Shown piece after piece: positions 1 through 64,000 of a stretch of 64,000 bases of DNA. Source of the DNA: Strongyloides papillosus (Eukaryota; Nematoda; Chromadorea; Rhabditida; Strongyloididae); contig SRSI01000060.1 of assembly GCA_005656395.1 (NCBI GenBank), positions 806,001 to 870,000 on the forward strand. Direction: 5' to 3'. Every line of letters starts with the position of its first letter. The stretch's first letter is position 1. The position numbers and the translations under genes are program-made. The notes under the pieces are model-generated. The model was not told where the DNA came from. It did not search any database and saw only the letters and a program-made list of their open reading frames with translations.

Positions 1-592
1 TGGAATAGCAAAACCAATGATTATATAAATGGAAGAGAAAATATATGACAATTAATTTTTTTTTCCAATGACTGTGATAGAGATGGTAAAATAGTTTTGT
101 CTTACTTTTTAATAAAAGCTTTTTAAATATAATTATCCAGTTTTCTTTTGGTGGCAAAACTTGTAAATAAAAACATATATTTTTTAGATAATTTTTATTT
201 CTCCTTCATTCTTTATACAAATTATAATATTATATGAACGGGTATATTAAGAAAGTTAAATGTGATACGATTTTAATAGTAAATTTGAAAAAGAAATCAA
301 AAGTACAGAAAAATCAACTAATAAAATTAATATGTTATTGATGATGAAATAATAATAATAAAATGGTGAGAATAAGATGGTTTAATAGAGAAGTATTTTT
401 ACAATTTTAAGTATTCTTTAATTATATTATTTCTTTTTAAACAAACCACATTATTATAATGATCAATCCGCAAAATTTATAGTATTACACTTCTTTATAT
501 CCTTGTGTGGTTGGGTGACTGAGATATCTGGTAGATAATGATGACAACTAGAAGAAGAGAAATACTTTTGCTAAACATTCCACCTTAAATTT
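1..592. other. AT-rich sequence upstream of the first gene
   Basis: No coding stretch, RNA gene or repeat is recognisable here. It presumably holds the promoter and 5' leader of the nitrobindin-like gene that follows. Confidence 0.5.
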
Positions 593-1338
593 ATGTTCAA
601 CTATCTCTTTATCATCAAATACACTTACATAGAAATGTCGCATTTTTATTTATTTATTATTTTTTTGTCTCTTTTAAATAATGGAGTATGCATTTTGATG
701 GAGGAAAATGGGAAGTTAAATTGGTTATTAGGATCATGGCGGTCTGAATACTCCGGTAAGATAAGTTGGCCATCTGTACCAACAATGGCTTTTGGTGAAG
801 AGATACATCTTTATGAGGCACCAATAGCAAAATCAGGGAATGTACAATTTTTAAATTTTACGTAAGTTAATAATGCTATAGATTTTATTTATCTAATAAT
901 TTTATATATATTTACAGTGCTCGAGCGTGGTCACATACAACAAAAGATCATTTCCATGATGAGTATGGATTTATGACAGTTGATAAGAATGGAAATGTTA
1001 CATTAATGACAACAGGAAATAATGGATTTACTACATATGAAACAGGAAAATTAGAATCAAATAGGTTAGTGCTAACATTAAAAGATATAGGACGTATTTC
1101 TTTTGCTCGTGATCTTCCTGTTGTTGATGTAAGTTTATATTCAAAAAAATGAAGTGAATTTTTAAAATAAAAAAAATTATTTTATTGTTATTTTTAGTTA
1201 CGTAGAACTTTTATTCGTCATGATGAAACGTATCTTGAACAGATAATTGAAATGAGAACAGCAACACATCCCAAAACAGGATTATTAGGACATACAAGAG
1301 TTATTTATACAAGACCTATAATCAAAAAATCTGGTTAA
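593..1338 (+). CDS. Nitrobindin / THAP4 C-terminal-like heme-binding domain protein
   Basis: There are three exons, 593-861, 918-1128 and 1198-1338, with GT..AG introns of 56 and 69 bp; the phases close exactly (206 aa from the first ATG). The motif LNWLLGSWRSEYSG followed by YGEE-like FGEEIHLYE is the N-terminal signature of the nitrobindin beta-barrel. The third exon carries LRRTFIRHDETYLEQ and a histidine in GLLGHTRVIY, where the family places its axial heme ligand. Family members bind ferric heme and are thought to handle NO or peroxynitrite; that role is from family knowledge. The start is uncertain. ATG 593 gives a hydrophobic N-terminus. ATG 635 follows a TACATAG acceptor-like site that could be a spliced-leader site and gives a signal-peptide-like start (MSHFYLFIIFLSLL). 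ATG 698 (MEENGKLNWLLG) would give the usual cytosolic form. Confidence 0.85.
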
Positions 1339-1537
1339 ACATTAATATATATTTATATGCGTGTTCTAAATTATTTTATAGCAATAATGGCATTATTTAA
1401 ATGAAAAATATTTTATATTAATTTTATAAATTATATTTTTAATATATTTTTATCATACATATTTTATATAAACAAAAATATTTTTTTTATATAATTTGTT
1501 GTGATAAATTTGAAGAAGATTGAGATAAAAAGACCAG

Positions 1538-2725
1538 TCAAACGTATGAAACATTAAATTCTTTATTATTTCCACAAGAATTTTTATTTGAACTATTCAT
1601 TATTTGAGATTCAAATTGTAAACCGAGTCGAGCCATCATCATATTTTTTCTGAGATGTATTATTTCTTTGTAACTAGATGAGATGTTGGTTTTCACAATT
1701 CCATGAATTAAATAACGTAGATAAGTGAAAAAATCACAAACAGCTGCGACACGATTCCTTGCTAAAACAGATATAAATTTCCAGTCATCTTCAGAGTGAA
1801 GACGTATTCTGAATGGACAAGGTAGTTGAACTTTTAAAAAAGCACATTGCCTTAAATGTATATTAGTTTATTTTTAATACATGTGTTTTGTGTTAAAAAA
1901 ATACCTTATTATTTCATTGTCATCCGATACCAATTCAATATCTATTGTATTTGCAACGATTGCCTTATAAATTTTTTTTGAGATTTCTGGATTTTCAAAA
2001 AATAAACATGGATTGATGTCTTCATTAATGATTGTTTTTAAAAATTGACATTTTTCATCCATAACCATACCTTGACTTCTCCATTGAATAAAATCTCTAT
2101 GGTAAGTTGGATCAATTATATGAATAACATGTGAGTGATCATTTTCTGTTGTGTTACATGCTGATAATGAAGGTGAACTTGTCGATGGTGACATAAATAA
2201 ATTTTTTTGTTTTTGTATTAATTTTGATGTTTTATTTTCTTGAAGTGATTTTATAATTGATTTTAATGCATCAACTTCATTACTTAGAGTTGTTACCTTT
2301 AACTGAGACTGTTCCAATAGCAATTCAGCTTTTAATCTTTTCTCCTCGGCATCATTAACCATTCTATAGGCCTCCTATAATTATATTAGTGTTTTTTTAT
2401 ATAAAAATTATAATAAAAGATATTTGTTATACCTGAAATAATTGCTCTGTTAATTCCTGAACCTCTGAATCAACTTTTTTTTGTAATTCCTCTAAATGTT
2501 TACATTTTAAATCTTTTTCTTTTATTAACTCATACGCCAATTTAAGGTCTGCCTCAAGTCTAGCTAACTTGTCAGGAAATTCTCTTAAAATGAGTATTAA
2601 AAAAGATGTGTTAATATAATATTTTTAAAAAAATACCTTGTAGATATATCAAGATTATTAGAAAATTTTTTTGCATCCACAACATCATCACAATAGGAAG
2701 GAGAAGATGTATCAGTATCCATCAT
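1538..2725 (-). CDS. Rabin8/GRAB/Sec2-type guanine nucleotide exchange factor for Rab8-like GTPases
   Basis: Four exons on the minus strand, 2725-2637, 2583-2433, 2374-1905 and 1850-1538, give 340 aa with consistent phases. Exons 2-3 form a long coiled coil with the Sec2-domain signature: ELTEQLFQ, then across the splice site EAYRMVNDAEEKR and LSNEVDALKSIIKSL. This matches the Rabin8 pattern around the Rab-binding helix. The last exon carries the conserved C-terminal block CPFRIRL, VAAVCDFFTYLRYLIHG and a following helix (EIIHLRKNMMMARLGL) typical of Rabin3/Rabin8. Family proteins activate Rab8 (Sec4 in yeast) during exocytosis and ciliogenesis. The middle (around residues 130-165) is Ser/Thr-rich and probably disordered. 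The start at 2725 is the first of two adjacent ATGs. The gene converges with the nitrobindin-like gene, leaving about 200 bp for both 3' ends. Confidence 0.9.
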
Positions 2726-5700
2726 TATTACTTAAAAGTGATAAAGCTTTATTTGCTTGTCTTATTATTAAATAATATACTATAAAGCAGTGTTATAAAA
2801 GGATAAAAATAATTTCATCTATTTTGCAAATAAAAGTAGTGGAATAAAATAAAATTTTGGCAAAATAATATAATATATAAAAAGAGGCATATATATAAAG
2901 AACAATTGAATGATAACAAAAGTGTTGAGTATGATAAATGACTTATCTCATACATAAAGTACTACTTTATTTTTGAAATACATAAAGGGCAATATTTTAA
3001 ACATTTATGAAAATTTAACAAGAAATAATTACATATAGTACATATAAATTAGCTGAAGACTATATAAAAATGTTTTATTAAATTTTCCTTCTAAAAATCA
3101 CAGAAATATAATAATTATTTTTGATTAATTAATAATAAAGAAAATTTGAATAATTTGAGAGAAATAAAATTTGCCTCTAGTTAAATATTTATGGAAATGT
3201 TTATGACTCTTCTTTTACAAGCTCATGCATTTTATAGATATAAAAAATTAGTTAAAAATTTTATTTAACATTGGCCCAATAATAAAAATAATTAAAAATA
3301 AAATTATCTACTTCTATTTTTGTTGTTTTTAATCACCCTACCACATTTTATTTTATAATAGTTAATTTTTATATACAATATTCATGCTCAGAAAAAAAGT
3401 GCCTTAATGAATATTAAATTGAAAATGTAATGTAAAATATTATAAAATGGTTTCTAAAATTTAAGATTTTTATCTAACATATAAAAAAGAAAAAATAAGG
3501 CCTAAAAAATATTGAAACAACTTTTATACTCTAATATAATAAAGAATTTTATAAAATTATGGAAAATAGTAGAGTATACTTTATACAAGAGACACTTTAG
3601 AATTAAGACATTGTCTAGTTAATCATATTAATCATTAAAATAGAATTTTAATCATCCTTCTGGATTGATGTAAAAATGAAATGATGAATAAAAGTAGAAA
3701 AGAGGAAAAAAGATAAAATGATAATTTATTTGTTAGACATGTCTCCTTAAAGAGTTTAACCAACTTCCTAAATTAGATGGTTTTTGGGTGCTGTTAACAA
3801 AATTAGGTCCTATTACAATGAAGACTCCATTAAAATATGCCATCATAATATATGGAATGATGTTTCAAATTTTTAAAACAAACAAAATATTAACATAAGA
3901 TATTGAATGTGTAATATGAAGAAAATAAAAATTTTTCATTATTTTGATATTATTTTGACAATAGAAAATTTGTAATAGTAGATTTTTTTCCATGAAAGTT
4001 AGTGTTATCATTGTTTATATAAGAGATTGTGTTACAAATAAATATTTTTAAATGAAGGAAATTTTTTTTATTTCTTAAATTGTTGAAATAAATAATAATA
4101 TGATATGGTAATATAAAAAGTTATCCTAAAAACTAATTATCATAACTTAGTAACATAAAGAAGAAAATAATAATTAATTCATTAAAAAGATAGAAAAATG
4201 ATAAAAGATTAAAGGTTCACACAATATTATTACTTACGATCTAATTTGATATATTTGTGCTTGTAAATAGCTTTTGAGATTTAATTTATAAATAAGATTA
4301 AGTAAAAATGTATTCAAACTGAATCTGAAGTGATGACAGATTGAAGATATTATAAATAAATATTATTATGGGAATAAGTGTTAATGAGAGTGAAAAATTA
4401 ATCATTAAACCATCCATTTTGATAAATAATTATGATAAATTGGATGTTAACAATTGATGGTGTTCATGAAATAATTTATGAAACATTCAATTTCTCCCTA
4501 TTGGGAAATAATTTGAAAAGATAAAAAATAAGAAATAGACATAGTATACGTCAATATAAAGAGTTTGGAATTACCGATGGGTGCCTAAAACGTAAGACAA
4601 AAGGAGATGAGTTAAAAATACAAGTTAACGGAGACAACATCTTTGAATAGTGGCACAATAAATATCTTCTATTTACATCTATCATCCTTTCCACTACTTT
4701 CCCAATTACTTGGTCCACAAACATTGTATGTCATCATGAAAATTTATGTATATGAATATATTTAACATGAAAATACATTATTTGTTGGGTACTTCCCATA
4801 AACACACAAAAATTAATTTCAAGATTAGTGTTAATGAAAATCCAACACTTTTAATTAAATTTTGAATTTATAACAAGTATGTATTGTTGGTAAATAAATG
4901 AAAAAAATTAATTAAATGCAACTTTTTTTACCAATTTCTAAGAATAAATTCATTTTCAAAACATAATCTAAAAATAAACAAATGCTAATTTTATGAGATA
5001 AACTTTAAAAATAACTATAAAATTGAATATTTTTAAGGATTTGGTAGTCAATTTAACGATATTTATAAAAGTGTTTTCTTAATAGCATTTTTATTATATA
5101 AATTAAATAAGAAAAATGCCATAAGATTATTGAGTTTAAAAAATGATGTAAAATCAATATAGATGCATTTTAAACAAAAAAGTTTTATATGATGTAAGAT
5201 TATTGGATGGGTAATAATAATGATCAATTTGATTATCTCTTTTAAGATATATAAAAATAATTGTTTAAGAATAATGATACAACGTTTCGAAATTTTTTTT
5301 TACTTTTATTTTAATAAAAATCAATAAAAAGTTAACTCTTATTCATGATGCAAACATGTTAAAAACACTATTAGTGATAAAAAAATCAAATTTCGTACCA
5401 ACAAATTGGAAGATTAATAAAGAATAATTTTAAATTTCTGTTAGAATGATAAAAAATTCTTAAAAAAATATAATATCTTTTGAAAGTCATAGAATAGCAA
5501 TGGGATTAAAACTAATCTTGTTTATTATCTTAAAATGTTCGAATCTTTTTAGTGTTATATATATACTTCGAAAAAAAGAATTAAAACATTTAACTTAATT
5601 TTATGATGTTAATAAAAGACATTCTCAATTATTTGGGAAAAGTAAAGCTGTCAAATATATCATAATTATATTATAATATTTTTATGTCTCTTTTAAGCGA

Positions 5701-8658
5701 CAAATGATCTTAAATTTCTACAAAAAACTACATTTGTATGACGTTAAATTTTATTTTAATATTAAAATAACTAATTTTTAAATAATTGGTTTCTAACAAT
5801 CTTTTTTATCCCCATAAAATATGTTTTTTTTTTAATTATGTTAAAATATCATGAAAATAGCAAGAATTTTTACATTATTTCTGGATAAATGTTTTGCATT
5901 TTATTAATTATTTTATTGACTTCTTTTTGCCAAAAATTGTCTAAACATTGTATATAATGAACATTATCATTTTCAATTACCATAAGAAGACAATTCTATT
6001 ATATGAGAGCTCATAAGCAATCTGTGACTAAAGTTATATCATTTAAAATGACCACTATTCTTTAATGCATCATATCCAATATTGATATTCAAATTGTGCT
6101 TATACTTTCTTGTTACTATTGTTGCTTAAAGTTTACTAAATATGTACATAAAATAAAATATTTGTAAGATAATTCTTATGTATATGCTTAACTTTTTGCA
6201 GAGCAAAAGTTTATAAATTTGTCTGTACAGAATATTTATTAGGAGTAAAATAAATTATTCCAGCGTTTTATTATTGTTACTTCTTCCCTTATTCATATAT
6301 TTTTTTTAAAACTTTAACTTATTCTTTTTTATCCGAAATACATACTTTATGTGTTTATATTTAAAATTATATAAAATTGATAAATAGCTGTAAATTAAAA
6401 ATAAAAAAGTATAATTATATTAAGTAGGTGATTGTAAGTTAACGATGAAATATATATGTTAAGGATAAAAAGCATAAAAAACAAATCTGAAATATTAGGG
6501 TAATTACTTTTTATTAATTTCCTTAATGAATAAACAAAATTTATAAAATTTAAACTATCTTTTCCTTTATTTTGGCTATATTTACGCAATTTAGTAGTAA
6601 AAAATTTTTATAATCCATTTAATAAATAGTTACTCTATAATTCAAGACTTTTAATGTTCATTTTTTCATATTTATGTTGATAGTATATTTATATATATAC
6701 ATATACAGATAAATGATAAACATCTCGCCTATTACAAAAATATATTTTATTTTGCATTATTATAACAACTCTTTTGGCACATATTTACTACACTACTCCA
6801 TAACTTTAAATTTTTTCTATAGGGAAACTCAATATGAAAATTATAACTTATACAACTTTATATTTAAATATATAGTTGTACTTTTTTACTATGTCTATTT
6901 TTTATCAGATTTACAATATGCATTGTTTATAAAATTAATTATTTTAGTAAATAAATATTTATTTATATATTTGAGATTTCGAATATTCTCCTAAATGATT
7001 GAGAATTCTAAAAGCAATTGCAAAAAATTGCTAATGTAATATATTTTATTTTTTTTATTTCAAAATAATTTTAATATTCCTTGAGTAATATTTGAAGTAT
7101 ATATGATTACTAAATATTTAATATTATAGATAATAAAATATTTAAAAAAGTTTTTCAATTTTACTATTATGATTTGTTTTACTATTCAATAAACTTATTA
7201 TTTAACACCTTACTAATACTTTCACTTTTTTTTAATTTTTGCTATAATTTTTTTCATGTACTTTTAAAAATAACCATTATATTCCTGTTATTTATTTGTA
7301 ATAACTATAAATATCGTAGAAATAAATACATACGATTTACATTTAACATTAATATTTTAAAAATAAGCTAATATATCTCAAATTTTCTTATTTTTTATTC
7401 AATCATTAAACCAGTTTAAAAATTCATTTCTAATTATGTATGCATAAAGAAAAAACATATGTTTAACAATTAGAAAAAAATGTGACATAATATGTGAAAA
7501 AAATATTCTTACACTTTTTAAAACAATAAATGAATCTTTATATTTTTAAATAATGTGTATTGTTTCAATGCTTTTGTATGTAAATAGTAAAAGATAAAAA
7601 TTTAAAAAAGATATATTTTTAAAGGATACAATATATTTGTAAGAGTTTTAAAATTAATTGTAACCTAATATTAAACCTTTTTGTAATAATTTAGCATATA
7701 ATAATTTATTTATATTGTGTAATTTCACTATTTTACTAATTTTTCTTTCTATAGTAAATAATTACTATTGAAAGCCAGTAAAATTGTTATGCCATTACAT
7801 GAATTATTATTAAATTTCTCTTATATTATTATCATTTTTTCTATATTAATTTAATAAAATAAGGAATTTTTTTATGTTTTAAGAAATAAAAAAGTGTTTA
7901 CTTATTTTAAAACTATCACCTTATTAATTTATCTCAAAATGTTTTTTTAATATACTTATATAGTTACTGTAACTACATAATAAAATTTAATTCTAAATTA
8001 ATGATTATACATGCTAGTAAACGGAATAACTTATATTTGTACTTTGAATGAAATTAATAACACAATAAATATGGTTACTTAATATTCCCCATAAAATTGG
8101 CAATTCTACAAAAATATTTTTTACATCGATTTTCATTTAGTTAATAAAAGCTATACTTCTATTCCATTTTTTGTGTCTGGTAAAATTGTGAAGTAGATTT
8201 TTAAAAACATTTTTTTTTATAAATTTAGTATGTATGGATAAACTTTTTATAACCCAATACCATTTCTTAACTAGCTTTATCGGATTTTTTTTCTAACATA
8301 ATCTTTCTATAGATATTTAGATGTTCTGTTTATTTTATAATAATTACTAATATTTGGAGTAATAAAAGTTTTTCAATCCTTATCCATCTTCCCTTTAATA
8401 TATAAAATTATTGCATTTAAATAATAAATTTTTTCAGGCAACCAAATAAATATATACTATTTTTTTGTAATGCATTATCACGCAATGACAATTTTACATT
8501 AAAATATATAAGTTTTAAAGTATATTTTAAGAAAAATATTTTACTAAAACATATATAAATATATATACTTTACTTATATTCAAAAAAGTAGATGTTGTTG
8601 GAAGATAAAAGAAAAGAAAAACTTTAATAAATCAATTGATTAATATACCATAAAGAAT
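2726..8658. other. 5.9-kb AT-rich intergenic region
   Basis: No convincing exon on either strand. The short open frames here (for example around 6713-6994 and 7174-7371) are low-complexity, rich in Phe/Ile/Tyr/Leu/Asn, and look like chance frames in AT-rich DNA. No tRNA, rRNA or repeat family was recognised. It separates the divergent Rabin8-like and calcium-channel genes, so regulatory sites for both are likely but none can be pointed to. Confidence 0.5.
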
Positions 8659-11600
8659 ATGGAATTTTTTATAATTTTTATTTTAATAATATATCATTTT
8701 CCTCATACAACTTATACTTCTCTACACTCAGCTATTAGTTATTTCGATAAACAACTAAATACAATCTTTGAACAACATTCAAGATTTCGTATCATTGACA
8801 AAAGTTTACAAGATGTTTTTAATAAAAAAATTGAAAATGAAAAAATAGATTTTTTGACTGATAGTGAGGAAGTTTACAAAAGAGTTCAACAATTTTTTAC
8901 TGATAAAATTCATGCTGTTCAGGTTAATAATAATTATTAGAAGGTTTATAAATAAAGTTTTTTTGCTTTTTAGATGTTAACGGAAACTACTGAAAGAGTA
9001 TCAAAAGAGTCGCTTAACTTAATGAGAGATATTGAATTTATGGATTATTATCCACGTCTTCAGGATGGTGTGGGTCAATACAAGATAAATGAGGAGATAT
9101 GTAATAACCATTTGGTGCAATTTAATAAGTCAGATGTAACGGGTGAGTATTGGAAGGAAGGACGTGGGAGTACTTACTTTAAACATAATAAAGTATCAGG
9201 AATTCATTTGGCCGTTGAGGCATATAAATGTCAACCAGAGGTTATTAAAGATGTCAATTGGACATCACACAATGATATTCTTGAGACGTTTAGAAGAAAT
9301 GAGGTAGAAGATAAATATATATCAAGACAATATATTGGGACGTATAGTGGAGTTACAAGAATCTACCCCGCAGTACCATGGATAATTGAACCTAAAGAAT
9401 ATACATTTGATATTTTTGATCCAAGATACAGGCCATGGTTTGTTATGGCAGAATCAGCACCAAAAGATGTCCTCTTTTTGTTAGATTTTAGTGGATCAGC
9501 TAAAGGACAAACACAACATTTAACAAAAATGACCGTTCTTAATATATTAGCAACTTTAAATCCAAGTGATTACATTAATGCTGTTTGGTTTAATAGTAGA
9601 AGGGAATTGGTAATGAAGAATTGTTTTGAAGGTTTTGTTCCAGCAACATCACGTAATAAACGTTTACTAAGATCTCTTCTTGAAAATTTAGAGGATAGAG
9701 ACCAAGCATTTGTTGGTCCGGCAATAGAATATAGTTATGAACAATTTAAAAATCTTAATGATCTAAATGATACATATTCCTCTAATGGTCATAAAATAAT
9801 AATGCTCTTTACTGATGGTATTGAAGAATGGCCAACAAATGTTATTGAAAATTATACAGAAACAAACACTGATAACATAAGAATTTTTGGTTTTTCAATG
9901 GGTTATGGCATTGGGGAACAAACTTCATTAGATTGGATAGCCTGTAAAACAGACGCCGAGTATGCAATAATTAATTCTATTGCTGCTGTAAGACTTCAAT
10001 CAAGATTTTATTTATCAAAATTAAGTGAAGTCTTATCATATGTTTATCGTTCTACAGGTTCTGTTTTGACAAGGCCAATAATTTTTACCCCACCGTATAT
10101 GGATGCACAAAAACATGGTCCTGTAACAACATTATCCATACCTATTTTAAATTATACTAATGGTGAGGATAGTAAAGGTTTTATTGGTGTTGCCGCTATT
10201 GATTATAAATTAAGTACCTTAAAAAATGTAATAAATTTAAAAAATAGCAATTTTTATGCCTTCCTAATTGATAATAATGGAATTGTTTACTATCATCCAA
10301 AAATGAAATTACCAAAGAATGATATTTACATGATAAGGAGGACTGCTTGTTATAATATTAAAAATCCATATAGGCATACAAAAAAGATACAATATGGTTT
10401 TACTAATGAAGAAGTCTTGAAATTAATGAGTTTATCTGATTCAATTTCAACAACAGATATTTTAGAGTTAGAATTTAATACACCAATATTTGAGGAATTT
10501 AGAAAGATGATGATCGACAAAAGATGTGGCGAGGTTATAGAAGATGGTGATCGAGAGTATAGATGCTTGGTACTTGAAAATACTCCTTTAGTACTAGGTT
10601 TTGTTCACCAATTACAGGAACCATTTTTTAAATTGAAAAATAATGATGGTAAAATGAATGTTCATCCAAGTTTTAATGATATAACATTTTACCATACTGA
10701 CGTTAAGAGATTTTGTAATATAAGTTTAGATCATTTAACAAATGTTGAACGTATTCAAGAGATAACCTCAAGAACAAATGAGAGATGTAAGAAGGAAGAA
10801 AAGATATTTTTCAGTTACTTAAATGGACTTTCTAGTTGGGTAAATTCATGGTATGGTAAAAGGGATATTAAAGTAAAAGGAAACAATTTATGTAATAATG
10901 CTTTGTACATTCCACGAGACTTCTCCCTACAACATTATAAATTTTCTTTTGTCCAGACAAGAAAACATATAACAGCTGTTTTTCCAAAATGTTCTCAAAA
11001 TCATTTCCTTGATTATATAGATGATTTAAAATTTGACTTTCATAAACATAGAATTTATCCAAAATTACAATTTGTCATTCATAATGATGGTATAGCTACT
11101 ATCAAAAATATATTAACAAAGGATGGTGAAATTAAATTAGCTAATGTTGGTGTTGATTGGTCTCTTCACTTTGTTAATGAATTTTTTAAAAATCTAACCT
11201 ATAAAAATACGAATTGGAATATTTGTTTTAAGGTAAATATTATTATCATGTCATAATTATACATACTGTTTTTATAGAAACATTATGAGTGCTATATTGT
11301 AACAAAGGATAGTTTCATAATAGCCTCATCTAAAGTTAATTATTTTAATCATTTATTCGATGATTATAATTTATATAATGAAATGAAAAAAACGGGTTTA
11401 GTTTCACAGGTAGAGTATGCAAATTATCAACTAGAATGTCCATCAGCAAGATTTTTTAACAAAGCGCCAACTGCTTCAAGTGGTACAAAATTAAAGGATA
11501 CTATACACATTTTTTATTATTTTTGTAAAAGTTTTTTAAAATATTTGTACTGGTGGATATTTGTGCCCACACCTATTGTTGAGAGTCAACCAAAAATTGT

Positions 11601-12122
11601 TGATAACAATAATTGTACATATAATAAAAGAAACACTAATGAGTATTGCGCAAAAAAACAGACATTTTTTAAATTAAATGTTCATTCAGAGAAGGAAATA
11701 CAATTTGTTTTAGAAAATAGTTGTACTATGTATGTTTAAAACAAACTTTTTCATATTTTTAAATTTTATTGCAGTTCTTTAAAAATCTATCCTTTTAATG
11801 AAAGTGATTTATATTTATTTGTAAAGAATAGCCCATGTCATAATCATGAGACACATCAAGATGGTTTTATTGTTAAGGAGTATGATGCTAACATATGTGA
11901 GTAAAAATAATATATTATTTTAAATGAAATTTTTTTACAGTAAGCGATTGTTTGTTGCTAAAACCAAAATATAGGAGGATAAGAGAAGACTTAGATTATA
12001 CCAGATATCATTACAAGGAAGAACCAAGAGATTGTCCTTCAAGTAGTAGTTGTATATTAATAAACATAAAAATTCTACCAACGCTATTATTAACAAAATA
12101 CATTTTTCATAATTTTTTTTAA
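8659..12122 (+). CDS. Voltage-gated calcium channel alpha2/delta subunit (UNC-36/TAG-180 type)
   Basis: Five exons, 8659-8922, 8974-11232, 11278-11729, 11775-11896 and 11941-12122, give a 1092-aa protein; all phases close. Residues 1-19 are a signal peptide. The VWA_N region lies at about 90-240, with DIFDPRYRPWF just before the von Willebrand A domain. That domain starts at KDVLFLLDFSGSAKG; the MIDAS residues D-F-S-G-S are near residue 259, with a matching TDGIEEWP further on. A Cache-like region (FIGVAAIDYKLSTL, then FLIDNNGIVYYHP) follows at about 500-540. The remainder is the Cys-rich extracellular delta-like part, ending in a hydrophobic tail that could be a GPI signal or membrane anchor. 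Such subunits traffic and tune Cav channels and, in nematodes, act in neurons and muscle. I cannot tell which of the nematode paralogues this is. Confidence 0.93.
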
Positions 12123-15100
12123 AAATATTAAAGAACAGATAAATCTTAATAAAAATTAATAACTTTCAAAGACATTCATAAAATTATTATTACTTTATCT
12201 TAGAAATAAGACTAGTTATTTCTACACTAATCATACAAAATGCACTTACATATATAAATATTATTGTAATCTACATTATTTATTTTTTTATCTCTTGTTT
12301 TCTTTATTTAAATGTAGTAATATATTAAGTTATCTTCTTTTTTTTTATCAACTATCCTATCCAAATAAATAATACACAAAAAGTAAAAGAGAAAGATTTT
12401 TTAATTTAATAATTACTTTTATAACGTCTTATAAATGCATCAAATGAATTTTTTTAATCTTCTTATTTTTAAACAGAATATTATGCTAGTATGGAAGAAT
12501 ATGCGGAGATCTTTATGTCAAAAGATGTTACATAAGATATGTATGTATATAATTTTATCCTTAGATCCTTTTTTATTAAATCATTTACGTATATCTATGT
12601 AAAATAACAAAAATTATTATTTCCAAATAAGATATAAATATTTATATTGAAATATTATAAATTGGTGATTAAAATTATAAATAATTTAAATATTGGAAAT
12701 AACTTATATTCAAGTCATATTATTTTTTAATTTTATTTCTTTTTATGAACCATAAATTAATAATATTAATAAATAATTTAATGTTAAAATATCGGTAGAA
12801 GTTTAATTTTTTTAAACCTTTTTGTACTATCTTAGATTATTATGAATATATTTGTGTAAATCCTTTATTTACAATAATTTATTTTATTTTATTCTCAAAA
12901 AAGAACTGATGAAAAAATTTTGTGGCTCTATTTTATATAAAAACTCTACAAAGTGTTAAGAGTTACATTATTACAAAATAGGAAAAAATTGATTAAATAT
13001 TTGTAAATGACATTTTTTGTAGCATATATTTTTGTAGGTATAAATAATTAAAAATTCATCATTCTAAAATTCATTTCATATCACATTATTCTAAATATAT
13101 AAATATACTTTTTTTTATTTCTTTATTCAAAATTTTATTCATTTTTATTTGTCTACAAATGATTCTTTGATACTTTTTTCTAGAACTTGCCTAAAAACAT
13201 TGTCGGTGTGAAGAGTATAAATTGAAAATAACTATGAGGATATGAAAAACTCGAATATATTCTTATTTTATAATAAGTATTTAATATTTTTTTCTAGAAT
13301 TTTATTAATATAATTCATACAATTATAATTTTTAACTAACTTAACTGCCTGTCTCCTCCTCCGTACTATGAGTTGATAATTTAATTACCATATACTGCAA
13401 ATTTAAAAAAGAAAAATTAACTTATCATCTATTTAATTATTAAACATGTTCCATTGTTTAAGTTAATATTAGATGTATTATTAACTAACTTTTATTTTAA
13501 TAAGTAATTTTTAAATTTTTAATTGAAATATAATTTTGTTAACACTGCTTTTTTCTATTCAAAGAGAAATAATTTCCTTCAAAATATTTGTAAAACACTA
13601 AAGCTTTGTTTTGGCTTTTTTAATCAAATAGTTACTTTTAAAAATTGCAGAAGATTCATTTCTAAAATACTTAAAAACTTTAAAAATATATGAAAAAAAT
13701 CTTTTTATTCTATAACGTGTCACCAACATTCATCGATGTTTGGTTGAATAAAACATAAAATTTTCAAAATACTTTTTACTTTTTAGCTGTTATTGATAAA
13801 AATATATAATTTCAATTTTTAATTTTCTTATATATTTTCACATTTCTTTATAAAATATTAATTATAATAAGGAAAAAATCTTAATATATATCTTTTTATC
13901 ATCTTCCTCCTTTACATATAGTTATCAATTACTTATTCCAATAAGTGCATTTATTAGATATCTAAAGAAAGATGATTAAATGGAATAAAATAAATTAAAG
14001 AACATTAAATGAGGATCGTGATGAGGATGCTTATTTATTTATATTTTTATTTCTTACTACGTATCATCATCATAATATTAAACCAAAAATATCTCTCCAG
14101 AATGTTTAGAAAAAGAATTTTTTTTCCCATATACTTGATGATATATTTCAATTTTGGAAAGATAATGAATTTGATTGGTTGTTGCAAAGAGCATTTATAT
14201 AAGACAATATGTCTATATTTATTAACTGGCTACTTTCCCTTGTATTTTAGACTTTTCTTCATAACAACGATAACGGCACTTTTAAAATATGTTTATGTAC
14301 ATCCATCCAATAACAACAGTTAACTATATTTCCTTCAATACAACACACCAAATGTCAATGTCTTCTCCAACCATTATATCCCTCTTGTGCTTTATCCATT
14401 TATTATAGAAATTTTAATATTTCACTCTCGCGCTTTTACTATATACATTTTATATTTATTTTTTTGTCATTTTACTTTAAGTATGAATTATGTTAATTCT
14501 TTTCCCATCATATTATATTTTTAAAACAATAAAAATAATAAGTTAAAAATATATATTATATTGAAATAATTTTAAAATAAATATAGCTAAATAAATTTTG
14601 TATGTGCATTTGTTAGATTATCATTTTAAACCTGTACATTTCAATTGTATCATAAAAATTAAATAAGAAACTTCCCATATATGTCTATTAGTAGGCATAT
14701 TATGCTATAAAATAATTAGCCGTTGCTATGACTTTTTGTTTTATACAATTTTAAGATTTTTTTTACAAAAAATACTACATAGGCATTTTATTATATCTTT
14801 TTACACTCTATATAATTGTTTTCTTCTTATTTATAAAGTGTACTCTGAGTAATTTAGAAAACCATATATATATTTTTTCTAAATATTTAAAAGCCTTTTA
14901 AATGATAGATTAACTTACAACATGATAGGAAATAAGAAGTTTATCGTTATTAAAACTTTTTTACAAGATGAATTAATTATATTTTAATATTAATATGACT
15001 TTCAATATATTATGTTATGTGTTTTAGCAATTATTTTTCATTTTAAAAAATTAATTTATCATTAATATAACTTTAAGCCCTTCAATGACATCATAATAAG

Positions 15101-18100
15101 TTTGTAACAGTAAAAATTAATTTAATTTGTTCAAAATAACATATTAAGTTTTTTTAATTTGAATTGCTTTCGATAATATTTCTTACATTTTTCTTATTTT
15201 TTATGAATATTGTTTGATATATACCTTATAATGTCATGCTTAAGGTGAATTTCTAATTTTGTCTCATTCTATTCGAATAATTACTTTGGTAGAGTGCAAT
15301 CTGAAAGAAAATATTATTTTAACGTATGTTTATTTTCCTAAGACTAATGCATATGACATCTTTTCTCCATGATATCATCTTTTTTCGATTTAATTTCTTA
15401 TAACATTAGAAAAAACAGCTAAAACCACATCGTCATTTATTATAAACATTATATTTTTTTAAAAACACCAGTTACTCAACTCTTCTATCAAAATATTTAC
15501 CGTTTACAAAGTTTGTTATCTCTACATATAAAAATGTAACAAAAATTGTGATATTATTTTTCAATACTTTTTATTACGTTTGGACCGAAATATTAATATA
15601 TATATGTATATAAATATTAAAAATACAATAAACATCATTACATTGATAGTAATAATAGTATAATCAAGTTGATTCACTATAGTGGAGGTGTAAAGTTGTC
15701 ACGTAATATACTTTCTATATTAAAAGATATCGTTTATATTTATAATTGATAATAACATTATTCATTAAAATAAGAAAATGATAAAACATATATTTATTAG
15801 CTTTTAAATTTATACACATAATTATATTTTAAAAAAGTTAACGACTATTAATAATAAAAATTATAAATTCAAGGAATGATAACAAAATTTTATATGGTCA
15901 TTTAAAATTAATTTTATAAACATAGGATATTAAAAAGATGTTAAAATAGTAAGAAGATATTACTATTTATTTAATGATCATAACATTAAATATGATATAA
16001 ATACTTAATGTAAAATATATATACAAGTATATTACGGATCCATTTACATTGTCCTCACAAACAACTATCGTTTAAAATGTTAACTTTTCCTCCACCAATA
16101 TATCAAAGAAAATAAAGTGCAATCTTTACTAACTAACTTATTTTTAATATTATTATTTTATTTTTCGCATATAAATAAATTTATCTTTTATACAACCACC
16201 AACTTAAATTGTCTCCTATAAAACATTCTATCTTGACATCTTAATACTAAAAATTGGCCTTTCTTTTTTAACGATTATTTTTAATGTAATTTGATAACAT
16301 ATTAACGTTTTATTAAAAAAATGACATTTTTATGTAAGCTTCTTTCTTTTATACTATATACATATTTTTTTTGTATTTCTCTACTATCATATAAATTACC
16401 CTTAATATTTATATTTTTACTAAACCATTTTTAATTTATAATTTTAACATTTATTGCATCTTTTTTAAACATTTAATCACATTTCCTCAATTACTTATAA
16501 TTAGTTAAAGAAATAATGAGTGGAGAAAAAAATTTTAAATAAAAGTGTAGTTAACGATGTTAATCTTTATTGTTACAATTAGTTTACACTGATTTTTGCT
16601 CTTATAATTTTGTTATCACATATCATGATATATAGTAAATCTTATTTATATTTAATGTGAATTAACAAATAAATAGATCTATTTTGTAATATTTATAAGA
16701 GAGAATTCAATACAAAGTTATATTTTTTTATCATACATAATTTATAAATATTTTTTTTTCAATCAACTTTTAAATATCATTTACAATCTTTTGCTATTCA
16801 TTCCTCCTACCAGCCTTCCACCCTCTCTATGGTCTTTTATAAAATTTTTATCTTCTTTTTTTTGTGATTATAAAAAAAGAGATTAATTCATAATGTTAGT
16901 TTAACTTTTTTTTATATTATCTAATTGCGTATTTTGAAAGCTCAAGAACTAGCAACTACTTTTCTTTTTAATCATAGAGTCGCGTTAAAATATCTGGCAC
17001 CCGTTTTTACTTTTATTTATATTACACTTTGCATTAATTTTCCATTGCCATTCTTATTTTCTTTATTTTACTTTTATCTGTATTTAATCTTTTTTCTAGT
17101 AAATAACTATAATCATAGTAACAGATTAGTAATCTTTCCAAACCTATCATATTAAATATCTCATCTTTATTAATAATAAACACTCCAATTTTCAATACAT
17201 TAATACATTTTTCAGAAATATCAAGTACTGATTTTCTTCATCATCCATAATAATAATAATTTTTCTTTTTTAATATAAAATTCAAAATATATCTATGGTA
17301 ATAGTTACGCTTTGTCGTCTAGGAAACATAATCTTATATGATCTCGTATATTAAAATTTTTCTATTTCATCTATCTATCTTTTTTTGATATATTTACATG
17401 AAAATCTTTATTATATTATAATAAATTGTTATTAAAATTAAAGTGAGAAGAAGAGGGAGGAAGGGAGAGTATAATGATGAAAAAAGAATTTTTTGTATCG
17501 ACAAACATGGCATTTAACTTTTATTTATCTCCATAAATATATTAATTTTCAAGATCTATAGTTTAAATTACCATGAAATGAAAGAATTTACCAGAGTAAG
17601 TCTTTTAAAAATGTAGAATATTTTATATTTATATGTGTATAAAAGCTTGCTTTTCACATATGATAATTTCATAAGCGATTAAATAGAGACACCTGCGGCT
17701 ACCACCATATATAGAAAGCACATGTTAATCTAGATAGGCATATACCATCAAACATATATTACTTGCTTTTGGTCTATATAAAATATTTTCCCCTTAAAAA
17801 GACAGTTTTTACAATTCATTTATAATGATAACGTATCTTGCGCAAATAATTATTATTTTATTCAATATTCATACATTATTTCTAAGATATATATTGTTGT
17901 AGTTGGTTTAAATATATCAAGATGTGTAGATTATCATTTTATAAAAGTGTTAAAAATGTATATTTAAAATTTTTAAACATTCATACTATGAAAAATAGGG
18001 AGAGAAGAGAGAAAGAGAGCGAGTAATAGGTTTCTTTTTCATAACGCTTCACTAATAATACTTTCTAATGCAAAGCTTCTTTTATTCTTATCTCGTATAT

Positions 18101-20970
18101 AAGGATTCAATAAAATATGTATAACATTTAGTAGATATATATAATATATATGCCTAATAAATCTCTCTCCTCTTTTCTTAACTATCATTTTTCATTAAAA
18201 ATTAAAAAATTCTTTTTTATCTTTCTTATATAGTATAATAAATTTTCTTTCAATTTTTAGTTATTTAAAAAAAATTATCATGCAAACTAATATATAAAAA
18301 TTTAATTTATTTGTTGTATTTTAATCTTTAAAAATATCACTTCCTTTCGTTTTTTTAAACATCTCCACTGCAAGTATCTCTTGACCACATATTAGATTCG
18401 TTAAATGGTTCAAAAAAATTTCCTTGTACTTTGTCTCAACAATCCACTTCTAGATAAAAAAGTCCTCTTACCATAACTTTTGATTTTATAATTTATGTAG
18501 TTAACCAATAAGCCAAAAATTAAATGGATTTTTTTGTTTCATTAAATTTTTTAATGTTTACTTATTTTATTTTGCTTTTTTTCATTTCTTATTAACATAT
18601 GTATATAATTTTATATGTAATAATAAAAAAAATTGTATGTATACTTTTTTAATTTATTTTTCTTTTTTTGTAAAAAAAATACTTTAAAAAACAAAAAAAT
18701 TAAAATTTCATTGTGATGTAAATGTGACAAAAGACTTTAATGAAATAATAACATTTTTTTATAAAAAAAGTCTATAGAAAATAATAAATGCATGGTATTT
18801 TAAAATTAATTTTTTTTGCTTTATAAAATTACTCTACACCAGTGACAAAAATTAAATAGCTATTAAAACAGGATAAAAAATAAGGAAAATATTTTTTAGG
18901 TGAACATGGTAAATTTCTTTATTTTGTCGCGATAAAAATAATAATAACATATATAATGATATGTATATTACTTATTTTCAAAAAAAAATATATCAAAAGA
19001 ATATTAAGGAGAAAATTTTTGATATGATATTATTTCTGTTAAACAGCGTATTTTAATAGTGGATTTTGTATATTTGGTGGAAAATTTTAGTAAAGTAACT
19101 TTATTAATATTGGTTGCGGCTTGCGACACGAGCTTCTGTTAACAAGACAATATATATATTGGACGACCACTTTATGCTTCATAATAAAAAAATATAATAC
19201 GTTGGCTAATATGTATGTGTATAATAACAATTCTTTTACTTTTCCTCATTTTCCTCATTTTCTTTTTTACTTACTATTGGTTGTTGCGCCTTTATCTTAT
19301 TAACGAGACTCTCAATATATATATATATATATATACAGGAGCGAGAGGGATATTTTTGCAAGATACTTAAAAGTGAAAGGCGAAGAGTTAAAGTGACTGA
19401 TAGCCAAACCCTCAGCTTAAAGTCAGCTTTTTCTATAAGACTGGTGCTTCGTCCACATTTACCAATTCTATGAACTGAAAAGCTTAGGCATAATAAAAGA
19501 GTAGATGACAACGACAATATATACTATGACAGTGTGTAGGTTATATTCTGACAACTGCACTGCCATCTTTCTATGCATAACAACTATCATTTGTTCTTCT
19601 ATCACTATTGGTATATCATTAAAATCTTTAATGTTCACCATTATCAGATCGGTCAATAATACATCTTGTTCTTTATATTCTGACCACTAACTTAAGACTT
19701 TTCTCCTTGTTTCATCTAATATTAATATTGCTACTTATTTTTTGAAGATAAAAAAAATAAAAATTTCTTGGACACATGTTTATATTATATATATTAAAAT
19801 ATTACTATTATCTACTTTTGATTTTTTTATATTTTATTTTTGTATTAATTATTTAATTATAAATGTATATATACAAATTTTTATGCACTTTTTAACGATT
19901 GCTTTTAATGAATAAAATCATAATATATTTAGGGCTGTCTTAACATATAAAAATAAAAACTTTTCTATAATTTTTATTGCAAACACAAGTAATTGGTTGG
20001 ATCTATAAATATCTCAACATAATGATATTCATCATTAACTAAAATCATTTGTCTTTAATTATTTTAATGGATATTACAAGAACATGTATCTATCAACTTT
20101 GAAGCTTTCACACTAATTAAAAGCATTTTTACTTTTTCATTATTACGAATACAGAATTTAGATATAGATAAATTTTATAGATGAAAAATATTTTAAAAAG
20201 ATTATGATAAAATGAAGTTGGAAGAATTTATCATTTTAATGGAAAACTTATTTTACTTTCTTCTCCAATAATTTTTTTTCCTTATTTATCCTCAATATTT
20301 TTTTTAATATAACACTCTATTAATTTAGAATTGTAATACTTTTATTATCCACTTGTTTATGTCATATTGCTATTATCATAAGATTTACAGCCTTTAGATA
20401 TGTTGTACTAAATTATGTTTCAATTTTGGTTCAGTGTAAAAGAAGATGATAATGGTTGGAAGAGATGAGATGGGAAGAAAAGGAAGAAGGCAACCATGAT
20501 AATGTGATATGATGATGATAATATTTAGTAAACCATGTAAAAAAAGATATTCCATAACTACTAATATGATGAATGTGTAAGAGAAAAATATTTTAAAGTT
20601 ACATTTTTTTTATTTACAAGAACCCTTATATTTATTTTTTTTATGTCTCAAAAGCATATTTAGAATTTTTTTAAAACATATTTGTCACATAATTATTTAG
20701 ACATAAATATTATTTTTTTCTCTTTCACCAATATTGATAACTCTCGTTCTTTTATCAATATTGTGCGTATTGCTGATTTATTTCGATTTCCTTATGACAT
20801 TTTTTGATATTGTTTATTATATTACTATCTACCTATATTTAATTATATAATTTTTTTACGTCATTATAGGTTTAGTTTTAATTAAGCCGAGCAAAAGTTT
20901 AATACTTTGATCTTTTATTACATCATTCCCTATATTTGATCAAATATATCCATCTCGGCATTTTCTTGCC
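12123..20970. other. 8.8-kb intergenic region upstream of calcineurin A
   Basis: No supported gene. Short frames such as 14009-14323 and 16925-17155 are low-complexity and lack splice or homology support. Purine-rich patches (around 17445-17475 and 18000-18025) and an AT dinucleotide run near 19315 stand out, and 19.3-19.7 kb is clearly less AT-rich than its surroundings. I recognise no tRNA, snRNA or known microRNA seed. Confidence 0.45.
19315..19335. repeat. (AT)n microsatellite
   Basis: About ten tandem AT units immediately precede a GC-richer stretch (19336-19690). It is simple sequence, probably polymorphic in length. Confidence 0.8.
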
Positions 20971-23900
20971 ATGGATACTTCTTCAGGAGCTTCAAACTCA
21001 GGCTCTGCCAATGCTGCAGGATCATCTAATAATACAAATACTTCATCTACCACGGGATCAAGCTCGGTAACATCTAATAAAGCCTCAGCATCATCAAGGA
21101 CAGCTATAGATAAGGAGAAGTGTGTTGAAAGATTTATAAAAAGTATGTTATTTATAATAACATGAAATGTAAATAGTTATTAATATTTTTAGGTGTACAA
21201 TTTCCAGTAAGTGAAAGGTTAACGATAGAAGATGTGTATGATAAAAGGACGGGTAAACCACGCTCAGATGTGTTAAAGGAACATTTTATAAAAGAAGGTA
21301 GAATTGAGGAGGATGCAGCAATAAAAATTATTCAAGAATGTACAGCACTATTTAGACAAGAGAAGACAATGTTAGATATTGAGGCTCCAGTAACAGTATG
21401 CGGTGATATTCATGGTCAATTTTATGATCTTATGAAGCTATTTGAAGTTGGAGGTTCTCCAGCAAATACTAAATATCTTTTTCTAGGTGATTATGTTGAT
21501 AGAGGTTATTTTTCGATTGAATGCGTTTTATATTTATGGGCATTAAAAATTTGTTACCCTAATACATTATTTTTATTAAGAGGAAATCATGAATGTCGTC
21601 ATTTGACGGAATATTTTACTTTTAAGCAAGAATGCAAAATAAAGTATTCGGAGCGGGTGTATGACGTGTGTATGGATTCATTTGATGCTCTACCATTAGC
21701 TGCCCTAATGAACCAACAATTTTTATGTGTTCATGGAGGTTTATCACCAGAAATTCATACTTTAGATGACATTAAAAAACTTGATCGATTCAAAGAACCT
21801 CCTGCATTTGGTCCTATGTGTGATTTATTGTGGTCTGACCCTTTAGAAGATTTTGGAAATGAAAGAAATTGTGAACAATTCTCTCATAATTCAGTTCGTG
21901 GATGCTCATATTTTTATAGTTATGCAGCATGTTGTGACTTCCTTCAACATAATAATCTCCTTTCAATTATCAGAGCACATGAAGCTCAAGATGCGGGCTA
22001 CAGAATGTACCGAAAGTCGCAAGCTACCGGTTTCCCTTCCTTAATTACAATTTTTTCGGCTCCAAATTATCTTGATGTATATAACAATAAAGCTGCTATA
22101 TTAAAATATGAAAATAATGTCATGAATATAAGGCAATTTAATTGTTCACAACATCCATATTGGTTACCTAACTTTATGGATGTTTTTACATGGTCATTGC
22201 CTTTTGTTGGTGAAAAAGGTTTGTATATTAGTATACATAATTTTTAATAATTTATTTTTAGTTACTGAGATGCTTGTTCATATATTGAACATTTGCTCTG
22301 ATGATGAATTATTAACTGACTCTGATGATACTTTCGAGGGTAAGCTATCTTTCTATTTTTTAGGTTCCAGCTATTATTTCATTGCACAATTTTATTTAAT
22401 TTTTATGATAGATGCTACGTAATAATGCCTATAAATTTAAAGAAATAAGATAGTTTTAAAAACATCTAAATATAAATAGTACCTATTTTATCAATACATT
22501 CAAAGCACTTTTAATGCAAGATAAATTCTAATTAATCTTCTTTAAATACAGTAATTGCTATTATTAGTATATTAACAGTTTGAGTAGACATAATTAATCT
22601 AGTTTAATAAAAATAATTACTTTTACTATTAGGATTAAATTAACGTTAAGAATAGTAGTTTGATTTTTATTTAACTATGTAGAATTAAAAAAAAATTTGA
22701 ATGTTTGAGGCATAAATTATTACATAAAAAAATTACTTTAAAAATATTTAATATATCTTTTTCATTATCTTTTTCTCGTACAGGAGCTGAAGGTGAGTTC
22801 TTGCCAATTACCATGATTTGCTTTTTGATTCCAATATCGTTTTTAAAATTATCTACCCTTTTAACTCTGTAAAACCATAAACTCTAAATATAATTTTCCT
22901 TTAAATTATAAAAACAAGAGAACTAATTTTTTACCCAATAAAGTAAATATCGTTTATGTTTTTTGCTTCAAACCTTAAAAATATCTTGTTAAGTTACATA
23001 AATTTTCAATTTGCTTAAAAGTTTTTAATTGTTATTTAAATGCTTACCTATTTACAATACTCGTATTGAGTAGCTAAATAGCTTATATTATTTTAAAAAC
23101 AAAGTCAAATCTTTGTAAATTTTATTAAGGCGATTTTAGTTAACATTTACCTAACTGATAAATTTTATAATATGATTAATCCTTTTATTTTCCCTTTTTC
23201 GAATCTATTTCCAAGTGTTTATGTTAGAGGCCTTTGTTTATAAAATGTTTGTTTGCACATTTGTGTTCAAATTCACTTTTTATCCCAATCTATTAATTAC
23301 CTCCTACTTTTAGGAGGCATTCCAGCCGCCAGAAAAGAAGTTATTAAGCACAAAATTAGAGCCATCGGAAAAATGGCCAGAGCTTTCTCCGTATTAAGGT
23401 ATGTATTTTTTAAAAAACATATTACTAAAATATATTTAAATATTTTTGTTTTGTCCTTTGTAAAATGTCAGTATTTGACGAGCATAAAAATAAAAGATAT
23501 AGAATGCAGTTGTTTGCATTATAAAAATATGTTATACTAATATATTATGTTAAATTAATAAACCAATATCTTTATTCCATATTTAGAGAAGAAAGCGAAA
23601 CTGTTCTCCAGCTTAAGGGACTTACTCCTAGTGGAACATTACCAATGGGCACTCTACAAGAGGGTTCTCGTGGTATTCATAAGGGTATGTATATAATCTA
23701 TTATATGCATATATAATGACTATAATCTATCAATTTATTTATTTATTTTTTATCAATACATGTCATTTCACTTTTATTAATGTCTGAGCATGTCCAAATA
23801 ATATAAAAAAAATTTTATCACAAAAGATACGAAAAAAAGTGTGTTAGTAAATAAAAATTCATCGTAGTCCTAGTATTAAAAGTCCGGTTAAAGATATAAT

Positions 23901-24371
23901 ACTTATTATAAAAACAACAAGTACAAGTTAATTATAATTTTTTTCTAAACTATATATAGAAGTGAAAATGAAACAGTAGTACAGCTAAAGGGCTTAAATC
24001 CTTGTGGAAAATTACCTCAAGGTGCTTTATCAGGTGGACGACAGACATTAGAAGAATGTAAGTAAAATGACATGAACAGTAAAAAAGAATCATTGCCAAA
24101 ATTTGATAGTTTTATAGTTATTATATAAAATATAATTATTATAAAATATATATTTTAACTAAACATTATTTTAGCACTTCATGGAGTTGAACCTGGACAT
24201 CGTATTCAATCATTTGATGAAGCAAAACGTCTTGATAAGATAAATGAAAGAATGCCACCAACAATGTCATATGGTGCAGCAGGATCTTCGGGAAATTCAC
24301 CTTCATCTTCTCCACAGCCTCGCAAACCAAATATGCCTCCATCATCGACTTCTGGTTCATCAGCTAGTTAA
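20971..24371 (+). CDS. tax-6: Calcineurin A, catalytic subunit of Ca2+/calmodulin-dependent protein phosphatase 2B
   Basis: Exons: 20971-21142, 21193-22218, 22262-22339, optional microexon 22784-22792, 23314-23398, then one of two alternative exons (23587-23684 or 23960-24057), and 24175-24371. Each path stays in frame; with the microexon the product is 554 aa. The phosphatase core has all metal-site motifs: [10 protein letters not shown] (about residue 127), [46 protein letters not shown] and [12 protein letters not shown]. It is followed by the calcineurin-B-binding helix ([14 protein letters not shown]), the calmodulin-binding segment ([19 protein letters not shown]) and the autoinhibitory helix ([19 protein letters not shown]), then a Ser/Pro-rich tail. 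The N-terminus is Ser/Asn-rich. It dephosphorylates substrates in response to calcium; in C. elegans the orthologue is TAX-6/CNA-1, acting in sensory neurons and muscle. Confidence 0.96.
22784..22792 (+). other. Candidate 9-nt microexon of calcineurin A
   Basis: Nine bases (GAGCTGAAG) sit between a good acceptor (TCTCGTACAG) and a good donor (GTGAGT) inside an unusually long 974-bp intron. Exon 3 ends one base into a codon. Including the microexon inserts Ala-Glu-Gly in frame, and skipping it also keeps the frame, so it would be an optional cassette. It lies between the calcineurin-B-binding helix and the calmodulin-binding segment. Transcript support is not visible from sequence alone. Confidence 0.5.
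23587..24057 (+). other. Pair of mutually exclusive 98-nt exons in calcineurin A
   Basis: Exon A (23587-23684) and exon B (23960-24057) have exactly the same length and phase. They encode aligned peptides: [20 protein letters not shown] in A, and [20 protein letters not shown] in B. They differ most at the end: [10 protein letters not shown] in [11 protein letters not shown] in B. B's ending resembles the vertebrate calcineurin SGGKQTLQ segment. Both have proper splice sites (TATTTAG/GTATGT and TATATAG/GTAAGT). Using both shifts the frame and hits a TAG seven codons into exon B. Exon choice changes the linker between the calmodulin-binding and autoinhibitory helices. Confidence 0.85.
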
Positions 24372-26199
24372 TTCTGTATTTTTCTGTGATAAAGTATGTG
24401 TATTTTGATGGAAAGCGCAACTACATCATCAAAAAAAACACAAATATATATTATATATATATCAACATATAATCTTTAAAAATCTATCTGTTTAAACTGA
24501 TGTTAGATAAATTGAAACAAAATGATTATTGCATGGATAGCAATATCATTACAATATTTGAACTTTTGCCTACTCCTACTATAATTATATACATGAAGAT
24601 ATAGGGTGGAGAATTTTATATATCATTATTAGCGTAGGCACTTTGAAAAAAAAACAGATAATATATATCATGTTATTTCAAAGATCAACAAAAAAAAGAC
24701 CAATCAAATAATTAAATTATATTTCATTTTTCTCAATTTCTATAAATTAATTGTCACTCCGATTTTATATATATTAGTTTTCAAAAATTTTTTTACAACA
24801 AACTTTTACTTATATTTTGATTATAAAAAAAGACTACTCAAAATTTCCAACAATATGTTATAATTTTAATTCTTTTCTAATGTCATAATCTGTAGAAAGC
24901 CTTTTTGAAATTTTTTGATATATTTGTAATTCTTTTTCTTTTGTTAATACCGGTTAACACATATTTGAAAGTTACTAACAGCAGAATATATTCATGTTTA
25001 GAAAATTTTTTTTGTTGGTAAGGTAAGGGTTTAATCCTTGACATACCAATTCTACTTGTTAATGAATACATATTTTTATATGTATTATGCTGTTAATTAT
25101 TAACAATTACTACCCAAATTGTCGCATTCCTTACTGCCGTCCAACAATTTAAAGATAAAAATATCTAATAATAGGCAAAGCTACCTTTAGGTGACATTCA
25201 GATTTTGTTGACTGGTTATTTCAATATGTATTACAATATTATCGTTATTTATTGTAGTAAAAATATATTTTTTGCAATTTAGGATTTTTTTCTTTCATAA
25301 CATTTTTTCGTGCTCTTACAGAATTTTTTTTGTCAATTTATAATATCGATTATTTAATAAACTTGTACTTTTTGTAGTCTTTTTTAGATACAATAATCAT
25401 TTATTAATAATTTATACAACTTTTTGTATAATTTTACATAAAATTTTTCAAAAGTTTTTTAAATTCTTTAAAAAATTTAATAATACTTTTTGACTATATA
25501 ACTAGTCTTTTTATGGAGTTCATAGTTTAAAATTAAATGATAAGATAGATAGATAATATATTGGTACTAAAAATATATTTAGCTTATAAACTTTTTTTCG
25601 TGATGACGCAAACCATTTTTCTTTCTTTTCCAACAAATTTTTAACTTTTTTCTATTGAAACAATCTTTTATTGTTGATGAAATTTCTAATCATTGTTGTA
25701 GAAAAAGTTCGTTTTTTTGCTGTTTATACCTTAAATTCTGTTTTGAACATTTTCTATTCAAAAAATTGCTGCATATTTCTTTTATATACATATAACGAAG
25801 ATTTCATTTATTTTTTATGATTGTATGTATATCTGTAAATTTTATATAAGAGCCGTCCATACTCAAAATTTTACTATAATTTACCTTTTTTTCTTTTACA
25901 CCAATTTGCATTTTTATTTTTAATAAAATACTTTTATTACTATTTAATAAAACGAATCTTTTTTATATAGTCATTTGAAAAGGAAATTAAAACTAATTGA
26001 TATGATTGAATAATGTGCTTTATTTGATAACAATGACAAAGCATTAATATTATTTGTATGATAAACAAAATAAAACGATTATAAAAATACTATAATTTGC
26101 AATATTATGTCTTTAAAAAGGGAAATAAAAATAAAAAAAATTAATGAAGCTTTTTTTTTCTTTTTTTTAAGAGTCTGTTGTGATTCTTCTCACCATATC
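24372..26199. other. Intergenic region between two convergent genes
   Basis: This holds the 3' ends of calcineurin A (+) and V-ATPase subunit a (-). A poly-pyrimidine tract (26150-26168 on the plus strand) lies just past the V-ATPase stop codon. A 62-codon minus-strand frame at 24883-25071 has no splice context or recognisable domain and is treated as chance. Confidence 0.5.
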
Positions 26200-28892
26200 T
26201 TATTCTGTTGGATTTAAAACAGTCTTGTAATGAAATGGTACAAATGGAACACCTGTACCAACATAAAATTTAGATTGGAACTCTACCCAATGAAGACGAA
26301 GGGCATGAAGGAAAGCTGACAATCCTTCCATAAGTACAAGAATAGATAGTGATAAAATTCCGAAGAAGAAAAATATGACGAATGCAGCTATGACACCACC
26401 AACTCCACTAACACCCCAAGCATTTTCAAGAATCATTTCCCACAACACTTCAGATAATTGAGCATGAGCAAGTGATAAAGCCCATAGACGAAGATATGAT
26501 GCTGTATGAGATACACATCCAAGAACGTATTCAATTGTGTGGATAGCTTGATGAACCATAATATCACCAAAAGCTTCATCATGATGTCCACCATGTCCAC
26601 CTTTTGGTACAACATCATCTATTATTTTCCCATTACTAATAACCTCAGCTTCATCTGTATGAGCGTTCATACGAACAGACATTGAATCTGATATTGCTTT
26701 TTTTGCCTTCTTTTGTTGCATAAGTATGTAGACAGGTTTTCCAAAAAGCATAATTGGGACACAGATAACTGCTACAATAACAAGTATAGCTTCAACAATA
26801 CTTTGACCTGGATACCATTGTTGAAGGAAACATGAAGGTTTTTCTCCATAAATTATATGACCATTTGATTCTGTTGTAATGATTTTATCCATATCAACAA
26901 ATCCAGATTCACGATCTTTAAACATGAACATGTTAATCAAACCAATTAATAATGATGGGGCACAATGTGAACCAGGGTATAATTGTCCAAAGACAATTTC
27001 TTCTTTAACCCAGAAAAATATCCATTTAAGGATAATTTGAAGGCAAAGATATATAAAGATACAAGAAAGGAATACAAGTTGTGGAATAAAGACAGTATAA
27101 ATATCAATTTTTGATTCAAAATATATATGATTTTGGAGAGATAAAAATACACCAAATGTCATTTGAGCAATACCAACAATAACAGAAAGTTTCATTTTCA
27201 TAGAGTTTAGGTAATTTAATTTATTTTCAGCAAGATTCCAAATTGGATCAACACCCATTGGATATGGTCCATTCTCTTTTAAATATGCATAGTCTGGTGG
27301 AAGTTCAAGTTTCATTTCCTCATGACCACCAGAACTTGATTGTTGGGAAAGCCATGATTCAATGGATTCATTAGTGTAAGGATTTCTCCAACTGGAACCA
27401 AAAATGTTAAATGATTTTGCAAACATATCATTGTACAAAAATCCAGCATATATTGAGAAAAGTCCCATTAAAAGGATGATGTAGCGTCCTCCAAAGAACA
27501 TTCCAAAAATTTCATCCTTTATATTTCTAGCAATAAGATTTTTTTCTCTAAGGACAAGATATAATCCAGCAAAGAACATAATAAGACCATGTCCAAGATC
27601 ACCAAACATGCATGAGAAGATGAAAGGGAAAGTAATGATAGTATATGGAGCTGGGTTAACTTCAAGATAATCAGCAATACCATATGAATCAACAATTCCT
27701 TGGAATACAGCTGTAAATTTATTTGTCTTATTGTATGTTGGTGGTATTTCATGAGTCTCAAGAATGTTTAAGACAGGTTTAATACTAGTACCATTTTTTT
27801 CAGCTCCAACTTCTAGGGCTTGTCTAACATCGGCGATATCGTCAAGAGGGACCCAACATTCAGCAACCATAAATCTACCAATTCCATCAAAGGTGAAAAG
27901 ATTCAATGAATGGTAAATTGATTTATATAATTTTACTTGTGTCATCCATTGGTTAATATTTCCAGCAGCAGCATTAAGAACTTTATTATTATGTTCATTT
28001 GTTTGTCCTAAAACTGTTCTTAAATCTTGAATACGTGCTTTAACTTCATGAGCAGCATGACCTCTAGCAGCAGAAGTTCTTGGGCAATTGTTGTATTGTG
28101 TTGCTTTAAAACCATCACAAACTTTATCAATAATACTCTTCAATCTAATACCATTGTAAAAGACAATAAAAACAGACTTTTGTACTTTTTCACCTCCATC
28201 GGATGACTCTAATGGGTCTTCTATTTCAGCATGTCTTAAGAAGGCAGTTCTTCTACCAGCTCTCCATAGAACTCTTTCAAATGAGTTAACTTTTTTAGTT
28301 TCAATAACTCCAATACAATATCCTATTGATTCTTTTTCTCCTTTGAGTTGAATTCCTTCATCATCCTCAACTTGATGTTCAATCTCTTCACGAGCAGCGT
28401 CATCAACACCGCCGGCAAAAAATTGGTCAGTTTTCTCGAGGACAGCTTCCCATTCCTTTTGCGCATTGTATGTTTTTTGGAGTTCCTTCTTAGAGTCACT
28501 CATTTGAGTTACATCACGCTCCAAATCATTAAGAGTATTCTCAAGTTCATTCATTGCTTGTTGATTGATAACTTCATATGATGGATCATTATAGTCAGGA
28601 ATGTTGATGTCGGCACGTCTTATCTCACTATCCAAAAAGCGTAATTTTCTTTCCAACTCTTCAAATCTCCTAATATCTTTGACGAAGACTCTTTGGAAAT
28701 TATTGACATCAGCGTTCAACTACAATCGTTTATTTGATTAAAAAAATGAGGGAAAATAATTTAATCTTAACTTACATCTTTAAATTGAACGTACGGATGT
28801 TTTCCAACTTCAGCAATACAGTTAAATGCTGCTTCCTTTTCCAAAATCATTTGGCAGAAGCGCATATGCTCTGATCGATAAAGAGATCCCAT
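26200..28892 (-). CDS. V-type proton ATPase subunit a (Vo sector, 100/116 kDa)
   Basis: Two exons, 28892-28776 and 28719-26200, encode 878 aa, the usual length for the family. The N-terminal cytosolic half starts MGSLYRSEHMRFCQMIL and contains a coiled coil with ERKLRFLDSEI. The C-terminal half has about eight membrane segments (for example TIITFPFIFSCMFGDLGHG). The motif RLWALSLAHAQLSEVLW carries the arginine essential for proton translocation (about residue 783). The second conserved arginine is in HALRLHWVEFQSKFY, followed by the typical C-terminus FVPFHYK. Subunit a forms the proton half-channels next to the c-ring. C. elegans has four paralogues (unc-32, vha-5, vha-6, vha-7). The N-terminus is divergent (CIAEVGKHPYVQFKD rather than the common ELGELGLVQF), so I do not assign one. 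The second exon is about 2.5 kb without an intron. Confidence 0.96.
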
Positions 28893-30927
28893 TTTGTTAT
28901 TTTTATTTTTAGTTCGAATTTGTTTCCCCTTGTTAAAATTCTATTATAAAATACACATTAAATTGTAAAGTTTTTTTTTAATTGTTTAAAAATATGCAAT
29001 ATAGCTATATGAAAAGTAGCAATAATAACAATGATTAAAATTCAAGGCAACACTTGCTTTTACCTTGATTTGATAACTAACGATAATCTTATGTATCTTT
29101 GGTATTTGTAAAGATCAAAAATATTAAAGAAATCAACTATTAATTTTTGGTACTTAATTGAATGTATAAAATAGCGGAGTGTATTAAATTTAACGTAAAT
29201 ATGTATGAATCCAACATTTGTAATTAAAATAGTTATATTTTACCTAAATGATTTGTCTCTAATTTTTTAATTAATTTTCCGTAATTAAGAAATAAAATAA
29301 ATAAAAAGTTTTCAACTAAAACATTGACATTAATATCATTCAAAAATAAGGTAAACAATTAAATATGAATAATATCAAATTTAAATACGTCTTCTTTTGA
29401 AATAGAAGTTCACGTATATAAAGGTAAAAGTTAATAAAATTACAAATATTTCTAGATAATAATAACTCTATTGTATATACCTCACTATATATAATATATA
29501 ATAATCCCAAGACTGTTCACACAATCAAAAATTTATATTTTTAAAAGTTAGGAAAAATCGAATTCCAAAGGTAGAGTATCAATAGTTGTTATTGAGCATG
29601 AAACCACTAAATGATTTTCGGTCGCGACTTTCGACTTTTGCTAACTGCCCAATCATATAATGTAATTTATTCTATAATATACTTATATACAATTTATAAA
29701 ATAAAAAGGTTTGGAAGATTGCTGGTAGGTATTATACATGACATGTAATACATGCGCATACTTTAGTAATTTTACATGTAATTTATTACTAAGAATCATT
29801 CAACAATAATTTATATATAAAATTGAAAAACATTTTTAGACTCTTCATTATATATGAATAAAATGAGGATAAATCGAAATAAATTTGTGATTAAAAGATA
29901 AAGTACTTTTGATACAATGAGTAAAATTATAATATTCTGTAATAATTATCAAAATAGTATCTAATAATTGTTTTTTAAATCTACCTAATTTATTAAAACA
30001 TTCCTACATTATATATTTTTAAAAGGTTAAAAATATCTACATAAGTTATGAAATAATGTGAATAAAATTTTAAATATCACAAATGTTTATATATCAAAGT
30101 ACAAGAAATTTTGAAGGACAAAATTATTACATAATATATAGAAATGAAAGTATACTAAAAAGTATATATTTTAAAATATAAAAAATTACTTTATTTAATA
30201 GGTAAATTTTAAACATTTATAACAACTATCTTTAATATAACAATAAGTTTGTATTAATGAAGAAACTAAAAAGATCTTCATTTACAAAATATATACTCTT
30301 ATATAAAACTACATAACATATTACTAGTCTTATTTATATTATCATCTTGAAAAGATCTCTTAATTATGAGATACATCTAGGTGGATGTCTAAAAGTAGCT
30401 GTATAATAATCTTTATCTATGACAATTATCAAAATTATCATATTACTTACTAAAAAATAAAATTCTTGTACATTAACAAAATATTTTTTTGTATTTCTTT
30501 TAAAATATTTTTTTTCTGTAAAAAATTATATATTTTTTGAGTTTAACACATTTCTTCACTCATTTCAAAAAATAAATAACAATTTTATTACTATTTTTTA
30601 CAAAAAAAGGTATTTTTGTGTACAATATAATTTTATCAATCAAAATGTATTTAATGTTATCAAATAACATCAAAATTTATTAATATCACATTAGTATTAT
30701 ATTTTTTAGTGATTTATTTGAATCACTGTAAATAATCATAGAAATAATTTCAAAAATTTTATATAAATTTAAATAAAAAATAAGTTTATTCATAATACAT
30801 AACTGAACAATCTAGATTATAGTTTTTTTTAAAAAAAATGTTTTACAAAAGAAACAAATAAATCATATTTTAAAACAAGATACCATTTTTTTAAATTTAA
30901 GGAAGTCATAATAAATTTATATGAAAT
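28893..30927. other. 2-kb AT-rich intergenic region
   Basis: Upstream of the V-ATPase gene and downstream of the aminotransferase gene, both on the minus strand. No coding potential or repeat was recognised. Confidence 0.5.
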
Positions 30928-32422
30928 TTAATATCCCAATGAAATTAATGCACCATGAACAGCATCTATTACTTCATTTAAATTGTCTTTATTAAAAGAT
31001 AGAGGTGGTTTAAATTTAAGAATATTTGTATATGGACCATCAGCATTTAGTAGAACTCGATATTCTTGTCTTAATTTTAATATCAAAGCTAGAGCTAAAT
31101 TTGAATTTGGTTCACGTGTCTCAGGAGATTCAACCATATCAACTCCCCAAAATAATCCAACTCCACGAATATCTCCAATAACATTGGGATGTTGATTTTT
31201 TAACCAATTTAATTTTTCTTTAAATAGTTCACCCATTTTCTCAGAGTGTTCAAGAAGTTTTTCATTTTTAATAACTTTCATTACAGCTAAAACAGCACGA
31301 CAAGCTACTGGATTACCACCATAAGTATTAAAATAACCAACTTTTCCACCTAATGAATCCGCAATTTTCTTTGTTGTAACAACGGCTGAAACTGGAAAAC
31401 CATTTCCCATTGGTTTTCCCATAGTAATTATGTCAGGTGTAAAACCTAGGAAAAAATAGATGGATTATAAAAAAAGTAAATTAGGTAATTACCATCATCA
31501 TAGAGTTTGTGAGCCCAATAATTTTTCCCAACTCTACCAAATCCTGTCTGAACTTCATCGATAATTACAAGACCACCATGACTTCTAACGTATTTTGCAA
31601 CGTCATTAAAATAATCTTCTGGTGGTATTATTTGACCACCACAACTTTGTAATGCTTCCGCAATAAAAGCAGCAACGCCATATTCATTTTCTTTTTCTAG
31701 AATATTTTTAATTTTATTTGAATATTTTTTCCCTACTTCTCTACAAGCATCACTATCATTGAGTTTGCTATCAGGTAATCTATACTCTCCTCTATAAACA
31801 TCTGGAGTTGGTACTACATGAACCCATGATGGTTGACTGATTGTACATCCATGATTAAATTTGTATGGAGACATTTCCATTGTTGTTGTAACGTGACCAT
31901 GATAAGCGTGATCAAGAACAATGACATCACGTTTATTAGTGTAGTCTCTAGCTAGTCGCAGTGCTAAATCATTTGCTTCCGATCCAGAGTTACAAAAAAG
32001 AACAGTATCAAATTCTGGAAGTGTTTTTAATAATTCCTCAGCACATTCTGTTAATTTTGAATTAACGAAACGTACGTTACATGTTGCAGTTGATAGTTGA
32101 TCAGATATCTCTGATACTACATATGGGTGGCAATGTCCAACTAGTAAAAAGTGATATGAAAGTTAAAAGGAAAATTACCGTGTTGAACATTTGAGATACA
32201 GTCAATAAATTTTGTTCCTTTCTCATCATACAAATATTGCATAGAAGCTCTTGAAACAACAAAAGGATCATCTTCATAAAAAATTTGACATTTACTACCA
32301 ATATTTTTTTTTCTCTTTTCAAGTAAATCATTCTTCTCAAGAATGTCGCTTCTTGTATATGTTTTAATATTACTTATAGATGGAACATTAAAGTATCCAA
32401 GTAGTTGACAAACAATATTCAT
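30928..32422 (-). CDS. Class III PLP-dependent enzyme of the ethanolamine-phosphate / 5-phosphohydroxy-lysine phospho-lyase (AGXT2-like) family
   Basis: Three exons, 32422-32179, 32140-31493 and 31445-30928, give 469 aa with closing phases. Conserved features in order: YLYDEKGTKFIDCISNVQHG, then VGHCHP across the first splice site; the PLP-phosphate motif NSGSEANDLALRLAR; DHAYHGHVTT; the PLP-nitrogen aspartate in VIIDEVQTGFGRVG; and the Schiff-base lysine in ITMGKPMGNGFP (Lys308), then FNTYGGNPVA. The MGKPMGNG context and overall length fit the ETNPPL/PHYKPL branch rather than mitochondrial AGXT2. Those enzymes cleave phosphoethanolamine or phosphohydroxylysine to an aldehyde, ammonia and phosphate. 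No mitochondrial presequence is obvious. The exact substrate cannot be read from sequence. Confidence 0.92.
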
Positions 32423-34809
32423 ATTAGTATATTATTAATAATAATTTTTATAATATAATCTTTAAAAATTATATAAATAAATATTGTTCTTGTAAATAAA
32501 ATAGTTTAAAGTAAAATTCTAATCTCCAAACTAATTAACTCTTTATTTATATTAATTTAAATCTAGGGGTTGGGATAATATTATAAAGTAGATTTTAATA
32601 AATTTTTATCAAAAAGGTGGATCCAGCAATAAAAATACCTCTATATTTTAACAATAGATAAAAACAAAGGTTAACTCCATAATATCTTTTGAATGATGAA
32701 ATTAGTAAGATGTAATTTGTGGAACGCCTACAAAATTTTATATAAGTATCATAAATATATTTTAAAAATGTATTCAATGTCGCTTAAAAATTTTATATAT
32801 GTCATATTGAGATAATGCTTACAAAATCATTGATATCTTTATAAATACTGATAATTTTAGCAAGTATTAAATATTCAGGAAAAAAATTTAGCACATTAGA
32901 TTTTCTACTGAATCAAGAAGAAAAATATATAAACAAGGAAGTTGAAGACAAGATATTTGTTTAAAAATAATTATTTTTGACGCAATTAATCATCGATAAT
33001 GTTAATACGTTATAAAGTATGGTGGCAAAAAATGCATCATTTATCATATATTTTTTTTAACTTATATTTTAAACCGTTTAATTTATTTTTCTATCATACT
33101 TCTCTTACCAACTATTTGTTATTTTGGCCATTCAATTATCAAAATACATTAGTGATAAGTATTCAAAATTATAATAAAAGGCCTCAGCTGTTAAATAAAT
33201 GTACAATATGTCATCCTATTTTAACATATTTTATAAAACCATTTAAATTCAATAAAAACATAACGATACATTTTCTTATAATTGTAACTAATTGTTGAAA
33301 GAAAATTACAAAATATACATTAAAAAATTAAAATATTATAAATTTAGAAATAGAAAACTTTAAAATTGTTTTGTTAATTTAAAAAAAAATCAAAATAATA
33401 ATTTGAAAATTATAAATAAATTTAAGTATTCTTTTAAAAATCATATTATCTGTTCTTTTTTATCGTCTATTCTCCATTTAAATAATTAAAAGAATTTCTG
33501 ATTTTTATTATGTTGTTAAGATGAATGTTATTTGATGAAATATTAAGCTTCTTAATGGTTATAAGCATTAACTTCTTACATCCTGTATACACTTTGTGAA
33601 GTGAAAAGATATTTTCAATATATTAAATATTAAAAGAATTATAAATGAATACTTTTGAAATAACAAAAAAAGTTTTTTAATATAATTTTCTAATTAATTT
33701 GAATCTTTAAATATTGTTGTTATATTGGTTTTTATAACGTTGTATCATGTACGATTTGAGTTATTAACATGGTGATTCAAATGTATTATTAGACATCTAT
33801 ATTATGAATATATCAAAATAAAAGATAAGACAAGAAATCAAAAGTTGATGAATGTTAAAATTTTGTCTTTGAAATAATAAAACTGTCTTGGAATATTTTT
33901 AAATTAAAGAAATGTTACAATAATAATAACAAACATTTTACCTATATTTTTCCTTGACACTTCCTGAACTTCATGTGAAAGATGATTAATAAATTTATCT
34001 TTTTTGTACTTCTTTAATAAAGACAAAATCAATTGTAAATACTTATTTAATTTTATGTTGTTTTTTATTACTTTATCATTCATTGTGGTTAAAGATATTT
34101 TGACTGGTTTCATTGACATGCTAAAATATAAAGTTAATATTATTATGTAGGTTAACTTTCAAAATAATATTTAATCATTTATAAAAATATGATTGATTTT
34201 GGTTTAAGAAAATTACCACGTTTACAGACATTTTGTATATTAAAGGTCTAAACATTATGCTTCCCTAAATAAATATAGTTTTTACTAGTAAAGTGGTATT
34301 TTTTATCTTGTAAAATATCATTTTATTTTAAGATATAACTTTTTTTTTAAAACAAATATTTGTGCTTATCATTAATAGTATATGCAATGATAAGTTTGCG
34401 GTATATTTAAAAGATAAGAATGTCAAAAAAATCATATCATATATATCAAAAAAGAAGATATTAAATATTTCTAAAAAATCATGTATCTTATAATTGATCA
34501 CATTTGTCTACCTCTCATTTTAAATTTATTTCAAGTTGTCTATTGCAATTCATGTTCAAAGTAGATAATAATACGACTAATGTGAAAACATAAATATCTT
34601 TATTTCCAGACACACTCATGAACTTTGTATACCTTATCAATTAACAAAAACCATGTCATTTTTTTATCATTAAAAGTATGTTATTTGTATAAAATCAACA
34701 AATATTATTATTTGATGAAAAAAGTAAAAAAATTGTGATTTATTTTGATCCAAATTAATAATACCAGATATTTAAATCAGGAAAAAATTAATAATAATGT
34801 TTAAAAATG
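32423..34809. other. AT-rich intergenic region
   Basis: Mostly featureless. A plus-strand frame (32999-33298) has an aromatic-rich composition with no domain and is not called. One low-confidence two-exon frame on the minus strand near 34 kb is listed separately. Confidence 0.45.
33838..34119 (-). CDS. Possible small two-exon gene, unknown product (68 aa)
   Basis: A minus-strand ATG at 34119 lies directly behind a TATATTTTAG acceptor, as expected for a spliced-leader site. The frame runs to a donor (ATAG/GTAAAA at 33942). It joins in phase to a 29-nt second exon (33866-33838) behind TATTTCAAAG. The peptide is basic and helical (KYLQLILSLLKKYKKDKF) with no recognised family. The alternative is a chance frame in AT-rich DNA, which I consider at least as likely. 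Confidence 0.2.
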
Positions 34810-37800
34810 TTAATTCTGTTTATCATTTCTGCGCAATAAACCAGCACGCCTAATATAATTGTATTGATCGGGAATTTCAAGAAGAGAATGAATTGCGAAT
34901 GATAGCTCTCCTTCGTTTGTGTTTGCTTTTTTCCTAATAATGTCATGAAATTCCACAAAATGAAAATTGTCCCATGGTCGTTTTGGTAGCGATTCATCAA
35001 ATACCTTCATCATCTCCCATGGACCATCACCTACCCCAACAACAATAATGGATAATGGGAAATTGCAGGCTTGAACAATAGCTCTTCTAGTGGCTTTTTC
35101 ATTTGTTACCTGTCCATCAGCAATAATAACTAATATAAAATACTAAAAAAAATCAATTGAAAAAGATATTTTTATAAATTACGTCATTCAATCAACATAC
35201 CTCTTTGTAATATGCACAAATTTCCATTGCCTGATGAATGAGGGGAGCAAAATTTGTTGGGCCACTCAAGTTAACGTCAGGTGTTATATTGTTATATGCC
35301 TCCAAAACCTCATCTAAATTCCTACATTCACGATCTTTTCTAATTTTAAAGACACTCCAATCACCTGTTGTTGCATCACCAAAACCATATACTGGAATAC
35401 CTTTTTGCGTAGCAAATGGAGCTAAAGTTTTTCCCATAACTTTAATTACTTTTTGATAAGGATTTTCAATTTCATTATCAATTGTATGCAAATTTTTACC
35501 GTCAAAACTATTTTCTCCTTGATATTTATTTGATGCAGTATAATCAATACCAAAGATAAGATTTGTTGATTCAAGGCCAGCTTTTTTCATTGCAGCTGAT
35601 AATTGATCTAAAGATGTTAATCTTAAAAGCATTTCTTGTGTACTTGTAACACCAAGTGCACTAAGTAAACTACTTTGACTTTTTCTCCTTTTTGCTTCGG
35701 ACCTTGATGTAATTGATGATACATCATCGTTTCTAGCATTAAAAGTTTTTCTTATTTTTGGAGCTTGTCCAAATCCTATTTGTATAGGTGACTTAGAATG
35801 ATCTCTTCTTGTTAGTGTTGAATCAGGTGGTATTGTTTCACCTAAGAATGGTACATTTTGTTCATTTGTAATTTTTGCTTCAATATCTTTATTATTATCT
35901 TCTGGTAGAGATTCTATATTATTGTCTGTAACATGCTCAGATGCTAAACTTAGCTGATCTGGTGGTATTTCAAGGGACTGAATTTCTGGAGCATATGTTA
36001 TAGTATCATCAACTTCATCGATGCAGATGTCAACTTTCTCAAAAACGTCATTTGTTTTGACAATATTTGATGTTGCATCGTGGGTTAAATTATTTGAAGC
36101 TTCTATAATATGCTTAAATTCATCATTTGGTACTTTTTCTAACATATCTTCTTCAATAACAAAATTATTTTTTGGTGGTTGACTTTTTTGTGTTTCAACA
36201 TAATCAATAGCATCTTGTAGATAAATATCAGCAGTTGCTTTATTTACTAAATCGTCATATTGGGACACACTTTTTTGGTTATCTTCTTTCTTAATATCTT
36301 CATTTTTGATTGGAATAGAAGGTTGAACAGTAGGTGTTGGTTGACGAAGACATTGAATCTCATCTAAATCTTGTAAATCATTTGTTGGTGATCTCTTTGT
36401 AGCTTCAGCTAAAAAGTTTTCAATAACGACAACAGCATCATTTATACACTCTAATGGTTCATCATTATAAGAATTTTCTATATGGTCATTAATTTTAATT
36501 GGTTGAACATAGTCTTTCAGCAACATATCAACGTCATCAGAAGGATTTGTTAATTTAAATTCAATTCCTTCCTCAAGTGGATTTATAATTTCAATGCTAT
36601 CAATTTGCTTATAATTTGATTGATTGACATCATGGGCAACATTATTATTACTAATTCCTGAATGTTTAATGATTTTTATATCATATTGTAAATAACTTAT
36701 AAACTTACTTTCAACATTGACAAATGTTTTTTGATTCAAATCGATATTATGCTGGATAGGCAACATATTATTAGCATCATAAATTTTTGTTTGCTGATAG
36801 GATTCATCAAAAATTTGTTGAGGGAGTTGTATACCAATATTATGATGCTTGCCTATCATGGGTTCGTCAACAATATTTTGTCTGTGTTGTGGTATCTCAG
36901 GAGCTCCATCTTTTATTTTACTTTCTGTAAAGATAGGTGATTCAGGTTTTATAACTTCTTTAAGTGCTTCATTAATCTCTGAAATATCATTTTGATTTTT
37001 TGGATAATTGCATTCATCTTTTTTATTGTTTGTGGCAACTTCTTCATAATACTCCTGAAGCAACACATTTACTTCCTCTGCAGCTCTTTCACTTATTGTT
37101 TCCAATTCAGGTTTCAATTCAATTGAAGGATCATCATCACGAAATATGGGTACACTATGTCTTTCATTGTTATAATCAGGAAATTCAACTTTTTCATAAC
37201 TAATATCACTAGGTTCTTTCATTAGTTCATCATCAGATGGATCAATTTTAACAAAGCCATTTTCACTATCTGATGACTTTTTATGCTCATTTTCATTAAT
37301 CTCCTTAAAGTGTTCTTCATTTTTAGAAATGTTATTGAGAGAATTAGTACACTTATCAATTGATTTATGTTGATAGATAGTGTCTTTAATATGTTCTTCC
37401 AACTTATTTTTTAGATTTTGAGCATCAATATCAGTACCTCCTTGACTAATGACATCTTCCATTGCTTGTTTAATATCTTTATCATATATTTCAGTTAATG
37501 AATTTGCCAAATCTTTATAGTTGGAGAAATCATTTAATGCAGGAATTGTTCCTATATCTGTTTGGAGTTGTTTTGAGAAGTTATGATATATTTTATCAGC
37601 TAACTCCTTATATGTTCTTTCTAATGATACACTAGCATCATTAGAAATATCATTTTCTGGATAATTATCATTGGAATATATAATATTATTTTTGATTTGT
37701 TGTCCCTTAACTCTAAAAGTATTATTAGATATGAATAATATGATTAGCTGACATACCTTTGTGATGATTGTAGCTTTGTTCCATTATTATCAGTTTTACC

Positions 37801-38259
37801 TAATTTATTAGAATCTGCATTTCGTTTTAATTGATCCATTACATAATCACTACTAATTTTTTGTTCATCCTCTCGATTCGGAATGTCGTTCGAAAAGTGA
37901 TTTGGTGAATTAATTGAATGAAGTATTGTTTCAGTTGTATAATGATCAGAAAGCCTCTTGTTATCTGATATAACAATGTTTATATTACTATTTGGTAGTG
38001 ATAAATCATCATTAGTCTTTAAACGACCATCATTATTCTCCGTTGATTTATCATTCTTATTTTTTTTATCATTTTTATCTTTTTCAATTTTATTCCATTC
38101 TTTTCTCGCATCAAGTATCCAAAAAAAAAATCCAACTGATACAATGGCAATCGTGGCTACTAAAATTCTTGTGAATGGAGCAAAGATAAAAAAGTGTTCT
38201 TGCTCTTCACATTCTTCCCATTCTTCTGGGTCGTAACCTAATTCCTCACTGTATACCAT
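34810..38259 (-). CDS. Membrane-anchored copine-domain (VWA) protein, CPNA-1-like
   Basis: Three exons, 38259-37757, 37712-35201 and 35142-34810, give 1115 aa; phases close. Residues 1-30 are acidic ([12 protein letters not shown]). A single membrane segment ([18 protein letters not shown], about 32-50) is followed by a basic Lys/Asp/Asn stretch. About 750 residues of acidic, Ser/Asn/Glu-rich, low-complexity linker follow. The C-terminal 230 residues are a copine A domain: [11 protein letters not shown] (MIDAS DxTxS, about residue 890), [47 protein letters not shown] and [12 protein letters not shown]. No C2 domains are present, unlike classical copines. The architecture recalls C. elegans CPNA-1, an integrin-adhesion protein of body-wall muscle; that link is inference. 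The canonical TDG aspartate motif reads ADG here. Confidence 0.88.
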
Positions 38260-41200
38260 CTAAACTTCTACGATAATTAAAAAATATGTTTGATTTATTA
38301 GAATAAGAAGCAATTTTTTTAAGTAATAAATGCGCAAATAAAAGAAATATGAGTATAGAAAAACAAAAAAATATGTACATACATAATATTGCATATCGTA
38401 AAATTCAAGTTTTCAATAATATATGTGATTGAATATTAATATGTAATAAAAAAATATTTACCATTATTCATTTCTTAGTATATAAAAATATTACTTTTAT
38501 AAACTTGGATGAGTAAAATTATACCTATTCTTAAAATACATCTCTTTAAAATAATCTTTTAAGTGTATATTTCAAAAAACGTATAACTTCCAAAGTTTAG
38601 GATGAAAAAAAAGTGGTATACTTTATATTTAGATAAAAATAATATTATTAGATTTGCAATTATAATTAAGTTTAATAATAAAAGTAAGGAATAAGTTTGT
38701 TAAATGTAATAATTAAGAAGTGGATAAGTATCTATTTAATAATTTGTAATGAAAATATATAATCTGCTAATCGACATATTATTATAAAATACTTTGTGTA
38801 TTATACAAAGAGATATATAGGAATATTATACTTGGTTATCAGTAAATTTCATATACCCTCACCTATCAAATCTCTTTAATGTAGCCAAAATATCATTCTA
38901 AACAATAAGATCTTTATCTGTTAGGTTGATTTTAAGATATTATTTTTGAACAGAAACAATAGAAACAGAAATGATCAAAAGTAAACGTTAATATTTTAAT
39001 GAAAAATGCCGCATGTCTATTGGAGATTGATTGCTTAAAAATTATATAACTATTTTATACATTGAAATTAATAAAAATGAGTAAAAATTTATATTCCTTT
39101 AATGATAGCATAAAATTTTATGTTTTTAAATTTTATTTATTTCCTTTATAATTAAAATTTTTCTTTTAACTTAAATATAAATAAAATAAAATTATTTTAA
39201 AAATCTTAGTATTTAATTATGTATATAAAAAAATTCTATTATATAACTCAAACCATTTTTTATAATTTAATAAACAAATATTGGATTATTAGTAAAAGTT
39301 AAGATATCTAGTATATGTGTGTACAAATATATATCAAAAATCAAAGTTTTTAAAGTTATATGTAATAATTATTAATACAATTTAAAAATTAAAAATTATA
39401 TTGTCATAACGACTTTTTATAAATCAATTGTGGTATAATTTGGATAGTTACCCTATTTTTCTTATTTTTTAATTTTTGATAAATCGTAAATTTTCAAAAT
39501 GATATTAAATATATGTTAAATAGCTATACTGTTATAAATCATCCAACAACATTACATTTCGCTGATTTATCATGCTGTTCAAAGTAAAATTTTATTATTA
39601 AATTCATAAATCAATGTTTAAATTTTACTATGTTATCTTATTTCAATACAATCAGTTAATTTAGAAACAAAATAGATTTTATTAGATATTCAAGAACACT
39701 TTAATAGTTTTAAAATATGCAATAATCTTAATAAATAAGACATTTTTTATTTTATTAATTTTAATTGAAATAAAAATATTTTATTTGTAATTAAAAAAAA
39801 TATTCAAGAACATAACGTATTATTATTTACGTAATTTTAGTTGTAAAAAATAATTTAAATATTCATCAAATAGTATCTAATTTTTTTCGTAATATCATTT
39901 AAAAGAATTTTAGTTATGATAAAATCATAACATATCACTTTAAGTACGCAAAGAGAAGAAAATTTTAGTTAATTTTAAAATATCTCAAAAATTTTTTACT
40001 ATAAGGTGAATATTGATGTAAAAAAGACACTGGAATAATTTACAAATAAAAATATTCAAATAGTGTATTTATTTGAAGTCATTGATACCAATGCTCTTAT
40101 TTTAAAAAAATGTCAATATTATTTTCAAAGATTTTTTCCAAAAAAATGTATTCAGATTAAAAAATCATACTTAGTTTACAAAAAAATTTTTTTAGGAGTA
40201 TTTTCAAAAAACAATGAGAAAAGCTTTGTGCTTTAATATGATGTAACAATCAAAAGTTATTTCAAAAATTTGTTTTTATATATTAATGGTATATTAAAAA
40301 CAAATCAAAATTTATTTTTATTTAATTATGTGTTAGATAATAAAATAACGATAGATATACAAACATCTAACAAAATTCTATCAAAAAATAAACAAGTGAA
40401 AACAATGAAAAAGACAAAATCGGTATCGATTTATATTTACCTATTGTTAGAAGTATAAATATACTATATAAAAATTTTTAGATTTGATAAAAGTGATGAT
40501 TGAATAATTATTTCAAATTTTATCTTCTTTATATTTTATGTTTAAATTTTAAAACTATCGATTTACATTAAATTGTGTGCCATAATACTTTTTAATTTTT
40601 TTTGTCAATAAAAATTTTCAAGAAAACATACACTAAAACGACTATTCTGAAAGCTTAACGTGAAATACTTTCTGTTTGCACTTCTCTTTTACACCTATGT
40701 GTATTATTCATTAAAATAAAAATATTTATAATAAATCCAAATAAGCAATAAATTAAAATTAAATGTATAAAAATTCTGTTTTGAAAAAACAATATATTTT
40801 TAATACACTTTTCAAAGAATGCTAAGAATTAAAAAATAAATATATATTCTAAGACAATTATATTTAACAAGTATGGTAAAATAATTTTAAATAATTAGAA
40901 TCAAGAATAATTATATTAAAAAAGACATAATGCATTCTTTTAATAGGACAAAACTTTTAGATTGACAAAGATAGAATGAAAAATGTATTTCTCACTTATT
41001 GTTTTACCTTTTTTAGAGTTCTAGCTAAAAATTACTTTAATATCATTGAGAAAAGAATATGAAAATATTGCCATTATTTTACTATAACCTCGATTATTGT
41101 AAAATTCCTTGAAAAATATTGCAGTTTTGATATGTTTATAACCATATTGTTTTTGTCGATTTCTCTACATTTTTAACTCTTATATATAATATCTTTGTGC

Positions 41201-42831
41201 TACTCATATATTTATATTTTTTATTTAATAAGCGCATATAGCAAAAATGTAATTCAAATTTCTATCGCTTATTATATTAAAAGTTTCCAAATAAGCTTTA
41301 ATTGATAGAAAAATTATGATTTTTCGGAAATAAGCGTAGCCATTTTACATTTAATGAATGTTTTAGTACAATTAATAAATAAAAATTAAAAGCACTTTAA
41401 AAACAGATTGTAAATTCTTAAACTATAGTTTTTGACGATAATATTATTTATTATTTTATTCAAATAGGTTGAATAGTTTTATAAAAAAAAAACTTAATTA
41501 TTACAAAGTTTATAAGTAGACTGGAAAGTTAAGATTTTTAATGAAACATAGGTTACATTAATTTAGGAATTTTACCTTACAAAATAGTAAATATATCACA
41601 TTTGTATAAAGATAACGAGTAGAGTTATTAAATTAAAGAATGCTAGAGTTACTTTGTAGCGGTAGTATAATTATTTATTACTATCATTTTTTACATAATT
41701 CAATTCAAGTTATATAAATCTTCCATTTTAGCTGTGTGCATTTAAAAATTATACTATTTTTGCTTAATATTTGTTTTAAACTTTATATGAATATTGTAAT
41801 ACAAAAAATTTTACAATCAATAGTAATTAGTTCATAGTTTTCTCAGTATTTTATCTAAATTATACTCTTGTATATTTTATTCAAAAAAACATATTTTTTT
41901 AGATTTTTTAAAATTATACGATTCCGTATTTTTAACATTTTAATATTTCTATTTTGATATTGTTTCAAACCTTAATGAACTTGTTTGTAATCATACAGAG
42001 CTTTATAGAAGAATGAAGTTAAGAAATTAATAATTAATGTTAAAAACAAATTATATAAAAGTATTATTTTTCCAAGTTAAAATAAAACTTTACCAATGAA
42101 AATAGTTCTCAACTTTTCCAATGTACTTTTGCTAGTGAACACTAGTTTATATTTTCCCCGTTTAAAAAAATTCACCCGCTTTTTACTGAATGAATCTTTT
42201 GAAGGACCTTTCAAATAACACATAATTTTTCAAAAATAGCATCTCTTAAATAATAATTTTTGTTTCAAGAAATAGTAGTAAGTTAGGTATAAATCAGATG
42301 TATTAGAAGATTAGAAAAAGTTCCACAATACAATTTGTTTAGCAATTAAAATGTCACTAGTTATCATATTATTTTGTATTGTTATTGCCAGCTTAAAAAT
42401 TTTTTACGTATTCTTCAAAAATATTGCATAATTAATCATAATTTATACTTTCTATTTTTGAAATGCAAACAGCTAATAATTAAAAATAGAATAATAATAT
42501 TGATACTTTTGCTGGTGAAATATTATCGAAATTTAAAAAAAGCACATTTCTCAAGATGCAAGAAATATTGTAGAAAATAATCAATGATTGATAAATCATA
42601 ACTTTCTTAAAACAGTGAAGACGAATGGTGAACATTAGAAATTAAAAATAATATTGTTTATAATTATCATGATATTTTTAAATATAATATATTATAACAA
42701 ATTTTAGTTGTGTATTCATATTAATTGTAAACATTGTAAATCTTTTTACAAATATGGTTTTTGAATTTTTAGTGCTTTATAATAAAAAATGGATTACTAA
42801 TATTATTATAACAACTTTAAAATAATTTACA
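38260..42831. other. 4.6-kb AT-rich intergenic region
   Basis: No gene, RNA or repeat recognised on either strand. Frames at 40270-40458 and 42374-42580 are low-complexity. This stretch marks the change from intact genes on the left to repeats and pseudogenes on the right. Confidence 0.5.
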
Positions 42832-44543
42832 ATGATTTCATGGTACTGTGTTTTATCATTAATATTGCAACTAACTTATTTTTTAAAATCTTTCCACTTA
42901 AATACAAATCACGGATGTATTGATGGGCATCCAACGGTAAAAAATATAATTTTATTATAAGAATTTCTCAGGAAGTACATCCTGACGTTACTGAATTTCT
43001 TGGAGTACCATTTGCTCTTCCACCTATGGGACCATTAAGGTTTAAACCTCCAAAGATTTTAACACGTGACTACTACAACTTTGCAGGACATTGTTTTAAT
43101 GCAATGTACCCTGCTAAAGCATGTTTATTTAAAAAAAAGCTGTAGGGTTTGTGGGTATTGATGAATGGCAACCTAAAAATAGCGAAATACATGAAAATTG
43201 TCTCAGATTAAATATGTGGATTCCAAAAAATAAAACAGGTGGTGTAATTGTATTTTTTAATGGAAGATCATATCATAGTGATTTTGGTCCTTTACCTCAA
43301 TATGATGCAACTATATTATCCCATAAAACAGGTTTAATTGTTGTTAATGTTAACTACAGAAATGGAATACTCGGATTTGCTCATTTGAAAAGAAAAAAAT
43401 TTGTACCAGGGAATATAGGACTTTTAGATCAACAAATGGCATTGAATGGGTTTATGGGAATATCAAACATTTTGGTGGTAAACAATCAATGATTACATTA
43501 TTTAGAATTGGAGCTATCAGATGTGCTGCATCTGCGCATATGTTTTCTGAAGGAAGCAAAAAATACTTCTCTAGAGTTATTGCTTCTTCAGGAACAATTA
43601 TAAATGATTTTGGTTATGAAAAGTCGTCTGTCATAGAGAAAAATATAAAGAAATTGGTATACCGATTAAAATGTAATTATAAAAAATATGAAAGGAAACA
43701 TTAAATGTATGCAAAAAATGAATGCTTCAATAATTGTCGATGAAGCAGATAAAATTCAGAATCTAAAACAATTTGAAATTAGATATCCGTTTATAGCCGT
43801 AGATAACGGTGGTTATTTTTTCAAAAATTCTATTAAAAAACTACTAGCGAAAGGAAAATTTAAAACTGATATTGATATATTAATAGGACAAACGACTAAT
43901 GAACCTATTATATTTATATTTAAATATTTAAAAGGCAAAAAATTTGGATGTTCGTTCGACCCAAGAAAAAGTGTTAAAGACACAGCAAATTAATGTAATA
44001 TGAATAAGAGACAGTATTTAAATACAATTGCAAAAGTTACAAAAGCGTATAAGTTGAAAGATATTGCTGTCTCGAAAACTGCAAAATTATATGAATGGCC
44101 TAAAGAACGATCCTACAGTGATAGAGAAATAAGAATTATTGCCGATTTTATTTTTGATTGCAAAATTGTTGAATTTGGAAGAAAAATTAGTCATTTCATA
44201 TCAAAAAGAAGTAAATACTACATGTTTTAGGAAGAAGAGTTTCAATAACACCGTGGCCATTGTATATGGGAGTAACGCACGATTAACAAACTCATTACAT
44301 GTTTGGTCATCCATTTTTGAATCCGAATTTTACGGAAAAAAAGTTGAAGATGAACAGAAATTTTTTCATCAAGTTATGGATGCATTGGGTAAATTTGCAA
44401 CCACTGGTAAATTATATATTAATTGGCCGCAATTTACGATTAAAAATATGGTAGCTGCAAATATTACACACGTATTAAAACCAGGAGAAAAATTTCCAAA
44501 TTATATTAACATTTTTTCAAGTGTCAATAAATATCATAAATAA
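42832..44543 (+). pseudogene. Acetylcholinesterase-like (carboxylesterase family) pseudogene
   Basis: It begins like a real gene: ATG at 42832, hydrophobic leader, exon 42832-42936, intron, second exon from 42972 with the esterase signature TEFLGVPFALPPMGPLRF. It is then broken. There is a stop near 43145 in an A-rich run, and the match resumes in another frame (GIDEWQPKN, ENCLRLNMWIPKN, GLIVVNVNYRNGILGFA, GNIGLLDQQMALN). The frame shifts again near 43465. The nucleophile-elbow position, normally GESAG, reads RIGAIRCAAS, so the catalytic serine is gone. Near the end the family's PWPLYMGV block sits in a frame with a stop just after the catalytic-histidine position. At least three frame changes are needed. 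Strongyloides species have expanded secreted acetylcholinesterase-like families, which fits a dead copy here. Confidence 0.88.
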
Positions 44544-46400
44544 TATGTTTAATTAATTACGAATGACAATGAGTGAAGTTGTTTATGCGTTTGAAATTTT
44601 TCAATGGTTGGAGGGGTAAAAAGGTATGTGCTACCCATATCGGGATTCTCAAGATTATCTTCGGTTTATTCAATTCAAAAAAAATTTTTCGTGTTGTTTT
44701 AAGACTTGTGTAAAACATTTTTATCATGAATCATTTCAAAAATGTATCTTTGTATTATACGAGGGTCATTCAATAAGTAAAGAGACAAATGATCATAACT
44801 CAAAAATTTGTTATCGTATAAATCCCAAATTTTACTAATTTTTCAACACAATTCCTTGCTACATTTATGCACTTATTCTATCTTTCCACGAGCTTTCTTA
44901 TGCCAATGGCAAAGAAATTTCTACCCTGAGATCTTAGTCATTTTCTGTATTTTTTCCTTTACCACTTAATTATCGTTTAATCTTACTCAACGAAAAGAAT
45001 CTTTGAGAAGCCCAAACAAAATAAGAATCTGATTGTTCACGGTCTGGACTGTACTGTGAATGTGAAAAATCTCTCAATCAAGCCTTTTCGCATCTTTTTT
45101 TAAGATATTTCAGTTTACTTTGAATTAACGAATAAACTGTACTTACACTTGTACCACATTTTTTTCAGAAATTTGTACGATTCATACAGCTTCCACCATA
45201 TTGCTTAAGCATCAGGGAATAGATTTTGTAAGGTTTAACCTTGTTTACACGTGGCATCTTTTTACAAAACGTTGTTTCTTCTAATTACAGTTTTTAAGTT
45301 GGGATACCATCATTAGATAGTTAAATATAGTTTATTTATAGCAAAAATTTTTATTGCAAATTATGTAAAAATGATAAAAGCAGTTCTTATTTCATGGTTT
45401 ATTTCTTATCATCGTTTTTATTTTGCTATTTTTTACCTATGGTTATTTGTCTCTTTACTTATTGAATGACCTTCGTAAAAAATTTTTTTATATCGTAGTT
45501 TTTTGACGCATTAGATCATCTTCATTAAGTACTCAAGTAGGATCATTAAAGAACATGTATGTAGAGATATGTAAAAATACATTTACGCTTGGTGATTTGC
45601 TATATTTTTCTAAATTGCAAGAATTCGTCGCCGTTTATATAAATAAATGCGATCTTATTATACAATATAGCACTTTGAGCAGCCAAAATTTTTTGAAATG
45701 TCTTAATTTGTTTGATTTGTCATTACGCTTGATGCTTAAGACATTATGAATTAAGTATAAAACTGTTTCTTAATTTAAAATGAAAATATTTACCATCATT
45801 TGTTATGTTACTGTTCCGATTTTTTCCATTAAAATTGCATCAAATAATTGCTAAAACTTATTTTTATAATTAAAATGCATCATAATATGAAAAATACATG
45901 TTCAAATTGTATAAAAGTTAAAAAAATGCGACTTTTAATAAATGTTTTTGAAGGTATGCTTTGGCATTTTCCCAGATATCTCAAAAAGGGTGCAACATAT
46001 ATTACTGCTTATGGTCTTAAAATGTTGACAACAAAATTCTCCAGATATACATTTTTTTGTTTTTTTGATTGCTTTTCATTTTTATACTTTTTTTTTAGCT
46101 CAAAGTCAAAAAAAATTGTTTTGGGAAAAATTTGGTAGATTTTTTAAATCACTATATCTCGGAATTGGGTGATTCTATCAAATCATGCTTAACGTCATTT
46201 GATAGAGAACTGTTCTTAGAATAATTTTGCTGAGGAAACTATTTTAAAATATTGACATCTTCATACATTTTTTCTACGTCAAAGTCAAAATTTTTACAAA
46301 AATAACAAATTCCAAAAAAAGGTTTGTCAAAGTTTTTCCATACTCAAAGTTGTCAGATTTCTTTGAAAATAGTCTTAAAATGTAGAGAAATTAATTACCC
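44541..46400. repeat. Left arm of a 1.86-kb near-identical inverted repeat
   Basis: Reads as the reverse complement of 59811-61670. Paired coordinates always sum to 106211, so there is no net indel across the arm. In the parts I compared base by base, only position 44561 (G against A) differs. It contains the 716-bp TA-flanked element at 44760-45475 and short identical frames that are not genes. Identity falls abruptly at both ends: to roughly three quarters after 46400 and before about 44541. Confidence 0.9.
44760..45475 (-). mobile_element. Internally degenerate Tc1/mariner-type element (716 bp), left copy
   Basis: Terminal inverted repeats of about 37 bp begin CGAGGGTCATTCAATAAGTA and CGAAGGTCATTCAATAAGTA, flanked by TA on both sides (44758-44759, 45476-45477). 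The minus strand holds a remnant frame starting MPRVNKVKPYKIYSLMLK, a helix-turn-helix-like Tc1 transposase N-terminus, interrupted by several stops. No DDE catalytic part is recognisable, so the copy is non-autonomous. Confidence 0.85.
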
Positions 46401-46785
46401 AGAGAATTTTTTTAATTGTTTTCAATTTTATTTTTTTAAGCGAGATATGTCGCTCCAAAGAAGTGGAATTTGGGGTAAAAAGTATCATTTCTGACGATTT
46501 CATAAATCTCAAGATTTTAAATTGTTTTTCTAAATTTTATTATTTATATGTAATAGGCATTTAAAATTACATCTATCTGTGAAATGTCGGACAAAAAAAA
46601 TTAATTTTTAAGGAAGGTATGAAGGTATCAAAATTTGAAATTTGGTACCTTTAAGTCAATGTATCTCGAGAATGACATATTGTATGGGGCTATGCTTTGA
46701 CATTATGTTTTACTATGTTTCTTCATTTGTATTTTATTAAAAAAAAACCCAAAAATTCAAAAATTATTTTTTGACATACTTTTAT
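46401..46785. repeat. Diverged extension of the left inverted-repeat arm
   Basis: Aligns with about 59440-59810 in reverse complement at clearly lower identity than the adjoining arm. Shared blocks include GGGGTAAAAAGTATCATT and GGTACCTTTAAGTCAATG. It ends just before the foldback element at 46796. Confidence 0.75.
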
Positions 46786-46795
46786 CCCCTATATA

Positions 46796-47682
46796 CAGGG
46801 TGTCAACAAAGTTACCATAAAAGTTTGTTTTAATATAACTCTCTTTAATGAGCATGTATTTTTATGAGATTATAGCCATTTGAAAGCCTTACTTCTAACT
46901 TAGATAATCATTTAAGATGGATAAAAAAATATAAGTTTTAAATGAAGTTACGGCTATTTTAGTGACTTCCATTTTTTTCATGATTTCTAGGATTTTTAAC
47001 TTTGTCAATACGATGTAATTTTTTCAAAACTTGTTATTTTTTCACTTTTATATTCATCTGATAGCCCATCTTCTTTTCTACAAAATAGTAGAAGAATTAT
47101 TATTATAAATTTATTTTAAGTAAAGATACGAACATACTTTTGTAAGAAACATTTTTAAACAATTTTCTAACTAATAAAACAAAGTATTAAAAAATATTCA
47201 TATTTATGATAATAAAGAGCAAAAATCTTAAATTATATAAAAATATTATTAATTAGCGATAGTAGTTGTGTATTTACTCTTAGTTTTTTCAAAAATAGTT
47301 AAAAGAATAAAAAAATTATATTTGCTATTGAAAAAAAGAATATTATGTTTCATATCTTTACTTAAAAAAATTTATAATAATAATTCTTCTACTATTTTGT
47401 AGAAAAGAAGATGGCTATCAGATGAATATAAAAGTGGAAAAAATAACAAGTTTTGAAAAAATTACATCGTATTGAAAAAGTTAAAAATCCTAGAAATGAA
47501 AAAAAATGGAAGTTACTAAAATAGCCGTAACTTCATTTAAAATTTGTATTTTTTCATCCATCTTAAATGATTATCTAAGTTAGAAGTAAGGCTTTCAAAT
47601 GGCTATAATCTCATAAAAATACATGCTCATTAAAGAGAGTTATATTAAAACAAACTTTTATAGTAACTTTGTTGACACTCTG
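46796..47682. mobile_element. Foldback element with long inverted-repeat arms (887 bp)
   Basis: The ends read TA/CAGGGTGTCAACAAAGTTAC and, in reverse complement, TA/CAGAGTGTCAACAAAGTTAC. The arms run to about 47131 and 47348, some 335 bp each and nearly identical, around a loop of about 215 bp. Shared arm blocks include GAGCATGTATTTTTATGAG and CTACAAAATAGTAGAAGAAT. There is no coding capacity. The TA flanks suggest mobilisation by a Tc1/mariner-type transposase. Confidence 0.85.
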
Positions 47683-48484
47683 TATATAGAGAGAATATAA
47701 TAAGTTATAGTTATTCATAGATTCATATACCTTTCACAGAGAATAGAATGTCCAGAATATTTAGATAAATATTATCTAGAATTTAGTTGTAAACTATTTA
47801 TGCACAGATATTCTTGACAATTAAATGTCTAGATTTTCTGTAAATAATATAAATAGAATTCATTGACATTTAAGGTATCTATTTTTTAATCTAATTTATT
47901 TATATATTCTAAACATTTTATTATTTCAAAATTTTATATTATTACATGTTATCTTAAAAAAATTAGTTAAATTTAATTAGTTACGATGAAAACTAATTTT
48001 TAATTTTTTTTGGTCTGATTTCTCCTTATAAATCTAAACATTATATCTGAAAAGAAACAGTTAATGAATTTCATCAACAATAAACTTATATTTTAACTGC
48101 ATTGTCCTTAAAAAGCATCTGAAATAGACTATAATGTCAAAATACTGTGCAACTTATATTATTGCCCTCAAATGTTTTTAATAATTTCTCAGAATTAGTT
48201 GCATAGATAAAAAATTATTAAACTTATCTTTTGACTTTGTATAATAAAAAATTTACCTGATATATAATTATTAATTAAAAAACAGAATAATCTTACCTGC
48301 TTTTTGCAAAGTAGTGATTTCTGAATTTGTTCCATTGTAAAACAAATGCAAATCATCCCTCAATATAATATTGTGTAAAGATTAACATGTATAGAGTTTT
48401 TATAATGTATGGAGAATAGATTGATCATGGATTTTTTTAATTAAAGACACTTTATGATACTAGATATTTTACTCTCTGGATAAT
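47683..48484. other. AT-rich spacer sequence
   Basis: Nothing recognisable between the foldback element and the first stretch of decayed coding sequence. Confidence 0.4.
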
Positions 48485-48733
48485 AAAGCAATTCTACTTG
48501 ACTTGTTCGATTTCTATGACTTACCGGAAAAACTCTAAAAAGAAAGTTTCAACATGGTTGGTTGATATTTAAAAATAAAGAAAAGAAATGCATATCATCA
48601 ATAATTTTCTAGGTTTAAATTTGAAATATTAGACGCATTTGATTTCACACGAAGATGTTTGCACGTACTGGGAAAATGTATCATTATATTTTTATTGGGA
48701 TTTAGTAGGACTTCGACAATATTTTTTATGTAA
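48485..48733 (+). pseudogene. Decayed coding stretch, unknown family (segment 1)
   Basis: One plus-strand frame of 82 codons reads like protein but has three internal stops. It includes AILLDLFDFYDLPEKL and FEILDAFDFTRRCLHVLGK. The less AT-biased composition and amphipathic residue pattern differ from the surrounding noise. No family is recognised. An acceptor-like TTTTCTAG at 48606-48613 might mark an exon start. Confidence 0.45.
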
Positions 48734-49569
48734 TATTAGGTTTTTCCTTTAGATTCACTAATGTACGAAGTAGCGTTTAGTTACAACACTTGCCTTACGA
48801 AATTAAAAAAGTAAAAATTTTTCATTTTTTTATATTAACTACAGTAAATGTGTCTTTTAGAAAATATGTTTTTTAAAGTTTGAAAAAATAGATTTTTAAC
48901 TTATTTTTTATGTTTAATATATCAAAAAAATTTAAATTTGATTAATTATTAAAAAAAATAGTCAATTTTTATTTTTGCTGCGTCAAACATGATGTTTGAC
49001 ACAAAAAAAATAACTATTATATATATAACATGTCTTTATTGTATCTTTAGTTCTTATAATAAAATCATCTTAAGTAACTCATCATTATATTATAAGGTGT
49101 TGTTAACACCACAATTTTAAAGTATTTTTTTTGAAAAAAATGATTCCGCTATTTCAGACTGGATCTATTTTTTATATATACAATAAAAATTGTTCAAAAT
49201 AGTCATTATTTTAAACCTTGCTAGAGTAAGAGAAAATTGTCAAGAGTAAAGACTATTTTGAAATGTTTTTTACTTACTCATATTTTTTTATAGTTTTTTG
49301 AATTGTCATAAATTTTCTTATTTACAAACTGTAAACAAAGAATTTTAACATTAATCTCCAACATCAATTCCTCAAAAAAGATATTGCCTAGATTACTAAT
49401 GATTTGAAGGTACATATTTCAAGCAATTGTAGAAGACATCAGTTTATTTATGAATTGCTTCAAAGTAAAATCCATGGGCAGTAATACAATGATAAAAACT
49501 TTATAAAAAATTCAACAACACGGATATTCTATAAGCATATTTAAGTGTTAATTTCAAATAATACATGAA

Positions 49570-50025
49570 TTCCAAACACTTACAGTTCATGCGAAAAATT
49601 GGTTTACAGGTTATATTTCAGTTCCATACCAATTCAATAGAAATGATAAGCCTGAGAAAGCTTTAGACGCATTAAAATTCCCAATGTTGAAATTGATAAA
49701 AGACAAAGAACATAGACAAACAATTTACAAGTTTATGAATATGGTTATACAAAAAATTCACCGTGCTATAAGAACAAAAATAAATGATAGCAAAGAAATT
49801 GCCAAAACTATTGAATAATTCTTTCTCAACACAGTTGCATTATCAGAGAATCAAATAATTAAACATTTCTTGCAACCAGTAAAAATGAACGAAAAAATTT
49901 TATTTAGGCATCATCCTAATGACAAAGCATGAATAGATGGAACGGCTTTTCAAATGTATTCTGCTCAAAATTATAAAATTGTAAATGGAAATAGATTAGT
50001 TGAAACAATAAAAGATATGAAATAA
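49570..50025 (+). pseudogene. Decayed coding stretch, unknown family (segment 2)
   Basis: A 151-codon frame has only two internal stops and convincing protein-like content: VHAKNWFTGYISVPYQFNR, KALDALKFPMLKLIKDKEH, RAIRTKINDSKEIAKTIE, and after the stops IDGTAFQMYSAQNYKIVNG. It is in the same reading frame as the segments at 50359, 50878 and 51472, which suggests parts of one former gene. No match to a family I know. Confidence 0.6.
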
Positions 50026-50358
50026 ATTTTTTCCAAAGAACTATGAAAATGAATGATACATCATTCACTTTTATGAATCAACACGAAACAGAAGAGCACT
50101 TAAGTAATAATGATAATAATGCATGATTGCTTCAGACGGTAGGTACTTATAAAGAAAAGAAACCGGACTCAACATCAATCATATAGGAACTTTTTTTGCA
50201 GGAAGGCGACCATATTTTAAAAATGTCGCTACATAATACTTGAAAATTCAAAGTATTTGTAACTGTCTAATGGTATTAAAAATTTAAAGATTATCATTCA
50301 AAGAACTTTTTAAACGACTCATTCTCAATATATCTGCATTTGTCCTTGCTTTCTAGTT

Positions 50359-50628
50359 AGTTGGAAAAACAGGAATTTATCTGATGCAATAAAAAGAAGG
50401 GCAAACATGCCACATCTGGAAAATATCTATAAACTTTTTAATGATTCGAGATGCACTATTGCTAAAATCGCGTCTTAACAAATTATAAGGTACAATGAAA
50501 TAGCACATGAAGTAGCTAAATATTATAGTGAATAAGAATATTCTATAGACATCAGGACTACTTATTATATTTTTCAAGCATTCAATAAACTTCAGAACTT
50601 GTTATTCAAAAGGTTGACGGAGATTTAA
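50359..50628 (+). pseudogene. Decayed coding stretch, unknown family (segment 3)
   Basis: Ninety codons including the terminal stop, with two internal stops, in the same frame as segment 2. Readable parts include AIKRRANMPHLENIYKLFND and IIRYNEIAHEVAKYYSE. It is preceded by an acceptor-like TTTCTAG. Unidentified. Confidence 0.5.
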
Positions 50629-50877
50629 ATATTAATTATAATTTTTGTTAATTATATTGTATTTCCCTCCATATATTGCAAAAGGTTTTTATAAATAAAT
50701 GGCTATTAGGTTACCTTATAAAATATCGAAAATTAGGCAAAGAGAAAACGTGACAAGGAGATTTTTTTGTTGTAAAAAAAGAAATTGGTAATTTCATCGT
50801 TATAAAATAAATAAAAAAGAATTCGCATTAATTTAAATATGTAATAAAAGCATCCAAAAAAGGAATATTTTATTAAT

Positions 50878-51246
50878 GTACAAACTTTTACACATGTCGA
50901 ATTATTTAAGAATGAATTAGACAGTATGAAAAAACGATGAATACATGTCGGAATTAAAAAGAATATCAAATCTATACATTGTGAGACTAGAAAAGTGCCA
51001 TTTTTAAAAATGAAGCCTGTAAGAAAATGTTTAGAACAAATGGTATATAGATTTTCTTTACCTGAAGATAATTTGGATTAGTAGGCTCTAATTCTAGTAG
51101 GTTCAAAAAAATTAAGTGAAAATGCTAGTAAAGAGGAAAAATTGAAAGCTACTAGAACATGTCTAGAATTTTTAATTGGTTTCAAACAAGTGCTAGAGGA
51201 AGAAAGAATAACAACTCGAACAATGGAAAAACTTCTTACTTTGTGA
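50878..51246 (+). pseudogene. Decayed coding stretch, unknown family (segment 4)
   Basis: This has 122 codons with three internal stops, in the same frame as segments 2 and 3. Readable parts include THVELFKNELDSMKKR, KPVRKCLEQMVYRFSLPED and TRTCLEFLIGFKQVLEEER. The Lys/Glu-rich helical character continues through the stops, which is hard to explain by chance in DNA this AT-rich. Unidentified. Confidence 0.55.
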
Positions 51247-51471
51247 CCAACAGGTAATCATTACATAGTTTGTTAATGTAAAAGATGTATTTCATTATAT
51301 TAAATAGCACTTAAAAGTTGGAAAAATGTGTCTATTTTTACTCTGTTTAGCCACTGTCAATATACCAGAATGGGATTTGATTAATAGTGGCACCAATTGT
51401 GGTTTAGGAAATTTGTGAATGATTTTCTTTTTTCAGTTAAAACAAGCAATGCTTGGTAAGATAATTTAATA

Positions 51472-51612
51472 ATGATAAAGGGTAATTACAAAAATCATTT
51501 CAGTGATGTTGATGTAGTATTAATGTTAATGAAAAATGTTGTCTTAAAGCTAAAATTAATCGAACGTTCATTTAAAAAAGTAAAGTCTATCCCTCTGGCG
51601 TATGCTAAGTAA
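51472..51612 (+). pseudogene. Decayed coding stretch, unknown family (segment 5)
   Basis: An open 46-codon frame in the same phase as segments 2-4, ending at a stop at 51610. Readable part: NYKNHFSDVDVVLMLMKNVV. It is probably the tail of the same former gene, but that is inference. Confidence 0.4.
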
Positions 51613-52069
51613 ATAAGACAAACGTTTACCCTTTTAGATATAGAAATTTACTAAACATAAATTTTCTAGTCAATTGAAATCAATTGCGTTTATTTATTAA
51701 CATGTTATCTTATTATGGCAGTTACATACTTAATCTATCCTTACACAAATCAGTTTTGCATAGATTGTCAAAAAATGTTTATTCAAGTATTGAGCACAAG
51801 AATAAACAGCTTTAATTGCTATTAATAATTCTACGACTACTGAGCGATGGAAATTTATTTATTCAAATTGCTATTATTTTTGGCAACAGAAAGTTGTGCG
51901 CATGTTTTAAGATTTTCTTTAAATCACAAAACTGTTAATAAGAATTTACAGTTAATTTTCTTCTATACAAAACACCGACTGATACAGATGTTAATTATCA
52001 AATATGTGGAAAAATAGTCTTGTTAAAGCGTTAAGTGTAGAAAAATTTCACTAACATCTGTCTAGAAAT

Positions 52070-52282
52070 AGATTTACTTTGATGATTTATAATAGAGATT
52101 TTGACTGTATTTTCAAGACCAAAAAAGAAACGTTTAAGGTACAGACTAAAAGAATTGTACATAGAAATTACATTTGTTAGAGTATTGATTTTGATATACA
52201 ACTTGCAAAATCTCACTAATGAGAACTGCTAGTAGACCTTTTAGACCTATTACAACTGAAAAGAAAATATAAATTATGGTAA
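52070..52282 (+). pseudogene. Decayed coding stretch, unknown family (segment 6)
   Basis: Seventy codons with three internal stops, in a different phase from segments 2-5. Readable part: MIYNRDFDCIFKTKKETFKV, then after a stop SIDFDIQLAKSH. Weaker traces of coding-like sequence continue to about 52.6 kb. Unidentified. Confidence 0.4.
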
Positions 52283-53191
52283 AATAATAATGGTAGTGTA
52301 AAAACCTCAGAATCTACAAACTTACTTTCAACTTTAATGAACATAAGAATTGAAGTAATGCTGATCAATTAATAAGAAAAAATAAAATCAAGCATGGATG
52401 AAGAAAGTTGACCAAGAAAACAGACTTACTGATTAGATTCTATAATAAACATAGAACTACAACAGAAAAAATAGATGGACTTATGTATGTTAGCTTTTGG
52501 GTCCTATTGACTAGTAGTCTATAGTCTGAATCATTAGAAAAAACGCATGTAGCATAAATTAACATGTTTTGAGAATCCAGAATCAAATGCATTTGACAGA
52601 AATTAGATACATAATTTAAAAATTTTGTCAAATTATGTACAGATTACGAAAGTATATTCAACTATTATTTTTTATTGATAAAAATTTGCTAAAAGCGCTT
52701 TGATTTATGCAGAAAATTCATGCGGGTCATTTCTACTTTGAAAGCAAGCCACACTCTTTGTATTTTATTTAAAAATAAATATACTTTTAAGAAAGTATTT
52801 TTCTAATAAATGCCCATAATTTCAATATAAATATAATTGGCATTAAAGCGTCAACTTTGTTTGATTGACAACAAAAAGTAGTAAAGGATTGTATTAGTCG
52901 ATTTTTTTCAAATATTACTATATCGTTATGCTTTTTTCATTATTGTTAGAACGTAAAATACTCAGTAAAAACAATATACTCATTATGTAAAATGAAAAGA
53001 TGAAACATACAAAGTTAGTATTTCTTATTTCATCAGTTGATTTGAATCTAATGTTCACAAAAAAGAGATATCACAATGTTAAAATTTGAATATTATACAA
53101 TAATATTATAATTTTATATATATTCTTATTTATAAATATCCATATTTTTTACACAAATAAAGATTATTTTCCTTCTATTTTCTACTTTCTC

Positions 53192-53317
53192 ATGTCTTCA
53201 GTGGAAGGCAAACTAGGAGCACTCCTTAGGAAGAAGTGCTTCGAACTCAACACACAAAAAGTAGAAAAATTCATTGGTTATTGGTACATCTTTTTTAACA
53301 GTAAAAGAAATTTTTAA
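53192..53317 (+). CDS. Orphan exon-like frame, unknown protein (41 aa)
   Basis: ATG at 53192 opens MSSVEGKLGALLRKKCFELN and continues through VEKFIGYW in a patch much richer in GC (about 45%) than its surroundings. A GTACAT donor-like site at TTATTG/GTACAT (near 53283) could end a first exon; otherwise the frame stops at 53315. A transposon begins 78 bp downstream, so any following exons would lie beyond it or are lost. No family recognised. Confidence 0.3.
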   Translation: MSSVEGKLGALLRKKCFELNTQKVEKFIGYWYIFFNSKRNF

Positions 53318-53394
53318 ACGCAAAATATCTATTATTTCTAGTAATTTTTTTAAAATATTACAATTGATATATTTTTTTCATATACAGGGCTACA

Positions 53395-55151
53395 AATAAG
53401 TTACTTTTATTGATGAAACGTTAATAACTTTTATTGTAGTTTTTAGAACTTTATGATGTTATATCTATTTTACAACTACACTTGTTTTTGTAACACATTT
53501 CAAGATCATTCGAAAAAGTTTAGTTTGAAGGAAGTTATAAGAATATATATAAGAGTCATTTTTTCTTTGTACAGGGTGGGCCAAAATATGCATCACAGTT
53601 GCAATATAACACTTTATTACTTTTTTTGTAAGTGACATATTTTTATGGTATTAACGCATTTTGCAGAGAATTTGTTAGAGAATAATATATTACAAAATCG
53701 TTCGCAAGAATGAACTTAAAAAAAAGTTTTTTAATTTCTTAATATTTTATATTTAAAAAAAGTATTTCTTAATTTTTTTTTTAATTTAAACTTATTTTTA
53801 AGTTTAAAACACATAGATAAAAATTTGTAATAAGTCAATATTTCACACAATTATGTATGAAAAATGTAATCTTTTAAATGATCGCCATTTAATTTCTTGC
53901 ACAACTTGTTCATTATAAAACATTAATATTATCCTTATTAAATTGTTTTATTTAACTCTTTGAAATGATTTACCATACTTAATATTGCATGTCTTACGAA
54001 GCTTTGGTCAAATTGTAGTAGGTTTTCAATAAGTTATGAAATGTAACAATTGAACATTTGTTGGTGTAGTAATGACGAACTGTTTTTGTCTGTGCTTCAG
54101 TAGAATATTTTCTTAGAGAGGTAACAACGGTAAAAAATATTTAAAATATATGGAAGAAATTAATATTGTATAAACAAAATATTTTATGAAGAAAAATGTT
54201 GCAAAGTAACATTTTAAACATCTAGCATTTATTTTTAAATAAATTGGAATATTTTAAGATGCATTTTTAAAACAAAAATATAAACATTTTTATTTAACTT
54301 AATACAACTTTTTATTAAGACCATTCTTAAGAACGATCTTGTGGTATATTATTCTATCAATTGTTCTGTACAAAATGAGTATAATATCATAAAAATACGC
54401 CAACAATAAAAAAAGTTATAACAGTTATAAAGTGTTTCATGCAACTGTGATGCATATTTTGGCCCATTCTATATCTCTTTTAAGGAAATTAAGCAGATTA
54501 TTTTTAAGCAGTTTTTCATTATTTAATAAGAATTTGATAGTTCAACGTCTTTTTTTCAAAGTTTCCAACGACCCATTAATAAAAGTTAATTATAGGTAAA
54601 GTATAGCCATGTTTATAGTAGGCACTTTCTTGCAATTTATCATCAAGAATAATTTTAAAAATAAAATAAGAAAATAAAAATTGACAACAGCAGACATTCT
54701 AGCTTATAAAATGTTTTAACAGATAATATTTATTTTTCATTGTTCATTAAAATGTTTAAAATTGTAAAAATATTATTTTTTTATGAACAAAAACTCACAA
54801 TGTTTTATGACTTTACTTATAAATATTAAGTAATAATAAATTTCGATGCTTTTTATAGAAAAAAATTTGGGCTATCAAACGGCTACAATATTATTAAAAA
54901 ATGTTGAAAAATAAGAAGATATGGCATTTTTTATAATGTTTAATTTTTACTTTATAATAAAAATGCTTGGAAACAATGACATTTATATAAATCCAAAATA
55001 ACATCTTTCAAACATGAGCATTTTGTTCCGTCTTGACATATTTTATAGAAAACAAGTGAGGTCAACGAATGGTTATGATATTTTAAAATTCTATAAATTG
55101 CAACAAAGGTTATAATCGTTCAAATAGAAAATAACTTTTGTGGTTATCTTG
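53395..55151. mobile_element. Old foldback element, interrupted by a nested insertion
   Basis: The left end reads TA/CAGGGCTACAAATAAG. The right end, in reverse complement, reads TA/CAAGATAACCACAAAAG. The arms align imperfectly for at least 170 bp (left from 53395, right back from 55151), and the match continues after the nested 900-bp element. Removing that insert leaves about 855 bp, close to the foldback element at 46796-47682, which also begins CAGGG with TA flanks. Divergence between the arms marks it as older. Confidence 0.65.
53572..54471. mobile_element. Nested mariner-like element (900 bp)
   Basis: The ends share GGGCCAAAATATGCATCACA in inverted orientation (left CAGGGTGGGCC..., right in reverse complement TAGAATGGGCC...) and are flanked by TA. 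It sits inside the foldback element at 53395-55151, so it arrived later. The interior may hold a degenerate minus-strand transposase, but I recognise no catalytic motif. Confidence 0.75.
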
Positions 55152-55739
55152 TACATTGAATATGAAACGTAAACTTCGCAGTTTAAGTGATGTTACAAAC
55201 TATAAAAGTTCAGAATTGAAATTGTTTTGTTTTTATTCAATTCCACTAATGATTTTTCCATGTAAGTCATCTATTATTACTAATGTGCTGTTTAATCTCT
55301 TTTTTACCCTCTGAAAATTTTAGCGCAGGTTATCTTGGTAATGTTGATAAATCATTTAAATTATGGTTTTATGAAAAATGAAGACATTTAGAAGCCATCT
55401 ATTTGTCATAAAAAGTTATTTACATCACAAAAATTTATATAAAAAATTTGAACATTTAGGTCGTGCTAGTATTTTTTAGAAATTTTATATTTCATAACAT
55501 AATACGATTTTTATCGCATAGAAGAAAATTTTAAACATTTTCACAGATAAAAACACGCTTTGCAGATTAAATGATAGCTAAAATCGTTAACAATAAACGT
55601 TTTTAAAAATAAAAAAAACTTTTAATGTTATGCTTTTAAAACCGTAGTTTTTCAAGATTTTTCAAGACATTTTAAAAATTTCTACTGTTATTCCATTGTC
55701 GACTAAGGCTGAAAATAATATAACTGCTACAGTTATTAC
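55152..55739. other. AT-rich spacer
   Basis: Nothing recognisable between the foldback element and the next decayed coding stretch. Confidence 0.4.
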
Positions 55740-56075
55740 CTAGAAACTAGAGAAAGAATTGTTGGTATCGTTCGTGAAATAATAACAGACGATGAAACTA
55801 TAAAAAGGGATGAACTAGTATAGCATAAAAGTCTTTTACGAGTTCGTGGAGGTTTATCTTCGCAACTCTGTAATAATACCAAGGCCCTAAAAGCTATCCA
55901 CAAAACTAAAATTCTTTCCTGATATGTGCTTATTTTAGGTGAAGAGCCTTAAGTCAATATCAATGATGAAGGTTATTTTATTAAAAAAAGTGATTTATTA
56001 TGTAAAAGTGAAATTATATCTAAACCAGATCATGATACAAATCGCTCTATGAGTTATACAATGAAACATGATTAA
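55740..56075 (+). pseudogene. Decayed coding stretch, unknown family (segment 7)
   Basis: One frame of 112 codons including the terminal stop, with three internal stops. It reads ETRERIVGIVREIITDDETI, then SLLRVRGGLSSQLCNNTKAL and VNINDEGYFIKKSDLLCKSE. Composition and residue patterns are protein-like throughout. The charged start could be a DNA-binding region of a transposase, but this is only a guess; no family is recognised. Confidence 0.5.
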
Positions 56076-57847
56076 TTTAGTAATTTATAAATGAGAATAA
56101 TAAGTGAACTATTCGCTAGATGTCTAGTTATTGAAAATTGTAGTAAATTAATAATTTAAAAAATAATCACTATTTCTTTTAGACAAATTTGCTAATTTTA
56201 ATACAATATTATTAATGTTAAATTTGTAGGAGAGTATTTTTAATAAAGAATGTTTTTTTCTATTTTGTTGATATTCTACTTATTAAAAAAATTAAGCACT
56301 ATATAAAAATTTAAGTAAAATTTTATTGGTTCTTACACTATCTAAAAATACACAATATAGTATAAGTATATTAACAATTTAAATTAACAAATTTTTTGTA
56401 ATTTATGTTTTTATAAGGAATTTAATTTTTGATGATAAATTTCTTTTTAAGACTCTTAATTTTAGCTAAATTTTAATTTAATATAAAAGCGAAGTAAGCA
56501 ATTTGATAAAAATCAAGATGACGGGTTTCTTTAATTAAATAGTGTATGACTTGCACATTAAAAATGTAATTTTTATTTTATTATTTTAAACACACAAAAA
56601 TAATTTCTGACATTTTGTTATGTACACTGCAAAAATAACGTTTTTGCAATGTACTTTTTAGAACGTCTTTCCAAGAAAAATTTACAATAATTGCCGGATT
56701 TTTTAATTATAAAAGAGCATAGTTAAAAAGTAATTTATTGCAAAAATTAATATTTAGTATATTCTATTTAAACTTATCTGATTTTACATAACGAGAAATT
56801 TAAACGATTTAACAAAAAAAATCTATCAACAATACCTATAATATGCTATTTTACCTCATCATTTTAGTTTATGATATATACTTTTTTAATTATAATAGTA
56901 AAAATTTTATTAGAATGAAACTGGGGTTATAACAATATAAAAAGAATGATAATTAATAATCCCAATGACAGGTGAACAGAGAATCAGGATAGGATTCGTT
57001 TGGCTAACAATCCGTTCAAGATTCATCCATTCTTACTTTAATTTTTAAATTTAATCACGTTTCACTATAAAATTGTATCTAATTAAAAGAATAATGTTTA
57101 TAGTTTTTTATCAAAAATTGAATGCTATTCTACTGTAAAAATAATCATTATTGTCCAATTATTAAGAAAATTTCAAATAATTGTAGTATATATTTTTCTA
57201 ATTCTTTAAATATTACACAAAATAACATTTAAAATTTTCATTTATTTATGTCACAACAATATACTGAATATGATAGAGAAAAACAAAAGCTTTTAGCCAT
57301 CCTAATATATTATTTTTAGAAAATAGTCTAAAATAAAACAAAATTATTAAATTACTCTTCAACAACAACTTAAATTATTGTTATAAAATAATAAATTATT
57401 AAAATGATATACTAACTGAAACAGAAACAATTTATAGGCAAAATGAAGTGTGTATTTTGGCCTTTTTCTTAAATTGTGCTTTTTCTTTTTTTAATTGTAA
57501 TCGTTACCAAATAGAAATGAAGAAGATATGTCAAAGATCACATATAAGTCACGTAAAATATTAAAAATTATTCTTATTATGTATTATAAATGAACAACTT
57601 CAATAAGCTATACACTTCTTATATAAATTTTTAAGTTACATATTATTCTTTACAAGACTATTTATATATAAATAAACATTTTTCCAATTTTGCAATTAAA
57701 CAATAATTGCATTGTAAAATAAATATTCAATGCATCGTAATAAGTATTTAAAAAACAAAAAAAAGTCAGAAATTATTTTTGTGTGTAGACAATTTATTTT
57801 GCTTTTAAATAAAAGTAGAAACCATCAATTTAATATTTATTCGCTAT
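56076..57847. other. 1.8-kb AT-rich region without recognisable genes
   Basis: Downstream of the TIL-domain gene (minus strand). A short, less AT-rich patch around 56965-57035 shows no coding frame that I can support. Confidence 0.4.
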
Positions 57848-58420
57848 TTAAATTTTTTGATTATTGTTACTGCTGTCATTACTATCTAAATCTTTTTTTA
57901 AGACGCGCCGTAAAAATGGGTACCTGTATTTTCTACAATCAAAAATTCTGATACATTTTTTTTCATGTGAAATAACATTTGGAAATTTACAATCGCAACC
58001 TTCTCCCACACATTTGAAAAAACAAGGCTTCCAGATATGAAGCTCGTTACATGTTCGTTGGCAAGGTGCTTTACATTTCGTGTAAATTTGATTTCTCGGA
58101 CACCATGGTGTTGTAGTTGGTCTGTCGATTGTTGTTTTAATTTTTTTTGGACAATTTCGTTTTTTCACACATTTATATTTGCTAATTAAATAGTAATCTT
58201 TTTCACATTGACATTGATAGTGATAACAATGATAAAGGCATTTTTGTTTTGATTTATTTAAATTTGGACATGTTTTTAAACATTTACGTTCGCATTTCCT
58301 ATATTTCATACCTTTTGGACATATCACTCTTTTTCCATTTATAACAATATTTAGAATAAGAAAGAAAATAAAAGAAATCAAATACAACTTTATAGTTAAA
58401 ACCATTCTATCCAACAACAA
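57848..58420 (-). CDS. Secreted protein with two TIL (trypsin-inhibitor-like) cysteine-rich domains
   Basis: A single intact exon of 190 aa. A hydrophobic leader (IKLYLISFIFFLILNIV) follows a short N-terminus; the start could be Met1 or Met6. Two domains of ten cysteines each follow. The first runs from ICPKGMKYRKC to KKRNC (about 34-90). A Thr/Pro-rich linker (TTIDRPTTTP) leads to the second, from WCPRNQIYTKC to RIFDC (about 106-164). Spacing C-x-C-x3-C-x3-C and the closing C-x-C fit TIL domains of the nematode serpin-like/BSTI inhibitor group. Such secreted proteins often inhibit serine proteases; target and stage are unknown. The C-terminus is basic then Ser/Asn-rich. It is the only clean gene inside the inverted-repeat spacer. 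Confidence 0.88.
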   Translation of the reverse strand: MLLDRMVLTIKLYLISFIFFLILNIVINGKRVICPKGMKYRKCERKCLKTCPNLNKSKQKCLYHCYHYQCQCEKDYYLISKYKCVKKRNCPKKIKTTIDRPTTTPWCPRNQIYTKCKAPCQRTCNELHIWKPCFFKCVGEGCDCKFPNVISHEKKCIRIFDCRKYRYPFLRRVLKKDLDSNDSSNNNQKI

Positions 58421-59439
58421 AATGTATGTGAAAGTATTATCCTTCTAAAAGTATTTTATAGCCATTTAAAATAGTAGCGTAATTATTTAATATAATTACT
58501 ACAGTTCATTATGTTTAATTTTACCAAAAATCTGTAAACTATACAAAGATCATTTAAATAATCTTTAACTGTGATGTCAATGATTGATTATTAAAATTTC
58601 TCATCTTTTAAAAAAGTAAAAGTGTAGATTTTTCTGTGCTCATAATTTGTAAAAAAATTTTTTGTTGTGAAATAAATATCTGTATACATAAAAAAATGAG
58701 ATTCAAACCTTTAAGATTTGTCTAAAAGATATTGATTCAAAACTTTTATAAAAATATATTTATAGATAATTAATCACATATTTTTAATTCATGAGATTGA
58801 TATGATATAGTTGTTTTATACTTTTTTTTATTTATTATACCTTACAATGACGTTAGTTTATTTTGACATAAATATTAAAGCTATCACATTAAAAATTATT
58901 TTTTGATAATTAAACAATCTGATATCTAAAAAGCATCATAAACAAACAATTAAAGAAAATATATATATAAATGCAATATAAGTTATTAGAAAGCTTATTT
59001 TATAATTATCAACTATTATTTAAAAAAATTTATAAATGTTTTTTTAAAATTTAGTACTTTTTAATAGTATTTTATTATTTTATAGAAAATAATTGAAGTA
59101 TTTGTAGAAAATTTAACTATGCTTTTCATTTTTACACTTTTTAAGCATTGTTTAAAATTTTTATTTTTTTTAATGTATTAAAAAAAGTCAACTAATTATT
59201 TAATAAATATAAAACAAAATGTTTAAAAATAAATAAAATGATTTTTTGAATCAGCTTGAAATTTATCATTAACACTGATGATTTAATAATAAACTACTAA
59301 AGAACATTAACTTTACAAATATAACCAACAATAATAACCACTAATTTATTTTTAGTACAAAATGATTTGGAAATTTTTTTAAAGAGATTTTAATTTGTAA
59401 TCCTCTATCCTCTATATTTATAGAGGAGAGATTTTAGCC
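58421..59439. other. Upstream region of the TIL-domain gene
   Basis: AT-rich with no coding sequence. A perfect 8-bp-stem hairpin, CCTCTATA-TT-TATAGAGG, lies at 59409-59426, just before the diverged repeat extension begins. Confidence 0.4.
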
Positions 59440-59810
59440 TGTAAATTATTTTTGAATTTCTGGATTTTTTTTAATGAAATATATCTAGGGAAACATGGTA
59501 AAACATAATATCAAATATTGGCTCCGTACGATATGTCGTTCTTGAGATACATTGACTTAAAGGTACCAAATTCCAAATTTTGGTACCTCCATATCTCCCT
59601 CAAAAATTAATTTTTTTGTTCGAAATTTCACAATTAGACATCATTTTTAATGCTTATTACGTATAAACAATAAAATCCAGCAAAAAATAATTCAATCTCG
59701 AGATTTGAGATATCGTCGAAAATGATACTTTTTACCCCAAATTTTACCTCTTTAGAGCGACATATCTTGCTACAGAAAACGAAATTCAAAACAATTCAAA
59801 AATGCTCCCG
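59440..59810. repeat. Diverged extension of the right inverted-repeat arm
   Basis: Partner of 46401-46785, in opposite orientation, at roughly three-quarters identity by eye. It joins the near-identical arm at 59811 with an abrupt change in similarity. Confidence 0.75.
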
Positions 59811-61670
59811 GGGTAATTAATTTCTCTACATTTTAAGACTATTTTCAAAGAAATCTGACAACTTTGAGTATGGAAAAACTTTGACAAACCTTTTTTTGGA
59901 ATTTGTTATTTTTGTAAAAATTTTGACTTTGACGTAGAAAAAATGTATGAAGATGTCAATATTTTAAAATAGTTTCCTCAGCAAAATTATTCTAAGAACA
60001 GTTCTCTATCAAATGACGTTAAGCATGATTTGATAGAATCACCCAATTCCGAGATATAGTGATTTAAAAAATCTACCAAATTTTTCCCAAAACAATTTTT
60101 TTTGACTTTGAGCTAAAAAAAAAGTATAAAAATGAAAAGCAATCAAAAAAACAAAAAAATGTATATCTGGAGAATTTTGTTGTCAACATTTTAAGACCAT
60201 AAGCAGTAATATATGTTGCACCCTTTTTGAGATATCTGGGAAAATGCCAAAGCATACCTTCAAAAACATTTATTAAAAGTCGCATTTTTTTAACTTTTAT
60301 ACAATTTGAACATGTATTTTTCATATTATGATGCATTTTAATTATAAAAATAAGTTTTAGCAATTATTTGATGCAATTTTAATGGAAAAAATCGGAACAG
60401 TAACATAACAAATGATGGTAAATATTTTCATTTTAAATTAAGAAACAGTTTTATACTTAATTCATAATGTCTTAAGCATCAAGCGTAATGACAAATCAAA
60501 CAAATTAAGACATTTCAAAAAATTTTGGCTGCTCAAAGTGCTATATTGTATAATAAGATCGCATTTATTTATATAAACGGCGACGAATTCTTGCAATTTA
60601 GAAAAATATAGCAAATCACCAAGCGTAAATGTATTTTTACATATCTCTACATACATGTTCTTTAATGATCCTACTTGAGTACTTAATGAAGATGATCTAA
60701 TGCGTCAAAAAACTACGATATAAAAAAATTTTTTACGAAGGTCATTCAATAAGTAAAGAGACAAATAACCATAGGTAAAAAATAGCAAAATAAAAACGAT
60801 GATAAGAAATAAACCATGAAATAAGAACTGCTTTTATCATTTTTACATAATTTGCAATAAAAATTTTTGCTATAAATAAACTATATTTAACTATCTAATG
60901 ATGGTATCCCAACTTAAAAACTGTAATTAGAAGAAACAACGTTTTGTAAAAAGATGCCACGTGTAAACAAGGTTAAACCTTACAAAATCTATTCCCTGAT
61001 GCTTAAGCAATATGGTGGAAGCTGTATGAATCGTACAAATTTCTGAAAAAAATGTGGTACAAGTGTAAGTACAGTTTATTCGTTAATTCAAAGTAAACTG
61101 AAATATCTTAAAAAAAGATGCGAAAAGGCTTGATTGAGAGATTTTTCACATTCACAGTACAGTCCAGACCGTGAACAATCAGATTCTTATTTTGTTTGGG
61201 CTTCTCAAAGATTCTTTTCGTTGAGTAAGATTAAACGATAATTAAGTGGTAAAGGAAAAAATACAGAAAATGACTAAGATCTCAGGGTAGAAATTTCTTT
61301 GCCATTGGCATAAGAAAGCTCGTGGAAAGATAGAATAAGTGCATAAATGTAGCAAGGAATTGTGTTGAAAAATTAGTAAAATTTGGGATTTATACGATAA
61401 CAAATTTTTGAGTTATGATCATTTGTCTCTTTACTTATTGAATGACCCTCGTATAATACAAAGATACATTTTTGAAATGATTCATGATAAAAATGTTTTA
61501 CACAAGTCTTAAAACAACACGAAAAATTTTTTTTGAATTGAATAAACCGAAGATAATCTTGAGAATCCCGATATGGGTAGCACATACCTTTTTACCCCTC
61601 CAACCATTGAAAAATTTCAAACGCATAAACAACTTCACTCATTGTCATTTGTAATTAATTAAACATATTA
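59811..61670. repeat. Right arm of the 1.86-kb inverted repeat
   Basis: Reverse complement of 44541-46400 with constant pairing (coordinates sum to 106211). It carries the second copy of the 716-bp TA-flanked element and the same short non-genic frames. Outside 61670 only about 40 bp of weak similarity continues. The left arm abuts the end of the acetylcholinesterase-like pseudogene; the right arm does not abut a recognisable esterase sequence. Confidence 0.9.
60736..61451 (+). mobile_element. Internally degenerate Tc1/mariner-type element (716 bp), right copy
   Basis: Same length, termini and TA flanks as the element at 44760-45475, and at the mirrored position within the arm. The transposase remnant starts at ATG 60955 on the plus strand and meets a stop after about 30 codons. 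Confidence 0.85.
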
Positions 61671-62979
61671 CTAATGATATTTGCTGATAAATGCAAAAAT
61701 GCTAATTAAACTAAAAATCTTATTTTGATAATCAACAAAACAAAAAAAGAATTAAAACAAATCATCGCATAAAAACTAAATTTTCAAAAATATTTCTTTT
61801 TTGATTACATATAAAAAATTAAGATTAATAAAATCACAAAAATTACATGTCAAATGATATATGATAAAATATAAAGCTTAAAAGCAAAATGTTTGAATAG
61901 ATTAAGAGAAGCGTCATGTAAAAAAATGATCAATCGAAAATAACATTCAAAATTAGCTTTATACATCTATCAGGTAAAAGTAAATTTTTTTGAATTATGC
62001 AAGCGTATCTGTATTTTAAAAAATTGAAAAAAGAATAAAATAAAATGGAGTAGAGATATTTCTACGATTAGGTAAAAAATCCCAGCCCTACGGGCAGGCA
62101 GTGGCGAGCGAAGCGAGTTAGCTGCTTGTAGATAATCTATCGAATTATATATTTATTGACATAAAATTATAGAAAACAAATGTATAAATTGATAGGATTT
62201 AAAAAAATTACTTACTCCTATCCGAATAGAAACCTTTTGATATGTAGTATTTCACATGCCTATAAATTGTAGTAAGTGATGTATAAAAATCACATTAACA
62301 GCATAATTAAAATGTATTTTATGAGGATAAGAAAATGTATTTGCACTTTAACGAATCTGATATTAATCTCTAAACTACGAAACTCTGTCAAAGTGTTAAA
62401 ATTATTCGAAATGCGGAAAAAGCTATAAAATAGGATTTTTTTTATTAAAAAATTTTTCTGAAATATAAATTTTAATTTTTAGCTATTTTAATCTTTATAT
62501 ACTATTATTTTACCATAATATATTTATTAATTTGTTTATTTTAGATGGCTTGTTTTTAATATCATTCAATTAATATTAAAATATCCGAACAAGATTTACA
62601 TCTATTAGTTTTATGCATATTTTATTAATATTTGTATTTTGCTCTTAGAAGAAGATTAAATAATCATAAAGTAAATTCTATCATTCAATTTATTCTGCTA
62701 ATTAAATAAAATATATTTTATCATGATCTTTATTTCACTAAAAATAATTTTATAATTTTTTTTTGATCCTACAATTCCTAATTATTAATGAAAAATTTAA
62801 TCAATAATTTGTTCTATTATTATGTCTAATTAGAAAACTTATAAAAAATAATCCATACCTATATTTAAAATGATGTATAAATAATTGTATTAAAAGACTT
62901 CATGTAAAGTGTTGTCAAAAAAACAAATTAAATTTTTAAAATACATAACTATCTATATAAGAAAATTGTGTGATATAAA
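61671..62979. other. AT-rich region with one GC-rich islet
   Basis: No genes recognised. The islet at 62081-62127 is listed separately; the rest is ordinary AT-rich sequence. Confidence 0.4.
62081..62127. other. GC-rich islet with a short hairpin
   Basis: About 45 bases of high GC content sit abruptly in AT-rich DNA. They include GCCC-TAC-GGGC, a potential hairpin, followed by GGCGAGCGAAGCGAG. No tRNA or known small RNA fold is evident. It could be a fragment of a dispersed repeat, an unrecognised RNA or a remnant of foreign DNA. Confidence 0.5.
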
Positions 62980-63483
62980 TTAGTTAAAAATATATAGAGA
63001 TACAAATTTGTTGTAACCTTCTATATCTTCTTTTTGGTTTAGGCTTCTAGCCAAATCAATGTCTCGTATATTGAAATATTTTTTGAGGGTTGCACTATAA
63101 TATATAAAGTTTGCTGGAACTCGCACTTTCAATATTTTTTCACAATTTATACTTTTTCCCCTACATTGATGAAAAATTAAAACATATGGATCAAAAAATT
63201 ATACTTTAGTTTAGTTGTTTAATTACTTACTTGCACTAAGAATACTTCGTACTTTTCTCGCAGCAGAAAATCTTCTATTATTTGTAATAACTTTACGATT
63301 TAATAAAAATTGTCCATTAAATCTAGTATAATCATAGAGAAAAACTCGAGAACTTCTAGCTGGACGTCGATTACAAGTAACATATTCAAATACGCCAAAT
63401 ACATTAATTCTTTTAAAGCTTAGACGTTCAACTTTACTTTGAATGAAAATCGATAAAATCAATACAATTATATTAAAATTCAC
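62980..63483 (-). CDS. Divergent transthyretin-like (TTL/TTR) family secreted protein
   Basis: Two exons, 63483-63227 and 63160-62980, give 145 aa. The signal peptide is MNFNIIVLILSIFIQS. The first exon carries the TTL pattern NVFGVFEYVTCNRRPARSSR then VFLYDYTRFNGQFLLNRKV. The second carries the C-terminal block NCEKILKVRVPANFI and KKYFNIRDIDLARSL, which resembles the family's CxRKxxxxIPxxYI...F.IG..NL ending. Frame requires the donor GTAATT at 63226; the stronger-looking GTAAGT four bases earlier would lead to a premature stop in exon 2. The middle of the domain (xDxxGxFxxxG...DPxLxIYHDC) is shortened and poorly conserved. TTLs are nematode-expanded secreted proteins; one (TTR-52) bridges apoptotic cells, but most have no known function. 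Confidence 0.72.
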
Positions 63484-64000
63484 TAATATAGAAAAGTTTG
63501 GTATTATAAAAATATATAGAACACTATAATTTATAGTAAAAATTGAAAAGTAGTATAAATATACTTAACAATCTTTTATCCAGCTTGTTAATATAACAAT
63601 TTTTTTGATTTTTGACTCTCTAATAGATATTTCTTAACCAATTTGTCATAAAATTTGGTATTCGCTGAAAGTTAAAATTTTAAAATTAAAAGATACCGAA
63701 TCCGATATACAGAGTCAACGTTTTGCCTAATTTTTTTAGTTTTTAAATACACACTTACAATGCTCCAGAATAAGAATAACCAAACATTACTAATAGGAAC
63801 TTACAACCTGTGAGCAATGAAAACAAATAATTCACATCTGTGGTACAAAATCAATAAACTATGTCGACATTTTACTACCAATATAACGTTGATATAGGAA
63901 AGGTGCTCTTGTAATAAGTAAAGCTTCAACATTTTTCATTTAAAGGCAGATTTCAATATTAGTGGAGCAAAATTTATCATAACTGCTGACAGAAAATTTA
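63484..64000. other. Upstream region of the transthyretin-like gene
   Basis: AT-rich, no coding sequence recognised. A TATACAGAGTCAACG stretch near 63700 weakly recalls the ends of the foldback element at 46796-47682, but no partner end is present in the window. Confidence 0.35.

What the first reader, a model, noticed from the sequence alone, without database searches (positions are those of the whole stretch)
23587..24057. Duplicated, mutually exclusive exons in calcineurin A rewrite the linker before the autoinhibitory helix
Two exons of exactly 98 nt, 275 bp apart, are in the same phase and encode clearly homologous peptides ([15 protein letters not shown] and [15 protein letters not shown]) with different ends (EGSRGIHK and GGRQTLEE). 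Either one alone keeps the frame into the autoinhibitory exon; both together hit a stop seven codons into the second. Calcineurin sits between calcium signalling and its substrates, and this linker controls release of the autoinhibitory helix. The exon choice could therefore tune activation, perhaps by tissue or life stage. I do not recall this arrangement being described for calcineurin A in other animals.
Basis: partly seen in the sequence, partly recalled or inferred. Interest (0 to 1): 0.78.

Follow-up and report, generated by a model that had tools for sequence, protein, structure and literature searches.

The report
Known swappable exon pair in calcineurin
A nematode calcineurin gene carries two look-alike exons that can replace each other in the enzyme's regulatory linker; it is real, but it is the counterpart of a pair already described in C. 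elegans, with a few differences worth testing.

Summary
The calcineurin A gene (coding exons within 20971-24371, +) has two homologous 98-nt exons, A (23587-23684) and B (23960-24057), in one phase. Either alone gives 551 aa; both, or neither, hit an early stop. The reading as a mutually exclusive pair is very probably correct but not new: C. elegans tax-6 has the same pair, exon 13a (neuronal) and 13bc (muscle-enriched), in PMC12503234. Trees of the 33-residue units put A with the 13a type and B with the 13bc type across three nematode suborders, so the duplication is probably old (modest support, one of six pair tests at p=0.055). A Panagrolaimus isoform pair differs only in this segment. 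What differs here: (i) A and B are equally long, as in Panagrolaimus, so the published long/short-linker idea is not general in nematodes, although 4 of 10 B units are longer; (ii) exon B lacks the serine that CMK-1 phosphorylates in C. elegans; (iii) a second donor 4 nt downstream of A would join both exons in frame, matching a public gene model; (iv) the 9-nt tax-6 microexon is present too (22784-22792). No RNA data were available: exon use is inferred.

The parts
20971..21142 (+). calcineurin A coding exon 1 (ATG at 20971)
   Evidence: spliced product matches solved calcineurin A chains
21193..22218 (+). coding exon 2, most of the catalytic domain
22262..22339 (+). coding exon 3
22784..22792 (+). 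9-nt microexon (GAGCTGAAG), frame kept with or without it; counterpart of the 9-nt alternative exon 11 of C. elegans tax-6
   Evidence: AG/GT borders and both products (554 or 551 aa); 5 of 32 nematode proteins listed carry a 3-residue insert at this place; C. elegans exon 11
23314..23398 (+). exon before the pair: calmodulin-binding helix and ARAFSVLR, the counterpart of the autoinhibitory segment ARVFSVLR; the codon of the last R spans the junction
   Evidence: ARVFSVLR named as the segment in a passage of PMC8470620
23587..23684 (+). alternative exon A (13a type): keeps the serine of the CMK-1 site ([10 protein letters not shown])
23685..23688 (+). GTAT between two tandem donors of exon A; use of the second donor would join A to B in frame
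   Evidence: the product has the junction HKGISENE seen in public protein P0001
23685..23959 (+). 275-nt intron between the alternatives, with single GCATG (23788) and GTGTG (23839)
   Evidence: lead only
23960..24057 (+). alternative exon B (13bc type): N instead of S at the CMK-1 site ([10 protein letters not shown])
24175..24371 (+). last coding exon with the autoinhibitory helix ([19 protein letters not shown]) and the stop codon
   Evidence: aligned to the same stretch of mouse/human calcineurin A

Best explanation
This is the tax-6 (calcineurin A) gene of a clade-IV nematode, probably a Strongyloides, and exons A and B are the counterparts of the mutually exclusive exons 13a and 13bc of C. 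elegans tax-6. Shown by sequence: the two units, their splice sites, the frame logic, and their grouping with A-type and B-type units of other nematodes. Inferred: each transcript takes one of the two; transcripts with both (through the main donor) or neither carry an early stop, so the choice can be enforced after splicing even though the 275-nt intron is long enough for both to be joined. Inferred by homology: A is the neuronal and general form, B the muscle-enriched form. The choice rewrites the 33 residues that follow the autoinhibitory segment. At the start it decides whether the CMK-1-type phosphoserine is present (A yes, B no); at the end it changes where, by my mapping, the calmodulin-induced distal helix begins. 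I expect the main effect to be on phosphorylation feedback and on calmodulin-driven activation, not on catalysis itself.
For: Exon anatomy and frames. PMC12503234: exons 13a and 13bc mutually exclusive, 13a at least 98% in neurons, 13bc about 65% in muscle, 9-nt exon 11. Same order here: A-type is 5', B-type 3'. Unit trees: A one side of a branch (19 rows, 95/81), B one side (10 rows, 94/67, not starred); with pairs only, A 87/81 and B 83/100. Species-specific pairing gave p under 0.05 in 5 of 6 tests (0.006, 0.018, 0.0067, 4e-5, 0.032; C. angaria 0.055). Panagrolaimus P0011 and P0008, both 545 aa, differ at 17 residues, all within 448-480. Both window units conserved against P0001.
Against: The trees rest on 33 columns; in the larger tree the test of window plus P0001 as one clade gave p=0.053. 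A/B labels of single-unit proteins were given by resemblance. The second donor allows an in-frame double form, and 7 of 171 retrieved public proteins carry both units. Simple helix propensity does not separate A from B. The AlphaFold models of the Panagrolaimus pair were too poor to use (mean pLDDT 48).
Confidence: 0.87

Rival explanations
1. Both exons are normally included together through the second donor of exon A, giving a calcineurin with a doubled linker.
For: The +4 donor makes the double form open to the end and gives exactly the junction of public protein P0001; 7 of 171 retrieved proteins, from Ancylostoma, Pristionchus, C. angaria, Onchocerca and the P0001 organism, show two units.
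Against: Those look like automatic gene models with differing ad hoc junctions. Ascaris, Toxocara and Panagrolaimus entries have one unit each, Panagrolaimus as a clean pair, and C. elegans transcripts are mutually exclusive. I saw no RNA support either way.
Confidence: 0.06
2. One exon is a decaying duplicate that is rarely used.
For: No expression data here; 3' splice sites of A and B are interrupted by A more than those of the other introns (by eye).
Against: A keeps 32 of 33 and B 31 of 32 residues against P0001, like the rest of the protein (535 of 551); intact splice sites and frame; B-type units persist in distant nematodes.
Confidence: 0.04
3. The pair arose by a separate duplication in this lineage and resembles tax-6 exons 13a/13bc by convergence.
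For: Test of the window and P0001 units as one clade was not rejected in the larger tree (p=0.053).
Against: Rejected in the pairs-only tree (p=0.006); between species, like units share 18-28 residues for B and 23-27 for A (P0001 aside), within a species A and B share 16-22; marks such as LTP..QEG in A and LN..GGK/R in B recur.
Confidence: 0.03

Closest known systems
C. elegans tax-6 exons 13a/13bc (PMC12503234; abstract, passages and five sections or sub-sections read, supplements not seen)
   Same: Same gene, same linker (LR2), same 5'/3' order, two homologous exons of which one is used, same shared 9-nt microexon upstream.
   Different: C. elegans 13bc is 21 nt longer than 13a; here both are 98 nt. 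In C. elegans the CMK-1 serine S443 is in both exons; here only in A. Tissue use is known there, not here.
Vertebrate PPP3CA/B/C exon 13 (skipping of a 30-nt exon; PMC12503234 and PMC11662586, passages)
   Same: Alternative splicing of the same linker.
   Different: Cassette exon that adds ATVEAIEADE after the conserved unit; no duplicated exon. The conserved unit there is constant.
coq-2 mutually exclusive exons of helminths (PMC7434440, listing and start of abstract only)
   Same: An exon pair in nematodes, the paper also naming Strongyloides.
   Different: Unrelated enzyme and purpose.

Membership tests
calcineurin A (PP2B catalytic subunit) | catalytic domain, B-binding helix, calmodulin-binding helix and autoinhibitory helix in that order | tested here: met
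   Spliced product aligned over 45-527 with 4orb_A (E 3.7e-266) and 45-527 with 1aui_A (1.8e-261)
tax-6 exon 13a/13bc pair | two homologous exons between the calmodulin-binding exon and the autoinhibitory exon, 13a type upstream | tested here: met
tax-6 exon 13a/13bc pair | common descent of each exon with 13a or 13bc | tested here: met
   C. elegans P0047 (13bc) falls with exon B, (94/67, not starred); the C. elegans 13a protein itself was not in the set, C. briggsae P0030 and C. auriculariae P0020 stood for it
tax-6 exon 13a/13bc pair | long (13bc) versus short (13a) linker | tested here: not met
   98 nt each; unit to NERMP 56 residues in both. I take this as a feature of the C. elegans pair, not of the homology
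tax-6 exon 13a/13bc pair | CMK-1 serine (S443) in both exons | tested here: not met
   S in A, N in B; B units overall 8 S and 2 N of 10. Same remark
mutually exclusive exons | either exon alone keeps the frame; both or neither break it | tested here: met
   for the main donor; the +4 donor is an exception
mutually exclusive exons | transcripts contain one and only one of the two | not testable with these tools
   no RNA data on hand
mutually exclusive exons | tissue-regulated choice | not testable with these tools
   known for C. elegans, inferred here

The most novel reading that the evidence does not exclude
In this lineage the exon choice is a switch between a kinase-regulated calcineurin (A) and a kinase-blind one (B): exon B has lost the CMK-1 serine, so the exon, not the tissue's kinase content, fixes whether calcineurin can receive that feedback. 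PMC12503234 suggested that the muscle form in C. elegans may never be phosphorylated; here that would be hard-wired in the sequence.
Probability: 0.22. Interest if true: 0.5.

Novelty: new member of a known kind. Interest (0 to 1): 0.3.

Why it matters
It carries a described C. elegans splice switch into what is probably a parasitic genus, and it constrains how that switch can work: equal lengths here and in Panagrolaimus mean that linker length cannot be the shared effect, while exon-specific residues are kept. The lost serine in exon B is a natural counterpart of the S443A experiment. It also flags a recurrent annotation error: public calcineurin models that fuse both exons.

Tried and rejected
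Idea that the pair encodes the autoinhibitory segment itself: dropped, because the segment is ARVFSVLR (PMC8470620 passage), here ARAFSVLR, encoded upstream up to the split last codon. Idea that A and B differ in helix propensity where the distal helix starts: no clear difference (0.525 against 0.508 and 0.481 against 0.459 kcal/mol per residue). Idea that AlphaFold models would show the linker docking differently: mean pLDDT 48.0 and 48.4, linker under 50, not used and not searched. Steric exclusion: unlikely with a 275-nt intron when other introns of the gene are 43 and 50 nt. Splicing-factor motifs: GCATG and GTGTG both occur in the intron between A and B; both together in 0.05% of 2,000 shuffles, each alone in 2.7% and 5.5%, but 12 motifs in 7 introns were looked at and the factor names are recalled, so this is a lead only. 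Synonymous against non-synonymous change: dN 0.46, dS 1.74 between A and B; dS is near saturation. A search with the exon-B stretch alone found 2 proteins among 9 candidates. Loss of the CMK-1 serine is not unique: of 178 units in the 171 retrieved proteins 164 have S and 14 have N; the 12 N rows shown include many fish proteins. Paper searches: nine; one search found nothing; Li et al. 2016 (10.1038/cr.2016.14) is not held. One search crashed on a pattern and was run again in mended form.

Full report
Observation. The window holds a complete calcineurin A gene on the + strand (coding exons 20971-21142, 21193-22218, 22262-22339, optional 22784-22792, 23314-23398, 23587-23684 or 23960-24057, 24175-24371). 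With the preceding AG they encode [33 protein letters not shown] (A) and [33 protein letters not shown] (B), 17 of 33 identical, 55 of 98 bases identical. The residue at the next junction also differs, A after exon A and S after exon B. Each alone gives 551 aa. A+B stops at the seventh codon of B, and skipping both stops early in the last exon. The likeness is far above chance (score 87 against at most 33 in 20,000 shuffles).

One correction to the frame argument. Exon A ends in GG followed by GTATGTATAT. A cut four bases later joins A to B in frame through K-G-I-S-E-N-E and the product is open to the end. Public protein P0001, 97% identical to the window's protein (535 or 536 of 551 aligned residues), has this same junction. 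I could not see its DNA or any reads, so it may be only a gene-model choice.

What it is. PMC12503234 (Rudgalvyte and Glauser 2025; I saw the outline with abstract, passages, part 1 of the results section, the sections on S443A and on the model, and the list of supplements, not the supplements themselves) describes mutually exclusive exons 13a and 13bc in C. elegans tax-6, an optional 9-nt exon 11, and counterparts in C. briggsae, C. brenneri and Pristionchus pacificus according to the legend of its S2 figure. Exon 13a makes up at least 98% in neurons and about 87% in the intestine; about 65% of muscle transcripts have 13bc. Its main text does not contain the word Strongyloides. Five of 32 nematode proteins inspected carry a three-residue insert at the microexon place.

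Relatives. Two protein searches gave 934 and 983 proteins at E up to 0.001, of which only the best 120 each were listed, and a third gave 2; 171 distinct proteins were kept. Seven of the 171 carry two units, the first always of A type and the second of B type (P0003 by its near identity to P0004). A tree of 41 units (19 A, 10 B, 12 others; two of the rows are the window's) puts A on one side of a branch (95/81) and B on one side (94/67, not starred). I left out of it near copies (P0003, P0004, P0016, P0019, P0122, P0124), the truncated P0045, the partial B stretch of P0009, and most vertebrate and arthropod rows; labels of single-unit proteins were given by resemblance. Therefore I repeated it with seven pairs and six others: A 87/81, B 83/100, and six tests of species-specific pairing with p of 0.006 (window with P0001), 0.018, 0.0067, 4.3e-5, 0.055 and 0.032. 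In the larger tree the first of these tests had p=0.053. Taken together one old duplication, before Caenorhabditis, Ancylostoma, Pristionchus, Onchocerca, Panagrolaimus and this lineage parted, is the better reading, but 33 columns set the limit. Trichinella and Trichuris entries have one unit, nearer to A. The clearest single item: Panagrolaimus P0011 and P0008 are 545 aa each and differ at 17 places, all within 448-480.

Length. PMC12503234 stresses a long and a short linker. In the window both exons are 98 nt; the distance from unit to NERMP is 56 residues for A and B alike, and so it is in the Panagrolaimus pair. Among ten B units it is 56 in six (window, P0001, P0002, P0006, P0007, P0008) and longer in four (60 P. 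fissidentatus, 62 C. brenneri, 65 C. elegans, 66 O. flexuosa; the first and last are from fused gene models). So a length difference exists in some lineages and is absent in others; the exon-specific residues are what is shared.

The serine. CMK-1 phosphorylates S443 of TAX-6 in vitro within VLREESESVL (13a) or VLRHESESVL (13bc). Exon A keeps this ([10 protein letters not shown]). Exon B has [10 protein letters not shown], with N at that place. Of the nematode units, A has S in 19 of 19, B has S in 8 of 10 and N in the window and P0001. N also occurs in Romanomermis, one unnamed row and a number of fish proteins, so the site is dispensable in some calcineurins. [quoted passage not shown] exon B here is an exception to the first and fits the second.

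Place in the protein. The autoinhibitory segment is given as ARVFSVLR (passage of PMC8470620); its counterpart ARAFSVLR is encoded by the exon before the pair, up to the split last codon, so the choice begins right behind it. A distal helix that forms when calmodulin binds, residues 441-458 of human alpha, is needed for full activity (passages of PMC7456046); by my own count on recalled numbering it starts in the last eight residues of this unit. So the exon choice touches both ends of the activation machinery, but no effect on activation is shown.

Mechanism. Shown: anatomy, frames, conservation. Inferred: one exon per transcript, with early stops removing wrong joins; A mainly neuronal, B mainly muscle by homology; effect through phosphorylation feedback and calmodulin response. 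Unknown: regulators, stage use, and whether the in-frame double form exists.

Organism. Not named by any search. The closest protein P0001 had its organism cut off in the listing. Base composition (18-32% G+C per 2 kb), genome size 58.2 Mb in 79 contigs and the clade-IV-like protein fit a Strongyloides as I recall that genus; this is inference.

Verdict. A sound observation and a mostly sound reading of something already described. The additions are equal lengths, the missing serine, the tandem donor and the microexon.

Noticed in passing
   Followed up: yes
P0001, P0002, P0003, P0004, P0005, P0007, P0014: Public calcineurin A models of several nematodes contain both alternative units in one protein, probably automatic gene models that joined mutually exclusive exons.
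   Followed up: partly
P0009 and P0045: Haemonchus model joins the A unit to the tail of a B unit; Teladorsagia model has a shortened A unit. Probably mispredicted.
   Followed up: no
window 23788 and 23839 (+): Single GCATG and GTGTG in the intron between A and B, resembling motifs that I recall for FOX-1/ASD-1 and SUP-12 muscle splicing regulators in C. elegans.
   Followed up: partly
window 8974-11739 (+): Long open frames (760 and 153 aa) that look by eye like a voltage-gated calcium channel alpha2-delta subunit with a VWA domain; no family search was run.
   Followed up: no
window 26200-28719 (-): 839-aa open frame that looks by eye like V-ATPase subunit a in one exon. The C. elegans relative unc-32 is known to me (recalled) for mutually exclusive exons; none is visible within this single exon.
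   Followed up: no
window 30928-32162 (-): Two open frames that look by eye like a class III aminotransferase.
   Followed up: no
window 35192-37783 (-): 863-aa open frame ending in what looks by eye like a copine-type domain.
   Followed up: no
window 57848-58444 (-): 198-aa cysteine-rich open frame that looks by eye like a TIL-domain protease inhibitor.
   Followed up: no
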